The notes under the pieces were generated by a model, which saw only the letters and a list, made by a program, of their open reading frames with translations, was not told where the DNA came from and searched no databases. The position numbers and the translations under genes were made by a program. A DNA stretch of 64,000 nucleotides, from contig OZ017748.1 in the NCBI GenBank assembly GCA_963969365.1, positions 2,663,001 to 2,727,000 of the forward strand. Direction: 5' to 3'. The DNA comes from Asterochloris sp. CNOR1 (Eukaryota > Chlorophyta > Trebouxiophyceae > Trebouxiales > Trebouxiaceae). Shown here piece by piece: positions 1 through 64,000 of this stretch (position 1 is the stretch's first letter; every line of letters begins with the position of its first letter).

Positions 1-2105
1 TGGCGTCTGGCACCTGCAGCAACAGGCAGGAAGCAGCCTGAGGGCCTGCACAACAGAGCAGTGAGGGCCATGCAAAGGTGCTGTGACTAGCATGTCTGCA
101 GTGCAATTGCAGAGGGACAGGTCCACCACCTTGCAGCTGCCCAAACCTGGCGGCAGCTGCAGACTGTCCAAGCCACCGACTCTCACCAGCGTGTCGCCAG
201 TGCCATGCCACAAGTGAGTGGCCCCCTGAAGCGCCTCTGGTATCTGACGCACATCAAAGGGCCAGGGGCTGAGGAACAGTGCCAAGTCCTGAATCCAGGG
301 CATTGCATTCTGTTGTTTGAGCGCCTCAGGCACGATTTTTTGTAAGTACTCAGGGTGGGAGACCTCCAGGCAGCTGCGGTCTGCGAAGCCCATCTTGGCA
401 GTGGCTGTCTTCATGACAGGGCGCAGGATGCTGGCAAAGATCTGCTTGCCCCCCACGCGCGTCTCGCCAACCCACAGGAGCATGCGGCGGAAGGGCGCAA
501 AGTCGACCCATTTGGCGATGCGGCGGTGCACGCCATGCGTGTGCTTCTCAAAAGCTTTGCGCTCTTCGGCAGTGAACAGGCCTGCAGTGCAGAGTGGAGG
601 CTGATGGCCGAGGCACCATGCCTGTGCTCCAACTGCTTCCACACCTGAAGGACACACGCCTGCAGGATGGAAGAGGACTCATGTGATTAAGGGCAGTGTG
701 CTAAGGCAAGGCAGAGGGGGGGCTCTTGACAATTTGCATGTGCTCCTGAAAGAGCGAGCTGTACCTGTTCAGACAGGCCTTCAGAACATAATGAGGCCTG
801 TTAGGCGCATGTGCTGCTCGAAGGCTCCCCAGCAGAAAGGAGACAGCAGGGCACATCTTGTCAAAGCTGTGTGCCGTACAGCCAAGCGACAATGGTTGCA
901 TGCATGCATAAACTGCCTGTGCCCCCTACACAGGCCTGCAGGGCAAAGAGGGTTCTGTAGGCATATCTGCACAGCGCCGTGAACATGCAGCTGGACTGGG
1001 CCGAAGAAAGCGGCCACATGTAGCACACCTGGCAGGTGCCAGCAGCAGGCGATGCCTGTGGTTGGGCTGGTACTGATTTGCAATGACACTGCAGGCACCA
1101 GGTCTGAGTTTGCCCAGCAGAGGGTCTCTAGCACACTGCTTCTGATCAGTATGTGTTGATGGGCCCCTGGAAGACGGCAACCCCTGACACGAGGCGGCGC
1201 CATCATGCAGCAGCCCGCTCAGAAAGAGTTCCGCTAGCACCCACTCAGTGGCCCTGCTCCGCTGAAGATCAGCACACCCTTCACGCGCTGGGGGATGGTG
1301 GCCGCTGTTGCCCAGCAGTAGGGGCCCCCGCCGCTGACTCCCGTTACGAAGAAGCTCGGCCACCTGCAAAAGGTCATCTGTGGTCAGATGTACTGTCTGC
1401 AGAGCTTGAATGAAATTTAAGGGAAGGCAAACTTTTTGCGGCTGCAGCCAGGCAGGTGCGGCCATTGCTGCAGCTGGGCGGGCACCTCAGGTGGTCTGCC
1501 AACTGCTCCAAGTCGTGGACAAAGGTGGTGAAGTTACGCCCGCGCTGGGGAGTGGATTGCCCATAGCCTGGGCGGTCAAAGGCCACCAAGTGAATGCCCA
1601 GCTCGTCCAGCACAGACTCTGCGTAGGAAGGGGGAGTGTGTGTTAGTGGCTGCATTGTTGGGGACTCTTGACATGGGGCTGTGCAGCAGCAGACCCAGCT
1701 ATGCCTGCACACACTCTGCACGGGGCACACACAGCTTGGAGACGCTGCAAAGGCAGGGCACACCTTGGAGAAAGACATTTACAGTTGGGCCATGCATGAC
1801 ACAGAAAGGCAGAAGCCTGGTGCCGTCCCGAATTTGGGTTGCCATCAGGCCAGCACACCTGACAGGCTCATGAACTCCAGCCGGCTGGCAGGCGTGCCAT
1901 GGAAATAGAAGACCTTGTGCTTGTTGGTCTTGCTGCCTCTGCTGGCAAAGGCAAGGAATCTGTCATCCTCTAGCCGCAGCCTGGCCGCTGTGACCTGGAA
2001 CTTGGCGTCCTGCTGAACATGCTTCACCAGCAATGCAGGCAGGAGTGGCAACAGGGCCAGAACAATGCCAGCTGTCCACACCCGGGGTGTATTCCAGGAT
2101 GCCAT
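1..2105 (-). CDS. Alpha/beta-hydrolase fold protein, membrane-anchored (3' end off window)
   Basis: Serine hydrolase of unknown substrate. The start at 2105 (MASWNTPRVW) leads into a hydrophobic segment (about residues 11-25, GIVLALLPLLPALLV), so an N-terminal membrane anchor or signal is likely. The exon at 1859-2105 ends after the oxyanion-type motif FHGTPASRLE. The next (about 1490-1622) has VAFDRPGYGQS, and the one at about 1241-1363 has the nucleophile elbow GVSGGGPYCW. A C-terminal exon at about 201-590 ends in LWHGTGDTL, and positions 1-13 continue with VPDA after a TGCAG acceptor, as expected near the acid and histidine of the triad. The histidine exon lies outside the window. The pattern resembles plant alpha/beta hydrolases with HG-PGYG-GxSGGG motifs. 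Divergent from the neighbouring RNA-binding protein gene. Splice positions are inferred. Confidence 0.8.
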
Positions 2106-2412
2106 CGTCAGATCAGGCAATGTGATGCTGATATGCTGCACTTTGTGCTGCAACTTTGATCTGCTTCAAAGCACCTACTGATCACTGCAGATTAGAGCTG
2201 CATGCTGCATGCACAGCCTTGGGTCACATTCATGTGACTGTTCAAAGCTGACTGGCTTTCTTGGGCGCCCAGAAAGAAATCTTTAAAGTGTCATCAAAAC
2301 GGTTTCACATCTGCCTCAGACTTAGCGTCCTCAAAACAACAGAAACTCTTGCGGAGGGTCTGCAACATTTAAAGCAAAAGGGAGCAGCAGGAGCCAGCAC
2401 CACTCCCCTGGG
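2106..2412. promoter_or_regulatory. Divergent intergenic region
   Basis: 307 bp between the hydrolase start (minus) and the RNA-binding protein start (plus). It must hold both 5' UTRs and core promoters. No clear TATA element, ORF or repeat is seen. Confidence 0.5.
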
Positions 2413-5400
2413 ATGGCCAGGTCTCGCTCCAGGTCCAGGCAAGGCTGCATGGGGGCTGTGAGGCTGGCTGCTGCTCATGCCGCAAGAGATCTTCTAGCTC
2501 AGTGCAGCTGCACCACTTCTACTGCAGGGAGAGGTATAGAAGGCGGAGCAGGAGTCACGACCGTGGCAGAAGGCGCAGCAGGAGTCCCAGGGACAGGTGA
2601 AGTGTTGTGGAGGCCGCAGTGTCTGTGAGCAATGGCGCCTGACAATTGTGGTGTCTGTGCAGACTCAAGAGCGTCTATGGCACATCTGACCCGGTGAGCA
2701 GATGTGTCTGCGTGTTGGCAGCAATTGCAAGTGCCAGAGAAGTCTTGTGCTGCTAATGTCGCACAACTACCTGCAGACGGCGGTGGAGCGCCTGCAGCAG
2801 CAGCAGCTCCAGAAGCAGCTCATGGCTCAGCAGCTTATTGCCCAGCAGCAGGTCAGTGACGCCTCTTGCTCTTCCCCTTCACGCTTTCACAAGCATGAAG
2901 CCCCCACCTGCGTGCTTGACATTCCCGCCTCTGCTGCCATTAACCCACACATAGCTGTTGCCTTGCACTCAGCAATGCCTCATGCTTGCCTTGCTTCCAT
3001 GCAAGCATTCACCGCTGCAGCTGACGTGCCCCCACCCCATGCAACTCCCACACTTGCTGCAGCGCCCTGCCCTTGCCTTCTTTGACGAATGCTGCCTCTG
3101 CAGGCCACTGTTGGGGCGCCCTCCTCCGGCAACAAGAAGCAGCGTGAAATCTATGTAGGCAATCTGACGGTTGGAGTGGTCTCTGCAGAGATGCTGCGAG
3201 ACCTGTTCAACGGGGCTCTCGCACACCTGGTCCAAGACCCTGCGGCCAACCCTCCGGTTGTGACTGCAGCATTGGATCCCAGTGGCGGTGTGCGCTTGTG
3301 TGGTGGGTGCTTGTGGGTGCTAGTGTCCCTGCTGGGGTGGGAGGGCATTTCATGAGCTCAAGCGGGCATGCTCATGCACCATAAGGTGCAAACTTGCCAC
3401 GAGGTCACCTGAGGCAGGCCAGTCCCCTGCTGACGGCGTCCCACCCAGTCTGCAAAAAATGATCTCAATCAAGGCAAGCCTTTGCCTGGGATCAGAGCCA
3501 CATGTGCTTGCTGAAGAACAGTCTTCCTTGCCACACCAGACCTGGACCCTGCCGAAAGCAGAGCCGTGCCCTGTCAGCAGAGGACTTCCCCAGGCAGGTG
3601 CGCAGTATGAAGTGCCCCATATTACCTGCGCTGCAGGGCGATTTGGCTTTGTGGAGATGCGGACAGAGGAGCTGGCAACAGCTGCCATGCAGCTGGACAA
3701 GGTGGAGCTCTGCGGGCGGCCCATCAATGTGGGGCGTCCCAAGGGCTATGTGGAGCCGATGGATGGGCCGGCAGGCGGTAACGTGCCAGGCATCGGTGAG
3801 GCACGGTTGATCTGGGCAGGCGGCAGTGTGAACGGCATGGTGAACCCAGGCCTGTATGCTGTCCTATGTTTTAATTCACGTGCGTCAGCCGCTTTCCCTC
3901 CTAGTCATTGGTGCTGTGGCTCCAGCATCTGTGTGGGAGGCTTAATGTACCTGATAAGACTGGGCTGGCCCTTCGCCGCTGTGCGCCAGGCAAGTGTGCA
4001 GGAGCCAGTACGTGCTGCACATGCAGTGCGACTGGTGCAGAGTTTGGTATGCAGTCCTCTGTAGTCTCTTCTGCCTTGACCAGCCATACTGCAGCGGCTG
4101 CTCCACCTTGCAGCAGACAGCCTGTGTTGCCAGATAACACAGAGTCTTATGTGTATGGGAACTTGACTTGCTGTTTTCGCACTGCAGGGGCGCCTCCCAT
4201 GTTTCCTGGACTGCTGCCAGGCTCAGGGCCCATGCCCAACATGCCTGGTGGCCAGATTGCCCCCCTGCCTGGCAACTTGCCAGTGGGACAATATCAGCCC
4301 ATCTCAGCCCCCATCTCCTCAGCCCCCAGCAACATTCTGGTCCTCAGCAGAATATCCAACATTCCCACCCTGCGGAATCCTGATGAGCGGCAAGAGGTGA
4401 GCCTGTGTGACTGCCTGCAGGTCTTACCTGCTGAAACTCGATTCACTGCTGTCAGGCGCGCTGCCTCACGGCAGCAATGCCTCAGCCGGCTTGTCATCTG
4501 CACAGGCAGCTGCTTGCTGAGCTCCTTCCAAATGCCTTGCGCCCAGAGCTCTCCCTTTGCAGCAATGCCAGCCATGACTTGACATCTGTATAGCCTGCTG
4601 CTCATCGCCTCCCCTACGCCTGCTGCCTCACAGCAATTCTGCGGACCATTTGTACTGCTACTTGCTGAGCTTCTGCCCATGTGCCTTGCAGCTCTATGAG
4701 GAGGTGTACGCAGAGTGTGACAAGTATGCAGATGTTGAGGCAGTGATAGTGCCCCCTCCACCTGACAATCTGCCCATGCACGAGCCTGGCAGGGTCTTCA
4801 TCAAGGTGGCAAACACTGAGCAGGCCATGAAATGCAAGAAGGTGTTTGATGGGCGGCTATTTGACAACAAGAAGGTCCAGGTGGGTGCTCCTGCCAGCCA
4901 CACATGCAGCAGCCACACATGGCTGGCTGCTGCACTGTCATATCTAAAACTAGTCATCCCAGGTCTCGGCCAGCCCTTTGCGTGCACTTATGTTCCAGGG
5001 CTGTGCCGCAGACGTCAGAGGGAAGCTGCCCGCTCCAGCATACCACAGGGACCCCTGGCTGTTGCCAGCCTGTGCATCTGCTGGTTCTCCTTGCTGGTGC
5101 TACCATCCTTGCATTGAGCATTGTCTAGTCTTGCGCTGCGCACAGAGACAGGGAGGCCACTGTATGACAGGCCCATGCTGCTGCAGGCGCGCATGATTCC
5201 AGAGTCTGATTTCGATGAGACAGAGGCTGGCGCATGGATCGAGCTGCCCCCTGCTGGCGGGTTGCCTGCTCCTCCAGGTGAGGGCTGCCCTGCTTCAAGG
5301 TGCCAGGGCACATCCTCCTGCCCATGCCCCATGCTGGCATGCCGCTCAGCTGAGCATGAGTGCTGCTCTGCTGCCAGCCCAGTTGGCAGACATACATGGG

Positions 5401-8400
5401 TGCATCCAGCCGTGACCCTTCACTTTGCAATGTATCCTGCAGCTGCTGCTTACGTGTGTGAGCCCTCCTCATACAGTTGTGCCCCACTGCTGCAGGCGTG
5501 TACGCCCGCACACCCCTGACCATCAACATCGCCGGCATTGCCGCCCTGGCGCCCCAGATGGCTGGGCAGGTGCAGGCCAACCCTGCGCTGTCAGGTATGA
5601 TGTTTGCCAGCATCAATGAGGACGCCGTGCCCCTGGAGGAGGGGTGGGTCAAGCTGAGGGGGCTGGAGCCGCAGGTCACCAAGGACGACATCCTCAGATT
5701 CTTTGAGGTTGGTGTTGCAGCGCAGCCACAGCCCTCATGCCGGTGTGACGAGCAAGGGCCCACCTGCGCAAAAGGCAGCTGGGAAAATAGCAAGAGAGGA
5801 CTGAGGAGCCTGCCGTGCTATGATTGGTGCAGCTTCAGGCAGGCAGCGGTAGGCGTACAGGCTTGCAGACTCGTGTGAAGACATGCTGAGCAATGCTGAC
5901 ACCAATATGCTGACTACCCCATTGTTTCAAGCCTAAAATTGAGATCTGTGTGGCCTGCAGGAGTGTGCTCCCATGGCGCCTGAGAAGGTCCGTATGGTGC
6001 ATGGCGTGGACGGGCGGGCCACTGGGGAGGCCTACGTGCACATCTCTGGGGACGGCGCCAGGCTGCGCTTTGCGCTGGCCAAGGACAGGATGCTCATGCC
6101 AGTGAGTAGGCGCTGTGGAACCTGCTAGCCCTTATACTGCAAGGAAGTCCAGCACTGACACGCTGGCCACCATGCTGTGCAGGCCAGTACCCGGCCAGTG
6201 GAGGTCTTCACCAGTGGCATTGAAGAGCTCGACAGAAGAATTGCACTGCAGGGAGTGAGCTACACATGATCAGTTGTGTCCCAAAAGTTGCATTCAGAGT
6301 TCTTGTACGTGGACTTGAGTCACATGAAGAGCCATCTAAGGCCGAGCCTCTGGCAGGCTACAGGGATCACTTTGATTCTCTTTCTGGTATCCGGCTACTC
6401 TGGGTCCTTGTTGGCTCCGCTTTGAGGGCATCACTTCAAGGACGGCCTAGACCAGGTGACTGCACAGGGACGACTTCCTGTGTGGGCTCGGCCGTGAACG
6501 GGCTTTGTGGCTGGGGCAGTGGCCACGCAGGGCCGTAGGTGACTATCCGTAGCTCTAGATATGTCATTGACAACATACTTCTGCTGCTTTGTGTTGTGGG
6601 CTGGAAGGTTGCCCAGGGTCAGCTTTGTCAGCCTGGGACCAGTGCAAGCAGTAGTACAATCTACATGAGCGCAGAGTCGCCTTCTGCAGGCCATGGGGTC
6701 AGATATGCTGCGCGCAGCAGCGCTTCACTCCCTCGTCAATGCGTTGCCCCCAGATGGCCAGGCCCAGCAGGGGCCAGGGCCTCATGGCCAGGGCGTAATG
6801 AGCCAGCAGCAGGGAATGGGCATGGGGCTGCCCCAACAACAGCAGAGGATCAGCCTGGGACTGCCTGCACAACAGCAGGCCAGCCCGCAGCAGGGGCACA
6901 TGGGTCTGCTGCCCCAGCAGCTGGGGCATGGCATGCTGCCTCCCCACCAGCAGCACAGTCAGGCAATGTTCCTGCCACCGCAGGGGCAGGCAGGGCAGAG
7001 TGTGCCCCTGCTGCAGCAGCAGGCGCCTCACGCGTTTCCCGCTGGACGAGATCCCGATGCCCAGGCCACCGTTGGTCAAATTCAGCACTACTATGAGGTC
7101 TTGCTCCACCAGCAGCAGGTCCAAAACCTGCTGCAGCAGCAGCAGCTCAATGTCTTGCTGCTGCAGCAGGCCCAGCAGCAGAAGCAGCAGCAGCAACCCA
7201 CCAGGTCAGCAGAAACTCTGCTCTGGCTGGCTTCAGCATGCATTTGTGCCACACTGTGGCAGGCCGCTTCAGCCCTGAAGGGAGCAGGTTCAGCGCATCA
7301 GTTTTGTTCATCAATGGGCATCGGGGCCGGCTTGGTCAGCCTCCCGCCTGTTCATGTCAAGCCCTGCATCATGCCAGGGAATCTTGGCTGTGCTGTGCAG
7401 GCGCCGGGAGGGCACCACAAGGAGGGCCGGGCAGCGTGGAAGCCGCAGTCGCGGCAGCCGGCAGGGGCAGCAGGCCCCGCCGGCCGGCGCCGGGAGCGCC
7501 TTTGCTGCGCCTGCATGGCAGCAGCAGCAGCGGGTGTCCCCCATGGCCCGGCCGGGGCTGCAGGCAGGCTCTGGGGACAGGGATGGCAGCTCAGGCAGGA
7601 GCTCTGGCACTGGCGTCTTCCTGCCACCGGTGTCCAGCCTGCCAGCCTCTGGCAGCCCTGTTCCAGAGGTAGCGCAGGAGCAGGCGGTGCCCAGGGTTGA
7701 GGCTTCGCGAACGCAGAGCATGCAGGTAGGCTGCTTGTTGCTCTGTCTGGACATGCAACAAAACAAGTTGCCCCTGGGCTGAACGTTGGAGCTGAACATT
7801 GGAGCCTCTGCAGCCAGTTGCTGCATGCTCTTGGCTGCACTCGGGGCCGCGGCAAGCTGGTCTGCTGCCCCGTGTGTCCCCCTGAGCAACCACTCCCGAG
7901 CAACCATCCCCTGGTGACCCCCTTGATGTCCCTGCTGCAGGTCACCAGCGCCTCCCAGCGAAGGGTGAGCCCCTTCAGCAACGCAGCACTGCCGGCACGA
8001 CTGCAGGACCTGGGGCGCCCTGCCAGCACACCCCCCACCCTGCAGCTGCACCCCTCGCAGCCGCTCAGCCAGCTGGGGCCGTGGCCCCTGCTGGCATGCA
8101 CCAAGTCCTCCGCCGCAGACTGCCATGGCCCCTTGGAGGCAGACCCCGCAGGGTCCACTGATCCTGGCAGCGCCAGCGATGCTGCTTGGGAGAACAGCCC
8201 CGACACGGAGGTGTACGCCATGGATGTCTCCCCCTCACCCGCCCAGCAGCCAACCCTGCTGCCTCAGCTGGAGGCAGCGAGCAGCGAAGGGGACCTGCTG
8301 GGGCCCTCCAGCGGCCTGAAGGGGCAGGTGGCCCCAGACACAGGGCTTGGTCACGGTGCAGGGGGGATGCCCCTGCCAAGCACCCAGGCAGCGCTGCTGC

Positions 8401-9316
8401 CAGAGCAGCCCGGCCAGTTTCCAGGTCAGCTGCTGGGCCGTGAGGCCCACCCGGCAGCAGGGGCACTGTACTCAGGCACCCTGCCCGGCCCCCAGTCAGT
8501 GCACACCCAGGCAAGACAGCAGCCTCCCAGGCGCGTCTCAGAGTGTGCTGCCCCCCTCAGCCTGGAGCGCGGCGCGCCGACGCCGGGCATGCAGGGTCAG
8601 CACGGCCAGGCACACTCCCACCAGGTGCCGGCAGGACAGGCAGCGCCGCCCCTGCCCCAGGGGCAGCACATGCACATGCCTGGGCTGCAGCAGCCAGCGC
8701 TGAATGGTGGCAGCTACCTCCAGCAGCTGCCGCAGCACCTGCCCGGCAGCTTGGGGCAGCAGCCGCCGGCGCTGCAGCAGGGGATGATGCTCCCCCCCCA
8801 CAGCAGTCCCAGCAGCCGGCAGGTGCGCGCTGCATGGATCTGCCGACCTGGTCGAGCCAGATGATGCCGGCGGCCAGCGCTGGCATCCTGGTGGCACTCC
8901 TGCCGAAACTGCCTGTGTCCCTTCCAATCATGCTGCCATTGCTGATCATGATCCTGCTGCCCTGCAGACAAGTCTGAGCCAGCAGCAGCTGCTGCAGGCC
9001 AGCAGGTCCGGCACCTTCCTGCGGGACGCAGCTGCGGCACTGAATGTGCTGCAGCAGAACCAGGACTGGGCCGGCAACAGCCTGAGCAGCCAGCTCAGTA
9101 TGCTCAGCAGTCAGAGCGGTGAGCCTCCTCCTGTTCCTGGACTGTGTACCCGTGCTGTGAGCATGGCCCGTGTGTTTTGCTGCACCCCCAGGTCCTCTGT
9201 CCCCAGGCCTTCTGCCCCACAAACAGCCTGGTCCCGACTGCAGGAATAATGCTCAGCCAGGAGCTGCTCAACATGAGTCAGGAGCTCGGGTCGCTGTGGC
9301 TCTCCGAACGGGGTGA
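2413..9316 (+). CDS. SR-type U2AF65-like RNA-binding protein, three RRMs and Q/P-rich tail
   Basis: Probable pre-mRNA splicing factor, nuclear. Seventeen exons join in one frame. Exons 1-2 encode an RS domain (MARSRSRSRE, then RRRSRSHDRGRRRSRSPRDR). Exon 4 is a short Q-rich helix. Exons 5-6 give RRM1 (REIYVGNLTVG ... RFGFVEMRTEE), similar to U2AF65 RRM1. After a P/G linker, exons 7-9 give a U2AF-homology-type RRM (ILVLSRISNI ... LYEEVYAECDKYADVEAV ... GRVFIKVANTEQAMKC). Exons 10-12 give an hnRNP F/H-like RRM (GWVKLRGLEPQVTKDDILRF ... GEAYVHISG). Exons 13-17 (about 6690-9316) encode a Q/P/G-rich low-complexity tail. The first intron is GC-AG. The third RRM and long tail are unlike standard U2AF65, so this may be a related SR/hnRNP factor. 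The tail exons are the least certain; the stop at 9314-9316 follows from frame continuity. Confidence 0.75.
2439..2527 (+). other. GC-AG intron in the SR-like gene
   Basis: The donor is CAG|GCAAGG and the acceptor ACTGCAG. Joining exon 1 (2413-2438) to 2528 keeps the RS-dipeptide frame, completing an AGG codon across the junction. No GT donor nearby gives this frame. Confidence 0.7.
7090..7203 (+). repeat. CAG-rich low-complexity tract (polyglutamine)
   Basis: Dense CAG/CTG-type codons encode runs of Q broken by L, K and V in the C-terminal tail of the SR-like protein. The tract is likely length-polymorphic. The opposite strand reads as a spurious poly-leucine ORF. Confidence 0.7.
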
Positions 9317-10209
9317 GCACTTGTGTGAACTTGTCCACTGTTGCCTGCTGGTCGGAAGCCTTGCGGCACGTCAGAAGTGCTCATGAAGTGCGTGCCATCA
9401 CTTTCACCTGCTGAAGGCATCTCAGAGCTCAAATCCCTGGTCCTGTGAAGTGCCTGCCGCATCTGCACCTTTGGAAGGCAAATCAAGCTTTAGAAAGCTG
9501 AGAGAGCAGAGTGGTGGCCCTACAAGGGGCCTGCTCCAGTTGCACCTGCTGCTTGCACCATCCCCATAGCTCACTGTGTGCAATGCCTGCCATGCAGATG
9601 ACTCAGCAGACCTGAAGCCCATGGGTTCTTCAGACCTTCCAGAGTGGCAGTATTAGGTGACGCATCAACCACAATGTTACCTCACGCACTAGCAGTCTGC
9701 ACCAGGTCGGCAGGAACGATCTCAAAGATACAGGGCTACAAGGCGCAGTGGCAGCCACATCATAAAGGACAGCAGCACTTTTAAGCAGCATTGAGTGAGT
9801 AACAGCACCAAACCCATTCTTCTCGACTCACTTTTGGCACTGCTATCCCCACACCTGCCCGGTCTTTGGGCTGCAGTAGCTGTTGGACTCAGAAACACTC
9901 GCTTTGCCAGCAGCCTTCTCACACTGCACCACCTTGTGGCCAACGATCTGGGGCCTGCACAAGGCCCCACCATCAATAACCCCCTCCCCATGACCAACAA
10001 GAAGACAACAGGTCATATGACCTGGGAGCTTGAGGCTCTTCGCAGGCTCCAGAGAAGCAACAGCTCTGCACCAGCCTCTGTGGTCTGCACTGCCCCAGTG
10101 ATGGCATTAAGAAAGAATTTTCTGTGCGTGTTCAGTCAATCATGTCCTTGATCTGCCCGAAACTTTTTGTAATAGCAACTCTGTCGAAGGGCGAGCGTCT
10201 GCTGCGCTT
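9317..10209. other. 3' region shared by SR-like gene and SEC13
   Basis: 893 bp without a convincing coding exon on either strand. It holds the 3' UTR of the plus-strand SR-like gene; a TGTAA signal lies at 10168-10172, only about 40 bp from the SEC13 stop. No minus-strand TGTAA was found for SEC13 here. Confidence 0.55.
10168..10172 (+). terminator. TGTAA poly(A) signal, likely for the SR-like gene
   Basis: TGTAA is the usual chlorophyte polyadenylation signal. Here it lies about 850 nt after the SR-like stop and just before the convergent SEC13 stop. No closer plus-strand copy was noticed. Confidence 0.4.
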
Positions 10210-11725
10210 TCACTGCTGTGCTCTGCTGATCTTCTGCCATTTGCCATCCGCAGTTTCCTTCCAAAGACTTACTGTGCCGCTGCTATCTGAGACAGCCAGC
10301 ACTCCACCCGTGACAGACCAGCTGACCTTCCAGATGGGCTGGCCAAAGTCTTCAAGCAGCTGCATCGCAACATCAACTGATGTGTCATCATTGAGCGTGT
10401 GCTTGAAGATGACTAGTACAGCCCACGCTTTACATGCAGCCAGAGACTGAGTCACCTGCTTGCTCCAACCCTTCTCCCCTTCTGACCAGACCAGCACCTG
10501 CCCATCCTGGCCACAGCTAGCAATGGTGCTCATTGGCAGGCCTAGGTTGGGGGCCCAGGCTGCATCCCGCACCCAGTCGCTGTGTCCAGACAGAGCTGCC
10601 TGCTCTCTCCACTTGTGGCTCCCCGGGTCCAGCTGCCACACCTTCAAGAATGGGCATGCTGCTCTCAGGATGCAGCTGCACTTGCCCCATCTAAGATATG
10701 CTGACACTGCAGGCTAACCCACCCTGAGCTTGGAAGAGGCTGACAGAGCAAGCAGACCCACCCTGAGTGTGTTGTCACAGCCAGCTGTGACCAGTCGGGA
10801 CACAGGCTGTGTGACAGGCTTGCCAGAGACCAGGGAGCCAGCTGGGGTTGCTGGGCACCAGCTCACAGCTGTGCAGCCCAGGCTGTGGGCATCCTCCTGC
10901 AGGGAGACATGGGCACCTCTCCAATTGGACACCAGCTCTCAGTGCGATGGTCCCAATGCCTTTTGGTGGGTTGTACACCCTCCTGATGCCTGCTGCAGTT
11001 GGGCAATGCACTGCACAGCATACATAACAGGCTGGGCTGACCTTAACAGTGCCCCACTGCGCCGACTGGGAGTCATAGGAGTGCACAGAGAAGCTCCCAT
11101 CTGATGAGGCTGCAGCGACCTGCAGCCCCAGTTCGTACGGTGCAAATGCCACACCGTTCACCGACGCTGTGTGCACAGTGGACTCGTGAACCTGTAGGCA
11201 GGCAGACATTCAATGCTGCTGGCGTGCATTGGGAGCTCAGTGCTGCCATCTGCATGTGCATGGGTGGGGTTTTGCTCAACATCAGGGCATCACAGCAGCG
11301 GATCTCCAGCTTTGCTTGGCTGTGAGGGCATTTGGTGCTGGCAAAGCTCACCGGCACCCAGTTCCCGTCAGGCTGCTGCTTCCAGAGAATGACCTTGTGA
11401 TCAAAGGAGCAGGAGGCAAGCAGGCCACCAAACTTTGGATGGGCCCAAGCCACCTGCACAGAATGAAGGCAGATTGGGCGACTTCCAGGAGGGCTCAGTA
11501 TAGATCCAAGGGTTGTAGCAATGCACATGCAGGCTGCACCTGCCAGACAGGTCCTTCATGGCCATTCAGGTCTGTGATTGGCTGCAGGTGCTCCCCCACT
11601 ATCTCAAATAGCTTGATGGTCCTGTCTGAGGAGCAGGTTGCCAGGCGTTTGCCATAGTAATCCAGCTGAACATCATGGACAGTGTCTGTGTGCCCAGTTT
11701 GGTGACTGACAGCTGGGGATGCCAT
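10210..11725 (-). CDS. SEC13: SEC13, WD40 protein of COPII coat and nuclear pore
   Basis: SEC13 pairs with SEC31 in the COPII cage, and in other eukaryotes also serves the Nup84/107 nuclear pore and GATOR2/SEA complexes. Six exons give about 311 aa, the normal length. Exon 1 (11540-11725) begins [20 protein letters not shown] and holds [11 protein letters not shown]. Exon 2 has [19 protein letters not shown]; exon 3 [20 protein letters not shown]; exon 4 [15 protein letters not shown] and [10 protein letters not shown]; exon 5 [16 protein letters not shown] and [12 protein letters not shown]; exon 6 [15 protein letters not shown] and VSLWKE, ending in TGA at 10210-10212. All blades and the N-terminal blade-donation strand typical of SEC13 are recognisable. 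A LINE lies just upstream, leaving under 170 bp before its ORF1. Confidence 0.93.
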
Positions 11726-11893
11726 GCAGACTTGTTGGTTGCAGGTGTTGGATTACTCGATGCCCCTGTGAGGTTGCTGATATGCTTTGCCGGCAGTTAC
11801 ATTCTGGTTTTGCAGAAGTCAAACAAAAAATCGGTCAATGTTAAGCAGCTGTCCAGAGTTAGCGGGGGCACCTCCGAGGGCGCCCCTGCAGCG

Positions 11894-13177
11894 ATGCCGC
11901 CTCGAGCAGGCCGCAAGGCCGCGCCAGAGGCGTTGACCATGCCTCGAGAGCATAGGCCACGAGCGTCGAAAACGGCTGCCCCCACAGCGTCCGAGCAACT
12001 CAACCCCCCTGAGCTAAATACCATTCATGAAAACGCTGTCAGTCAGGCTGCACCTAGCATGGCAGTAGTGCATGATGTTGCAGAAGGGAGCACTGTAGAT
12101 GTGGAGACTGTAGTTGAGGCTGCAGCGGGGAGCATTGTGCCTGTGGAGGCCGCAGTTAAGGAAGCAGGCGCCAGTGTGGTTGAGGAAGAACTCTCAACAC
12201 CAACAACAACACCGAGCGATGACCGAGGGGAGATCAGCAGCCTGCAGCTGCTGGTCACCCAGCTGCTGCAGCAGAACAACCAGCTGCTGCAGCAGAGCAA
12301 CCAGCAGCAGCAGCAGATCAACCAGCTTATCGCCCAGCGGCAGGCTGACAAGCAGCAGCAGGGTGCTGAGATCCAGCTGCTGAAGCAGCAGCAGACTGCT
12401 GAGATCCAGATGCTGAAGCATGAGGTCGCCAGGCTACGCGACGATGTGGGCAAACGGAGCAGCCACCAGGACCAGGCTGCCAGCTTGGAGAGGGCAAACA
12501 CACAGCTGGCCGCTCTGGGCCGGGACGTTGAACAGCTGCAGAGGCAGCAGCCAAAGCAGGCTCAGCGGACTGGGGTGGAGACCCACACAGCCATACCTGG
12601 GCAGCAGGCCCGCCGAGGCAGCCCAGGCGTGGCTGATGATGCTCATGGAAGTATTGCACATGAGCGTGCCCATAACTTCCTGCTGCACAGATTTCCTGAG
12701 GGTGCAGAGAACGAGCAATGCTTAATGCAGCTTGTGGAGGGTGTTGTGCATGGCGATCTGGGGGTGAAGGGAGTGGACATATTAAGTACCAAGAGGGTCA
12801 ATGGCCAGAATCCAGCCTCCCCGGTGCTTGTGCAGGTTGGTGACGCCGCCCAGTGCATCAAGGTGCTGCGAGCTGCCAGTCAGCTGCGACACAGCACACG
12901 CTACAAAGGAGTGGGCCTCACGCCAGACCTCACAAAGCAGCAACGCGAGCACAAGCAGAAGCAGTGGGGGACGTACCTGTCTCTCAAGAAGCAGGGCTAC
13001 ACAGTGTGCTTCCACGGGGACGCCCTGGTGATGTGGAACAACAAGCAGTGGATGCCTATCCAGCCCCCCACTGGCCCGCCGCCACCGCCGGCGGGGCCAC
13101 CGGCGCAGCCTCCAACCCAGACATCACCTGTGCCACAAGCACAACTGCCTGGGCCACCCTCTGAGAGGGTGGCCTAG
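11894..13177 (+). CDS. LINE ORF1 protein (coiled coil, RNA-binding-like)
   Basis: 427 aa from ATG 11894. An upstream in-frame ATG at 11675 lies inside SEC13 exon 1 antisense and is rejected. The basic N-terminus (MPPRAGRKAAPEALTMPREH) is followed by an acidic stretch and a Q/L heptad-rich coiled coil (about residues 115-215: LQLLVTQLLQQNNQLLQQSN onward). A globular domain follows at about 255-395 (HNFLLHRFPEG ... SPVLVQVGDAAQCIKVLRAA ... GLTPDLTKQQREHKQ), resembling the RRM/CTD part of L1-type ORF1p that binds RNA and traps trimers. A proline-rich tail precedes the TAG. The reading frame continues into ORF2 after that TAG. Confidence 0.8.
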   Translation: MPPRAGRKAAPEALTMPREHRPRASKTAAPTASEQLNPPELNTIHENAVSQAAPSMAVVHDVAEGSTVDVETVVEAAAGSIVPVEAAVKEAGASVVEEELSTPTTTPSDDRGEISSLQLLVTQLLQQNNQLLQQSNQQQQQINQLIAQRQADKQQQGAEIQLLKQQQTAEIQMLKHEVARLRDDVGKRSSHQDQAASLERANTQLAALGRDVEQLQRQQPKQAQRTGVETHTAIPGQQARRGSPGVADDAHGSIAHERAHNFLLHRFPEGAENEQCLMQLVEGVVHGDLGVKGVDILSTKRVNGQNPASPVLVQVGDAAQCIKVLRAASQLRHSTRYKGVGLTPDLTKQQREHKQKQWGTYLSLKKQGYTVCFHGDALVMWNNKQWMPIQPPTGPPPPPAGPPAQPPTQTSPVPQAQLPGPPSERVA

Positions 13178-16100
13178 GAAGAGGGGGGTCACTGCGTTGA
13201 GCTCTCATGTGTTCTCTGGAACATGCATGGCGGGCTCAACCATGCTTATAACAAGGCTGATGCTTTGAATGACCTGCATACTTTGGACTGCACATTTATT
13301 TGTTTGACTGAGACCTGGACTGCGCCTGGGGATGCTGTGTATGACTTGCCAGGCTATGTCTGTCATGAAGTGCACCGTCCCCAGCACCTGCAGAACCGCA
13401 ATGGCCCCAGGGGTGGCATTGCTGTGTACATGAAGCAATGCGTTGCTGACCATGTTAAATTTTGGAAAGCTGCAGATGACGGGACATACATTTGGCTGCA
13501 CATTGAGCCGCATGGCGGTTGTACAGAGCATATTGCCTTTGCCACTTGCTACATGCCTCCTTACTACGCTAACAAAACACTGGACACTTTCCGCAGATTG
13601 ACTGCAGACATGGACAACTTTGCCAGCAGGGTGCCTGCCGGCAAGCAGCCGCACTACTGGGTGTGTGGGGACACCAATGCACACACTGGCACAGCACCAG
13701 ACTTTATCAGACTCATTGGACATGGTATCTCTTCTGAAGTGCAGGCCCTTGACCAGCTTCCAGCTGACCTGAAGACGCGCGCAAACCTCTGCACCCACAA
13801 GGTTGATGTCCGTGGCAAGCAACAGCTGGACTTCTGCAAAGACAACGAGCTGCTCATTCTCAATGGCAGGGCACCTGGCGACCCATCTGGTAAGGTCACA
13901 TTTGTGGGGAGGGGCGCAGGCACCCTCATTGACTACCACATGGCCTCTGCGTGGCTGGCCAGCTGCTGCATGCAGCTGGCGGTGCTGGACATGGCCAGCG
14001 GGGCGTGCCGGGTGTGCTCAGATCACCTGCCGGTTCAGGTCTGCTTCCAGCTGCCCACCACAGATGGGGAACCACCAGCAGCATCAGCACAGCAGCAGCC
14101 AGCTGCAGTCCCGCGCGTACCAGACATCAGACTTGACCCAAGTCAAACAGAGGTCTGGCACCAGAACTTTGCAGCGGTTGCAGAGCGGTTGCGGTTACAA
14201 GTTGCGGTGACAGATCCAGAAGCAGGGGTCAGAGCCTTCACAGAGTGCATTTCAGAAGCGGCCGCAGACACCTTCCAGCTCAGACGACGGCAGCCTTTAA
14301 AAATTATGCAACGCCCACCCTGGTTTGATGAGGAGTGCCGGTATGCTTGGAGGGAATGGAAGGATGCTGAGCGCTCCCCCATTATTGTTCCTTTTGCTGC
14401 TTTGAAGCTTCGCAACATGTACAGGGCAGTGCGCCGCAGGAAGCAGCGACGGTTCATGCACCAAAGGATGGCTGACATCGATAAGCTTGCATCGAAAAAC
14501 ATGGCACATTTATACCGCGTGTTTGGCTGGCGCAGGCACTCAGCTTGCCCCAGGGCGCTGCACAGTCAGCATGCACACTGGCAAAGCAAGCTGGGTGGCC
14601 GCCCAGAGCCACGAGGAATCCCTGAGCTGTTGACAGAGGACTGTCCCGGTGGGCCTGTTCCATCTGCTGCTGCCTTGAATGCACCTATCACCACCCGTGA
14701 GGTTTATGACAGCTTGCAGAAACTGAAGGGGGGCAAAGCAGCAGGGCTTGATGGCATGCCTGCAGAACTGCTCAAGAGTGGCCCCTTCAGCATGATGGAG
14801 TGCCTCGCGAGTCTCTTCACTGCAATCCTGCATGGAAGATATCCAGAGCAGCTGAGCACTGGCCTGATTACTGCAGTTCACAAAAAGGGAGACAAGGCAG
14901 ACCTCAATAACTACCGCCCCATCACAGTCATCCCGGTTCTGGCCAAGCTATTCGCCTCTGTGCTCACGCGCAGACTGGCAGACTGGACTGAGAGGAACAA
15001 TCTCAGGGCGCCCACGCAAGCGGGCTTCCGGGCCAATCGCGGCACATCAGATCAACTGAGTATCTTGAATTACATAGTCAAGAAATGCCTGTCACAGGGG
15101 AAGAAATTGTACTGCTGCTTTGTGGATTTTGAGAAAGCGTTTGACACAGTGGACAGGGAAGTGCTTTGGGCTGTCCTGGCCAACATTGGAGTGCGGGGGC
15201 AGTTCCTGAAGTGTTTGCAGAGCCTCTATGGTGTTGACTCTGCTGCAGTGAGAACTGCACAGGGCACCTCTGGGGCTTTCAGGTGCTTTCAGGGGGTACA
15301 GCAGGGGAGTCCCCTCAGCCCCCTGCTGTTCGGGCTGCTGCTTGACTGCTTGCACAAGGTCCTGAAAGCTGTGCCAGGCAATGGCGCCCCAAGCCTTGCC
15401 GATTACTGGTTCACAGCTGCGGGCCGCGAGTGGAAGATGCAAAAGCCTGTGCCGCTGCTGCTCTACGCAGACGACCTTGCCATACTAAGCACCAGAGCAG
15501 AGGGGCTACAGAACATGCTTGATGCATTGCAGGTCTTTAGCAAGAAGAGGCGCCTCACAGTGAACCTGGAAAAGACTGAGGTGCTGGTCTTTGAGCTGCG
15601 GCACACCCCCTGCCGGGATTTCACATACGGCGGGAGAGTGCTCACCCGCAAGGACAGCTTCAACTATCTGGGCCTGTGGTTCCATGCCACGCAACGGGAC
15701 TTCTGCCTTGCTCTGGGGAGTGTTGCAGCTTCTGCATGCAAAGCCATGCATGCCATGCGCCGCAGATGCTTCCAGCTTGGCTATGTGCACCCCCAGCGCA
15801 TGTGCAACTTGTTCAATGCATTGGTGCTGCCCATCCTCAGCTATGGCTGTGAGGTGTGGTTCTGGCACCATGATGCCAGCAGCACAGTCACCAAAGTGCT
15901 GGAAGGCGTCCACCTCCAGTTCTTACGTGGCCTGCTGGGAGTGAAACGCACCACGCACCACTTGATTGCCCTGGCTGAGTTTGGCAGATACCCGCTTGCT
16001 GTGCATTGGCAAAAACAAGTTGACAAGTTCAGGCTGCGCATCTGCAATGTCACTCGCACTGCATCTGACAACCCACTGTTCTGGGCGATGTTTGACGGCA

Positions 16101-16624
16101 CACCCAATGTGGAAAACCTTAGGCTCCTGCGTACCCCTGCTGGATTTGCTGCCTTGCAGGCCCGCGGGAGGCCTGCCAGCGCCCCCAGCACAGAGCGCCA
16201 TGAGCGGCTCTTTGCGGAGAACTCAGACAGCACCGTGGCAACGTACAAGCAGATGCGCGGCTTCAGCGCAGCGTACACCACGCAACCTTACATCCAGCAG
16301 ATCAGAGGCTACAGACTGCGCAAATCAATGGCCCATATCCGCTGCAGCAGCCACAGGCTGAGAGTTGAGACAGGCCGCTACACATCAGAAGCCAGACACG
16401 AGAGGACCTGCCGCCTCTGCACATCAGCAACCGCCATAGAAGACGAGCAACACATCTTGCTGCACTGTCCCCAGCTCGATGACCTGCGCAACGCCCACAG
16501 CCACCTATTCAAGACGCCAGGACAGACTTTGACAGACCTCTTTGATGACCATCCCCCAATTTTGCTTGCTAAGTATGTGCGTGCAGCGCTGCTTATGCAT
16601 CAATCAGTGCTGCTTTTGCCATGA
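13178..16624 (+). CDS. LINE ORF2 (endonuclease + reverse transcriptase)
   Basis: Target-primed reverse transcription enzyme. From the first ATG (13223) it is 1133 aa. Residue numbers here count from that ATG. The APE-type endonuclease shows TETW (about 31), GDTNAH (about 150) and SDHLPV (about 266). The reverse transcriptase shows NNYRPITVIPVLAKLF (about 562), GVQQGSPLSPLLFGLLLD and YADDLAIL (about 748). A zinc-type motif CRLC ... HILLHC lies near 1063-1080. The catalytic-Asn strand of the endonuclease (CVLWNMHG) straddles the first ATG, and its N is encoded just upstream. The coding frame therefore probably begins before 13223, in the same frame as ORF1 directly after TAG 13175-13177; I give the feature from 13178 for that reason. 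No internal stops. Confidence 0.88.
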   Translation, partial: EEGGHCVELSCVLWNMHGGLNHAYNKADALNDLHTLDCTFICLTETWTAPGDAVYDLPGYVCHEVHRPQHLQNRNGPRGGIAVYMKQCVADHVKFWKAADDGTYIWLHIEPHGGCTEHIAFATCYMPPYYANKTLDTFRRLTADMDNFASRVPAGKQPHYWVCGDTNAHTGTAPDFIRLIGHGISSEVQALDQLPADLKTRANLCTHKVDVRGKQQLDFCKDNELLILNGRAPGDPSGKVTFVGRGAGTLIDYHMASAWLASCCMQLAVLDMASGACRVCSDHLPVQVCFQLPTTDGEPPAASAQQQPAAVPRVPDIRLDPSQTEVWHQNFAAVAERLRLQVAVTDPEAGVRAFTECISEAAADTFQLRRRQPLKIMQRPPWFDEECRYAWREWKDAERSPIIVPFAALKLRNMYRAVRRRKQRRFMHQRMADIDKLASKNMAHLYRVFGWRRHSACPRALHSQHAHWQSKLGGRPEPRGIPELLTEDCPGGPVPSAAALNAPITTREVYDSLQKLKGGKAAGLDGMPAELLKSGPFSMMECLASLFTAILHGRYPEQLSTGLITAVHKKGDKADLNNYRPITVIPVLAKLFASVLTRRLADWTERNNLRAPTQAGFRANRGTSDQLSILNYIVKKCLSQGKKLYCCFVDFEKAFDTVDREVLWAVLANIGVRGQFLKCLQSLYGVDSAAVRTAQGTSGAFRCFQGVQQGSPLSPLLFGLLLDCLHKVLKAVPGNGAPSLADYWFTAAGREWKMQKPVPLLLYADDLAILSTRAEGLQNMLDALQVFSKKRRLTVNLEKTEVLVFELRHTPCRDFTYGGRVLTRKDSFNYLGLWFHATQRDFCLALGSVAASACKAMHAMRRRCFQLGYVHPQRMCNLFNALVLPILSYGCEVWFWHHDASSTVTKVLEGVHLQFLRGLLGVKRTTHHLIALAEFGRYPLAVHWQKQVDKFRLRICNVTRTASDNPLFWAMFDGTPNVENLRLLRTPAGFAALQARGRPASAPSTERHERLFAENSDSTVATYKQMRGFSAAYTTQPYIQQIRGYRLRKSMAHIRCSSHRLRVETGRYTSEARHERTCRLCTSATAIEDEQHILLHCPQLDDLRNAHSHLFKTPGQTLTDLFDDHPPILLAKYVRAALLMHQSVLLLP

Positions 16625-16776
16625 TTACATGAATTGTCAGTCCCATGCCCGTTCATTGTGGCCCCCGGACTTTAAATCCATTTCTCTCTCAGCTTTGCCA
16701 ATCATCATGTCTGCCGCATGACCTTTGCAAGCCACATCTGAGGCCATGTAAAGGTGTCCCCATCAGTACAGAAGCC
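16625..16776. other. LINE 3' tail / dehydrogenase 3' UTR
   Basis: 152 bp between the LINE stop and the convergent dehydrogenase stop. It holds TGTAA on plus (16747-16751) and TGTAA on minus (TTACA at 16625-16629, right after the LINE stop). The two transcripts probably overlap in antisense here. Confidence 0.5.
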
Positions 16777-18611
16777 TCATTCAGGGTGCATTACAGCTTC
16801 ATGCACGGCACTATAGTCTGTCGTGTCCAGCCCTCGAGACACAGCGCTGGCAATGACCGACTCCAGCCCATGCAGGACAGCTGTGTTCAACTTGGCCTCC
16901 TCCGCTTCCTTGTTGAAAAGCCTCACATCTTTCAGCAGATGCTGCAGTGGCACAGCAGTCCTGGTCAGTCTGTGCCAGCAAATTGCTTCGATCCTCAATT
17001 GTCACACCTTGGTTGGAAAATTGGCTGTTCCATAGGAGTTGGACTGCATGTTGCTCAGCTTCTTGTCAAACTGGGGAGAGTAGATTGCGCTTCCACGTAA
17101 AATCTCCATGAACTTCTCAAATGAGTCTCCCGTCACCCCATTCCGCTGCAGCAAGCCCAGAGATGTGGAGAAGCCAACCTGCATCGCATGCACATCTCAG
17201 CTTTTGTCCCCCCCTGCTAGGGATAGAGGCCACTGCACACAAGCTCACATGGCCTGCTGTGCCCCCTTGCTGGAAACAAGAAGTGGAGAATCTCCTGCGA
17301 GACTGGCTGTTGCCGTTCCGCAGCAGGTGTGCCTCACACAGCAAACCTTACCGTCAAGGCTGCAATGAGCTGGTTCAGCGCCAGTTTAGTGGCGGCCGCC
17401 GTACCCACGGGCCCCATGTGTTGAGGGTTCTTTCCCAGGCTTGTCAGGACCGGCCAGGCTGCACACTCCTCAGGAGGGGCCTGGCTGCCCACCATAATCA
17501 GAAGGGTGCCATTGCTGGCCTCTGCAGGGCCGCAGCCTGTGTGGCTGCTGGAAGATGCAGCAGGCTAGGGGCAGGTGCATACGACAGGCATAGTTGCAGG
17601 AGCATGCATCATGCAACTGGAAGCCATCTCAGCACCGGAGCTTTGGAACAGATGGTGCTGGAATAAAGAGCAGGCACAGTGCCACACCATGCGGCCCCCA
17701 CCTGGCTGTGAGCCAAGCACTGGAGCCTCAAGATACAGGGCACCAGCCTCGCAGAGCTTGGAAGATAGTTGTCTGCTTTCGTTGGGCCCTGAAATCATAC
17801 AGGAGCCCTGTCAAGATGCCGCTCATACTGCACGGCCTCCCTGCACGCTGCAAACATTCTCCTGCAGAGCTCACCTATTGTGCCCATCTGCACCACGGTC
17901 TTGCCCTTCATTGCTGATGTCACGTCCTTGCCCAACAGCACCTCGTTGATCGACTGGGCATCAGCCAGCATGAGGACCACGACATCTGCTTGCTGCACAG
18001 CAGCTGCTGGCGTCTGCTGGGCTGAAACTCCAGCATCTCTGAGTGCCTCAGCCTTGGCTGCATTCCTGTTCCAAGCTGCAACCTTGAAGTCCTCCTCAGC
18101 CAGGCGGCGAGCCACTTTGTTGCCTGCACCAGGGGCCAAGTCCCTGTCATGCTTGCCTCCCCCGGGCCTGAATTCGTTGTTGATGCACAAGACAAAGCTG
18201 CCATGGCACAAGACAGAGCTGCTGTGCAGAACTGGAGAGTGCAGAGTGCAGAGCTGTCCTTTCCCGATGACTGTGCCGGTGCACTAGGCATAGTCCACAG
18301 CCCCTCACCCATGAGGCCAATGCCCATGACCGCCACTCTGGGCTTTGCATCTGCTGCCTGTGCAGTGATGTGCATGCAACGCCGTGGTCTCTGCTGACAA
18401 TGAGACCTGCACAGGGTACGTTGCCAGAGTCCGGGTCACAGCGTTGCAACATGAGACACCTCCATGCAGCAACACACCATTGCCTCAGATATCCAAGATT
18501 GCGCTGCGGCTTGTGTGCTGATGCTGATGCTGATGCCATGTTGCTGCAGATGTTGCCAAGTTGGCATGAGCGGCACAGAAAGGGCATCTGCCGGCCTGCA
18601 TGGGAAAGCAA
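16777..18611 (-). CDS. Beta-hydroxyacid dehydrogenase, glyoxylate/succinic semialdehyde reductase-like
   Basis: NAD(P)-dependent reductase of the 3-hydroxyisobutyrate dehydrogenase family. Related plant enzymes reduce glyoxylate and succinic semialdehyde in plastid, mitochondrion or cytosol. The Rossmann motif VAVMGIGLMG-N is split by an intron and followed by KVAAWNRNAAKAEALRDAG, VVVLMLADAQSINEVL, VVQMGTIGE, LEAPVLGSQP (family consensus D/E-AP-V-S-G), GTLLIMVGSQ, then GPVGTAAATKLALNQLIAAL with the expected catalytic Lys and the Asn of KxxxN, and SPQFDKKLSN with LLKDVRLFNKEAEE. Stop TGA at 16777-16779. The N-terminus is uncertain: a targeting leader could start at 18611 (MLSHAGRQMPFL) or 18539 (MASASASAHKPQRN) with a donor at GGCAAC|GTACCC, or translation could start at 18375. 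Convergent with the LINE. Confidence 0.78.
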
Positions 18612-18845
18612 GGCAATCAGAAACTAGGCCAGTGCAATGTAGTACACCAGCAGTGTGCCAAGGCAGCTCCTGGCTGCATGCATCGAAGCTGCATGTCTGC
18701 CTCTGGCTAAGGCCTCTCCCCCAGACAGGTCAAAGACGGCCTAGATGAGAAGGCGAACTCTATTGGACAGAACTTGCTCTGATCCGCCTCTGAAATTCGA
18801 GCCTGGCACTGCAAAATAAGGGCATGGATCACTTTCAGGTCAAAC

Positions 18846-20433
18846 ATGATGCAGTGGTCCTTGCATGCTCAGTCTCCGCAGGTGCTACACAAAGCTTCAC
18901 CCCTCTGGCAGACACCCTTGAGCATCCGCGTGTGCTGTCAACCTCCAGGCGCCAGACATGCTTACTCCAGCAGCAGCAGAAAGAGGCAATACCAGCCTGA
19001 CTTGTGCCGGCAAGCCCGCGCCCTGAGCCCTGCTGCCATGGTGAGACTATATGCAGCATGCTGCCAATCACTCTCAGCAGCTCAATTTCCTGATGCCTCA
19101 TCACAGGCAAAGCAGGATGCAGCAGCAGACAGCCATAGAGTCAGAGTCCTTTTTGTTTGCTGGGGTGAGGGGCTGAGTTCAGGTGGTGGGCCTCAGCGGC
19201 AAGGTCTCCATCCTGCATCTTCTTCCGCCTTGGTCGCAGGCAACATCTGCCGCAGCCCGACCGCCGAAGCTGTGTTCTCCACAGTGGTGCAGCGCGCTGG
19301 GCTGGCAGACAAGTTTGACATTGACTCCTGCGGCACTGGGGGAGGCCAACCAGACTGGTAAACACCGCTTGCCCGGCCCCTGGCTCTGGTACCTGACTGC
19401 GAGGCTCCACTCACAGCTGTGCAGGTACAAGAAGGGAGGCTACTCAAACCACACAGGGCACCCTGCAGATGAGCGCATGACCGAGGCTGCCAGCAAGAGA
19501 GGCGTCGTGCTGACCTCCAGGTCTCGGCCCCTGGAGCCCAGTGACCTGACCACCTTTGACTACCTTGTTGGCATGGATGACTCCAACCTAGAGGTCAGCT
19601 CACAGCCCCAAGCAGAGGCTTTGCCTCAAGCTGCACTTGCGTGGCTGACTGCCGTCAGCAGCAAGCGGGACCAGTCTAGGCGGTTGTACCAGGCAGAGAT
19701 GGGCTCAAGGACTGGCTGCCGGCAACACTTGCTTACAGGTTTGTAGCAGTTGCTGAGCAGTGCACCTGGACCTCAGCAGGCCGCCCTCCTGCACCTTTCC
19801 GGGCCATGACACAGCACATGGAGCTGCTGCGCAACCCCTTGCGGCACAGCTTGGCCTGCGAGTGAAGAGCACGTTTCCTGCCATGAGGTGTGAGCCTTGG
19901 CCTCCCCCCATCAAGAGGAGACAGGTACTGATGCCAAGGCACTCGACGCTCCTTGCAGGACATGCGCATAGCAGTGGAGTACTGGGAGGATCATGGCGCC
20001 CAGATACCCAAGGGCTGGGGCACAAAGGCAAGTGTGACTGGTATGGCATTAGCCAGGCGCCTTGCCGGTGCTAAGCAGCTGACTGACAGAGGGCTTATTC
20101 TGCAGCTGAAAAAGATGAGCCATTTCATCAGGGATCCAAAGTTCAAGCAGTATGACGAGGTGAGACATTGCATTGTGGATCAAGCTGGCTAGCTAAATAG
20201 AATGCAGCTGCAGAGCTGAGGCTCTCCTAAGCTTTTGCGCTGCAGGTCCCAGATCCATACTTTGGCGGCCAATCGGGCTTTGAGCTGGTGAGAGACAATG
20301 CGGGCTGACTGCCGCAGAAGCAACATTTTCAGGCACTCTATGAATACTGCAGGTGCTGGACCTTTTGACAGATGCTTGCACAGGATTTCTTGACAGCATA
20401 CGAGAGGAATCCCCGAAGCTACTGGCTGCCTGA
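18846..20433 (+). CDS. Low-molecular-weight protein tyrosine phosphatase
   Basis: Cysteine-based LMW-PTP; physiological substrate unknown. The P-loop is split by an intron: VRVLFVCWG joins to NICRSPTAEAVFSTVVQRAG, giving C-W-G-N-I-C-R, a correct CX5R. Later exons have SCGTGG, NHTGHPADERMTEAASKRG, the DYLVGMDDSNLE segment, AVEYWEDHGAQIPKGWGTK, then LKKMSHFIRDPKF and YDEVPDPYFGG with the general-acid Asp of DPYFGG. It ends LDLLTDACTGFLDSI ... (stop 20431-20433). Starts at 18846 or 19038 (MVRLYAACC) are both in frame; either leaves an N-terminal extension suited to organelle targeting. One intron uses a GC donor. PMM begins only 114 bp downstream on the same strand. Confidence 0.87.
20028..20105 (+). 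other. GC-AG intron in the LMW-PTP gene
   Basis: AAG|GCAAGT is the textbook GC-donor consensus; the acceptor is TTCTGCAG. Only this junction keeps GWGTK in frame with LKKMSHF; the nearby GT (GCAA|GTGTGA) would shift the frame. Confidence 0.75.
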
Positions 20434-20547
20434 GGGATATCGGATGCGGCAACCCCTCTGAACAACTGTTTCTGGATCAACTGACAGCTGACCACCCAAA
20501 TTGAACTTCCCCCTGAAATCTGAAGCACAACCGATAGACTCACAGCC

Positions 20548-22714
20548 ATGAGCAACCCACGCAAGACGATAGCTTTGTTCGATGTCGATGGCACGCTCAC
20601 AGTCCCTCGCAAGGTGCAGGACTTACTGACCAGTGCCCTCTGATGGCTGCCTCAAGACTCTGACCATGCTGCCCCGCTGCAGAATGCCGATGCTGAGATC
20701 CTGCACTTCATGCAAGGCTTGCGCAAGGTGAGCTCCATTCCCCTGTCAGCACTGTGCCCAGCTGATGGTGCGGGGGACCAAGGTGGCCTGCTGACCTGCA
20801 GTATGTCAAAGTGGGGATCGTGGGTGGCTCAGATCTCGTGAAAATCTCTGAGCAGCTGGGCAGAAATAGTGAGCGCTCTGAGCGGCCCATGATGACCAGC
20901 TGCGACTGCCAGGCTCTGCTTGTCATGCTGCTGGCTGCCGTGCAGCATTTAGCACTGCAGCTGCTGTCTGCCGCCAGAGTATGCCACGGCCATCTGCCCT
21001 GCTCATGCCCCCATCAGCCTACGGCTGGCGCATGGCTCTCGTCCACCTGCACCACCTACCTCCCCCACTCTGCCTACCCCTGCCTGCAGCCACGGAGGAC
21101 TACGACTTTGTGTTTGCTGAGAATGGGCTGGTGGCCTACCGCGAGGGGAAGCTGCTGGCAGTCCAGAGCCTGCGCAAGCAACTGGGGGAGGTCAAGCTCA
21201 AAGTAAGAGACAGCAATACTGCTCAGCACCCTTGTGGCCTATGCTGGACTCAGTGAGCGCATGCTGCTCACTTGGTTCGTCCTCTGGCAACCTTGTGAAA
21301 GAGCTCTGCATGACGCAGGAGGGCAAGCAAACAGAAACTTTCACAGAAGATCTCATAGAGCAATAGCAGAATGATTTGCATTGGCTGCCTGGCTGCTACC
21401 AGCTCCGCCCAGTCCTTGGTCACATGTTACAGGCTGACTCCTAAGTCAGGGGCGAATGAACTGCAGGTGATGCCGGTTGCTTCAGATGTCGTGCATAGCC
21501 CTCGTCCCTGGTGTGCAGCAAAGCACAGCGGTGATGTGGCCACCCCTGGTGCTGCACACCATGGCGCTGGCCTGCAAAACAAAACATGAGGACCTTAAAC
21601 ATGCATTGCGTGTCTGCAGGAGCTGATCAACTTCATCTTGCACTACGTGGCTGACCTGGACATACCCATCAAGCGGGGCACGTTTCTAGAGTTCCGCAAC
21701 GGCATGCTCAATGTGTCCCCCATTGGGCGTAACTGTAGCCAGGAGGAGCGCGATGATTTTGAGAAGTTTGACCTCCAAACGGGCATCAGGTGGGGCTTGA
21801 TGTCATGGCTGAACCCAATCTAAGCGGGCATGAATGCCAACGTAGGCACCAGGCGGGGCACTGCTGTCCCACTTGACTGGCCCTCAGCAACAGGTGATGC
21901 CTGCCTGGATTTAAGGTTGCTGACAGGCTTTGCAAGTCTCGTCATTCCCCACACACCACCCCTCCCCCCTCCCTTCCAGGTGTAAGGTGGCATGTTGCAT
22001 CCGCCTGGCAGGCTGACATTCAACCACGCACTGTGCCAGGACCCTGCTGGCGTGACTGGAAGACCTGCAACAGCTCATAAACGGAAGCTGCATGTTGCAG
22101 GGATCTGCAGCAGCCTGCACAGACCGCACCATGCCTGAGCCCCTTGCCTGCCATGCAGGAAGAAATTTGTGGGCGTCCTGCAGGAAAAGTTTGCCCATCT
22201 GGGGCTGACATATTCCATTGGTGGGCAGATCTCCTTCGACATCTTCCCACATGGGTGGGATAAGACATACTGCCTGCAGTTTGTGGAGGCAGACGGCTTT
22301 GAGGACATTCATTTCTTTGGCGACAAGACCTTCAAGGCAAGCAGGGGATGGGACTGATGTGGATGTGAGCCTGCAGCTCAGTGCACATGCAAGCATGTCC
22401 ATGCAAAGCTTATGCTGCGCTTTGCCTGCTGTACTTGGCACAGCGACCAGGCTGCTGACTTTTGCTGCATTTGCAAAGCGGCTTGCTTGCATCTTGTCTG
22501 CCAGACATGGAAGCCAGGTTGATCAAGAAGTTTGCTGCAGGGTGGCAATGATCATGAGATCTTTGAGTCTCCCAAGACCATTGGCCACACTGTGACTAGC
22601 CCTATTGACACTGTGGAGCAGTGTACAAAGCTCTTCATAAAGCCACACTCTGGCAACATCACTGGCTCTGCTGTGCAAGCTGCAGTTGAGAAAGTCTTGA
22701 CCAACGGGCAGTGA
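20548..22714 (+). CDS. PMM: Phosphomannomutase (HAD superfamily, eukaryotic type)
   Basis: Interconverts mannose-6-P and mannose-1-P for GDP-mannose, feeding N-glycosylation, GPI anchors and ascorbate synthesis; cytosolic. It begins [20 protein letters not shown] with the DxDGT nucleophile. Exons follow with [93 protein letters not shown] and [15 protein letters not shown], all hallmark eukaryotic PMM blocks. The C-terminus continues about 28 residues past the usual end ([11 protein letters not shown] ...) to the stop at 22712-22714. One intron is GC-AG. Head-to-tail with the phosphatase, convergent with malic enzyme (104 bp between stops). Confidence 0.94.
22337..22540 (+). other. PMM: GC-AG intron in PMM
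   Basis: The donor is AAG|GCAAGC and the acceptor TTTGCTGCAG. Without splicing here the frame hits TGA within eight codons. The join restores the conserved [16 protein letters not shown] block, so the GC donor is strongly supported. Confidence 0.8.
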
Positions 22715-22780
22715 TCAGCCAACCCATGTGCACTCCAATAGACCCCTTCCCCTACCCCCCTGTCCCAAGTTATCTCTGAC

Positions 22781-22785
22781 TTACA
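22781..22785 (-). terminator. TGTAA poly(A) signal for malic enzyme
   Basis: TTACA on the plus strand (TGTAA on minus) lies 33 bp beyond the malic enzyme stop and inside the short gap to the PMM stop. A plus-strand TGTAA that could serve PMM is at 23027-23031, antisense to the last malic enzyme exons. Confidence 0.55.
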
Positions 22786-22818
22786 AGTTCAGGGTCAAGG
22801 CTTCAACGGTCAATTCAT

Positions 22819-27248
<4,430 letters not shown>

Positions 27249-27546
27249 TGATCCGGGCTGCCTTCGGTGGGCCTGTCGAAGGGAACAATCTTGCAATAAT
27301 ACCAACTCAGGACGCCGTGCCTGCCAGCAGCCTGAAATGTTTTGCATGTTCACAACGCAGCCAGATGGCATGTAACCCACCAATGAGTTGACCTTTCGTA
27401 GAAAGCAAGCAGCTGCAGGGGTTTTGCAGCTGGTTGTTGATTGGCAGTACATGCGGCAAACAGTGCAAACAAGGCAATGCAGTAGCTCTGGAATGTTCAG
27501 TGCAGCAGTTCTCAATTGGGCTGCATTGATGTCAAATCTCTCAGGG
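27249..27546. other. Intergenic, malic enzyme 5' / KUP 3'
   Basis: 298 bp between the KUP stop and the malic enzyme start, both minus strand. It must hold the KUP 3' end and malic enzyme promoter. No TATA box, repeat or minus-strand TGTAA recognised. Confidence 0.4.
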
Positions 27547-30500
27547 TCAGGCCTCGATGGGCGTCCCCACTTCAAACAGACCATTCACAGGAATGTGAAA
27601 ACTCTCCCAGTTCTGCACCAGGCACACAGCAGAGGATCGATGCCAGGTCATCCTGTTCACAGCATTGAAGCAGGTGCAGAGCAGCATTGCAGCAGGCACC
27701 AGATAGCCTGCCAACAGTGGTGCGGCTGGCGCAATCAGCAAGTTGTTGAAGGACACTGTACCTTGCGTGCTGTCCTGGCCATGGTGCCATAGCCTGTTTC
27801 CAGCAAGAGGGACTTGACCCAGGTGGCAGGCCCATTGAAGATGCCAAGGCCTTTCACAGGTGCCACCACTAGATACGTGGAAGACAGGATGTAGGTGAGG
27901 TTCTCTGGAGTTGCTGAGCTGGCAAGAGCCTCAATGGCGGGGTCATGGTCCTCTGCAACCACCTGCAGAAGCGGTCAGATGTTCAGCAGGGGCTCCTTTC
28001 TGGCTGGGCATGCCTTGATCAATGCCAGTAAGCATGCAGAGGCAAGGCCTTTGCAGGCAGGAGTTGTGCCAGCCCCTCTGAGGGTTTACACACCTCCAGG
28101 GCAGGCTATGTGGATCTGCCTTCTACTAGGTGTACGCAGATGACTACATGGGCGCAAGCCCGCCACGCAGCTCCAGGAGACAGTCTGTATGAAGCAGCCC
28201 ACCTTCTCCAGCAGCGTCTTTACAAACTCCTGGCCCTGGTTCACCACATCATGGTACCCGTCTGCATACACCACACACTCAGTGTGAGGTTGAAGCACCT
28301 CCCCATGCGCTGGGCGAGGTCCAGCCCGACTGCATGCGACCACCAGGCAGTCCAGTATGGGCAGACAGGACAGGAGAGGACAGATCACAGGCAATACCCG
28401 ACACTCACATCGCACAACGCAGCGGTAGACGCCAGCATATGGCATTTTCTGGAACAGGAGTCGCTCCTGCTCAGTGACAGTAGGCACAGGCACCTGCACC
28501 ATGCACAATGGGTCAGTGGCGCTGCGCATGGCCACTCGAGCACAGCACAGCACATTGGAGACTGCTGACAGGTGCCCTGCTGGCGTCTGGAGATTCAAGC
28601 TAAGACTACGGCCATGAAGCAGCCACTCCTAGGCAGCACTTTTGGTTCCTTCAGGCTGGACTGCCTGTCTCAGGCTGCACTCACATGTCTGACCGTCACA
28701 AAGATGAGCAGCTTGTGCAGGCCGCCCCAGCGGTTGACCAGCACCGGCAGCAGTGGAGGCGCCCCTGTCAGGGTCTCACTGTACATCAGTCCCACACTGG
28801 GCAGCCGGAGCAGGGGCTGGTGGGTTTTGGCGTTCAAAAGGGCACCACTGGGAGACTTGTCACTGTCAGGCTTGGGGGCCTCCAGGGCAAGCAGGTCCTG
28901 CATCCGGACCTGCAGGAAGACAGGAGGTGACCGCGGAGCGTGCTTGCGGCAGCCAGCTTGGCCCTGTGCAGGCTTGAGATCAGCAGCCGAACTGGCACCG
29001 TGCAGGGTCTGCTTGCACCATGCAATGCGATCAAGTGCAGGCTGGCTATCCACCTTGCAGACATGCATGACGTCACCAGCTGCCCTCAAGCGCAGGCTGG
29101 GCAGGGCAGCTCCGTGCAGCGCTGCAGACGGGCGCACCTTCTGCTGGGTCATCCTCTCCCTCTTGGTATGGGTGCCCCACCACCAGAGCACGCTGGGGAA
29201 GAACACGATGCCAGCAATCATGAGTGCAAACCAGCCGCCATGCGGCACCTTCTCCAAGTTGGCTGAGACGTAGCTCATATCTAGGAAGGCAAAGAACAGG
29301 AAGAACGTGATGGCTACCAGGACCTGGGTCTGCCACACAATGAGCATGGCCAAGGAGATGAGGAGGTCTGTGCCAAACATCATCATAGAGACAGCCACAC
29401 CTGCAGGGCACCCGACAGGGGTATCAGTACCCCTGGCGCTTGCACTGCATGCTGTCTGGCCTACAATGGCACAGCTGCAGGCCTCTGGAGGCATGTTTAT
29501 GCTGGGACTCCAAAGAGGCTTACCATATGCAAGGCCCAGCTGTACGGTGGTTTTGAAGACAGCCACCACGATCACAGTCAACACCATCATGATGACATTG
29601 ATCTCTGGAATGTAAACAGAGCCCAGAGCCTACAAGCAGGCAGCTGGGAGTCCGTCAGGTCGACCATGTGTGCTCAGCAACAGGCTGCACCACCTGTAGC
29701 GTGAGCGCTGCCAGCAACAAGGAACTCCATTCAGGATGGCATGGCAAAGCTTGGTGGCCAGACATTCCTTGCCTTGGAGCTTGGGAAATGAATCACAGTC
29801 AGATTGGGGAAGCAGCCCAGCGCCACGCTTTGTTTGACAATGCTGAAGACCGCGCTGATCATGGCCTGGCTGGCAATGCAGGCTGCAGCTGTTGCAAAAA
29901 TGAAGACCACCCAGTAGAAACCTGCACAGCATAAGGGCGAGCCTCACGCAACACAGCACAACACAGCACGCTTGCATGCACCACGACCACGCCCCAAAGG
30001 GGGGCCTTCCACCAGCGCACAGAATGCAGGGCTGGCATCACGCGGTACTCACCATCCCCAAAGGGGATGCTGGCATAGAACGTGCTGGACACCTGCAGAG
30101 ATTGTGGGACCACCAGTGGCTTGCCCTGCCTGTCAAAGCCACACGGCAGTTGCAGGGCAAGACTGCCATGAAACCTCACCTGTTCAGGAAAGGCCAGGAG
30201 CCAGGCTGCTTGGCCCAGGTAGGTGATTATCAATGAAGGATAGGCGACAAGCATGAAGCTGAGCTGCAGGTGCAGGGGTCCATTGTCAGCAGCAGCACAG
30301 GCCTCCTGCGTCCTGCAGGCTTTCAGCAAGTCCAGGGGCAGGCCTCACCCTGATTGCAGTTTTGTTGAAATGGCCCAGGTCTGCATACAGTGCCTCTGCA
30401 CCAGTGATGCTCAGGAACAGGCCCGCCAACTGCTGCCAACCCTGATGTTTGTTGTCCCTGCACACACCCGGACACGCCTCAGAGGATGTGATCTGATGCT

Positions 30501-32931
30501 GGGGTCCAAACTGTGCCTGCAGGGCTGCATCAGAGGGCAGCCATCGCTTACCTGAAGTAGTAGTAGATGTAGTGTGGCGACAGAGCCCTGAAGATGGACG
30601 GGTCATACCTGCAAAAACACAACTTGGCGCTGGGCCGAGGGACTCTGTTGCAAGTGGCATGCCACAGCCAGCTGTCCATTGCCTGCCGGCTGGGCATGCC
30701 TGCAGCCTGCTTGCTGTAGCCACACCCGCACACACTCCTTACCCATGACCTGCGCAGCAGAGCCCATCGATGCACTGCTGTGCAAAGTCACCTGTGTATG
30801 TTTGTGCACGCAATGATGATGTTGAGAAGGAAATAGATGAGCACAATGGGGCTGAAATAGGCCCCAAGCCTATTTGTGCCAAAGCGCTGGGCGGCAAATA
30901 ATAGCACAATGATGGCAATGGAGACGCCAACGACTGTGTCTGCAAGCAGCCAGGTCCGAATGTCAGGCATGGTCAGCAGCCAGGGTGCAGCTGAGCAGCA
31001 GTGAGTGTGCGGCCTGTTGCAGGCAAAGGCTATGCAGGGGAGCTCACTTTGGTGGACGTTTGTTTTGACCTGCAGCCCATAGATGGCACCCAGGACAGAC
31101 TGTGCAGGGGTCAAAACTCCATCACCCATGACCTGCAGGCACAAGGCACACCCTCAGAACACAGCTGCAGCACCTGCAGCACTGTGCTTCTGGGCACTGT
31201 GCACAGAGTGCTCCTCAGGTAACCTCACCACACAGGTGAGGTCTTTCTCACCATGCTGGTCATGAGGAGCACCACTCCCAGCAGCGCACCCCGAGCCCAG
31301 GACTTGGTGACCAGCAGGCGCTTGATTGCCTGGCTGACCTGGAAGGAGGAGCCGCACTTCTGGCCGGCCATGGCTGAGCTGCACAGGCAGCCACAGCAGC
31401 AGTCACAGCAGGGCAGCCAACTGCAAGGTTGTGTACGGGCTGCAGTGCATGGCCAGGCACAGCAGGGGTCACCCGCAGACAGTGCAGGCTTGTGGTGGCC
31501 AGAGCTTCTTCAGGGTTTGCAGTGACCGAGGGGCATTGGCAGCAGGGCACAAGCCAGGTGGTAGGTCTTGCTGCCCTGCCACCACCTGTAGCGTGAGAGC
31601 TCTATGTCTGCTGCATCAGGCGCTCCAGAGTTGGCAGGCGTAAGGCCAGCGTGGCGGCAGAGCAGACTGTAAAGAGCAAAGGTGCCTCCTGCAGTGGGCA
31701 GCGGCACAGCTCAGGCAGACCGCGGTCAGATATGTGAGCTATCAAGACTTGAATGCACAGGCCATGCAACCAGGGGAAGCTCACCTTCCCCATCATCGTC
31801 AGCCTCCAGCACAATGCCCAGATATTTCACCTGCATTGTGTTCACGCGACCTGTCATGCACACGAATAGAGTGACGTCTGCATTGGAAGCAGTTCAGACA
31901 GGCAGGTCCTCGGCGCAATGCTGAGAAAGCAGGGCTATCAAGCTTTACAGGGCTGAGGCTACAGTGCTGCCGCATGCCCTCAAGCACAGCCCAAAGCCTG
32001 GAGTCCCCATCTACCAGTCAACCACCACTAGCTGCAATGTGCCGGCATGGCCCATGGCACAGGTTGTGGGCACACCACTGACAGACATCAAAGGTAGCAC
32101 CGCTCACCACCACCAGCAAAGTTATAGTCCAGAAGATGATGCTCATGGCTCCCAACACGTCATTTTCTGTGGGGGGGCCCTCTGTGAATGTGCTGCTGAA
32201 CACATAGAGGGGGCTGGTGCCGATGTCCCCAAAGATGACGCCGCAGGCTGCCCAGCCAAGCACCAGTGTGCTCCCCCAGGAGTTCTTCTGCAGTAGCAGT
32301 GCAGCCGGCAGCTGTCAGGCTGGTAGCAAGTGAAGGCAACTGCTGTCAGCGAGGGGGCCCGTGTGATCCCCTGGGGATGCTGTTGCAGGAGCCAGCAAGC
32401 AAAACAGGCAGGGTGGACCCGCAGGGATGCTGCTGCAGCAACTGTGCCACTGGCTGCTGTCCCATCGAGACCATGAGGGCTGCTGTCATTTACCTTGAGA
32501 GCCAGCAAGCAAAGCAGGCAGGGTGACCTTCAGGGATGCTGTAATAACCACCAGCTCGCAACCAGCAGGAACAGTTGGCAAGCACACATAACAAAAGGCA
32601 GCCATGGCAGAATTTTCGGGTGCAGAGCGCCAGCTTTGGCCCCTCAAAACGAGGCACACTCAGGCCATCTGTTATCGTGCCTTCCACCAGAAGTGGGCTG
32701 GAAGCTGACCTTGTGCTGCACCTCAGCCTTTTGCTTCTCGAGGTCAGCATCGTTGGTCCACTTCTTGATGGACTCACGCACATGAGTCCCCAGCCTGCAG
32801 TGAAGCATTGAGATCAGGGACATGCGCGTCTGACCTGATTGCAGCCGGTGACACGTGCAGGGAGGCAGGAGGACTCACACTCTGCCAGGGCTGGTGACTG
32901 GGCTGCTTGGGGAGGCTTCCTCTGTGGCCAT
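27547..32931 (-). CDS. KUP/HAK/KT-type potassium transporter
   Basis: Multi-span K+ (K+/H+) uptake carrier. ATG 32931 gives [18 protein letters not shown] and a soluble charged N-terminus ([20 protein letters not shown]). TM1 is [20 protein letters not shown], with the KUP signature [10 protein letters not shown]. Further blocks: [18 protein letters not shown] and [106 protein letters not shown] and [34 protein letters not shown]. The C-terminal domain shows [35 protein letters not shown] and the terminal [10 protein letters not shown] stop (27547). All family landmarks are present in order, over at least 15 exons. A duplicated segment lies in the second intron. It follows the Tah18 gene on the same strand. 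Confidence 0.94.
32389..32542 (-). repeat. Direct repeat in KUP intron, 110-bp period
   Basis: About 44 bp starting GAGCCAGCAAGCAAA at 32389 recurs at 32499 with a few changes and a slightly shorter middle; a short related piece (GGGATGCTGTTGCAGG) precedes the first copy. It lies in the intron between the N-terminal exon and TM1 and contains no coding match. Confidence 0.7.
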
Positions 32932-33384
32932 CCCTGCCTGCCTGCACCACATGACAAAACCAGATAAGCACTGAAGTGATGGGGAACAGACCCAGATGTG
33001 GCTGTACAGGCAGCTAGGTAGCACAGGAGTCGTGAGGCATGCACACCAAAGCCTGCCATGTGATTGCAGCAATCACATGCATTAAATCCGATGACATCAA
33101 CCCTGTGAAGCGAGCTGCGCCTGCCCTGTGTGGTGCTTTGGGCTGGGGCCCTTCCACCCTTGAGGCCGAGCAATTGCTGCAAGTGGCATTGAACAGCTTC
33201 AGGTTGCGCCCACCTTCGGCAGTACGAGCGCCCGCTCAGGCTCGAGGCCAACCGCTGTAAGCGCTGAGGCTGCGGTCGGTGTGACCTTCAAGGAAGGGGC
33301 CCCGTCGTATCAGGGCCTGATGTCTTTGGCGTCTGAAATGTTGACCCAGTTCTTCACATTCTTGCTGAAATGATGGTTTCAGAG
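32932..33384. other. Intergenic, KUP promoter / Tah18 3' UTR
   Basis: 453 bp between same-strand genes. No coding similarity, repeat or clear minus-strand TGTAA recognised; presumably the KUP promoter plus the Tah18 3' UTR. Confidence 0.4.
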
Positions 33385-36300
33385 TCATGACCAGGCCTCC
33401 ACCACATACTGGCCAGACGCATCCATTCTTTTGAGTGTCTGCTGTGCAGACTCCCTGCTGACACCAGCATGCTCCATGATGACATCCTCCAGAGCTGATC
33501 CCACCTGCTGAGGCATCTTGTTGGCAGACCCAGAGATATATATGTGTGCGCCGCGCTGCATCATGTCCCACACTGCCTGGCTGTGCTCCCGCAGCTTGTG
33601 CTGCACATAGACCTTGCTGGCCTTGTCCCTTGAGAAGGCACAGGCCAGGCCTGTCTTCTGTGCCAGCACCCCAGCTGCTGTCAGCTGCTCCCACTGATCC
33701 TGGTAATAGAAGTCCTTGGCTGCATTTCGGCACCCAAAAACCAGCATGCTGGGTGCAATCTCCTGTCCTGCAGAGCCAGGAGAGCAAGACCTGGCATCTC
33801 CCTTCATGTATGTAGGGAATGGGGATATGGGCCTGCCATGATTCAGCTCAGAGAAGTCAGCATGCTGCTGCAGTGCCCGCACTCAGTCTTGCTGGCTACG
33901 ACTGGGGCCAGAAGCATCTCACCAGCAAGCTGGGCGCTGCGACGCTCCTCCAAAAAGGCTCTGAAAGGTGCGACGCCGGTGCCAGGGCCCACCATGAGCA
34001 GGGGCACAGAGTGGGAGGCTGGCAGGTGCAGGACGCCTGGCTCAATCCACACCGGCACCTGCTCCCCGCCTGCATGGATGGACCTCGCTTGAGCTGCGCT
34101 GCTGCAACGTGCAGCCCCTAAGCAGTTCAGCAGGGCGCCAGTGCAGCGGGGCTGCCCAGGCGTTGCGGGTTGAGAAAGCAGGATGGCGGAATCATGAGAC
34201 AGGGGCAGCCGTATCACAAACAAAGCCCATAAGCGGCCGGCATTCAGCACTGCCTACCTGGTGCCAGGCTAGCCAGCCAGGAGGAGCACAGCCCTCGCTT
34301 GTGGCGCCTGAAGGGTGTCTGGTAGTCCACCACTGCCACTGTCAGGTGGGCCTGCCTTGGGTGCTGGCTCAGCGCAGATGCCAGGGAAAACTGGCGGGGC
34401 TTCAGGTGGGGCACAGTCTGAAGCAGCCATTGCAGGGGCAGGCAAGCTGAGGGGAAGTCCTGGAGTACCTCCAAAGCTGTGCGCCCTGTAGCCAGCCAGT
34501 GATGAGGCTTACAAGCCCAGTTGTCTGCACTGCACAGGACAAAGTAGGCCATGACAGGCATGAAGTTTTGCAGTCATTGAGTGGCCCGGCGGGCCGCTGA
34601 GAAATGACACACATCTCATGGCAAAGCCCCTCACCTTCACTCTGGTTGTAGCGATGCAGATCGTCCCGCCCCTCGGCACTGGAGAAATGCTCCAGGCGGT
34701 CCACCTCTACTGCTTCAGTTGCATGGCGATGCAGGACCTCAAAGAAATAGCGCCGGGGGGAGGCCCCTGCCACGTCCAGCACACCCTCAATCAGAGCGCG
34801 CACTTGCACCTGCAGAGCAGTGGCATTCTTCTGGGAGGCATGCTGCTGACTCTAGCCAAGACGCTGTTTCGCTGAGGGACTGCCTCAGAGGACCAGCCAA
34901 GTGCGCAGGTGCCACAAGGGCCTGGCAAGGCATTTGCTGGGTCGATGAGGGGCTTTCCAGATCAACAACAGTGCATGGGCAGGATGGTGGTCTCAGGGTC
35001 TTGGCTTGAAGCCGGCACATTGCTCATCATGGAGAATCAGCAACTTACCAGGTTTCATGCAGGGTTCATCACAGACCACCACCGCTTGGCCATGCATGAG
35101 GTAACAGCTGAAAGCAGCATGTCGGTGAAGGCAGGAACTCAGCCATGCGTTTGGCACCTCAAAGCAGTGCATCGATGCTGGCAAGGGCTGAAAGCACTCA
35201 TTGAAAGGGGTCAAGACAGAGCAGTGGGCGCTGCAAGTCCACCTGCATGCACGGGCGCTGCGCCATGCCGGGCGGCACCTCGCAGGGAGTGACCTCCACC
35301 CAAACAGAGCCGTCCAGCCCATTGCATTGCATGAACTCCTGCACAGCAGCGCTGGGCTGCCGTGGAAAGATGGTCAGCAGATCCCCAGGGTCATAGGCGA
35401 TGCCAGATCCCCCCAGATCCAGCTCAATGTGGCGGGTGTCCTGGAAGTGGTCTGGGGCTGTGATGCGCTGATTGCGCAAGACAGATGCCATATAGGGCCG
35501 CCACAAGCCATAGCTTTCTGCACTGCAAGGCCCAGATGCCTCAGCAAGGCAAGTGACGCTGCACAGCATCTACAAACGAGCAGGCAAGCCTGCTGGCATT
35601 GCCTTGGCTGGGCAGACAGCCTGATGCTGCACATCTCCAGTCATCTGGACAAGCAAGCACTGCCCTCAGCCTTTGTTGAGCTGACAAAGACGACACATGC
35701 GGCAGTGCGCAGGGCAGCCCACACCCAGGGACTCACCCGCAGCCCCGTTGCTCTCAGCTGTAAGGTGCGTTGCGTGACTGGCAGGGCCAGTGCTCATGCC
35801 CAGCTTCCTGCCTGCAGCAGTGCCCGGGGCAGCGCTGGCACCCAACCCCGAGATGGCAGCCTCCAACTGGCTGAAAGCCCAGGCGGCAGCCACTGCCTGC
35901 TCCTGGGGGGATGCCCTGCCCTGCTGCCTGAGCAAGTCCTCTCCCTCATCCTGCCCCAGGCTGCGCACGGTATACTTGGGGCTCAGCTCTGTGCGGGTGT
36001 CGCTGGGTGCAGGCTGCAGGCCAGCCAATGGCACTACATGTTATTATGCTATTGCTGTCATGGGGAAAGCCTCGTGCAGGCGCTGAGCGGCGGCGAATCC
36101 AGCCATGGCAGGCACCGGATGGGCTCATGTAGCACAGGCATCACTGCTGCCAGTTGCGCTGCGCGGCAGATGCAGCTAGCAGCGCACCTCTGCAACCCCT
36201 GCAGGCAGCGGGAACCTGACGCGCAGGTTGTGCCACAGCTGCTGCAGCCAGGGGTCCAGAGCAGCCTCATAGCCGCTGGGGTGCTGGTCGTCACCCAGCC

Positions 36301-36910
36301 CTGGAGGCACCACTTGGCCTGCTCCCAATGCAGCTAGCCTTCTTGCCAGTTTCTTGGCCACCACATTGTACTTCTGATACCCTGCGAGGGTGCAGAGATG
36401 TCCCTAAACTGCAAGATGTGTGAGCAGGACGCAGCGGTTCATCAGACTGGAATGCTGCTGCCTGCTTGCCTGAGTCGCCCAGGCCAAAGGTGGCCGTGTG
36501 GCTTCGCTGCAATGAAGTGCTGGGCAAGCTCTTGCGCAGCAGAAACCGCCAAAACTTCCTCATGTTGGTGGGCAGCTCTCCCTGCAGATGCCAGACCATT
36601 GTCATTGTGAGACCCAGCCTCCACATCAGCACCAGCATAGCAGCAGAGCCCACCTGACCAGTGGTGGAGGCCACAAAGACCACCAGCTCCCACTGCGGCA
36701 GTTGAGTGACAGGAAAAGCATCCATGGCCATGATGCGTGGATGATAGTGTCGCAGCTTGGCCTCTCTACCGATTCTTTCAGCCACATCCTGCAGCATGCC
36801 TGCTGTTAGAACAAGCAACACCATGCCAGCACTGACTTGGAGCAGCATTTGACCTGAGCAGTGCCTGTCTGGGAACCATACAGGATCAACAGCGGCAGGG
36901 GCGGAAGCAT
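33385..36910 (-). CDS. Tah18/ATR3/NDOR1-type diflavin reductase
   Basis: NADPH-dependent diflavin oxidoreductase that passes electrons to Dre2/CIAPIN1 in cytosolic Fe-S protein assembly. ATG 36910 gives MLPPLPLLILYGSQTGTAQ, the FMN phosphate loop, split by an intron from DVAERIGREAKLRHY. The flavodoxin domain continues with WELVVFVASTTGQ, GELPTNMRKFWRFLLRKSLP and ATFGLGDSG, a stretch diagnostic for Tah18 within the family. The FAD domain has HIELDLGGSGIAYDPGDLLT, RRYFFEVLHRHATEAVEVDR, LKPRQFSLASAL (RxYS-type FAD site), HLTVAVVDYQTPFRRHKRGL and CSSWLASLAPG. The NADPH domain has VPLLMVGPGTGVAPFRAFLE, MLVFGCRNAAKDFYYQDQW and IYISGSANKMPQQV, ending GQYVVEAWS (stop 33385), with the C-terminal aromatic-Trp typical of the family. 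Confidence 0.93.
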
Positions 36911-37106
36911 TTTGTCTGTGCGACCTAGAGTTTGACATGCCACTCCGACAACTCAACCTCTGATTGATGCATATGTGTTTGAGTATCATGCAGGCTGCCT
37001 GGCAGACCCATGATTGACTATTCCCTGTCGTTCACTTCATGAAAGCCAAGAGGGGGCGGGAGAGGCTGGAGAGTCTGTTGATCCATGCGTTTCTAAAGTG
37101 TGTTGT

Positions 37107-40100
37107 TCAGTAGGCTTCACGGTCATGGCGCTCTGCAAAGTTTCTCACAGCCTTCTTCAGGTGCCTGCCATGGTTGCTCCCAAGCAGATCATTACCACAG
37201 ATGTCGCCAGCCCCTGTGACTGCTTCAGTACTCGCCCCCTCCAGCAGGCCAGCCCAAAGGCGATGCACAGCCTGGGCCTCACCAGGTGCCAGCAGTCCTG
37301 CATGGCAGGCACCAGAAATGCGATTACGGCCTTAGTGCTGACAAAGACCTCCAGGTGTGCCCAAGCTCGCATACTCACCTGATGGCAGGCTGATGAGGGC
37401 CTGGTGCAGCCATGAGCTGAGCTTGTTAAAGGTCAAGTCTTGGGCTGTCAGAGTGGCCAGATCCAGCAGGATGGCTGCCACCCGGTGCACCTTGGCCAGG
37501 GGCGACACCCCGAGCAGAGCGCCCACCAGGCCCTGCAAGATGTTAGGGCCGTCCCGCCCTAGCTGAAGTATCATAGCTGCCTTGGCGCTGCTTGGTGGCA
37601 TGCACGCCCCTGCAGTGGCAAAAGGGGATGAGCTGGTTGCTTGGCCTCATGGCCTGGCATCACTGGCAGTCTGCAGGTGCAGCACCACAAGTGCCAGCCT
37701 GTCAAGACGGTCACCAAGCTGCCTGTCTGCTGGCTCATGACAGTTGACTCAGCAAGCACTCAGCAAGGCAGCTGCGCATGACAGAATGCTCCTGCCTCAC
37801 CCACAACCGCTGCCAGACACTGCAGCGCTGCGGCCGCCAGGTCCTTGTGATTGCACGCCGCGCACGCTGCCGCCCGCAGCATGCCCAGCCCCAGCAGTGG
37901 TGGCATGGCCCCACCCAAAGCACCAGCTTCCTCTAGGGCAGGCAACTCCTTGGCCACAGCTGCAGTGAGGTGCATGACCTCCTGCACGGCAGGGTCCAGG
38001 ATCTTGGATCTTGTAGGCTAGGCAGACTCGGCTGTGTCCTGCTTCTGGTCATGCTTGCAAGGAGAGGTGAGCGATGCCGGGATCCAGCAGGAGGGTGAGC
38101 CTAAGGGTGCAGCTGGCAAGCTGCGAAGATGTGCCAGCATGACTGGCACCGCCTCAAGCACTGCTTGATTGAAGCCTCCCACACAAAGAACGAATAGTCC
38201 CGATCCACATGCAGTGTAGTCTGTAGCAGTCACCATGGCAGGCTCAGGATCAGCATCAGCCTGGGCTGCACTGGCCAGCCTGGCCTCCACTGGCGCCGAG
38301 TCCACAGCAGTCAGCGCCCGCAGCAGCGCCCCAAGCTGTGGGGCCATGCCCGGCTGGTGTTGCAGCACCTGCTGCAGAGCCACTATGAGAGCCCTGCAGA
38401 AGCTGGTGGTGCCCCGTTGGGGGTCGGCCGTGGCAGCTGCGGCCACATGGGCAAAAGAGTCCAGGGCAGGGCCAAAGGTCTTGATGTCTGTGCGCATGGC
38501 GGCTGCACAGCACTGGGCAGCCAGGTCTGCGCTGATGGCAAAGTTCAGCACGGCATGAGCCAAGTCAGGCCATATCAGCACCAGCTGCAGCACTGCGGGG
38601 TGGGACAGGGGCTCGCTGTGCCTGCAATGGGACAGTGGGAAGGGCTGAGGGTGCTGTGACATGGAGCTGGCAGATGGGCTCCATTGGCACCACCAGGTCA
38701 GGCTGGGGAACTCGAGACAGCACTGAGATCCTTGCTCCGCCAGCTGCGACAAGCTCTGCCAGAGTTGTGGTGCACCCAGACAGTGCTCCAGGCTCAGGTT
38801 CTGACAGGCGCTGAACTGGTGCCTTATGCTGGCTGGACTGCACTCACCCTGCAGCTGCGGCCAGGCGCCAGCTTGTGATGAACCCCAGAAGATCCAGCAA
38901 CCGCTTCAGCTGCTGCTCCACTGTTGCTGCTGCCTTGAAGAGCATTGCAGCGTCCTGCTGCTGGTGCCAGTGCAGCAGCTGCTGCAGGGCAGGGGCCAGC
39001 GGATGGACCAAGTGGGCCACAGCTTCCTGGCGGTTGGGCTGGGCGGGCGGGCTAGCTGCAATGCAGCTGATGCAGTGCGCTGCCGCTATGGTCAGGTGCC
39101 GCTCGACCTGCAGGCAAGCAGCCCCCACGTGGGGAGTTAGTGGCCGCCTTCCAGCAATCAACACATGTGCATGGTGTGGGAGGCTCAGCAACCCTAACTA
39201 CCACATGCCCAGCTGGAGAAACAGTCCTCTGCTGCTCTGCACATCTGCTGTGTTGCGTGCACCCACCTCTGGATCCGTTGCAGTCTGCACCAGATTGTCC
39301 AGCGCAGAAATCACAGCGCCAGAGATGGGAACATCGCTGGTCAGTGCAGCTTCGCACAGGTTACTCATTGTCTCAGCAGCCGTCACTGCCAGCGTCTCCT
39401 GGGAAAGCATAGCATCGCACTCACGCAGCAGCCACATCAGCATGTCCTGCAGGCAAGGGAGTGTTCAAGTTGGCGCTTCAGATCAGCAGCTTCAGATCAA
39501 CAGCTGAGGTGGGGCGGTCTCATGACGGAAAGGCAGCTGTTGGGTGGCGGGCAGGACGAACCACAGGGAGCAGCAGCTCTGCAGAGCTGAACTGCTGCAG
39601 TGAGCGTGATGGTGATGGCAAGCTTCCTTGCCAGAATGCGACATGGATAAGCACAAGATCGTGTCTGCAAGGCAGGGTGTTCACCTGGGCTGCCGTGCCC
39701 TGGCGCACGCGGTGCTGGATGAGGGAGGGGCCCAGGTCACGCAGCAGCAGCAGCGTCTGCAGGCGCATCTGCCTGTCCCCCTCGCTGGCTGGTGCAGGGA
39801 GCTGCATGATCCTTTCGATCAAGGAAGTGAGCTGCTGCGCAACCTCAGCCCCAGAAGCTCCCTGTGCCGAGTCTGCGGCCCCACGCTCGATGACTTCTGC
39901 TAACTCGCCTTGAGCAGCATTGATGGCTAGCAGAGCTGCCTGCAGGTGTGGCACTCTGAGCTGAGGGAGCTGCTGGCCTCACTCTGGATTGCAGGAGCCG
40001 TCTTCAGGCAGGCGTCGCTTGACAGCAGCCAGGGGACCACAAGACTGAAGCAGACAATGGCATGACTAATTGATGTTACTGACCTGCAGCTTGTCCAGGC

Positions 40101-42357
40101 TGGGCTGTGCCCCCTCGCCGCTGCTGACAAACTGCAGCACAAAATGCAGGTAGGCCACAGGCTTCAGCACCACACACGCGCCAGCCAGTGCCTCTGCTGC
40201 TGCAGCCGTGGGGGCAGCCAGAGGCGAGGGCACGCATCTGTTCTCACTGGCCGACCACACAGGCTGGAGGTTGACCAGCAGCTGCTGCAGTAGTCCACTG
40301 TACAGTGCAGCCAGCGGGTGCTGAACTTTGTCCTGCACGCTGCAGCACAGCACAATGTTGCAACAGGTGCCTCTTGGCGGAACAGCTTTGAGGTCGCACA
40401 ATCCAATTTGAGCTTACCTCAGTCCCCTTGCGGGCGGAGGAGGGGGCAGTTCGCTGGCGTACTCAGCAGCATGGGCTAGCATGCCACACAGCTGCAGGGC
40501 AGCTGAGGCCACCACAGTTCCTGATGTCTGCAGGCATGGGAACCTGGTTCAGGTTCAGCTGCGCAGGGCACCAGCTTGCAGCCTGCAGACCAGTCTCACC
40601 GGCTCCTCATCAGCTGATGCTGGAATGGCTGCACAGGCCAGCAGCCCTTGTCTGAAAAGGTTACCCTGCAGGCGCACCCCAGATCAGCAGACAGGTGCGC
40701 AACGGCAGACAAGATTGCGGCAGAGCGGTCTCCACCTGCTCTGTCTGTGACCTCAGCAGCTCCTCATGGCCCTCAGCAAAGCTGCAAAAGAGGCTGCACA
40801 GCCCCTCAGCCTGATCAAGGCGTCCCTGCTCTGAAGCCTGCAGCAGCCCAGCAGTGGCCTCTTAGCACATGTCATCACAAGAAGAGTAACGCCCAGGCAT
40901 CTGTTTCAGCAGCACTTTAGGCAGCCTGCACTCTGCCTCCCATCACCCTGATCTGCCCAGCAAACTGGCAGCTATTTTTGGCAGCAGTTCCCTGCGGGAT
41001 CAGCGGAGTGCACCTGCTGAGCAGCTTGAGGCAGCTGCAGGGCCAGCTGCTGCAGCTCTGCATCCAGGTTGTGGCCAGCATACTCCACCACATCAGCCAG
41101 GACGTGGATCCCCGTCATTGCCAGCTCTGCAGGCAGGCATCAGGCTTGTTGAAGGAAGCACACTGCCTAGCATTGCAGCAGCAACTTGCAGGCAGGCATG
41201 CAGCATCTCAGCAGTAACAAGCTGCAGCCAGGCAACAGGTCATCATCAGTTTTTAGCATTGACAGCCGACAACATGCAAGCTGCAGCAGACACAGCAGCC
41301 TGCACAGCGGGAGTGCCCTGCCCTCCCACCTTCATCTTGATTGCTCAGCAAGTTGGCTGCTTGGTACATGAGGGCACTTGTCTGCTGGGCATTCAGCTCC
41401 TGCAGGGTGCCAATCCTGACCCAGGCTCCAAAGCACTCCAGGATGAGGGCAATGCCTCTGGTTGTGCTTGAGGCCACCGAGTCCGGGGTCAGTTGCTGCA
41501 GGTGGGCCATGACCAGGCTGCCCCAATTGCGGATCTGCAGCGCAGCATGGGACATCACCAGCAGCAGTGCTTTGAGTGTTCCACAGGCATGGGCTGCTGT
41601 CTGTAAAGCTGTGCAGGGACTTTGCATGCTCAGCAGGCCAATTCCGGTGCCTGGCATAGATCAGCCAGCAGACAGGACACAGCCTGGTACGAAACTGCAA
41701 TGACACACCCTGTCTATCTGATTGGCTTGCCACTCTGAGGCCAGGTCTGGGGACCTCAGGCGCCTGTAGACAGCATCCCCTGGCTCCTCTGGCAGCACTG
41801 TCAGCAGCTGCAGGAAGCTGCGGGGGCTGAGTTGCTGGCCTGCAGCGCACACCTGGCGTCGGGAAAGCAGGTGCAAACTGAAGCTGTGCAAGCTTTGTTT
41901 AGGAGGCTCACTGAGTGTCTTCAGCACATCAGTCCAGATCTCTGCCTGCACAATCAGGGAGGCCAGCGCAAGGCACAGCTGAATGACAACAGCAGCCATC
42001 TGTTCTGCTGAGTGCTGGTTGATGTAGGTGACCAGGCTGTTGCCCAGCTCCTGGCGCTGATAGTCATTGAGCGCAGCCAGCTGACGCTGAGTCTTTCTGC
42101 GCAGAGTCTGGGCAGCGAAGAAGTGCACCTGGAGCTCCTCGCCCGGATAGGCAAGCAGCTGGCTGCACACCTGCAGCAGGGTGATCTTGCAGGGAGGCAT
42201 GCCTGCTGGGCTTCATCAGCATTCAGCTGACCTGCCAGGCCTCATCCGTCCTCTGGAAGTCTGCGAGGCCAGACTCTGTGCTTCTGATCTGTTTTGAGGA
42301 AGCCCCTGGCTGATGTAAATTCCGCAGGTGGGCCTTGACACCTTCTGTGGTGGCCAT
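37107..42357 (-). CDS. Importin-beta family receptor, transportin-SR (TNPO3/MOS14)-like
   Basis: HEAT-repeat nuclear import receptor; this subfamily carries SR splicing factors into the nucleus. ATG 42357 opens MATTEGVKAHLRNLHQPG, then LADFQRTDEAWQVCSQLL typical of the importin-beta N-terminal domain. FFAAQTLRRKTQRQLAAL, ALASLIVQAEIWTDVLKTL and FLQLLTVLPEEPGD match the TNPO3/importin-13 group, as does ALILECFGAWVRIGTLQEL. Later alpha-helical exons (SLIERIMQLPAP, MRLQTLLLLRDLGPSLIQH, HRVAAILLDLATLTAQDL, SSWLHQALISLPSG) form further HEAT repeats. The last exon ends GRHLKKAVRNFAERHDREAY (stop 37107-37109). About 20 exons; several middle ones are set only by helix pattern. Its promoter is shared with uL24m. 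Confidence 0.83.
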
Positions 42358-42423
42358 GCTCCCCAGTGCCAGGCATGGTCAAAGCTAAATTTAGGTCAGC
42401 TCTTCCAGTCCTCTGTCGCCAAC
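42358..42423. promoter_or_regulatory. 66-bp divergent promoter, importin / uL24m
   Basis: Only 66 bp separate the importin ATG (42357, minus) from the uL24m ATG (42424, plus). Both 5' UTRs and core promoter elements must fit here or extend into coding sequence. No TATA box; an AT-richer AAGCTAAATTTAGG lies at about 42381-42394. Confidence 0.6.
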
Positions 42424-43365
42424 ATGGGGCCGCATCGCAAAGCTTTGAAAGCCATGTTTGAGCGTGACAAATGGAAGATCCTTCGAGGGGACACCGTCAT
42501 GATTTTGGCTGGCAGGGACAAGGGGCAGCTGGGGACGGTCAGGAAGGTGATCAGGGATCCCAAGTACCCCAGGGTGCTGGTGGAGGGCAGAAACCTGGTG
42601 GGTGCTGGCATGCCATGTTTTGTGTCATCATGGACAAGCACCTCAACACACAGCTACATGCAGAACAAAAAGCATGTCAAGAGGAATGCTGAGGAGCAGA
42701 CTGGCGGCATCATCAACATCGAGGTCAGTGTGGCTGCTGCAGAGGTCACAGAGTGTTTCAGGCTGAGCTGTGAGGACAACTTGCCTAAATGCAGGCCCCC
42801 ATTCACTACTCAAATGTCTCCCTCGTGGCCCAGAATAATACTGGCAAGCAGGTCCCTGTCAGGGCAGCCTGGGCGTGGCTAGAGGATGGCAGCAAGGTCA
42901 GCCTCTGCTTGCTACTGGTAATGAACTTTGTGCACTGTCAAGCAAAGGCTAGAGGATGGCAGCAAGGTCAGCCTCAGCTTATGAGTGGCATCCACATGTG
43001 CTGTTTAGCAGGCAGCGGCACCTGACGTCTGCTTGCAGGTGCGGGTGGCACGGGGCAAGGACGTTCCAGAGGCAGTGATCGTCAAGCCGGCAGCTGTGCT
43101 GAGCAACACCAAGCCCACCAGGACAGCTGCAGGGCCCAGGGACACCCCCTACACATTGGCCACCGCCGCCACGTACTCCCCTGCTGAGCAGCCTGCCCCT
43201 CTCTCGGAGGCCATCGTCCAGCGGCTGACAGAGCTGGCAGTAGGGGACACCAGAGAGGATAAGCTCACAAAGCTGGGCCACACCACCAGGCACCGCAGGA
43301 CAGCCCTGTGGGGCTGGCAGGGATTTGCAGCCGCTGGCAAGACGGGACAGCCATCCAGACAGTGA
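42424..43365 (+). CDS. Mitochondrial large-subunit ribosomal protein uL24
   Basis: Assembly-initiator rRNA-binding protein of the mitoribosome. Four exons give about 223 aa. Exon 1 (42424-42597) begins MGPHRKALKAMFERDKWKIL and carries the KOW motif RGDTVMILAGRDKGQLGTV. Exon 2 is NKKHVKRNAEEQTGGIINIE; exon 3 APIHYSNVSLVAQNNTGKQV ... WLEDGSK; exon 4 VRVARGKDVPEAV ... TRTAAGPRDTPYTL. WLEDGSKVRVARG followed by GPRDTP is typical of the plant mitochondrial paralogue rather than plastid or cytosolic L24/L26. The tail beyond GPRDTP is about 75 residues and unlike anything I recognise. The last intron contains a 29-bp copy of the exon 3 end. Stop at 43363-43365. Confidence 0.9.
42877..42975 (+). repeat. 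Perfect 29-bp direct repeat copying the exon 3 end and 5' splice site of uL24m
   Basis: 42877-42905 spans the end of exon 3 and the start of the intron (GGATGGCAGCAAG|GTCAGC). 42947-42975, 70 bp downstream, is identical over 29 bp. The intron therefore contains a second, perfect 5' splice site with its exonic context. Confidence 0.9.
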
Positions 43366-43456
43366 CAAGTGCGCTCTCAAGCTGACCACTCCCCTTGCAG
43401 TGCTTAGGGTGCATGCCCACAAATTAATTCATTTCGTTGCCCTGCTCTGATTTTGC

Positions 43457-43461
43457 TGTAA
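43457..43461 (+). terminator. TGTAA poly(A) signal of uL24m
   Basis: TGTAA lies 92 nt after the uL24m stop codon, the usual distance for chlorophyte genes. Confidence 0.6.
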
Positions 43462-43716
43462 ATCAGTCACTCTGTGAATTTGCTGGAGCTCTGTCCCTTT
43501 GCAGCCTGACACCTTGGTTTCAGGTCAGCAGGGTGGGCTGTCTGCCTCCTGGGGAATGATTGTCCCTTCCCTGTGGACCACACAAGTGCTTCTGAAGGTT
43601 TCGAGCAGATGATCAGTGTGAAGCCATCTGCAGAATGATGTCTTTCGAAACGTGCGCGAGCATGCACATGTTGCTATTTGATTTCGTTGGAAATAACCCT
43701 TTGCCCATACAGAAAA

Positions 43717-43820
43717 GGGCTTGTGGCGCAGTGGATAGAGTGTTTGTGCACGTCCTTCGCGTCTGTTTCCGAGGTTGGTCAAGTAGCAGGCGGTCGCAGG
43801 TTCGATCCCTGCCAAGCTCG
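43717..43820 (+). tRNA. tRNA-like sequence (pseudo-tRNA, SINE head or intron-containing tRNA)
   Basis: The 5' strand GGGCTTG pairs over 7 positions with CAAGCTC near the 3' end (one G-T). An A box (TGGCGCAGTGG, 43724-43734), a B box (GGTTCGATCCC, 43799-43809) and a perfect T arm (GCAGG-TTCGATC-CCTGC) are present. Total length is 104 nt, about 30 more than a plain tRNA. The D stem is imperfect (GCGC against GAGT) and I cannot fold a convincing anticodon arm, so no isotype is assigned. It may be a degraded tRNA, a tRNA-derived SINE, or a tRNA with an intron. Confidence 0.45.
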
Positions 43821-44297
43821 TTATTTTGAACATGACTTTATTCTGCTTCCATGATACCCGCCCTCATCAGGGGACTCACCTAGGACATGCTCAGGTACAT
43901 CACTGACAATGCCTTTGTCGCTGCGCACAGAGGAGCCCGGGCAACCTCTCACAGCACCATGTGTCGAGTCTCGACTTCAGAGGACTGTCCTTGCTGTCTG
44001 GGATGATGCACACTGACAAGTTTGCTTGCATGATGGAGAGCAAAAGGCAAAGTCACCATGCGCCGCAATAGCCTGCACATCACCAAGTTCAGAGACCTGC
44101 TAAGCCGCTGCAAGCAGGCACTTGAGTGGATCATGAGGCTCCTCAACTCCTCTGGCAGCTTGCCTTTTCCAGGGGTCTCCATCACAAGGTTGTGTGAGGA
44201 CATCTGTTGTACTGCAGATTGGACGCACATACAAGGCGCAGAAGGCACAAAGCGCAGAAGGACCATGAGTCAAATCAGACTTGAAATTCAAAGTCAG

Positions 44298-47241
44298 TCA
44301 GGACTGCCCAAACAGGATGCCCTGCAAGAGGGCGACAGCATTGAGCTGGCTGAGGTCATCCATCAAGATCAGCAGTTCGGACTTGGTCTCTGTCTTTAGG
44401 ATCATGTGGCGCCGACAACAAATTACCGCCACGGCCAACAAGGGCAGTGGCAGGAGGCTATCAAACCCAACGATTCTGTCCCAGAGTAGGAGGACCTGCT
44501 CCACGTCCAGGTGGCCCACAAAGGCGTTCACAATCCAGGGGAGGCCCAGCTCGAGCAGGGGGCAGCCCAGCTTCTGAAGATGGGCGCAGACCTCGGGCTC
44601 CACGTCCTGCCAGCAGGACTGCAACAGCTCACGATGGACATCGGAGCTTTGCATCAGTGGTCGCCTTCCCACACAAGCAGTGCTCACCGGCAGAAGGTGC
44701 ACAGCACAATTCAGAGCGGATCACCCCTGCCTGGGAGTCTGTAGAGGCCCCATTAATCACTTTCCCTAAACAGGAAGCCAGAGCTCACCATGAGCAGGTG
44801 CTGGAAGAGAGCACACAGAGAGATCAGGGTCGCATGCTGGCCGCCGGTGCCGTCGATGCTGTGCAGCCGGCACCAGAAGCGCCGGTACAGCGCCAGGAGC
44901 ATGCGGCCGCAATCTGATGGGTCCGCATACAGGTAGCAGAGTGGCGCGGCATAGTTTATAAAGCCCCTGCACACGTGTACACACCTCGGCCCAAAAGCTC
45001 ATGCACAAACAGGCAATCGGTCTTGCCCTGAGAGGCGCACGCCCCCATGCTCAACCTAGTCCAGGCAGCTCCTCAGCTGCATGCAAACAACCCTTAGCAC
45101 CTGCTGGGCAGCAGACCCGCTGGTGGGTAGGTGCCCCCCCGAGCAGCCTCAGTGACGCCAATCAGGCTAGGGAAAGGTTTCTGCAGGCAGGCCTCGGCCA
45201 CCCCAGGTTGGCGGCTGGTGGCCAGCAGCACTGCTCGTAAGTTTTCCTCAAACAGGAAGAAGTCTGCGTGACCACTGAGGCGATTCAAGTCCACCTCCAC
45301 CTGCGGGCATGGTGGATTTCTTGGAAACCAGTGATGGAGTCTGCTGCTTGGTACGGCAGAAGATGTGCTTGCAGAGGTGCAGCTGACCAGGCGATCGTAG
45401 CATGGTGGAGGTCGACGCCGATAATGTCATGGTCTCAAAGAGACAGGGCAGAGGCTAAGCAGACTAAGGGCCCTTGTGCACCTCACCAGCAGGTCGGTGA
45501 GCAGTTCACACTGCTCCACTTGCTGGCAGAGCTCCTCAAACCCCCGCCTGTGGCGATCAGTGAGGGGCTGCAGGCCCAGCGCGGCGCGCCACATTGCGGG
45601 GCGCTGGGAGGGCAGGCACCCCGTGCACAGCGTGGCCCTGCGTCGCAGTGAAGGCCCTCGGTCGGCCTGCTCTGCAGCCCACAGCAGAGACCATGACGAG
45701 GAGCCGTGGTGCACCCCACCTGCAGGCTGGTATGCTGCTATCCTGGAGCACTCTCTGTCCTGCCTCCAGCCTGTCCTGCTTGAACCAGCCATGGAGGATG
45801 TCATCCAGGCCAACCTGCAGCACACGCACGAGATCTCGACAGCATGCCGATTGCTTTTTTTGCAGCCTCAGAGGGCACAGCTTCAATGCAGGGCAAAGAT
45901 GCGTGCCTGCAGACTTTGCCAGGCACCTAGACCGCGCTGCTCGCTCATCAGACTTCGCGCCAACAGCCCCACCTGCCGGGAGGATGCCCGCAGCGCCCCA
46001 AAGAAGCGCTGCAGCCAACCCCAGGACAGCCAGTCCTCATCCTGTGTGCCAGCATCGGGAGCAGCCGGCTGTTGCCATCCTGACGCGTGTCCATCAGCTG
46101 CGCCTGGCAGCCCCTTCGACACTGCCCCAACTGCCAGCCCGCCAGCCAGGGCTGCCAGCTCTGCAGCATCTTGCGCTGCAGTCTTCTGCTGGGCACGCTC
46201 CACAGCTGCAGCCTGTGCAGCAATAATGGTGACCCAGCTGCTGGTCAGCAGGGTGTGCACCAGGCTGAGGAGGTCTGCTGAGCTGTAGATACACTCCCCG
46301 TGCAGGGCACCCCAGCGCGGGTTGATGTAGGGAGAGGTGGCGCTGCCAATGCGCTGGGAGGGGCTCAGCCCTGGGTCACCCTGCAACCCCTGCAGCTCTG
46401 CAACCTGGCTGGCGCTGCGCTGCTGGCTGGCCAGGGGGACCGCTGCCTTTGCCCTGCAGCAGCAGCAGCTGGGGGTCAGCAGGGGCGGCTGCAGCGGCAA
46501 TGCTCCCGGCCAGCGCCACCGAGCATTGCTCTCTGGTCTCTGCCAGCTCCAGCACTCGCAGCTTGCATGCCGAGCACAGCGCCTGCCTCCAGTGCTCCAG
46601 GCAGTCCCGGGCCTCCTCTCAGTCGTTGGGACTCAGGCGAACGAGGTGTTTGCTCTTCCCAGCAAAGCACTCTGCAGCACCTGCCTCAAGTATTCCAGGC
46701 GCTCTGTGATCAGGCGCTGCCAGGCCTGCCGGGCCTTCTGCAGGTCGTAGTGGCTCAGACCCTGCAGCTGGCACCCACCCTTGGCATCACCAGCTGCATG
46801 CTGCAGGCCAGCCAGTGCCTGTGGCAGTGGCAGCTCTGCCAGCCTCTGCTGCACCACGAAGGCGGCATTCCTAATATAGGTTGCATGGTGTGTCTCAGCC
46901 TGCACGGGGACAGTCTCCGCTGTGAGCCAGAAATGCCAGCACACAATGCCAGAACCAGCACTATACCAGGTGTTGCCTGATGAGCTTGCCAATGTCCTCA
47001 GTCTGCCCTGCAAAGCCTTTCACGTGTGCCTGCAGCATCCAGGGGGCTTGGCTGCTGCGCACCCCATCACAATGCTCTCTGATCTGCTTCAGTAACCCAC
47101 CTTGGCTGCACCCCTGATGGCCTGCAATTTGCCTGTGTCATCCTGCTGCAGCCTGGCGAGCACGATGGGCACCAGCCTCTGGAGGTTCACAGGAGGGTCG
47201 TTTGCAGTCATGATCATGGCTTGCATGAGGCAGCCTGCCAT
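44298..47241 (-). CDS. TBC domain protein, TBC1D19-like
   Basis: Member of the Rab GTPase-activating TBC family; the TBC1D19 subgroup has no settled Rab target. A candidate start at 47241 gives MAGCLMQAMIMTANDPPVNL. The N-terminal half is helical (RALQGRLRTLASS, EYLRQVLQSALLG, PYINPRWGALHGECIYSSAD). The TBC domain begins LPSQRPAMWRAALGL and continues DIIGVDLHHATIAWS, HADFFLFEENLRAVLLATS, GGTYPPAGLLPSRGFINYAA with PLCYLYADP, RMLLALYRRFWCRLHSIDG, LGLPWIVNAFVGHLDVEQVL and LLLWDRIVGFDSLL, ending LLQGILFGQS (stop 44298). The PPxGxxPxxGF..Y.APLCxLY block is specific to TBC1D19. The usual IxxDxxR and YxQ catalytic fingers are not present in recognisable form. Exon edges in 45.4-46.6 kb are approximate. 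Confidence 0.82.
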
Positions 47242-47269
47242 GCGGTCAAAGGTTTGACCAGCAAATCCA

Positions 47270-47297
47270 CTCAGCTCAAGGAGCTCAGCTCAAGGAG
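47270..47297 (+). repeat. Tandem 14-bp repeat in TBC1D19/CNOT9 divergent region
   Basis: CTCAGCTCAAGGAG occurs twice back to back (47270-47283, 47284-47297) in the 197-bp divergent region between the two start codons. It may be a duplicated promoter element or simple slippage. Confidence 0.6.
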
Positions 47298-47413
47298 AAG
47301 CTCTCGACCACAACTTCAAGACATTGACAGTCAACGTTAGTCGTTTGGAGCGCAGCAGCCTGCCAAGTCCCACACCAACCTCCTCATTTGGTCAACAAAC
47401 AGCTGACGGAGCA

Positions 47414-47431
47414 ATGCGGCGGCCCAGTTAA
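47414..47431 (+). promoter_or_regulatory. Minimal upstream ORF before CNOT9
   Basis: ATG-CGG-CGG-CCC-AGT-TAA encodes MRRPS and ends 7 nt before the CNOT9 ATG at 47439. If it is in the mRNA leader it could damp or reset initiation at the main start. Confidence 0.4.
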
Positions 47432-47438
47432 CGCCTGC

Positions 47439-49032
47439 ATGGAGCAGCTTGTGTTGGATCTCATAAATCCACAGGCAAGTCTGGTCCCTCAGCATGTGCT
47501 ATCCAGCGCTTCCTGAGGCACCAGCCTTCAGCGCTCAGGCAGCCTGACTCCCTTTTGGATGCCACAGAACCGCGAGAATGCCCTGCTGGAGCTCAGCAAG
47601 AAGCGGGAGTCCTTCCCTGAGCTGGCACCTTACCTCTGGCACAGCGTGGGCACCATTTCAGCCCTCCTGCAGGAGATAGTGTCCATCTACCCCCTGTTAC
47701 AGCCGCCCTCCCTGACGGCGCATGCCTCAAACAGGGTCTGCAATGCACTGGCCCTGCTCCAGTGCGTGGCCTCGCACCCAGAGACACGCAGCCTGTTCCT
47801 GCAAGGTGCGCGCCCACAGAGCTCAAGTTGCTTCCATGCTGCCAGCAACCTCTGGTGACACAGTGCTTGTGATGCTGCAGCCCATGTCCCGCTCTTCCTG
47901 TACCCTTTCCTCAACACCACCAGCAAGACACGGCCGTTTGAGTACCTGCGCCTGACCAGCCTGGGCGTCATAGGGGCACTGGTCAAAGTCAGTGCAGCCC
48001 AGATCTGCTCTGCCCTACATTGCACTGCACTGCCCGCTTGCACCGCAGTCAAACGCTCAGGCTGGCCGCATTGTGGAATACTGGCTCCTTCATTGCCTTG
48101 TGACTGACAGTCAGTTTGCTGCAGGTGGATGATACAGAGGTCATCAACTTCCTGCTGTCCACAGAGATTATTCCACTGTGTCTTCGCACCATGGAGATGG
48201 GCAGCGAGCTGTCCAAAACAGTCGCTACCTTCATTGTGCAGAAGATTCTTTTAGACAATGTGGGCGCCATGCTGATTCAGGCTGCCTCTCACGCTGTTGG
48301 TCATGCCTCATGCCCCATGCGGCTGCCGCCATCTCCTGCGTGCAGCTTGCCCACCTTCATGCCCATAGCTGCAGACTCACAGCTGCAGCTGCCACCTCTT
48401 CACACCATGTGCTGCCTAGCTGAACTCTGCATGAATCTGCCACATCTGACACCTCAGGTTCTTCTCACAACAAGCTTGCTTGCAGCTGGTCACTTCTTGC
48501 TTACACCCCTGTGTGCAGGTAGGCTTGAACTACATCTGTGCCACAGCCGAGCGCTTCTTTGCAGTCAGCGCTGTACTGAACAGCATGGTGTCCATGCTCC
48601 CCGATCAGCCCAGCGTGCGCCTGCTCAAGCACATCATCCGTTGCTACCTGAGGCTCAGCGACAATAGCCGCGCCAGGGAGGCGCTGCGGCAGTGCTTGCC
48701 TGGCCTGCTGCTGGAGCAGAACTTCACCATCTGCCTCAAGGAGGACTCGCAGACGCGCCAGTGAGTTTGCTTGCGCTCCTGCCACTGCCTGTCTTAAGCA
48801 TGACGCCCAGATATGGAAGCAAGTGTGCTTGTGCTGCTGCCAACTCTTTGTCAAGGAGGACTCACCGAGAAGCCAGTGAGTGTGCTTGCACTGCTGCCAG
48901 CATGAGTGCGCTCCTCTTGTCAGTGATTATTGTGTTGCATGCAGGTGGCTGGCCCAGCTGCTTGCCAACCTTGGGCATGCACACAATGACCCTGCTTACA
49001 GCCACCTTGAGCCCACAACACTGCAGGCTTAG
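47439..49032 (+). CDS. CNOT9: CNOT9/Rcd1/Caf40, CCR4-NOT complex subunit
   Basis: Armadillo-repeat scaffold of the CCR4-NOT deadenylase, binding NOT1 and RNA-decay adaptors. Six exons, about 290 aa, near-normal length. Exon 1 (47439-47474) is [12 protein letters not shown] and uses a GC donor. Exon 2 has [19 protein letters not shown] and [20 protein letters not shown]; exon 3 [20 protein letters not shown] and [15 protein letters not shown]; exon 4 [15 protein letters not shown] and [20 protein letters not shown]; exon 5 [31 protein letters not shown] and [11 protein letters not shown]. The last exon is [10 protein letters not shown] ... with a TAG stop at 49030-49032. Conservation is very high. 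The N-terminus is shorter than in animals. The last intron holds a copy of the exon 5 end. Confidence 0.95.
47475..47567 (+). other. CNOT9: GC-AG intron in CNOT9
   Basis: CAG|GCAAGT donor, GCCACAG acceptor. It joins DLINPQ to [12 protein letters not shown], the invariant CNOT9 junction region, in phase 0. Using the following GT would break the frame. Confidence 0.8.
48736..48901 (+). repeat. CNOT9: Duplicated exon 5 end and 5' splice site in CNOT9
   Basis: 48736-48786 (TCAAGGAGGACTC ... CCA|GTGAGT ...) recurs at 48851-48901, 115 bp downstream inside the intron, at roughly 80% identity. The copy also keeps CCA|GTGAGT, so a second candidate donor exists. Confidence 0.8.
48996..49000 (-). terminator. 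Possible TGTAA poly(A) signal for MCAT, antisense to CNOT9
   Basis: TTACA on plus lies about 130 bp past the MCAT stop and inside the last CNOT9 exon. If used, the two convergent mRNAs overlap by more than 100 nt. Confidence 0.35.
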
Positions 49033-49129
49033 CATATGAAGCAGTGACTTGGCTATGTTCCAGCATGTTCACAACTGTGTGCCTTCGCTCTCTCTCCTCA
49101 ACTGGGGTGGTTCAAAAAGAGGGACGCTC

Positions 49130-50953
49130 TCAGACTGATATGTTCGTGATTTTATGAGTCTTCTCCACACGCTTCATGATGCCTGCTATGACCTTGTTGG
49201 GTCCGATCTCATAGCTCTGCTGGAGGCCCCTCTTGATTAGGGTTGTCAGGGTGGCCTCCCATTGCACAGGGGAAGTCAGCTGCAGCACAAACATGACACT
49301 TCAGTTTTTGTGCAAAATGACCATGGACCACCTAGTCAGTAATAGGGCGTCCATCAGCAAGGCTTGCCTGCAGGGCCAGGATCTCCTTGATGACCGCAGG
49401 GTCTGAGTGGGGTTTTGCATCCACGTTTGAGATCACAGCTATTCTGGGTGTCTGAATGTGAGTGCCCGCCAGCGCCTCCCTGCAGGCCCAGCACCGCTGC
49501 TTGAGAGGTTGCTGCATGACGCAGCAGACCACTTGCATCCTGCAGGCAGCCAACAAATTCTGCACATGCTACACATCACTCACTGCAGCTTTTCCTTTGC
49601 TGGCCGCATGTAGTCTGTGTGGAAGGCCCCTGCCACCGCCAGCTGCACTGTCATGCGCGCCTTGAAACTCTTGGCTAGCTTCTTGACAGCCTCGCACCCC
49701 TCCAGGCTGCCAGACACCGCGTAGTTGCCATTGCAGAGGTAGTTGGCAATGCTCACGCTGTCAGAGCCGACCTCCTTGTTGGCTGCCTCACAGAGCTCAG
49801 CCACCTGCATGCATTGCATCAGTGTGCTTCTTGGCCACTCCTTGGTGATTGATGACCATGCCTGCAAAGGATGGGCCCTCCCACCTGCACCAGCAAGTAG
49901 GTCTCACCTTATCGCTGGACAAGCCAATGACAGACACCATGCCAGAGGGCTTCGCGTCTGCAGCAGCCTGCATGCTCTCGCCGCGCAGCTTGACCAGCTT
50001 CAGGCCATCAGCAAAGCTGCAGGGGGGATGAAGCTGTGTGAGACTGCATGGCGATGCATGTACAGCAGCTCAGCAGTTTTGACGCTCACATACCTCATGG
50101 CATCTGCAAAGGTGAGCGCCGTGTATTCCCCCAGGCTAAGCCCACAAGTCACGTCAGCATTCATGGCAACCTGCAGGCCAGCGAGCCTGCTTGAATGCTT
50201 GCCCAAAGCGATTGTGTGTCTCACAGGGCATAACTCACCTCCCCTTCCTGCTGCCTCAGCTTTTCCAAAGCAGCCAGGCTGGCCACATAGATGGCAGGCT
50301 GGCTCACAGCAGTGGAGTCCAGCTTTTCCTTGGGGCCTGTGGCATGGAGTGTGTTGCTTCTGCAACAGGTTGCATACATCATGGGGACAGCAAAAGTAGG
50401 GCACTGCACCCACCTTCCACACAGACCTTCAGGAGATCATAGCCCAGCACGTCAGAGGCATGCTCAAACAGCTGCTTGGCAGCAGGGATCTCTGCCGCCA
50501 CATCCTGCAGAACAGCATACGGGAATGGCTGGTGTCGCACCCCAGATTGGCCTAGAATGTGCAGTCCTTCAGCACAGATAGCAGCGCCCACCTTTGCCAT
50601 GCCCACAGTCTGTGCGCCCTGCCCAGGGAAGAAGAACGCTGTCACGGCCTGATAGTCGTCAAGCTTAGTATCGGATGCTTTCTGCAGGCAGCATATACAT
50701 TCAATACAGCAGCCCATGGCAAGCTTGGTCTGGTGCTGAGAGCACAGACCTCTGTGACTGCTGCCACCGATTGCACATGCACCATTGATCTGCGACCCTG
50801 ACATTTTCTGATGGGCTTGCATGTGTGTTGCCTGCAGCGAAGTGAGAGTCTGGCAGAATATGACCGTGGGAGAGCGGCTAACAGCTCAACTCACCCCACC
50901 GATCTCTGGGCGCTGCGCACAAGCCCTGTCCGGGCAGGCATGCCGATGTGCAT
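49130..50953 (-). CDS. Malonyl-CoA:ACP transacylase, plastid fatty acid synthesis
   Basis: Loads malonyl groups onto acyl carrier protein for type II fatty acid synthesis in the plastid. ATG 50953 opens a transit-peptide-like leader (MHIGMPARTGLVRSAQRSVG) spread over two exons. The enzyme starts SDTKLDDYQAVTAFFFPGQG with AQTVGMAK. VAMNADVTCGLSLGEYTALT holds the nucleophile Ser in GLSLGE. LAVAGAFHTDYMRPA gives the catalytic His, with IANYLCNGNYAVSGSLEG and TPRIAVISNVDAKPHSDP. The last exon has SPVQWEATLTTLIKRGLQQS then YEIGPNKVIAGIMKRV, ending TNISV with TGA at 49130-49132. The stop is 97 bp from the convergent CNOT9 stop. Confidence 0.92.
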
Positions 50954-51414
50954 GTTGCCAAGTCAGCAAGCAATGAAAGAATTGCAAGCAAAGCCTCAAC
51001 AGCACCGGTCAAGCAAAAGAAGAACAAGGAGCGCTTTCCTTCTTCTGGTTCCGCTGCCAGGACTGTCGGCATAGCAGCATCGAGCGATTGCGCATCAGCT
51101 GAGCCTGGAGTGCATATAGCTGCAGCGAGGTTGACGTTGAACTGAGTCAATGCTGTGATGAAGTCACGCTGTCTGCCTGCATGTCTTTGAGGCCGTGAGA
51201 TGTGCAGCGGGCAACACATATGACCATCATCTGTTGCTATCGGAGTTGGGCAGCAGGGTGTTTTTCCTAAATTGCAGATTGCACGCCCCTCTGACACAGT
51301 CCTGAGCAGGCAAGCATAACACTGATTTCGACAAAGGGCAGCCTGTTGTTACCATGTGCTTAACACGCCATGCCGCGCTGGATGAATCATCATGATCTTT
51401 GGCCTGTAGGCACC
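50954..51414. promoter_or_regulatory. Divergent intergenic region, MCAT / polycystin
   Basis: 461 bp between the two start codons, holding two promoters and 5' UTRs. No clear TATA box, repeat or conserved ORF seen. Open frames on both strands here show no family features. Confidence 0.45.
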
Positions 51415-54400
51415 ATGCTGCGCAAGAAGCTGGCCCAGAGCGCAGTGGCACAGCAGCCCTATGCACCAGTGTCGGTGAGGACAGGCATGCTGCTTGTGTC
51501 CTGATCAGCCATGACAATGTCACACAACCTTCCTTTGTGGTGCAGAGCGACCAATCAGTTACTGGCATGGAGCCCAGCCAGGCGTCTGCCTCAGGGCAGC
51601 CCCTCATCCAGGCCAGCAAGGAAAGCAGCACAGCTGCTGCCAAGCAGACGGAGGCGGCAGGGAAGGCCGCAAAAGTGCCCTTCTCGGCCTTGCCCAACAT
51701 TACGCCCAGCAAGCAGCCTGTGACGCCAGCACCCAAGTCACACTGGAGGCTGGAGGACGGAGACAGGCCCTCGCGTGCTCTGCAGGTGGTGCATGAGCTG
51801 CACAGCAGGTGCGTGGTGTGGCAGTCATGCAGCCTCAATACTATTGAGTTAGCTGGCAGCGAGTGCAGCTCTGGCACAGCAGCTGTTGGCGAGTCAGGAC
51901 ACCCACTGCGTCGGCAAGCTTTGTGTGCAGCATGCCATGGTTGGTCTCATGGGGTAAGTCACCAGCAGCTGGGCTGGCAGTCATGCAACTTGGTGGTTAC
52001 CCGCACTGATGACGCCAGAGGTGCATGCAGCAGTGTGCTGAACGCAGCCACTGTCAGGGATGGAAGGCTGCCAGCTTGGTGTTACATGCAAGCTGGCAGC
52101 CATGCTGGCCAAGGCTTCCTTCTTCGAGGTTGCATTGCAATCTGCTGCAGGTATATGAAGCAGACGCAGAGGTGGCGGGATTATGCCAAGTTATTCACCT
52201 TCCTGGGCTTTGTGGCCCTGTTTCTCTCGGTACTCTATCTGCAGCGAGGAGCGCAGACAGCATATGAGGTGCGTCCTGGTTGTCGAGTGGACTGATGCTG
52301 CTGCTGAGCATTCAAGGCTTTCTCTTGAACCCAGGCAGCTCACTGCTGCAGCACCAACACCAGAACCAGCTTGTTGCGTGGCCTACGTATGGCTGAGTGC
52401 TGCTTTCAAGACGAAGCCCATGTCACTCCAGCATGTATTGCAGCCTGGCAGTGCCCAGCGCCATGCAGCTCCCAAAGACCCAGAAGCTCCATGTTGGTGC
52501 AGCATGCTGGCAGGACCCAGACCAATGCTGCTGGTCAAGCATCATCGGCTGCAGGTCTACGCCATTAACACTGCATTCAAGCGCTCAGCTGGACTAACAC
52601 TTCGGGCCACTCTGTCGTGCTGCAGGTCTATAGCACGGTTGACAATGCCATCGTACCATCTAGTCTTCAGTATGGCAGCTCAGATGACGTCCTTAACTGG
52701 CTGCAATCCACAATTACACTTATCTGGACAGACCCTGTCTGTGGAGATGGGATCTGTGAGGAGCCCTTTGAGTATCCATCCTATGGGTCTTTTGGGTGTC
52801 GAGCCGATTGTGGGCGGCTGACAGACGTTTACAATGTCACCACACTCCAGATTGATCTCTATTTTGACTTTACACACCCCACTGGCTCTGTGCCCGCCAC
52901 AGTGAGTTTCTGGCTTGCCGTTCAGCTGCTGCTTGCAGGCCTTAGCAGGCCCTGCTGTTGTCCACGCCTGAGGAAGCCTCCCTTCAGGGCAGTGCCGGGC
53001 CACAGTGGCTGTTAAGCTTGCAAGCCCAAGCAGCAATGACTTCTGTCGGGTGCAGGAGCTTCTGTCTCAGGCAGCCTGGAATCTGTGTCCTGTTTCTGGC
53101 ATCCCCAGTGGCAATGCCTGCTACTACAGCAGCGACCAGACCTTTGATGCTCTGACTGGCTCGGTCAGTATCCAGATCACAGATTGCCCAGATGGTGAGC
53201 GCAGGGTGTTTCCTCCCTGCCAACAAGGGCACCGTGCTTGCAATCACCATCATTTGCAGTGCAAGTTGCAGACGCGGTTGATCACAACTGCAGGGGACTG
53301 GGAACTGGACATCAAGAGGGACCTGTTCAACAAGGTGTCCGGCGGGGTGCGCAGGCTGGATCACCTCACACTGGCTGCCGAGCTGGAGAAGATACAGTGA
53401 GCCACTGCCCCTGGCTGTGCACAGCAAGCCCAAGCTACAAGTGCAGCAGCTGTCATTGCTGCCTTGGGCTCTACAACAAAACATGTGGAGCATGCTGCAA
53501 CCCTGCCTCCCTGCTGTAGCCCAACCTGCCTGCCATTGCTCACTCACTGCAACAGGTGTTTATGTCACTTCACTGGCTGTGAGCAGCATGCTCTGGAAGG
53601 GTCCCTTAGAACGCTGGCGTGGTTTCCCTGCTGCAGAATCGCTCTTCAGGTGGCAAGCGTGCAGCGGAATGCAGAGAACAGCACCCTGACCACAGCAGTG
53701 CAGCTGGCAACCACCACAGCAGCCAGCCTTGTGAACACCACCATATCTGTCAACTATACCACTCAAGTCAATGCCATCCAGGCCAGCTATGCAGCCAACA
53801 CCACCAACACGGTGAGCTGCTGCCTGTCAACCCTCCCCACAAGTGCCAGCATGGCTGCCTAGCCTCCACTCCCAACAGCTGCTGTGCTGCAAGTCACCCT
53901 GCACAATCATGCCCATGCTTGTGTGCTGCAGTCAACGTATTACCAGCAGGGCAACCAGACCCAGCTCTGGGAGACCTACACGCTTGCAGAGTTTGCCTAC
54001 GCACTGCAAAATTGCAACATCTCTGGTCTGAACAGCCTCACTGCTCCCAACACTGGAGGTGAGGCGTTCAATGCTGCTCTGCCCCTGGTGTGCAGGCACA
54101 TGCCTCTTGGGACGTGAACAAACATGACAAGCAGTTTGCAATATTGCTGCCAGTCATAGTTCCCTGACCTTCCCCCATGCCAGCTGCAGCTTCCTGGACT
54201 GACACGGATCCCTGGACCAACCAGGTGGATGCCACCAGTGACATCTGCAACAGGTGGAACACCACCACCGCCACCATCCAGGCCACTCAGCTCTCGACGG
54301 TGCAGACGCTGATTTTGGGGCGCCTGGATAATGCCACCAGTGTGGGCAATGTGGCGCTGGCTGCAGCCCTGTCCACACTGTCTGCCAACAGCCCAGAGAT

Positions 54401-57400
54401 CTCCGCCATTGTGGTGGCTGAGTCAGGGCAGGACCCCATCAATGACCCATACAATGTGAGCAGGCTGCTGCATACTTGCTGGGTGAATGGCCCTGCAGCT
54501 AGCAGCATCGCTGTTGGGCTTGTGACTGCGTCCTAGCCAGCTTTCAGACCTGCTGGCCTGACAGAGCTGGTGCCTTCCGCTTGAACCTGCTGGTCAACTG
54601 CAGATAAGCTGTTTAAGCCCCTCAACTGCATGCAGTGCGTAGTGAGCACGCTGTCAACCTTTTATGTGGATGGCTACAATCCCATCCCTCCAGTGGCCAA
54701 GGCAGCCCTGACTCGCCCGGTCGTCATCGCTGCCAATGTGACCCAACTGGCTGCCCTATCCAGCGCCCGCATTACAGTGAGTACTTCACAGCTGCAGCAG
54801 CAGTCAGCAGTGAGAACAGAGGGCCTGCTGTGGCTAATGCTTGCTGAGCATCTGGCGGTGCCGGCTGCTTGGGTATCATTGTCTGCAGTCATCAACATTG
54901 TCTGCAACTAGCATTGAGCACTTCCGGTCAAGCCAGCAGGCGCCCTGCTGTGGGAAGGGTTGCTGCTGCCTCAAGAAAGGGGCAGGCTCAGCACTGCAGA
55001 CTTCACTGCCCTCACAATATGGCCCTGATGGGAATGCAGGAGCTGGCAGATGAGGCCGGGGCTGTGTTGCAGCTCCCAGAGGTGCTGGCAGCTGCCGCCT
55101 TCACTCTCAGTGTGAGCACGTTGGCTGTGCTGATGAGAGCGTGCACTGATGCAGTTCATGGGGCACCAAGCCAGTTTCCTGCTGAGGCTATGTCCAGCTT
55201 GCAGCTAACGACATCTGTTTGTGCAGAATCCCATGTATGCTTACAACTATGTCACCTGGACTGGCGGTGCCAACTCGTATGAGACCTGTGACCTCACAGA
55301 CAGGGCGCCGCAGTATGTTGGCGCCTGCTCGGCCCGAACCACCTGCAACACAGTGAGTCTCCTGCCTGCCCTGCTCGTTGCTGCCTCCAGGCAAGCGCAT
55401 TCTTTGCAGCTTGAGGGTCTGCTCTGTAAGTCTAGCCGCGCTGCTGCATAAGAAGAGCCGTTGCCCTAGACAGCCCAGATCTGACTCTGTACTGGTTTCA
55501 ACTGCAGACAACGGACAGCAGCAGTGGGGAAGTGGTGATCACCTATGACTGCAACCCAGCAGCTGCAAACACCACGGCATGTGGCAGGACCTGTGACATG
55601 GAAGCCACCTGCGATGCCCTGTGTGTGTGCCAGAACAGCACTTCAACCAGTACCTGCACGAGCGATCAGGTGGGTTGCTGACAATTCTGCTTGCCTCCAG
55701 GTCTCGCTGTGCTGAGGCAGGCTGCTGCATGACACATGGCTCAGCACCCATTCCTCACGTCTATGAGCGCTCAGCCTGAAGATGACGTCAACCGCCCAGC
55801 TCTTGACAAATGTCCCTCATTGACTTTGCCCTTTGCAGGTCTGTGTCTGCTCAGTCTGCAGCAGCATCGTACCGGCAGACGAGGACCCCAAGTACACAGC
55901 CATCATTGCTCAGCAGACTGTCAACGCATCGGTGAGCTCTTGCAGTGGCACCTGCTCACACAGCATGTTCCGCATGTCGTGCCACAGACCAGCATGCAGC
56001 AAAGGCCGAACAGCAGCTGCCAGTGGGGCAGTGACTGCATAGCATATCGATTGTTGGAGTCCCTTTGGGTGACACCTCTCTCCTTGCAGGCTTCAGCCTC
56101 CACTGGCAGGCGCAAGATTCTGGAGGATCCCCCTGGCTCTCGTCGCGAGCTCCTGCAGGGGACGACGGCGGCCCCTGAGCCGCCGCCGCCCCCTGCCTCG
56201 CAGCAGACGCTGCAGCAGATCCTGAGCGAAGTCACGGCCCTGCAGAGTGGACAGGTCGCCCTGCAGTCGGACATCACCTCCCTGCAGACAGATGTCAACG
56301 CTGCCAATGAGGCTGCTGCGGTGAGGGACGTTGCACAGCCCACACACCGCAAGGTCCTGCTGCCAGCCATGGCAGCACATGTGCTGGCTGTGCAACCACT
56401 GCAGATGCAGCTGCAGCTTGAGGCAGAGCCGTCATACACCCGAGCTCAGCCACTCAGGGGCAATGCTCCACAGTTGCATGCCACCCTGCAGGCACGGGCG
56501 GAGGACAGCAGCCTGCAGGCGCTCATCACCCAGGCCCGCAACGACATTGCCACTGGGCAGGCTGAGGTGCAGGCTCTCCTGACACAGATCATTGGCAAGC
56601 AGAACCAGGCTGCCGCCTCAGCTGAGCAGACGGCAGCCTCGCTGGCAGCCATCCAGAACCTGCAGGCCCAGCAGGCTCAGGCCCAGCAGGACATTGCCAA
56701 CGCTGTGCAGGACCAGATCACAGCCATCCAGGTGGGTCTGGCAGCCTCGGGGGTCACCTGTAGGCTGCAGCAAAGTGGCACCCGGCCTCAGCACTCTAAG
56801 CGCTGGCTGCTGCAGTATGTTTTGGGGCTGCCTCAGGGGCGCCCTTTGGCTGCGACAAAGCCGAGTCTGCCCTTTCTAAGTGCCGCAGCAATTGCAGAGA
56901 TGCTGGTCTGTCTGGCAGCTGAACTGACAAAGGCCAAGCGGGTGCAGGCCACAGCAGCTGGGGGCTGCATGCCTGCCATAGTGTGGTCTTTGTGGTGCCC
57001 CCAGAGGGAGCCAGCACAGGTGCTGAGCAGCTGACACCCCTGCGCTGCAGTCTGCTTACCAGCAAGGCCTGATCAGCCCCTCTCAGGCTCTGGAGCTCTG
57101 GAAGACTGCACGCATTGACCAGGGGCAAGCCACAAAGCTGGCCCTGCTGTCTAATGACCCCTGCAGCACGGCTGCAGTGCAACCATACGACTTCACAGTG
57201 GACAAGTGAGTGTGCAGAGCCAGCATCCCTGCACATGCAGCGTTGCAGCCCCGACACAGCACAGATGGCGCCGTGCAAGCTTGTGGCATCATGCTTGTAA
57301 TGGGCAGCAGCAGCAGATCTGCATCGTCCTGAGCAGCGCACACCGCTGCAATGAGGGAATGGCTGTCACACTGTATTAAGCTGCACTCAGTCTGACAGCT

Positions 57401-60400
57401 TGACGTGCCCTGCAGCTATAACTACACCATACCCGATGCGGCACGCAGACGGGAGATGGGCCTCAGCAATCGGCTCATCGCTGGCATGCTGCTGCAAACC
57501 ACGCGCACCACGCCCATCAACTGCACTGACTCACGCTTCAACGACATCGAGAGCCAGTGCAAGGGAGGTGAGGAGCTGTCAGGGTACAGGACCTGCGTGA
57601 GTCGCAGCAGCTGAGCTCTGCATGCGGTTGTTGCAATTGGCACAGGCAGAATCATGCTGGCCACTCTGCCAGCTGCCATACCAGCTCTGCTGACTGTGGC
57701 AGCTGCACAGCCTTGATGTTAGTGCTTGCAATGTGGCGTCAATGGCGGCCTGACCTGTGGAGGAGGCATGCAGCAGACAGCTGCATCCACCACCTGGGGA
57801 AATGAGTGAACTGGCCTGCAGAGGAGAGCCTGGCGCCTTATGGAGTTGACCCAGTCTTCAAATTAGGGACAGACCTGTACAACCCTGACCTGGACAACAC
57901 AAACTCCCTCGTCACCTTCTACAATTGCAGCGAGTTGACCTTCAATGCTACTTACAATGTTAGGGACCCTGATTCCCTGGTGAGAGCCAAGCGCTGGTCC
58001 CAGGCCTGAGCTTGAGGGCTGCTGCTACTTGTCGAGGGGGCTGTCTGGGTTCTCTTTAGGCTGTGTAGGTGTGGCAGGGGCTGCTGGGCTGGCAGCGGCC
58101 TGCACTGGCGACCTGGCTGAGCAGTATGCTGGTTCACGTTGGGTGCAGGTGCACTGCAGCTTTGCTGACGCCCTGCTGCTTGCCATGGGTGCTGCCCTCA
58201 GGCACTGTGCGCTTCAGGGACGGGACCACAGTCTGCCTGGAAGCCTGGCATCTGCACTGAAGCTCATTTTGGTGCACTGCTGCAGACCTATGCCACCACC
58301 AATGCCCCCCCCTTTTGTGCTGAGCTTTACAATGCACGCGACCTGCCGTACGGGTTCAGAAGCTTCAACCTGGTCAACCTGTTTGGCAATGGCTTCCCCA
58401 TCTGGTTTGACATCAACTTGGCTGCAGCAGATGCACAGACCATGTTTGAGTATGTCCAGGAGGGACTGTACTATGACAGCAACACCCAGTAAGGCCTGCT
58501 GCATGTGGCTTGCACTGTCTTCTATGCTGCCGGGCTGCCACATGTCTGGAATGCAGCGAGCAAGGCTCAGCCAGAGAGCTGCTGCCGTCTGTGCAGGAAC
58601 TGGTCTGCCGCTGCATGCGATGTTGTTCAATGAAGCAGTTGTGCTGCATGAGCCACAGCCTCTTTAGTTGATCAGGGCGCTGGTCAGAACACAGGCGGCT
58701 GTGGGTGTGCAGGCAGACAAAGGCCATCTTCGTCTCCTTCAATGCTGACCTGCAGCTCTTCACCCAGTCCATCATCACTTTCTCGTTCACTGACGGAGGC
58801 TCCATCATGGTGAGGCAGCCTGGTTGTAACCTCACTAGGCATCAATCCTGCTCTCCACATCAACACAGCCCCGTTGGGAGCTCTGTAGCTGCCACCAGCC
58901 AGCTCTCTGCACAGCAGCACAGCTGCCACTACAGCAGATGTTAGATGAATCCTTTCCTGCCTGCAAGACTTCACTGCCCTGTTGTGTTGCTACCTGAAGC
59001 ACTACCCCCTGTCATGCTTACACAATGGTGTTGCCTCGCCTGCCCTGCAGGTAGACTACACCATTGACACATTGAAGGTGCAGCTGTACAGCACCACGGG
59101 GGGGAAGGTGCGCCTGGTGCTGGAGGTCGTCCTCTTCCTGGCCATCTGCGCCAACATCGTCATTGAGTTTAGGGGCTGGGCCATCACCACCAAGCGCAAG
59201 GTCAGCGTCAAACCTGCCTCTGCAGGTTGCCTGGTGGATTCGTGCATGCATGCATGCCATGACAGCAGTTGCCCATCCTGACTGGCACCTCAGTTGCAGC
59301 TGCCTGTCATGCACGAGGAGCATGATGTGCAGGCTGTCCCTGCAGGGGCTGATGTGTGCGTGTACCAGTGGCTGGACTGGGACAAGCTGCCTGCTTGGCC
59401 TGGAATGACATCATGCACCATTGGATATGGTCCCAGTTTTCTGCTGCTGCAGCGCTCCCCACTGACATACTTCCGGTCAGGCTGGCATGTGGTGGACTTT
59501 GTGTCCGTGGTGCTCCTGTTCACTGCCGCCATCTTGTGGATCGACTTTGTGATCCGAATGGCCAACCCCTTTGACATCGAGCTCAGGCAAGGACCCATCT
59601 TCATAATCATGCTGCCTGATGTTAGAGTTCACCTGCCAGTGGCTGCCTTGTTTGTATGATCGGCACAGGATCACCCAGTTGCATCCTGTGTGTTACATAG
59701 GGTCACGCACACTGTCTGAATTGAAAATGCATGGGGCTTGCTGACCCTGGAGCCTAAGCTTTGCATTGAGAAGCTCACACATCCCACACTGGTGGTGCAG
59801 GTACGATGTGTATGAAAGTCTGCAGGCGCAGGCAGCCTTCCTCAAGCTCAACGCCCAGGGGCTGTATCTGCGGGAGGTGCAGGCAGCTTTTGCTAATCTG
59901 GGGGTGCGCCACCTAGCTTCAATTTCAGCTGCTGACTGTGTGTGCTGCTTTTATGAGGCTGCAGGGTTGACAAGTGCCCTGCTCTGCTGTTTGGCCTGGC
60001 TGCATCTGCTAGCCACTCAGGCTTGCTTCTCAGCCTGTGGCCTGCTGCCCAGCCCCAGCACTGGGGCACTCTCTGGGAGCAGCACCACTACCTCTGCACC
60101 CCATGAAAGTCAATGCTGTGCCGCACTACCCTGCAGTCATGACATACCCTGGTACAGCGTCTGCTACCACGCCATGTACCGCAGGCTGCAGCTGCCTGCC
60201 TGATTTGCTTGCTGCCACGTGTCATGTGGCGTCCCCGTCTGCCAGACCATGTCATTCAGGCCCGCTGGCCGACAAGCAGCCTCAACAGTCTGTTGAGCCC
60301 CTTGCGGCTTCCCATCTGCAGACCCTGGTGCATCGCTTGTCCTGGTACTACGCCATCAATGGGGTCAACATCCTGCTGCTGATCGCACGCATTCTGAAGC

Positions 60401-63400
60401 TGATGGACTTCCAGCCGCGCCTGGGCGTGGTCACACGCTCCCTGGCCCTGGCTGGACCCGACCTGATCCACTTTGTGCTCGTCTGCGGGATGGTCTTCAT
60501 CGGCTACGCCATGATGGCTCATCTCATCTTTGGCAACACCATCGAGGTGGGCACAGGCGGTGCATGCAGGCGCCTCCTCCGCCTCAGGCTGTGTCTGAAG
60601 GGCAGGCCAGCGGGTCACGCACTGGCCACGCTTCCAGCAGGCATGCCTAGGGCTCAGAGAAAGCAGCACAGTGGCTTGCACACAACTCTTAGGGTGTCTT
60701 TGGGGCATTACTTTGCTGTGCAGGGCAGCATCTCTGTGTGCCCTATGCAAGAATCTGCGATTTGATGTGTTCAGCCTTGCTGCTCTGCCAGCCCACACCT
60801 GACATCATGCATCTGGCTGCAGAAATTTGCCACCTTTGGCAGCGCGGTCAACACCTGCTTTGCCATCTTGCTGGGCGACATCAGCGTCAATGACGACCTC
60901 AAGATGCTGTCAGGCCTGCAAGGCGTGGCTGCCACTCTGTTCTTCTGGTCATTTGAGCTCCTGGTGTTCATGGTGCTGCTCAACTTCCTGCTGGCTATCA
61001 TTGTGGACGCCTTCAGCGAGGTCAAGGAAAACACCCATGAGACCACAGGTGGGCTAGAATTCCAGCAGCAAGCAGTCAGTGGCAGACTTTATTCGTAGAG
61101 GCACGAAGAGCCTCTGACAGGCTAAGTGGCTTGGGCTGTACGCCTCTACATGGTCAAGGCAGGTGTGGAGCTGTTTGCTACTGCACTTGGCAGCTGCGCT
61201 TGGGACAAGGCCCGAATCTTTGAATCCCTACCTGGCTGTTTCAGATTCTGGGTTGGGCAAGGTGCACATGGTGGGGTGTGTACAGACGTGCCCCGGCTGC
61301 ACAAGGGCAGTGCTGCAGCAACGTGCGCCGGCTGGCTACAGGCCTGCACACGGAGGTCAGTCAGATGATCCGCGAGCAGTGGCGCAGCCTCATGGCCAGC
61401 ACCTTCAAGGGGCGGGGCATCCCTGACAGCCGCCTGCGGGAGCTGCTGGACCAGTGGGAGGGCGAAGACCCCCAGGCCCTGGCCGAGGCCAATGTGAGTC
61501 TGAGCTTGCAGCATCGTTTCTTTGGCGGCAGTTCCAGGCATGTCTGGTCCTTTCTGTTGCAATGCCAGGGGACGTTGTAGGCCCTGGCCATGGCAGAGTG
61601 AGGTTTTTTGAAACACACAGCAGGGTTGTAGTGGCAGAACATGGGTGCTCTTGGGCTCTGAGGCCAATTGCCAGGGGATGCCCTCGGCCCGGGCTGAGGC
61701 CCCTAGTATCATGTGATTACTGCTCACGGACAGTGCGCACCTGTGGCATGAAAGTGGTGTGGGAACACCATTAGACACGTGTACTTGTCAGCCTATCTGC
61801 TCATGGGTCCCTTTCCTCAGATGGCAGCCAATCAGCCCCAGGGTGCCAGTTGTCAGTCTGATGCCAGCTTCGCACAGCATGGCAACAGCCACCTGAATGT
61901 TGGCAGAAGCGGCCACTGGCTTGCAGCAGACAGCTGATGGCCTGTGCAGTATGGTGTCATGAGCAGTAGAGAGCAGGCTGCTGGCCGCGATGCAGTGCAC
62001 TTGCGGTGTGCCCAGAAGCCTCAACGCAGGGTCCTCCCGCCAGAAGTGGGTGCAGCTTGCTGCGCCTGCCACAGTCAGGCATGGCCTTGCCAGCAGCCAC
62101 CTCCAGGATTTGGTGCAGGATTGCGTAGGGCGCCTGCCTGTGGAGCGGGCTGCATAAAGTAACCCTTGCGCCGCTGAAGCGTGGGACCATTATCACAACC
62201 AAGGCCCGTGCATGCTGCTATGTCAGCTCCCTGAGCCAGTCGTTTCAACTGCAGGAGAAGGAGACAAAGGGCGAAACCCATGAGAAGCGGCTGCGCATCC
62301 TGGGCGAGGAGATGAATACGGAGGAGCTCAAGGAGGTGCTTCAGGTCAGTGGATGGGTGGCGCTCTGAGCCTGCCATCCTGCCTGCCAGGTCATGGTATG
62401 CTGCATGCTTGCCCTGGACTGTGCATCGTGCTGCACTGTGCATGGTGCCAGCGGGTGGCAGCGCCATACCACTGGAGCCAAGACAGCCTTGGTTGCCCAG
62501 CGGTCAGGTCACGGTGCCAGATCATGCAGCAGCAGCCTCTATCCAAGCCACCTTGACAGATGTCAGCAACACTCTCAACGAGGTCCCAGGAGCAGCCTGT
62601 TCTCTATCCTCTGCCATGCCACTGTAGCGCAGCTGGCTCAGCCTATACATGGGCAGCTCATGTGCACTGGGTCACCCAGCTGCCATCAGTGCCAGCAGCT
62701 GTCAACCTCTGGCAGGTCTGGCTGCCCTACAGGGGCAAGCTGCCAGCAGCAGCTGCCAGGAATTCCAGCCTCCCAGACATGCAGCAACCCTTGGCAGCTC
62801 ATCTGCGATATCTGCAGGCCTGCCAGCGGGCCTGCCTGGCCTCCAGGAAAGTGGCGCCCAGGGCGCAGTGGGTAGGCATCATTGCAGCCCCTGCCCATGT
62901 CCTGGATTTCACACTGTCCGATGTGCAGGCCTGCCTGCACGACATGCTGCCCCAGGACCGCCCCGAGGCCAGTAAGCCTTCCCTGTGGAACTGCTGGCGC
63001 CCCAAACCGCCAGCCCACGCTGTGAACGAGGAGGAACTGGACAAGGCAGCAGAGTACGTGGTGTCCAGGTTTGGGGTGTACAGCGACGACGAGGAAGAGT
63101 CTGACGATGAGGATGAGTGGGAGGGCGGCAAGGTGGGCAGGTCCTGCTGTAAGCCTTGTTGAGCGCTGGTGTTACCATAAGTAGGAGGGCAGCAGGGGTG
63201 TCTCTGCACTGCTCTGCCTCCAGCGACGACGAGGAAGAGTCAGACAAGCAGCATGAGTGGAGGCCGGCAGGGTACGTTGCAGGCACAGCATGCAGCTTTG
63301 TTTCTCTGAAGGCTGGTCTGGGAATGGGTGGAGGCCCAGCAGGGTCATGTGTGCACTTCTTTGCCTCCAGAGGGCAGCAAGGTGGGCTGCCCCTGCATGA

Positions 63401-64000
63401 GCTCAACGAGCATGTCAGCCTGCAGCGCTTGACTGCAGTGCCCCCATCACAGAGCGGTCACAGAGCTGTCAGAGCGAGTCCTGGTGAAGCCTGTGTCCAA
63501 GAGCCAAGCGTGTCATGTGAAGAGTGCTGCAGCAGGGGGTGTGCATGTGCCTCGACTCAAGCCCGCTGCGCCTGCCCTGCCCGCAGAAGAAGGACGCGCA
63601 TGCGATCAGCGACGCCCAGCTGGAAAAGGAGCGGGAGCAGCTGGCCAAGGCGTTGGAGCGCCTGGCAGATGTGCAGCACGAGCTGGCTGATGGCCAGCGC
63701 AACCTCATGAACGGTGAGCTGCCGCCTGCTGCCTCTGCTTGATGCGCAGCACAACCTGGCTGGTGGCCCGCATGACCCCATGAAAGGTGAGCTGCTGCCT
63801 GCTGCCTCTGCTCAATGGGAAGCACGACCTGGCTGGCAGCAGCTTACAAATCACCGGATGGGTGGCAGTGCGCAAGGCCAGGCTCCTGCAGCTTGCAGGC
63901 TGCTTCACTCGTTGCTGTGCGCAGGACCTATGTGTAGCACAGACTGGGGTTGGAGGCATGCTGCCCCTGCTTTCTAAACTTCTGCACAGCTGGCTTGCTG
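51415..64000 (+). CDS. Polycystin-2-like TRP cation channel (3' end off window)
   Basis: Six-helix TRPP-type cation channel. Exon 1 (51415-51474) is MLRKKLAQSAVAQQPYAPVS. TM1 lies in LFTFLGFVALFLSVLYLQRG (52.2 kb). A very long extracellular loop follows (52.6-58.8 kb), with CGDGICEEPFEYPSYGSFGC, many N-glycosylation sequons (NTTISVNYTT), Cys-rich exons and two coiled-coil exons at 56.09-56.73 kb. It closes with polycystin-type blocks (GFRSFNLVNLFGNG; TKAIFVSFNADLQLFTQSII). TM2 is VRLVLEVVLFLAICANIVIE and TM3 VVDFVSVVLLFTAAILWIDF. TM4-5 lie at about 60.32-60.55 kb (GVNILLLIARILKLMDF; LIHFVLVCGMVFIGYAMMAH). The pore is FGSAVNTCFAILLGDISVND, and TM6 ELLVFMVLLNFLLAIIVDAF (60.82-61.05 kb). The cytoplasmic tail has helical and acidic exons (SDDEEESDDEDEW) and QLEKEREQLAKALERLADVQ. 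About 25 exons; several boundaries are approximate. Chlorophyte PKD2 homologues share the CGDGxCE module. Confidence 0.9.
56090..56731 (+). other. Coiled-coil insertion in the polycystin extracellular loop
   Basis: Two exons (about 56090-56320 and 56493-56731) encode a Pro patch (APEPPPPPASQQ) and heptad-like helices (LQSGQVALQSDITSLQTDVN; AASAEQTAASLAAIQNLQAQ). They are rich in A, Q and L and lie between the Cys-rich exons and the later polycystin-domain exons. Confidence 0.6.
63081..63260 (+). repeat. 140-bp-offset duplication near polycystin exon end
   Basis: 63081-63120 (encoding SDDEEESDDEDEW) recurs at 63221-63260 with changes near its end, exactly 140 bp downstream. The first copy ends its exon at GGCAAG|GTGGGC. 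The second is followed by GCAGG|GTACGT, and a third fragment (AGGGCAGCAAG|GTGGGC) lies near 63372. The second copy may be a real small exon or an intronic duplicate. Confidence 0.7.
63673..63842 (+). repeat. 73-bp tandem repeat across a polycystin 5' splice site
   Basis: Units start at 63673, 63746 and 63819 (last one partial). Unit 1 contains the exon end (HELADGQRNLMN) and AACG|GTGAGCTGCCGCCTG. Unit 2 repeats both, with AAAG|GTGAGCTGCTGCCTG. Period is exactly 73 bp, so coding phase is not kept between units. Confidence 0.85.

Follow-up and report, generated by a model that had tools for sequence, protein, structure and literature searches.

A LINE on the forward strand of Asterochloris sp. 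CNOR1 contig OZ017748.1 carries two open reading frames, ORF1 and ORF2, in one frame with a single TAG stop codon between them, an arrangement that probably serves programmed type III UAG read-through, yielding the ORF1 protein (ORF1p) and a minor ORF1-ORF2 fusion. All coordinates below refer to the window, the whole 64,000-nucleotide stretch that was analysed (contig positions 2,663,001 to 2,727,000), and all features lie on its forward strand. A wider proposal, for and against which we regard the balance as even, is that an L1-type lineage has kept a gammaretrovirus-like type III UAG switch over three LINE families, with the endonuclease and reverse transcriptase produced solely within an ORF1-ORF2 fusion whose amount is set relative to ORF1p, in the manner of Gag-Pol and not by re-initiation such as has been proposed for mammalian L1. 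The means by which two-ORF LINEs express their second protein is a standing question, and if this proposal is true, non-LTR elements can use programmed stop-codon read-through according to the retroviral Gag-Pol rule.

Coding Capacity and Classification of the Element

Comparison with other copies identifies the window element as a 5′-truncated member of family 1 with approximate ends at 11851 and 16690; homology to fuller copies begins at about 11851, and the 3′ end is a variable (CT)n tract. The element is L1-like as modelled, because the ORF1 and endonuclease models both match human L1 best. It has features of L1-type elements: ORF2 begins with an APE-type endonuclease, which is followed by a reverse transcriptase, and ORF1p is predicted to contain a coiled coil, an RRM and a C-terminal domain. 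Six other loci under strong RVT_1 matches (L032 to L037) looked Ty3/gypsy-like by eye and were rejected as LINEs. Viral contigs gave no pattern matches to the single protein and 26 to the two-family alignment, none of which was confirmed, and no relatives were found in the phage records searched.

ORF1 had been placed at 11894 to 13177 by the first-pass annotation. Its end holds, as translation of 11894 to 16624 gives 427 residues closed by the TAG at 13175 to 13177; however, 11894 is probably not the native start, because the window copy is 5′-truncated and three other copies (L013, L016 and L017) have an in-frame ATG 23 codons 5′ of the equivalent position. These copies extend about 110 nt further 5′ of that ATG, from which ORF1 of L013 and L017 comprises 472 codons. 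Within ORF1, 66 nt are missing in frame from the window copy at 12187/12188 and are present in all seven other copies spanning this position. A Pfam scan of ORF1 gave no matches above the cut-off. In the ORF1 model (pTM 0.38) a long helix is accompanied by strands and helices in an RRM-like order and by a C-terminal part, a domain layout like that of L1 ORF1p, and the best five of 997 aligned chains are all human LINE-1 ORF1p.

The ORF2 frame (13178 to 16624) remains open in the frame of ORF1, as had been proposed, and translates into 1148 residues after the TAG before ending in TGA at 16622 to 16624. It encodes an endonuclease domain (13178 to 14047, as modelled), a reverse transcriptase domain (14882 to 15679; RVT_1, E 2.5e-34), and a C-terminal Cys/His motif recognized by eye. 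In comparisons with the PDB, R2 and human L1 ORF2p match the reverse transcriptase with comparable E-values. The Exo_endo_phos family scores below the cut-off in the window copy and above it in families 2 and 3. A phmmer search of the endonuclease against the PDB returned chance-level matches only; the endonuclease model (pTM 0.72) has the human L1 endonuclease as its best match, and a profile built from four endonuclease sequences matches the AP endonuclease ExoA with a whole-sequence E-value of 0.0002.

These comparisons bear on the first in-frame ATG of ORF2, at 13223 to 13225, which is seen in the sequence to encode the M of the WNMHG motif, as originally described. The preceding Asn codon (13220 to 13222) had been argued to specify the catalytic Asn of APE-type endonucleases, and both alignments support a catalytic-type residue at this position. 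The profile alignment pairs W14-N15 of the ORF2 frame with W6-N7 of ExoA; the fold alignment pairs its first aligned residue, residue 8 of the model, with residue 7 of the human L1 endonuclease, and its ungapped extension would put N15 on N14 of the human enzyme. We take N14 of the human L1 endonuclease and N7 of ExoA to be catalytic. The first endonuclease strand of the model corresponds to residues 10 to 15, 5′ of the WNM ATG, and a start at 13223 would therefore be predicted to lose this strand together with the catalytic-type Asn.

ORF2 looks to be under purifying selection in families 1 and 2, with pN/pS values of 0.28 in family 1 (21 pairs of seven full-length ORF2s) and 0.52 in family 2 (six pairs of four full ORF2s). 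The low pN/pS in family 1, where pS is only 0.0067, therefore suggests a recent spread of an element kept as protein.

Conservation of the Junction

A DNA search with positions 13100 to 13400 gave at least 25 matches, comprising 16 places on the element strand and nine short reverse matches to the same places. The genome searches score the best candidates only, and copy numbers are thus lower bounds. Translation and copy comparison identify the TAG at 13175 to 13177 as the sole stop between ORF1 and ORF2, and among the matches listed it is found in all 15 close family 1 copies, the window copy included, seven of which have a full ORF2 of 1148 codons. Two more distant sequences are decayed: L024, a fragment 77% identical over 124 nt, has TAA at the aligned place, and L058, a relative with 68% nucleotide identity, has the TAG, with WNT replacing WNM.

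A search with the ORF2 protein led to a second family whose ORF2 is 55% identical and in which 18 of 19 junctions contain the TAG; the exception, L025, diverges just 5′ of the stop. In another copy of this family (L028) a 1-nt shift lies within ORF1, 5′ of an intact TAG and spacer. A third family, with an endonuclease 36-38% identical to those of the other families, has the TAG in four of four junctions, though all four copies are decayed. Overall, UAG is present in 38 of 40 junctions, the misses being L024 and L025; these counts omit truncated copies that have no junction (such as L060 and matches to ORF2 only) and the partial relative L059.

In families 1 and 2, the intact copies have ORF1 and ORF2 in a common frame. 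In family 3, ORF1 reaches the TAG in frame in L038, L042 and L056, and ORF2 continues in frame for at least 405 codons in L038, L056 and L057; in L042 the frame breaks at WN. The tails of ORF1 vary in length and sequence between families, and their frame relation to ORF2 is constant. Alignment of other genomic copies, proposed as a check by the first-pass annotation, thus reveals that the TAG, the frame and the downstream spacer are kept in families 1 and 2, with no sense codon in place of the TAG at any of their junctions apart from that of L025, which diverges 5′ of the stop. That the TAG is a private mutation of the window copy is rejected by these counts. On this comparison the same-frame, single-TAG arrangement is beyond chance, because it is kept in three LINE families of the Asterochloris sp. 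CNOR1 genome; the families are of common ancestry and therefore do not represent independent origins.

Sequence Context and Predicted RNA Structure

The UAG of the window copy is followed directly by eleven purines, G first (13178 to 13188). The sequence after the stop is GAAGAGGG with purine variants in family 1, GGAGAAGG with one variant in family 2, and GGGTACRG in family 3. The base 3′ of the TAG is G in all 38 TAG junctions, and purines make up all of the first eight bases in families 1 and 2 (34 junctions) and six of them in family 3 (four junctions). According to a review whose examples include gammaretroviruses and Tombusviridae, type III read-through generally combines UAG with a 3′-adjacent G or a purine-rich octanucleotide and with 3′ RNA structure of some form (PMC3542737). 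As a predicted read-through signal, the UAG with its G and purine context fits the first two parts of this definition.

Two RNA hairpins are predicted to flank the stop. The upstream one, of 13 bp, occupies 13149 to 13177 with the UAG at its 3′ foot, and the fold of 13131 to 13177 (z -3.7) was equalled in stability by none of 200 shuffles. The downstream one (13196 to 13240) begins 18 nt after the UAG; the fold of 13178 to 13260 has a z of -1.9, with 7 of 200 shuffles as stable. When 75 nt on each side of the stop were folded in family 2 and compared with dinucleotide shuffles, the upstream z was -1.4 (20/200) and the downstream z -2.9. In scans against dinucleotide shuffles, a 100-nt window of family 1 starting at -30 has the lowest z of 193 (-5.44), although this was one of four windows added at the junction and the grid windows near it give z values of -2.75 and -2.93. 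The family 2 grid window that begins at -25 ranks second of 77 (z -3.93). The junction windows of family 3 rank 18, 47, 89 and 115 of 125, and structure there is not unusual.

In synonymous shuffling, family 2 codon usage was pooled with that of family 1 ORF2, and the scan of family 2 ORF2 covered its first ~600 nt. For the last 20 codons of ORF1, 2 of 2000 shuffles were as stable in family 1 and likewise in family 2, and this stretch ranks 6 of 102 and 1 of 95 in the respective scans. Downstream, a stretch picked after the hairpin was seen gave 18/2000 (family 1) and 16/2000 (family 2), whereas the plain first 26 codons of ORF2 gave 230/2000 and 78/2000, with ranks of 54 of 281 and 1 of 44. 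Codons 8-10 can pair with codons 18-20 in a stem that has seven of nine pairs in family 1, nine in L058, and eight or nine in family 2, compared with two to six when the stem is slid by 1-3 bases; covariation is little. Single changes weaken the upstream hairpin in L010, L015, L017 and L018, and L021 and L023 have lost it. A search for a pseudoknot between the hairpin loop and downstream bases gave no support for one, as the best pairing was equalled in 413 of 500 shuffles in family 1 and 364 of 500 in family 2. Structure flanking the stop in families 1 and 2 is therefore best described as suggestive only, and a ribosome positioned on the stop would itself melt the upstream hairpin.

Codons between the Stop and the First In-Frame ATG

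The TAG and the Asn codon are separated by 14 codons in families 1 and 2, whose spacing is two codons shorter than the 16 of family 3. Codons 1-15 after the TAG look translated, because pN (0.27) is well below pS (0.84) between families 1 and 2; RNA structure could be part of the cause of their conservation. Raised synonymous constraint after the stop was sought between the same two families and not found, 6 of 12 synonymous sites in the first 21 codons being conserved, a level as high in 48% of 769 windows.

An upstream in-frame ATG for ORF2, which had been raised as evidence that would make the TAG a private mutation, is absent before the Asn codon from all 34 junctions that carry the TAG in family 1, L058 and family 2; in family 3, however, an ATG is the 14th codon after the TAG in three of four copies, with GTG in its place in L042. 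In-frame near-cognate codons occur in all four family 3 copies, and an out-of-frame ATG lies ahead of, or next to, the in-frame starts of this family. In families 1 and 2, L058 included, the absence of any such codon before the ATG rules out an in-frame near-cognate start in 32 of 34 junctions, the other two having ATT (L019) and AAG (L031). Each of these 34 junctions first presents one or two out-of-frame ATGs, as at 13207 to 13209 in the window copy, between the UAG and the first in-frame ATG.

Probable Read-Through and Alternative Mechanisms

The first-pass annotation had left open whether ORF2 is made by read-through or by re-initiation at a non-AUG codon just after the stop. Read-through is favoured here, and re-initiation at an in-frame near-cognate codon is impossible at nearly all junctions of families 1 and 2, as above. 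Most ribosomes would terminate at the UAG and release ORF1p, while a minority would presumably place an amino acid at the UAG, aided by the G and purine-rich context and perhaps by the flanking hairpins, and would continue to produce an ORF1-ORF2 fusion with an intact endonuclease. Read-through would explain why the two ORFs lie in one frame with one UAG between them, why ORF2 lacks a start codon, why the codons that follow the stop are conserved, and why the stop stands in this sequence context. Against it stand the TAA of L024 and family 3, with its ordinary junction structure, its in-frame ATGs and its near-cognate codons. The ordinary level of synonymous conservation after the stop, the family 1 ranks under synonymous shuffling, the weak upstream fold of family 2, the copies with a lost or weakened upstream hairpin and the negative pseudoknot search also count against it.

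The main rival, which we consider appreciably less probable, is AUG-independent re-initiation by the same ribosome just after the UAG, giving two separate proteins. It would explain most of the same features and, like read-through, predicts protein-level conservation directly after the UAG; a ribosome could be held at the stop by the stable hairpins predicted to flank it, the family 3 ATGs lie close to where such a start would fall, and termination coupled to reinitiation has been described for SART1 and is a proposal for L1 (PMC5972666). However, re-initiation needs no common frame, yet the three families have one, and in families 1 and 2 the general lack of in-frame near-cognate codons and the precedence of out-of-frame ATGs also count against it. 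Reinitiation of the TURBS type involves a UGGGA-like motif 5′ of the stop that pairs with 18S rRNA. In one copy of each family, neither TGGGA in the last 90 nt of ORF1 nor a stop-start overlap of the SART1 type was present.

Scanning or internal entry at the WNM ATG (13223) is very unlikely. In families 1 and 2 this ATG has an A at -3 (AACATG), which would suit initiation, but it is missing in L058 and L019, out-of-frame ATGs precede it, the codons before it are conserved, and the resulting protein would be without the strand and Asn described above. Translation of ORF2 from a separate or spliced RNA, for example from a promoter inside ORF1, appears just as improbable: it has a precedent in the retrotransposon Tca2, for whose gag-UGA-pol junction no read-through in yeast and a minor promoter are reported (PMC2194720), but it leaves unexplained why the frame and the TAG are kept, and a spacer is absent, in three families. 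We consider it more doubtful still that this nucleus reads UAG as a sense codon or that a dedicated UAG suppressor tRNA makes read-through routine. Room for such a tRNA is left by a survey in which 63 of 857 tRNA candidates were scored without reading anticodons; TAG is nevertheless not an ordinary sense codon in the window element, because the 1575 other codons of ORF1 and ORF2 contain no TAG, compared with 85 occurrences of CAG. Among ten TAG-ending ORFs of the window scanned for domains, one had a match, too few to establish TAG as a host stop.

Relation to Known Systems

A close parallel for programmed read-through is the gag-pol region of MLV, which like the window LINE has two same-frame ORFs, one UAG between them with a G and purine-rich sequence after it, and a reverse transcriptase in the second product (PMC3542737, PMC5009743). 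In contrast to a gammaretrovirus, the LINE has its own endonuclease, no pseudoknot was found, and read-through is deduced from sequence. The replicase read-through sites of Tombusviridae have UAG-GGR with nearby and long-distance structure (PMC3542737), and families 2 and 3 similarly read UAG-GGA and UAG-GGG; these are, however, plant-virus genes with no known relation by descent to the LINEs described here.

Among LINEs, Group 3 elements of Paramecium have ORF1 and ORF2 in the same frame, and read-through has already been suggested for them (PMC5405496), but they form a separate ciliate clade in the tree of that study. Mammalian LINE-1, the source of the best matches to both the ORF1p and endonuclease folds, differs in having ORFs 63 nt apart, for which unconventional termination-reinitiation is proposed (PMC5972666). 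In the open-licence literature of PubMed Central, no report of read-through or same-frame ORFs in L1-type LINEs was found. The element has numerous near-identical copies, and its junction is short and well defined; the putative signal, at less than 150 nt, could be placed directly in a reporter.

Within the green algae, Zepp of Coccomyxa and Zepp-like elements are also L1-type LINEs (PMC3446292, PMC8226300, PMC11005252). One cluster per chromosome is reported for Zepp, whereas the copies of families 1, 2 and 3 are scattered over many contigs.

Retention of the stop codon and deletions in LINE copies

The single in-frame TAG located between ORF1 and ORF2 of the LINE (window 13175-13177) is present in all four copies found of family 3, a diverged LINE family (L038, L042, L056 and L057), despite the decay of ORF1 or ORF2 in each. 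In family 1, which comprises the L1-like LINE of the window (11851-16690, forward strand) and its close copies, L021 and L023, both on contig C4, share a large internal deletion equivalent to window 13559-15683, together with a 12-nt deletion upstream of the stop codon, a pattern that would fit mobilization in trans, or duplication, of a defective copy. The window copy itself lacks 66 nt of ORF1, in frame, at 12187/12188 relative to the seven other family-1 copies spanning this site.

3′ ends and insertion sites

At the 3′ side, family-1 copies, including that of the window (16670-16695), carry a variable terminal (CT)n tract instead of poly(A). The 3′ end of two of the 15 copies, L010 on contig C11 and L022 on contig C17, meets the 5′ portion of a closely similar tRNA sequence (matches to the Rfam tRNA family in the 3′ flanks at C11:299375-299446 and C17:754125-754187, respectively), suggesting a possible preference of this LINE for tRNA genes. 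Many of the best tRNA hits in the searched genome, G000, are concentrated on contigs C20 and C21; these two contigs may represent the organelle genomes.

Other reverse transcriptase loci

All six loci examined under strong RVT_1 hits (L032 to L037) were judged by eye to be Ty3/gypsy-like rather than LINEs; in L032 and L033, a TAG closes gag and pol lies in a different frame. Similar RVT_1 hits are clustered on several contigs, and further RVT_1 hits are located at G000 C2:2275091-2294600 and C4:3178206-3197888.
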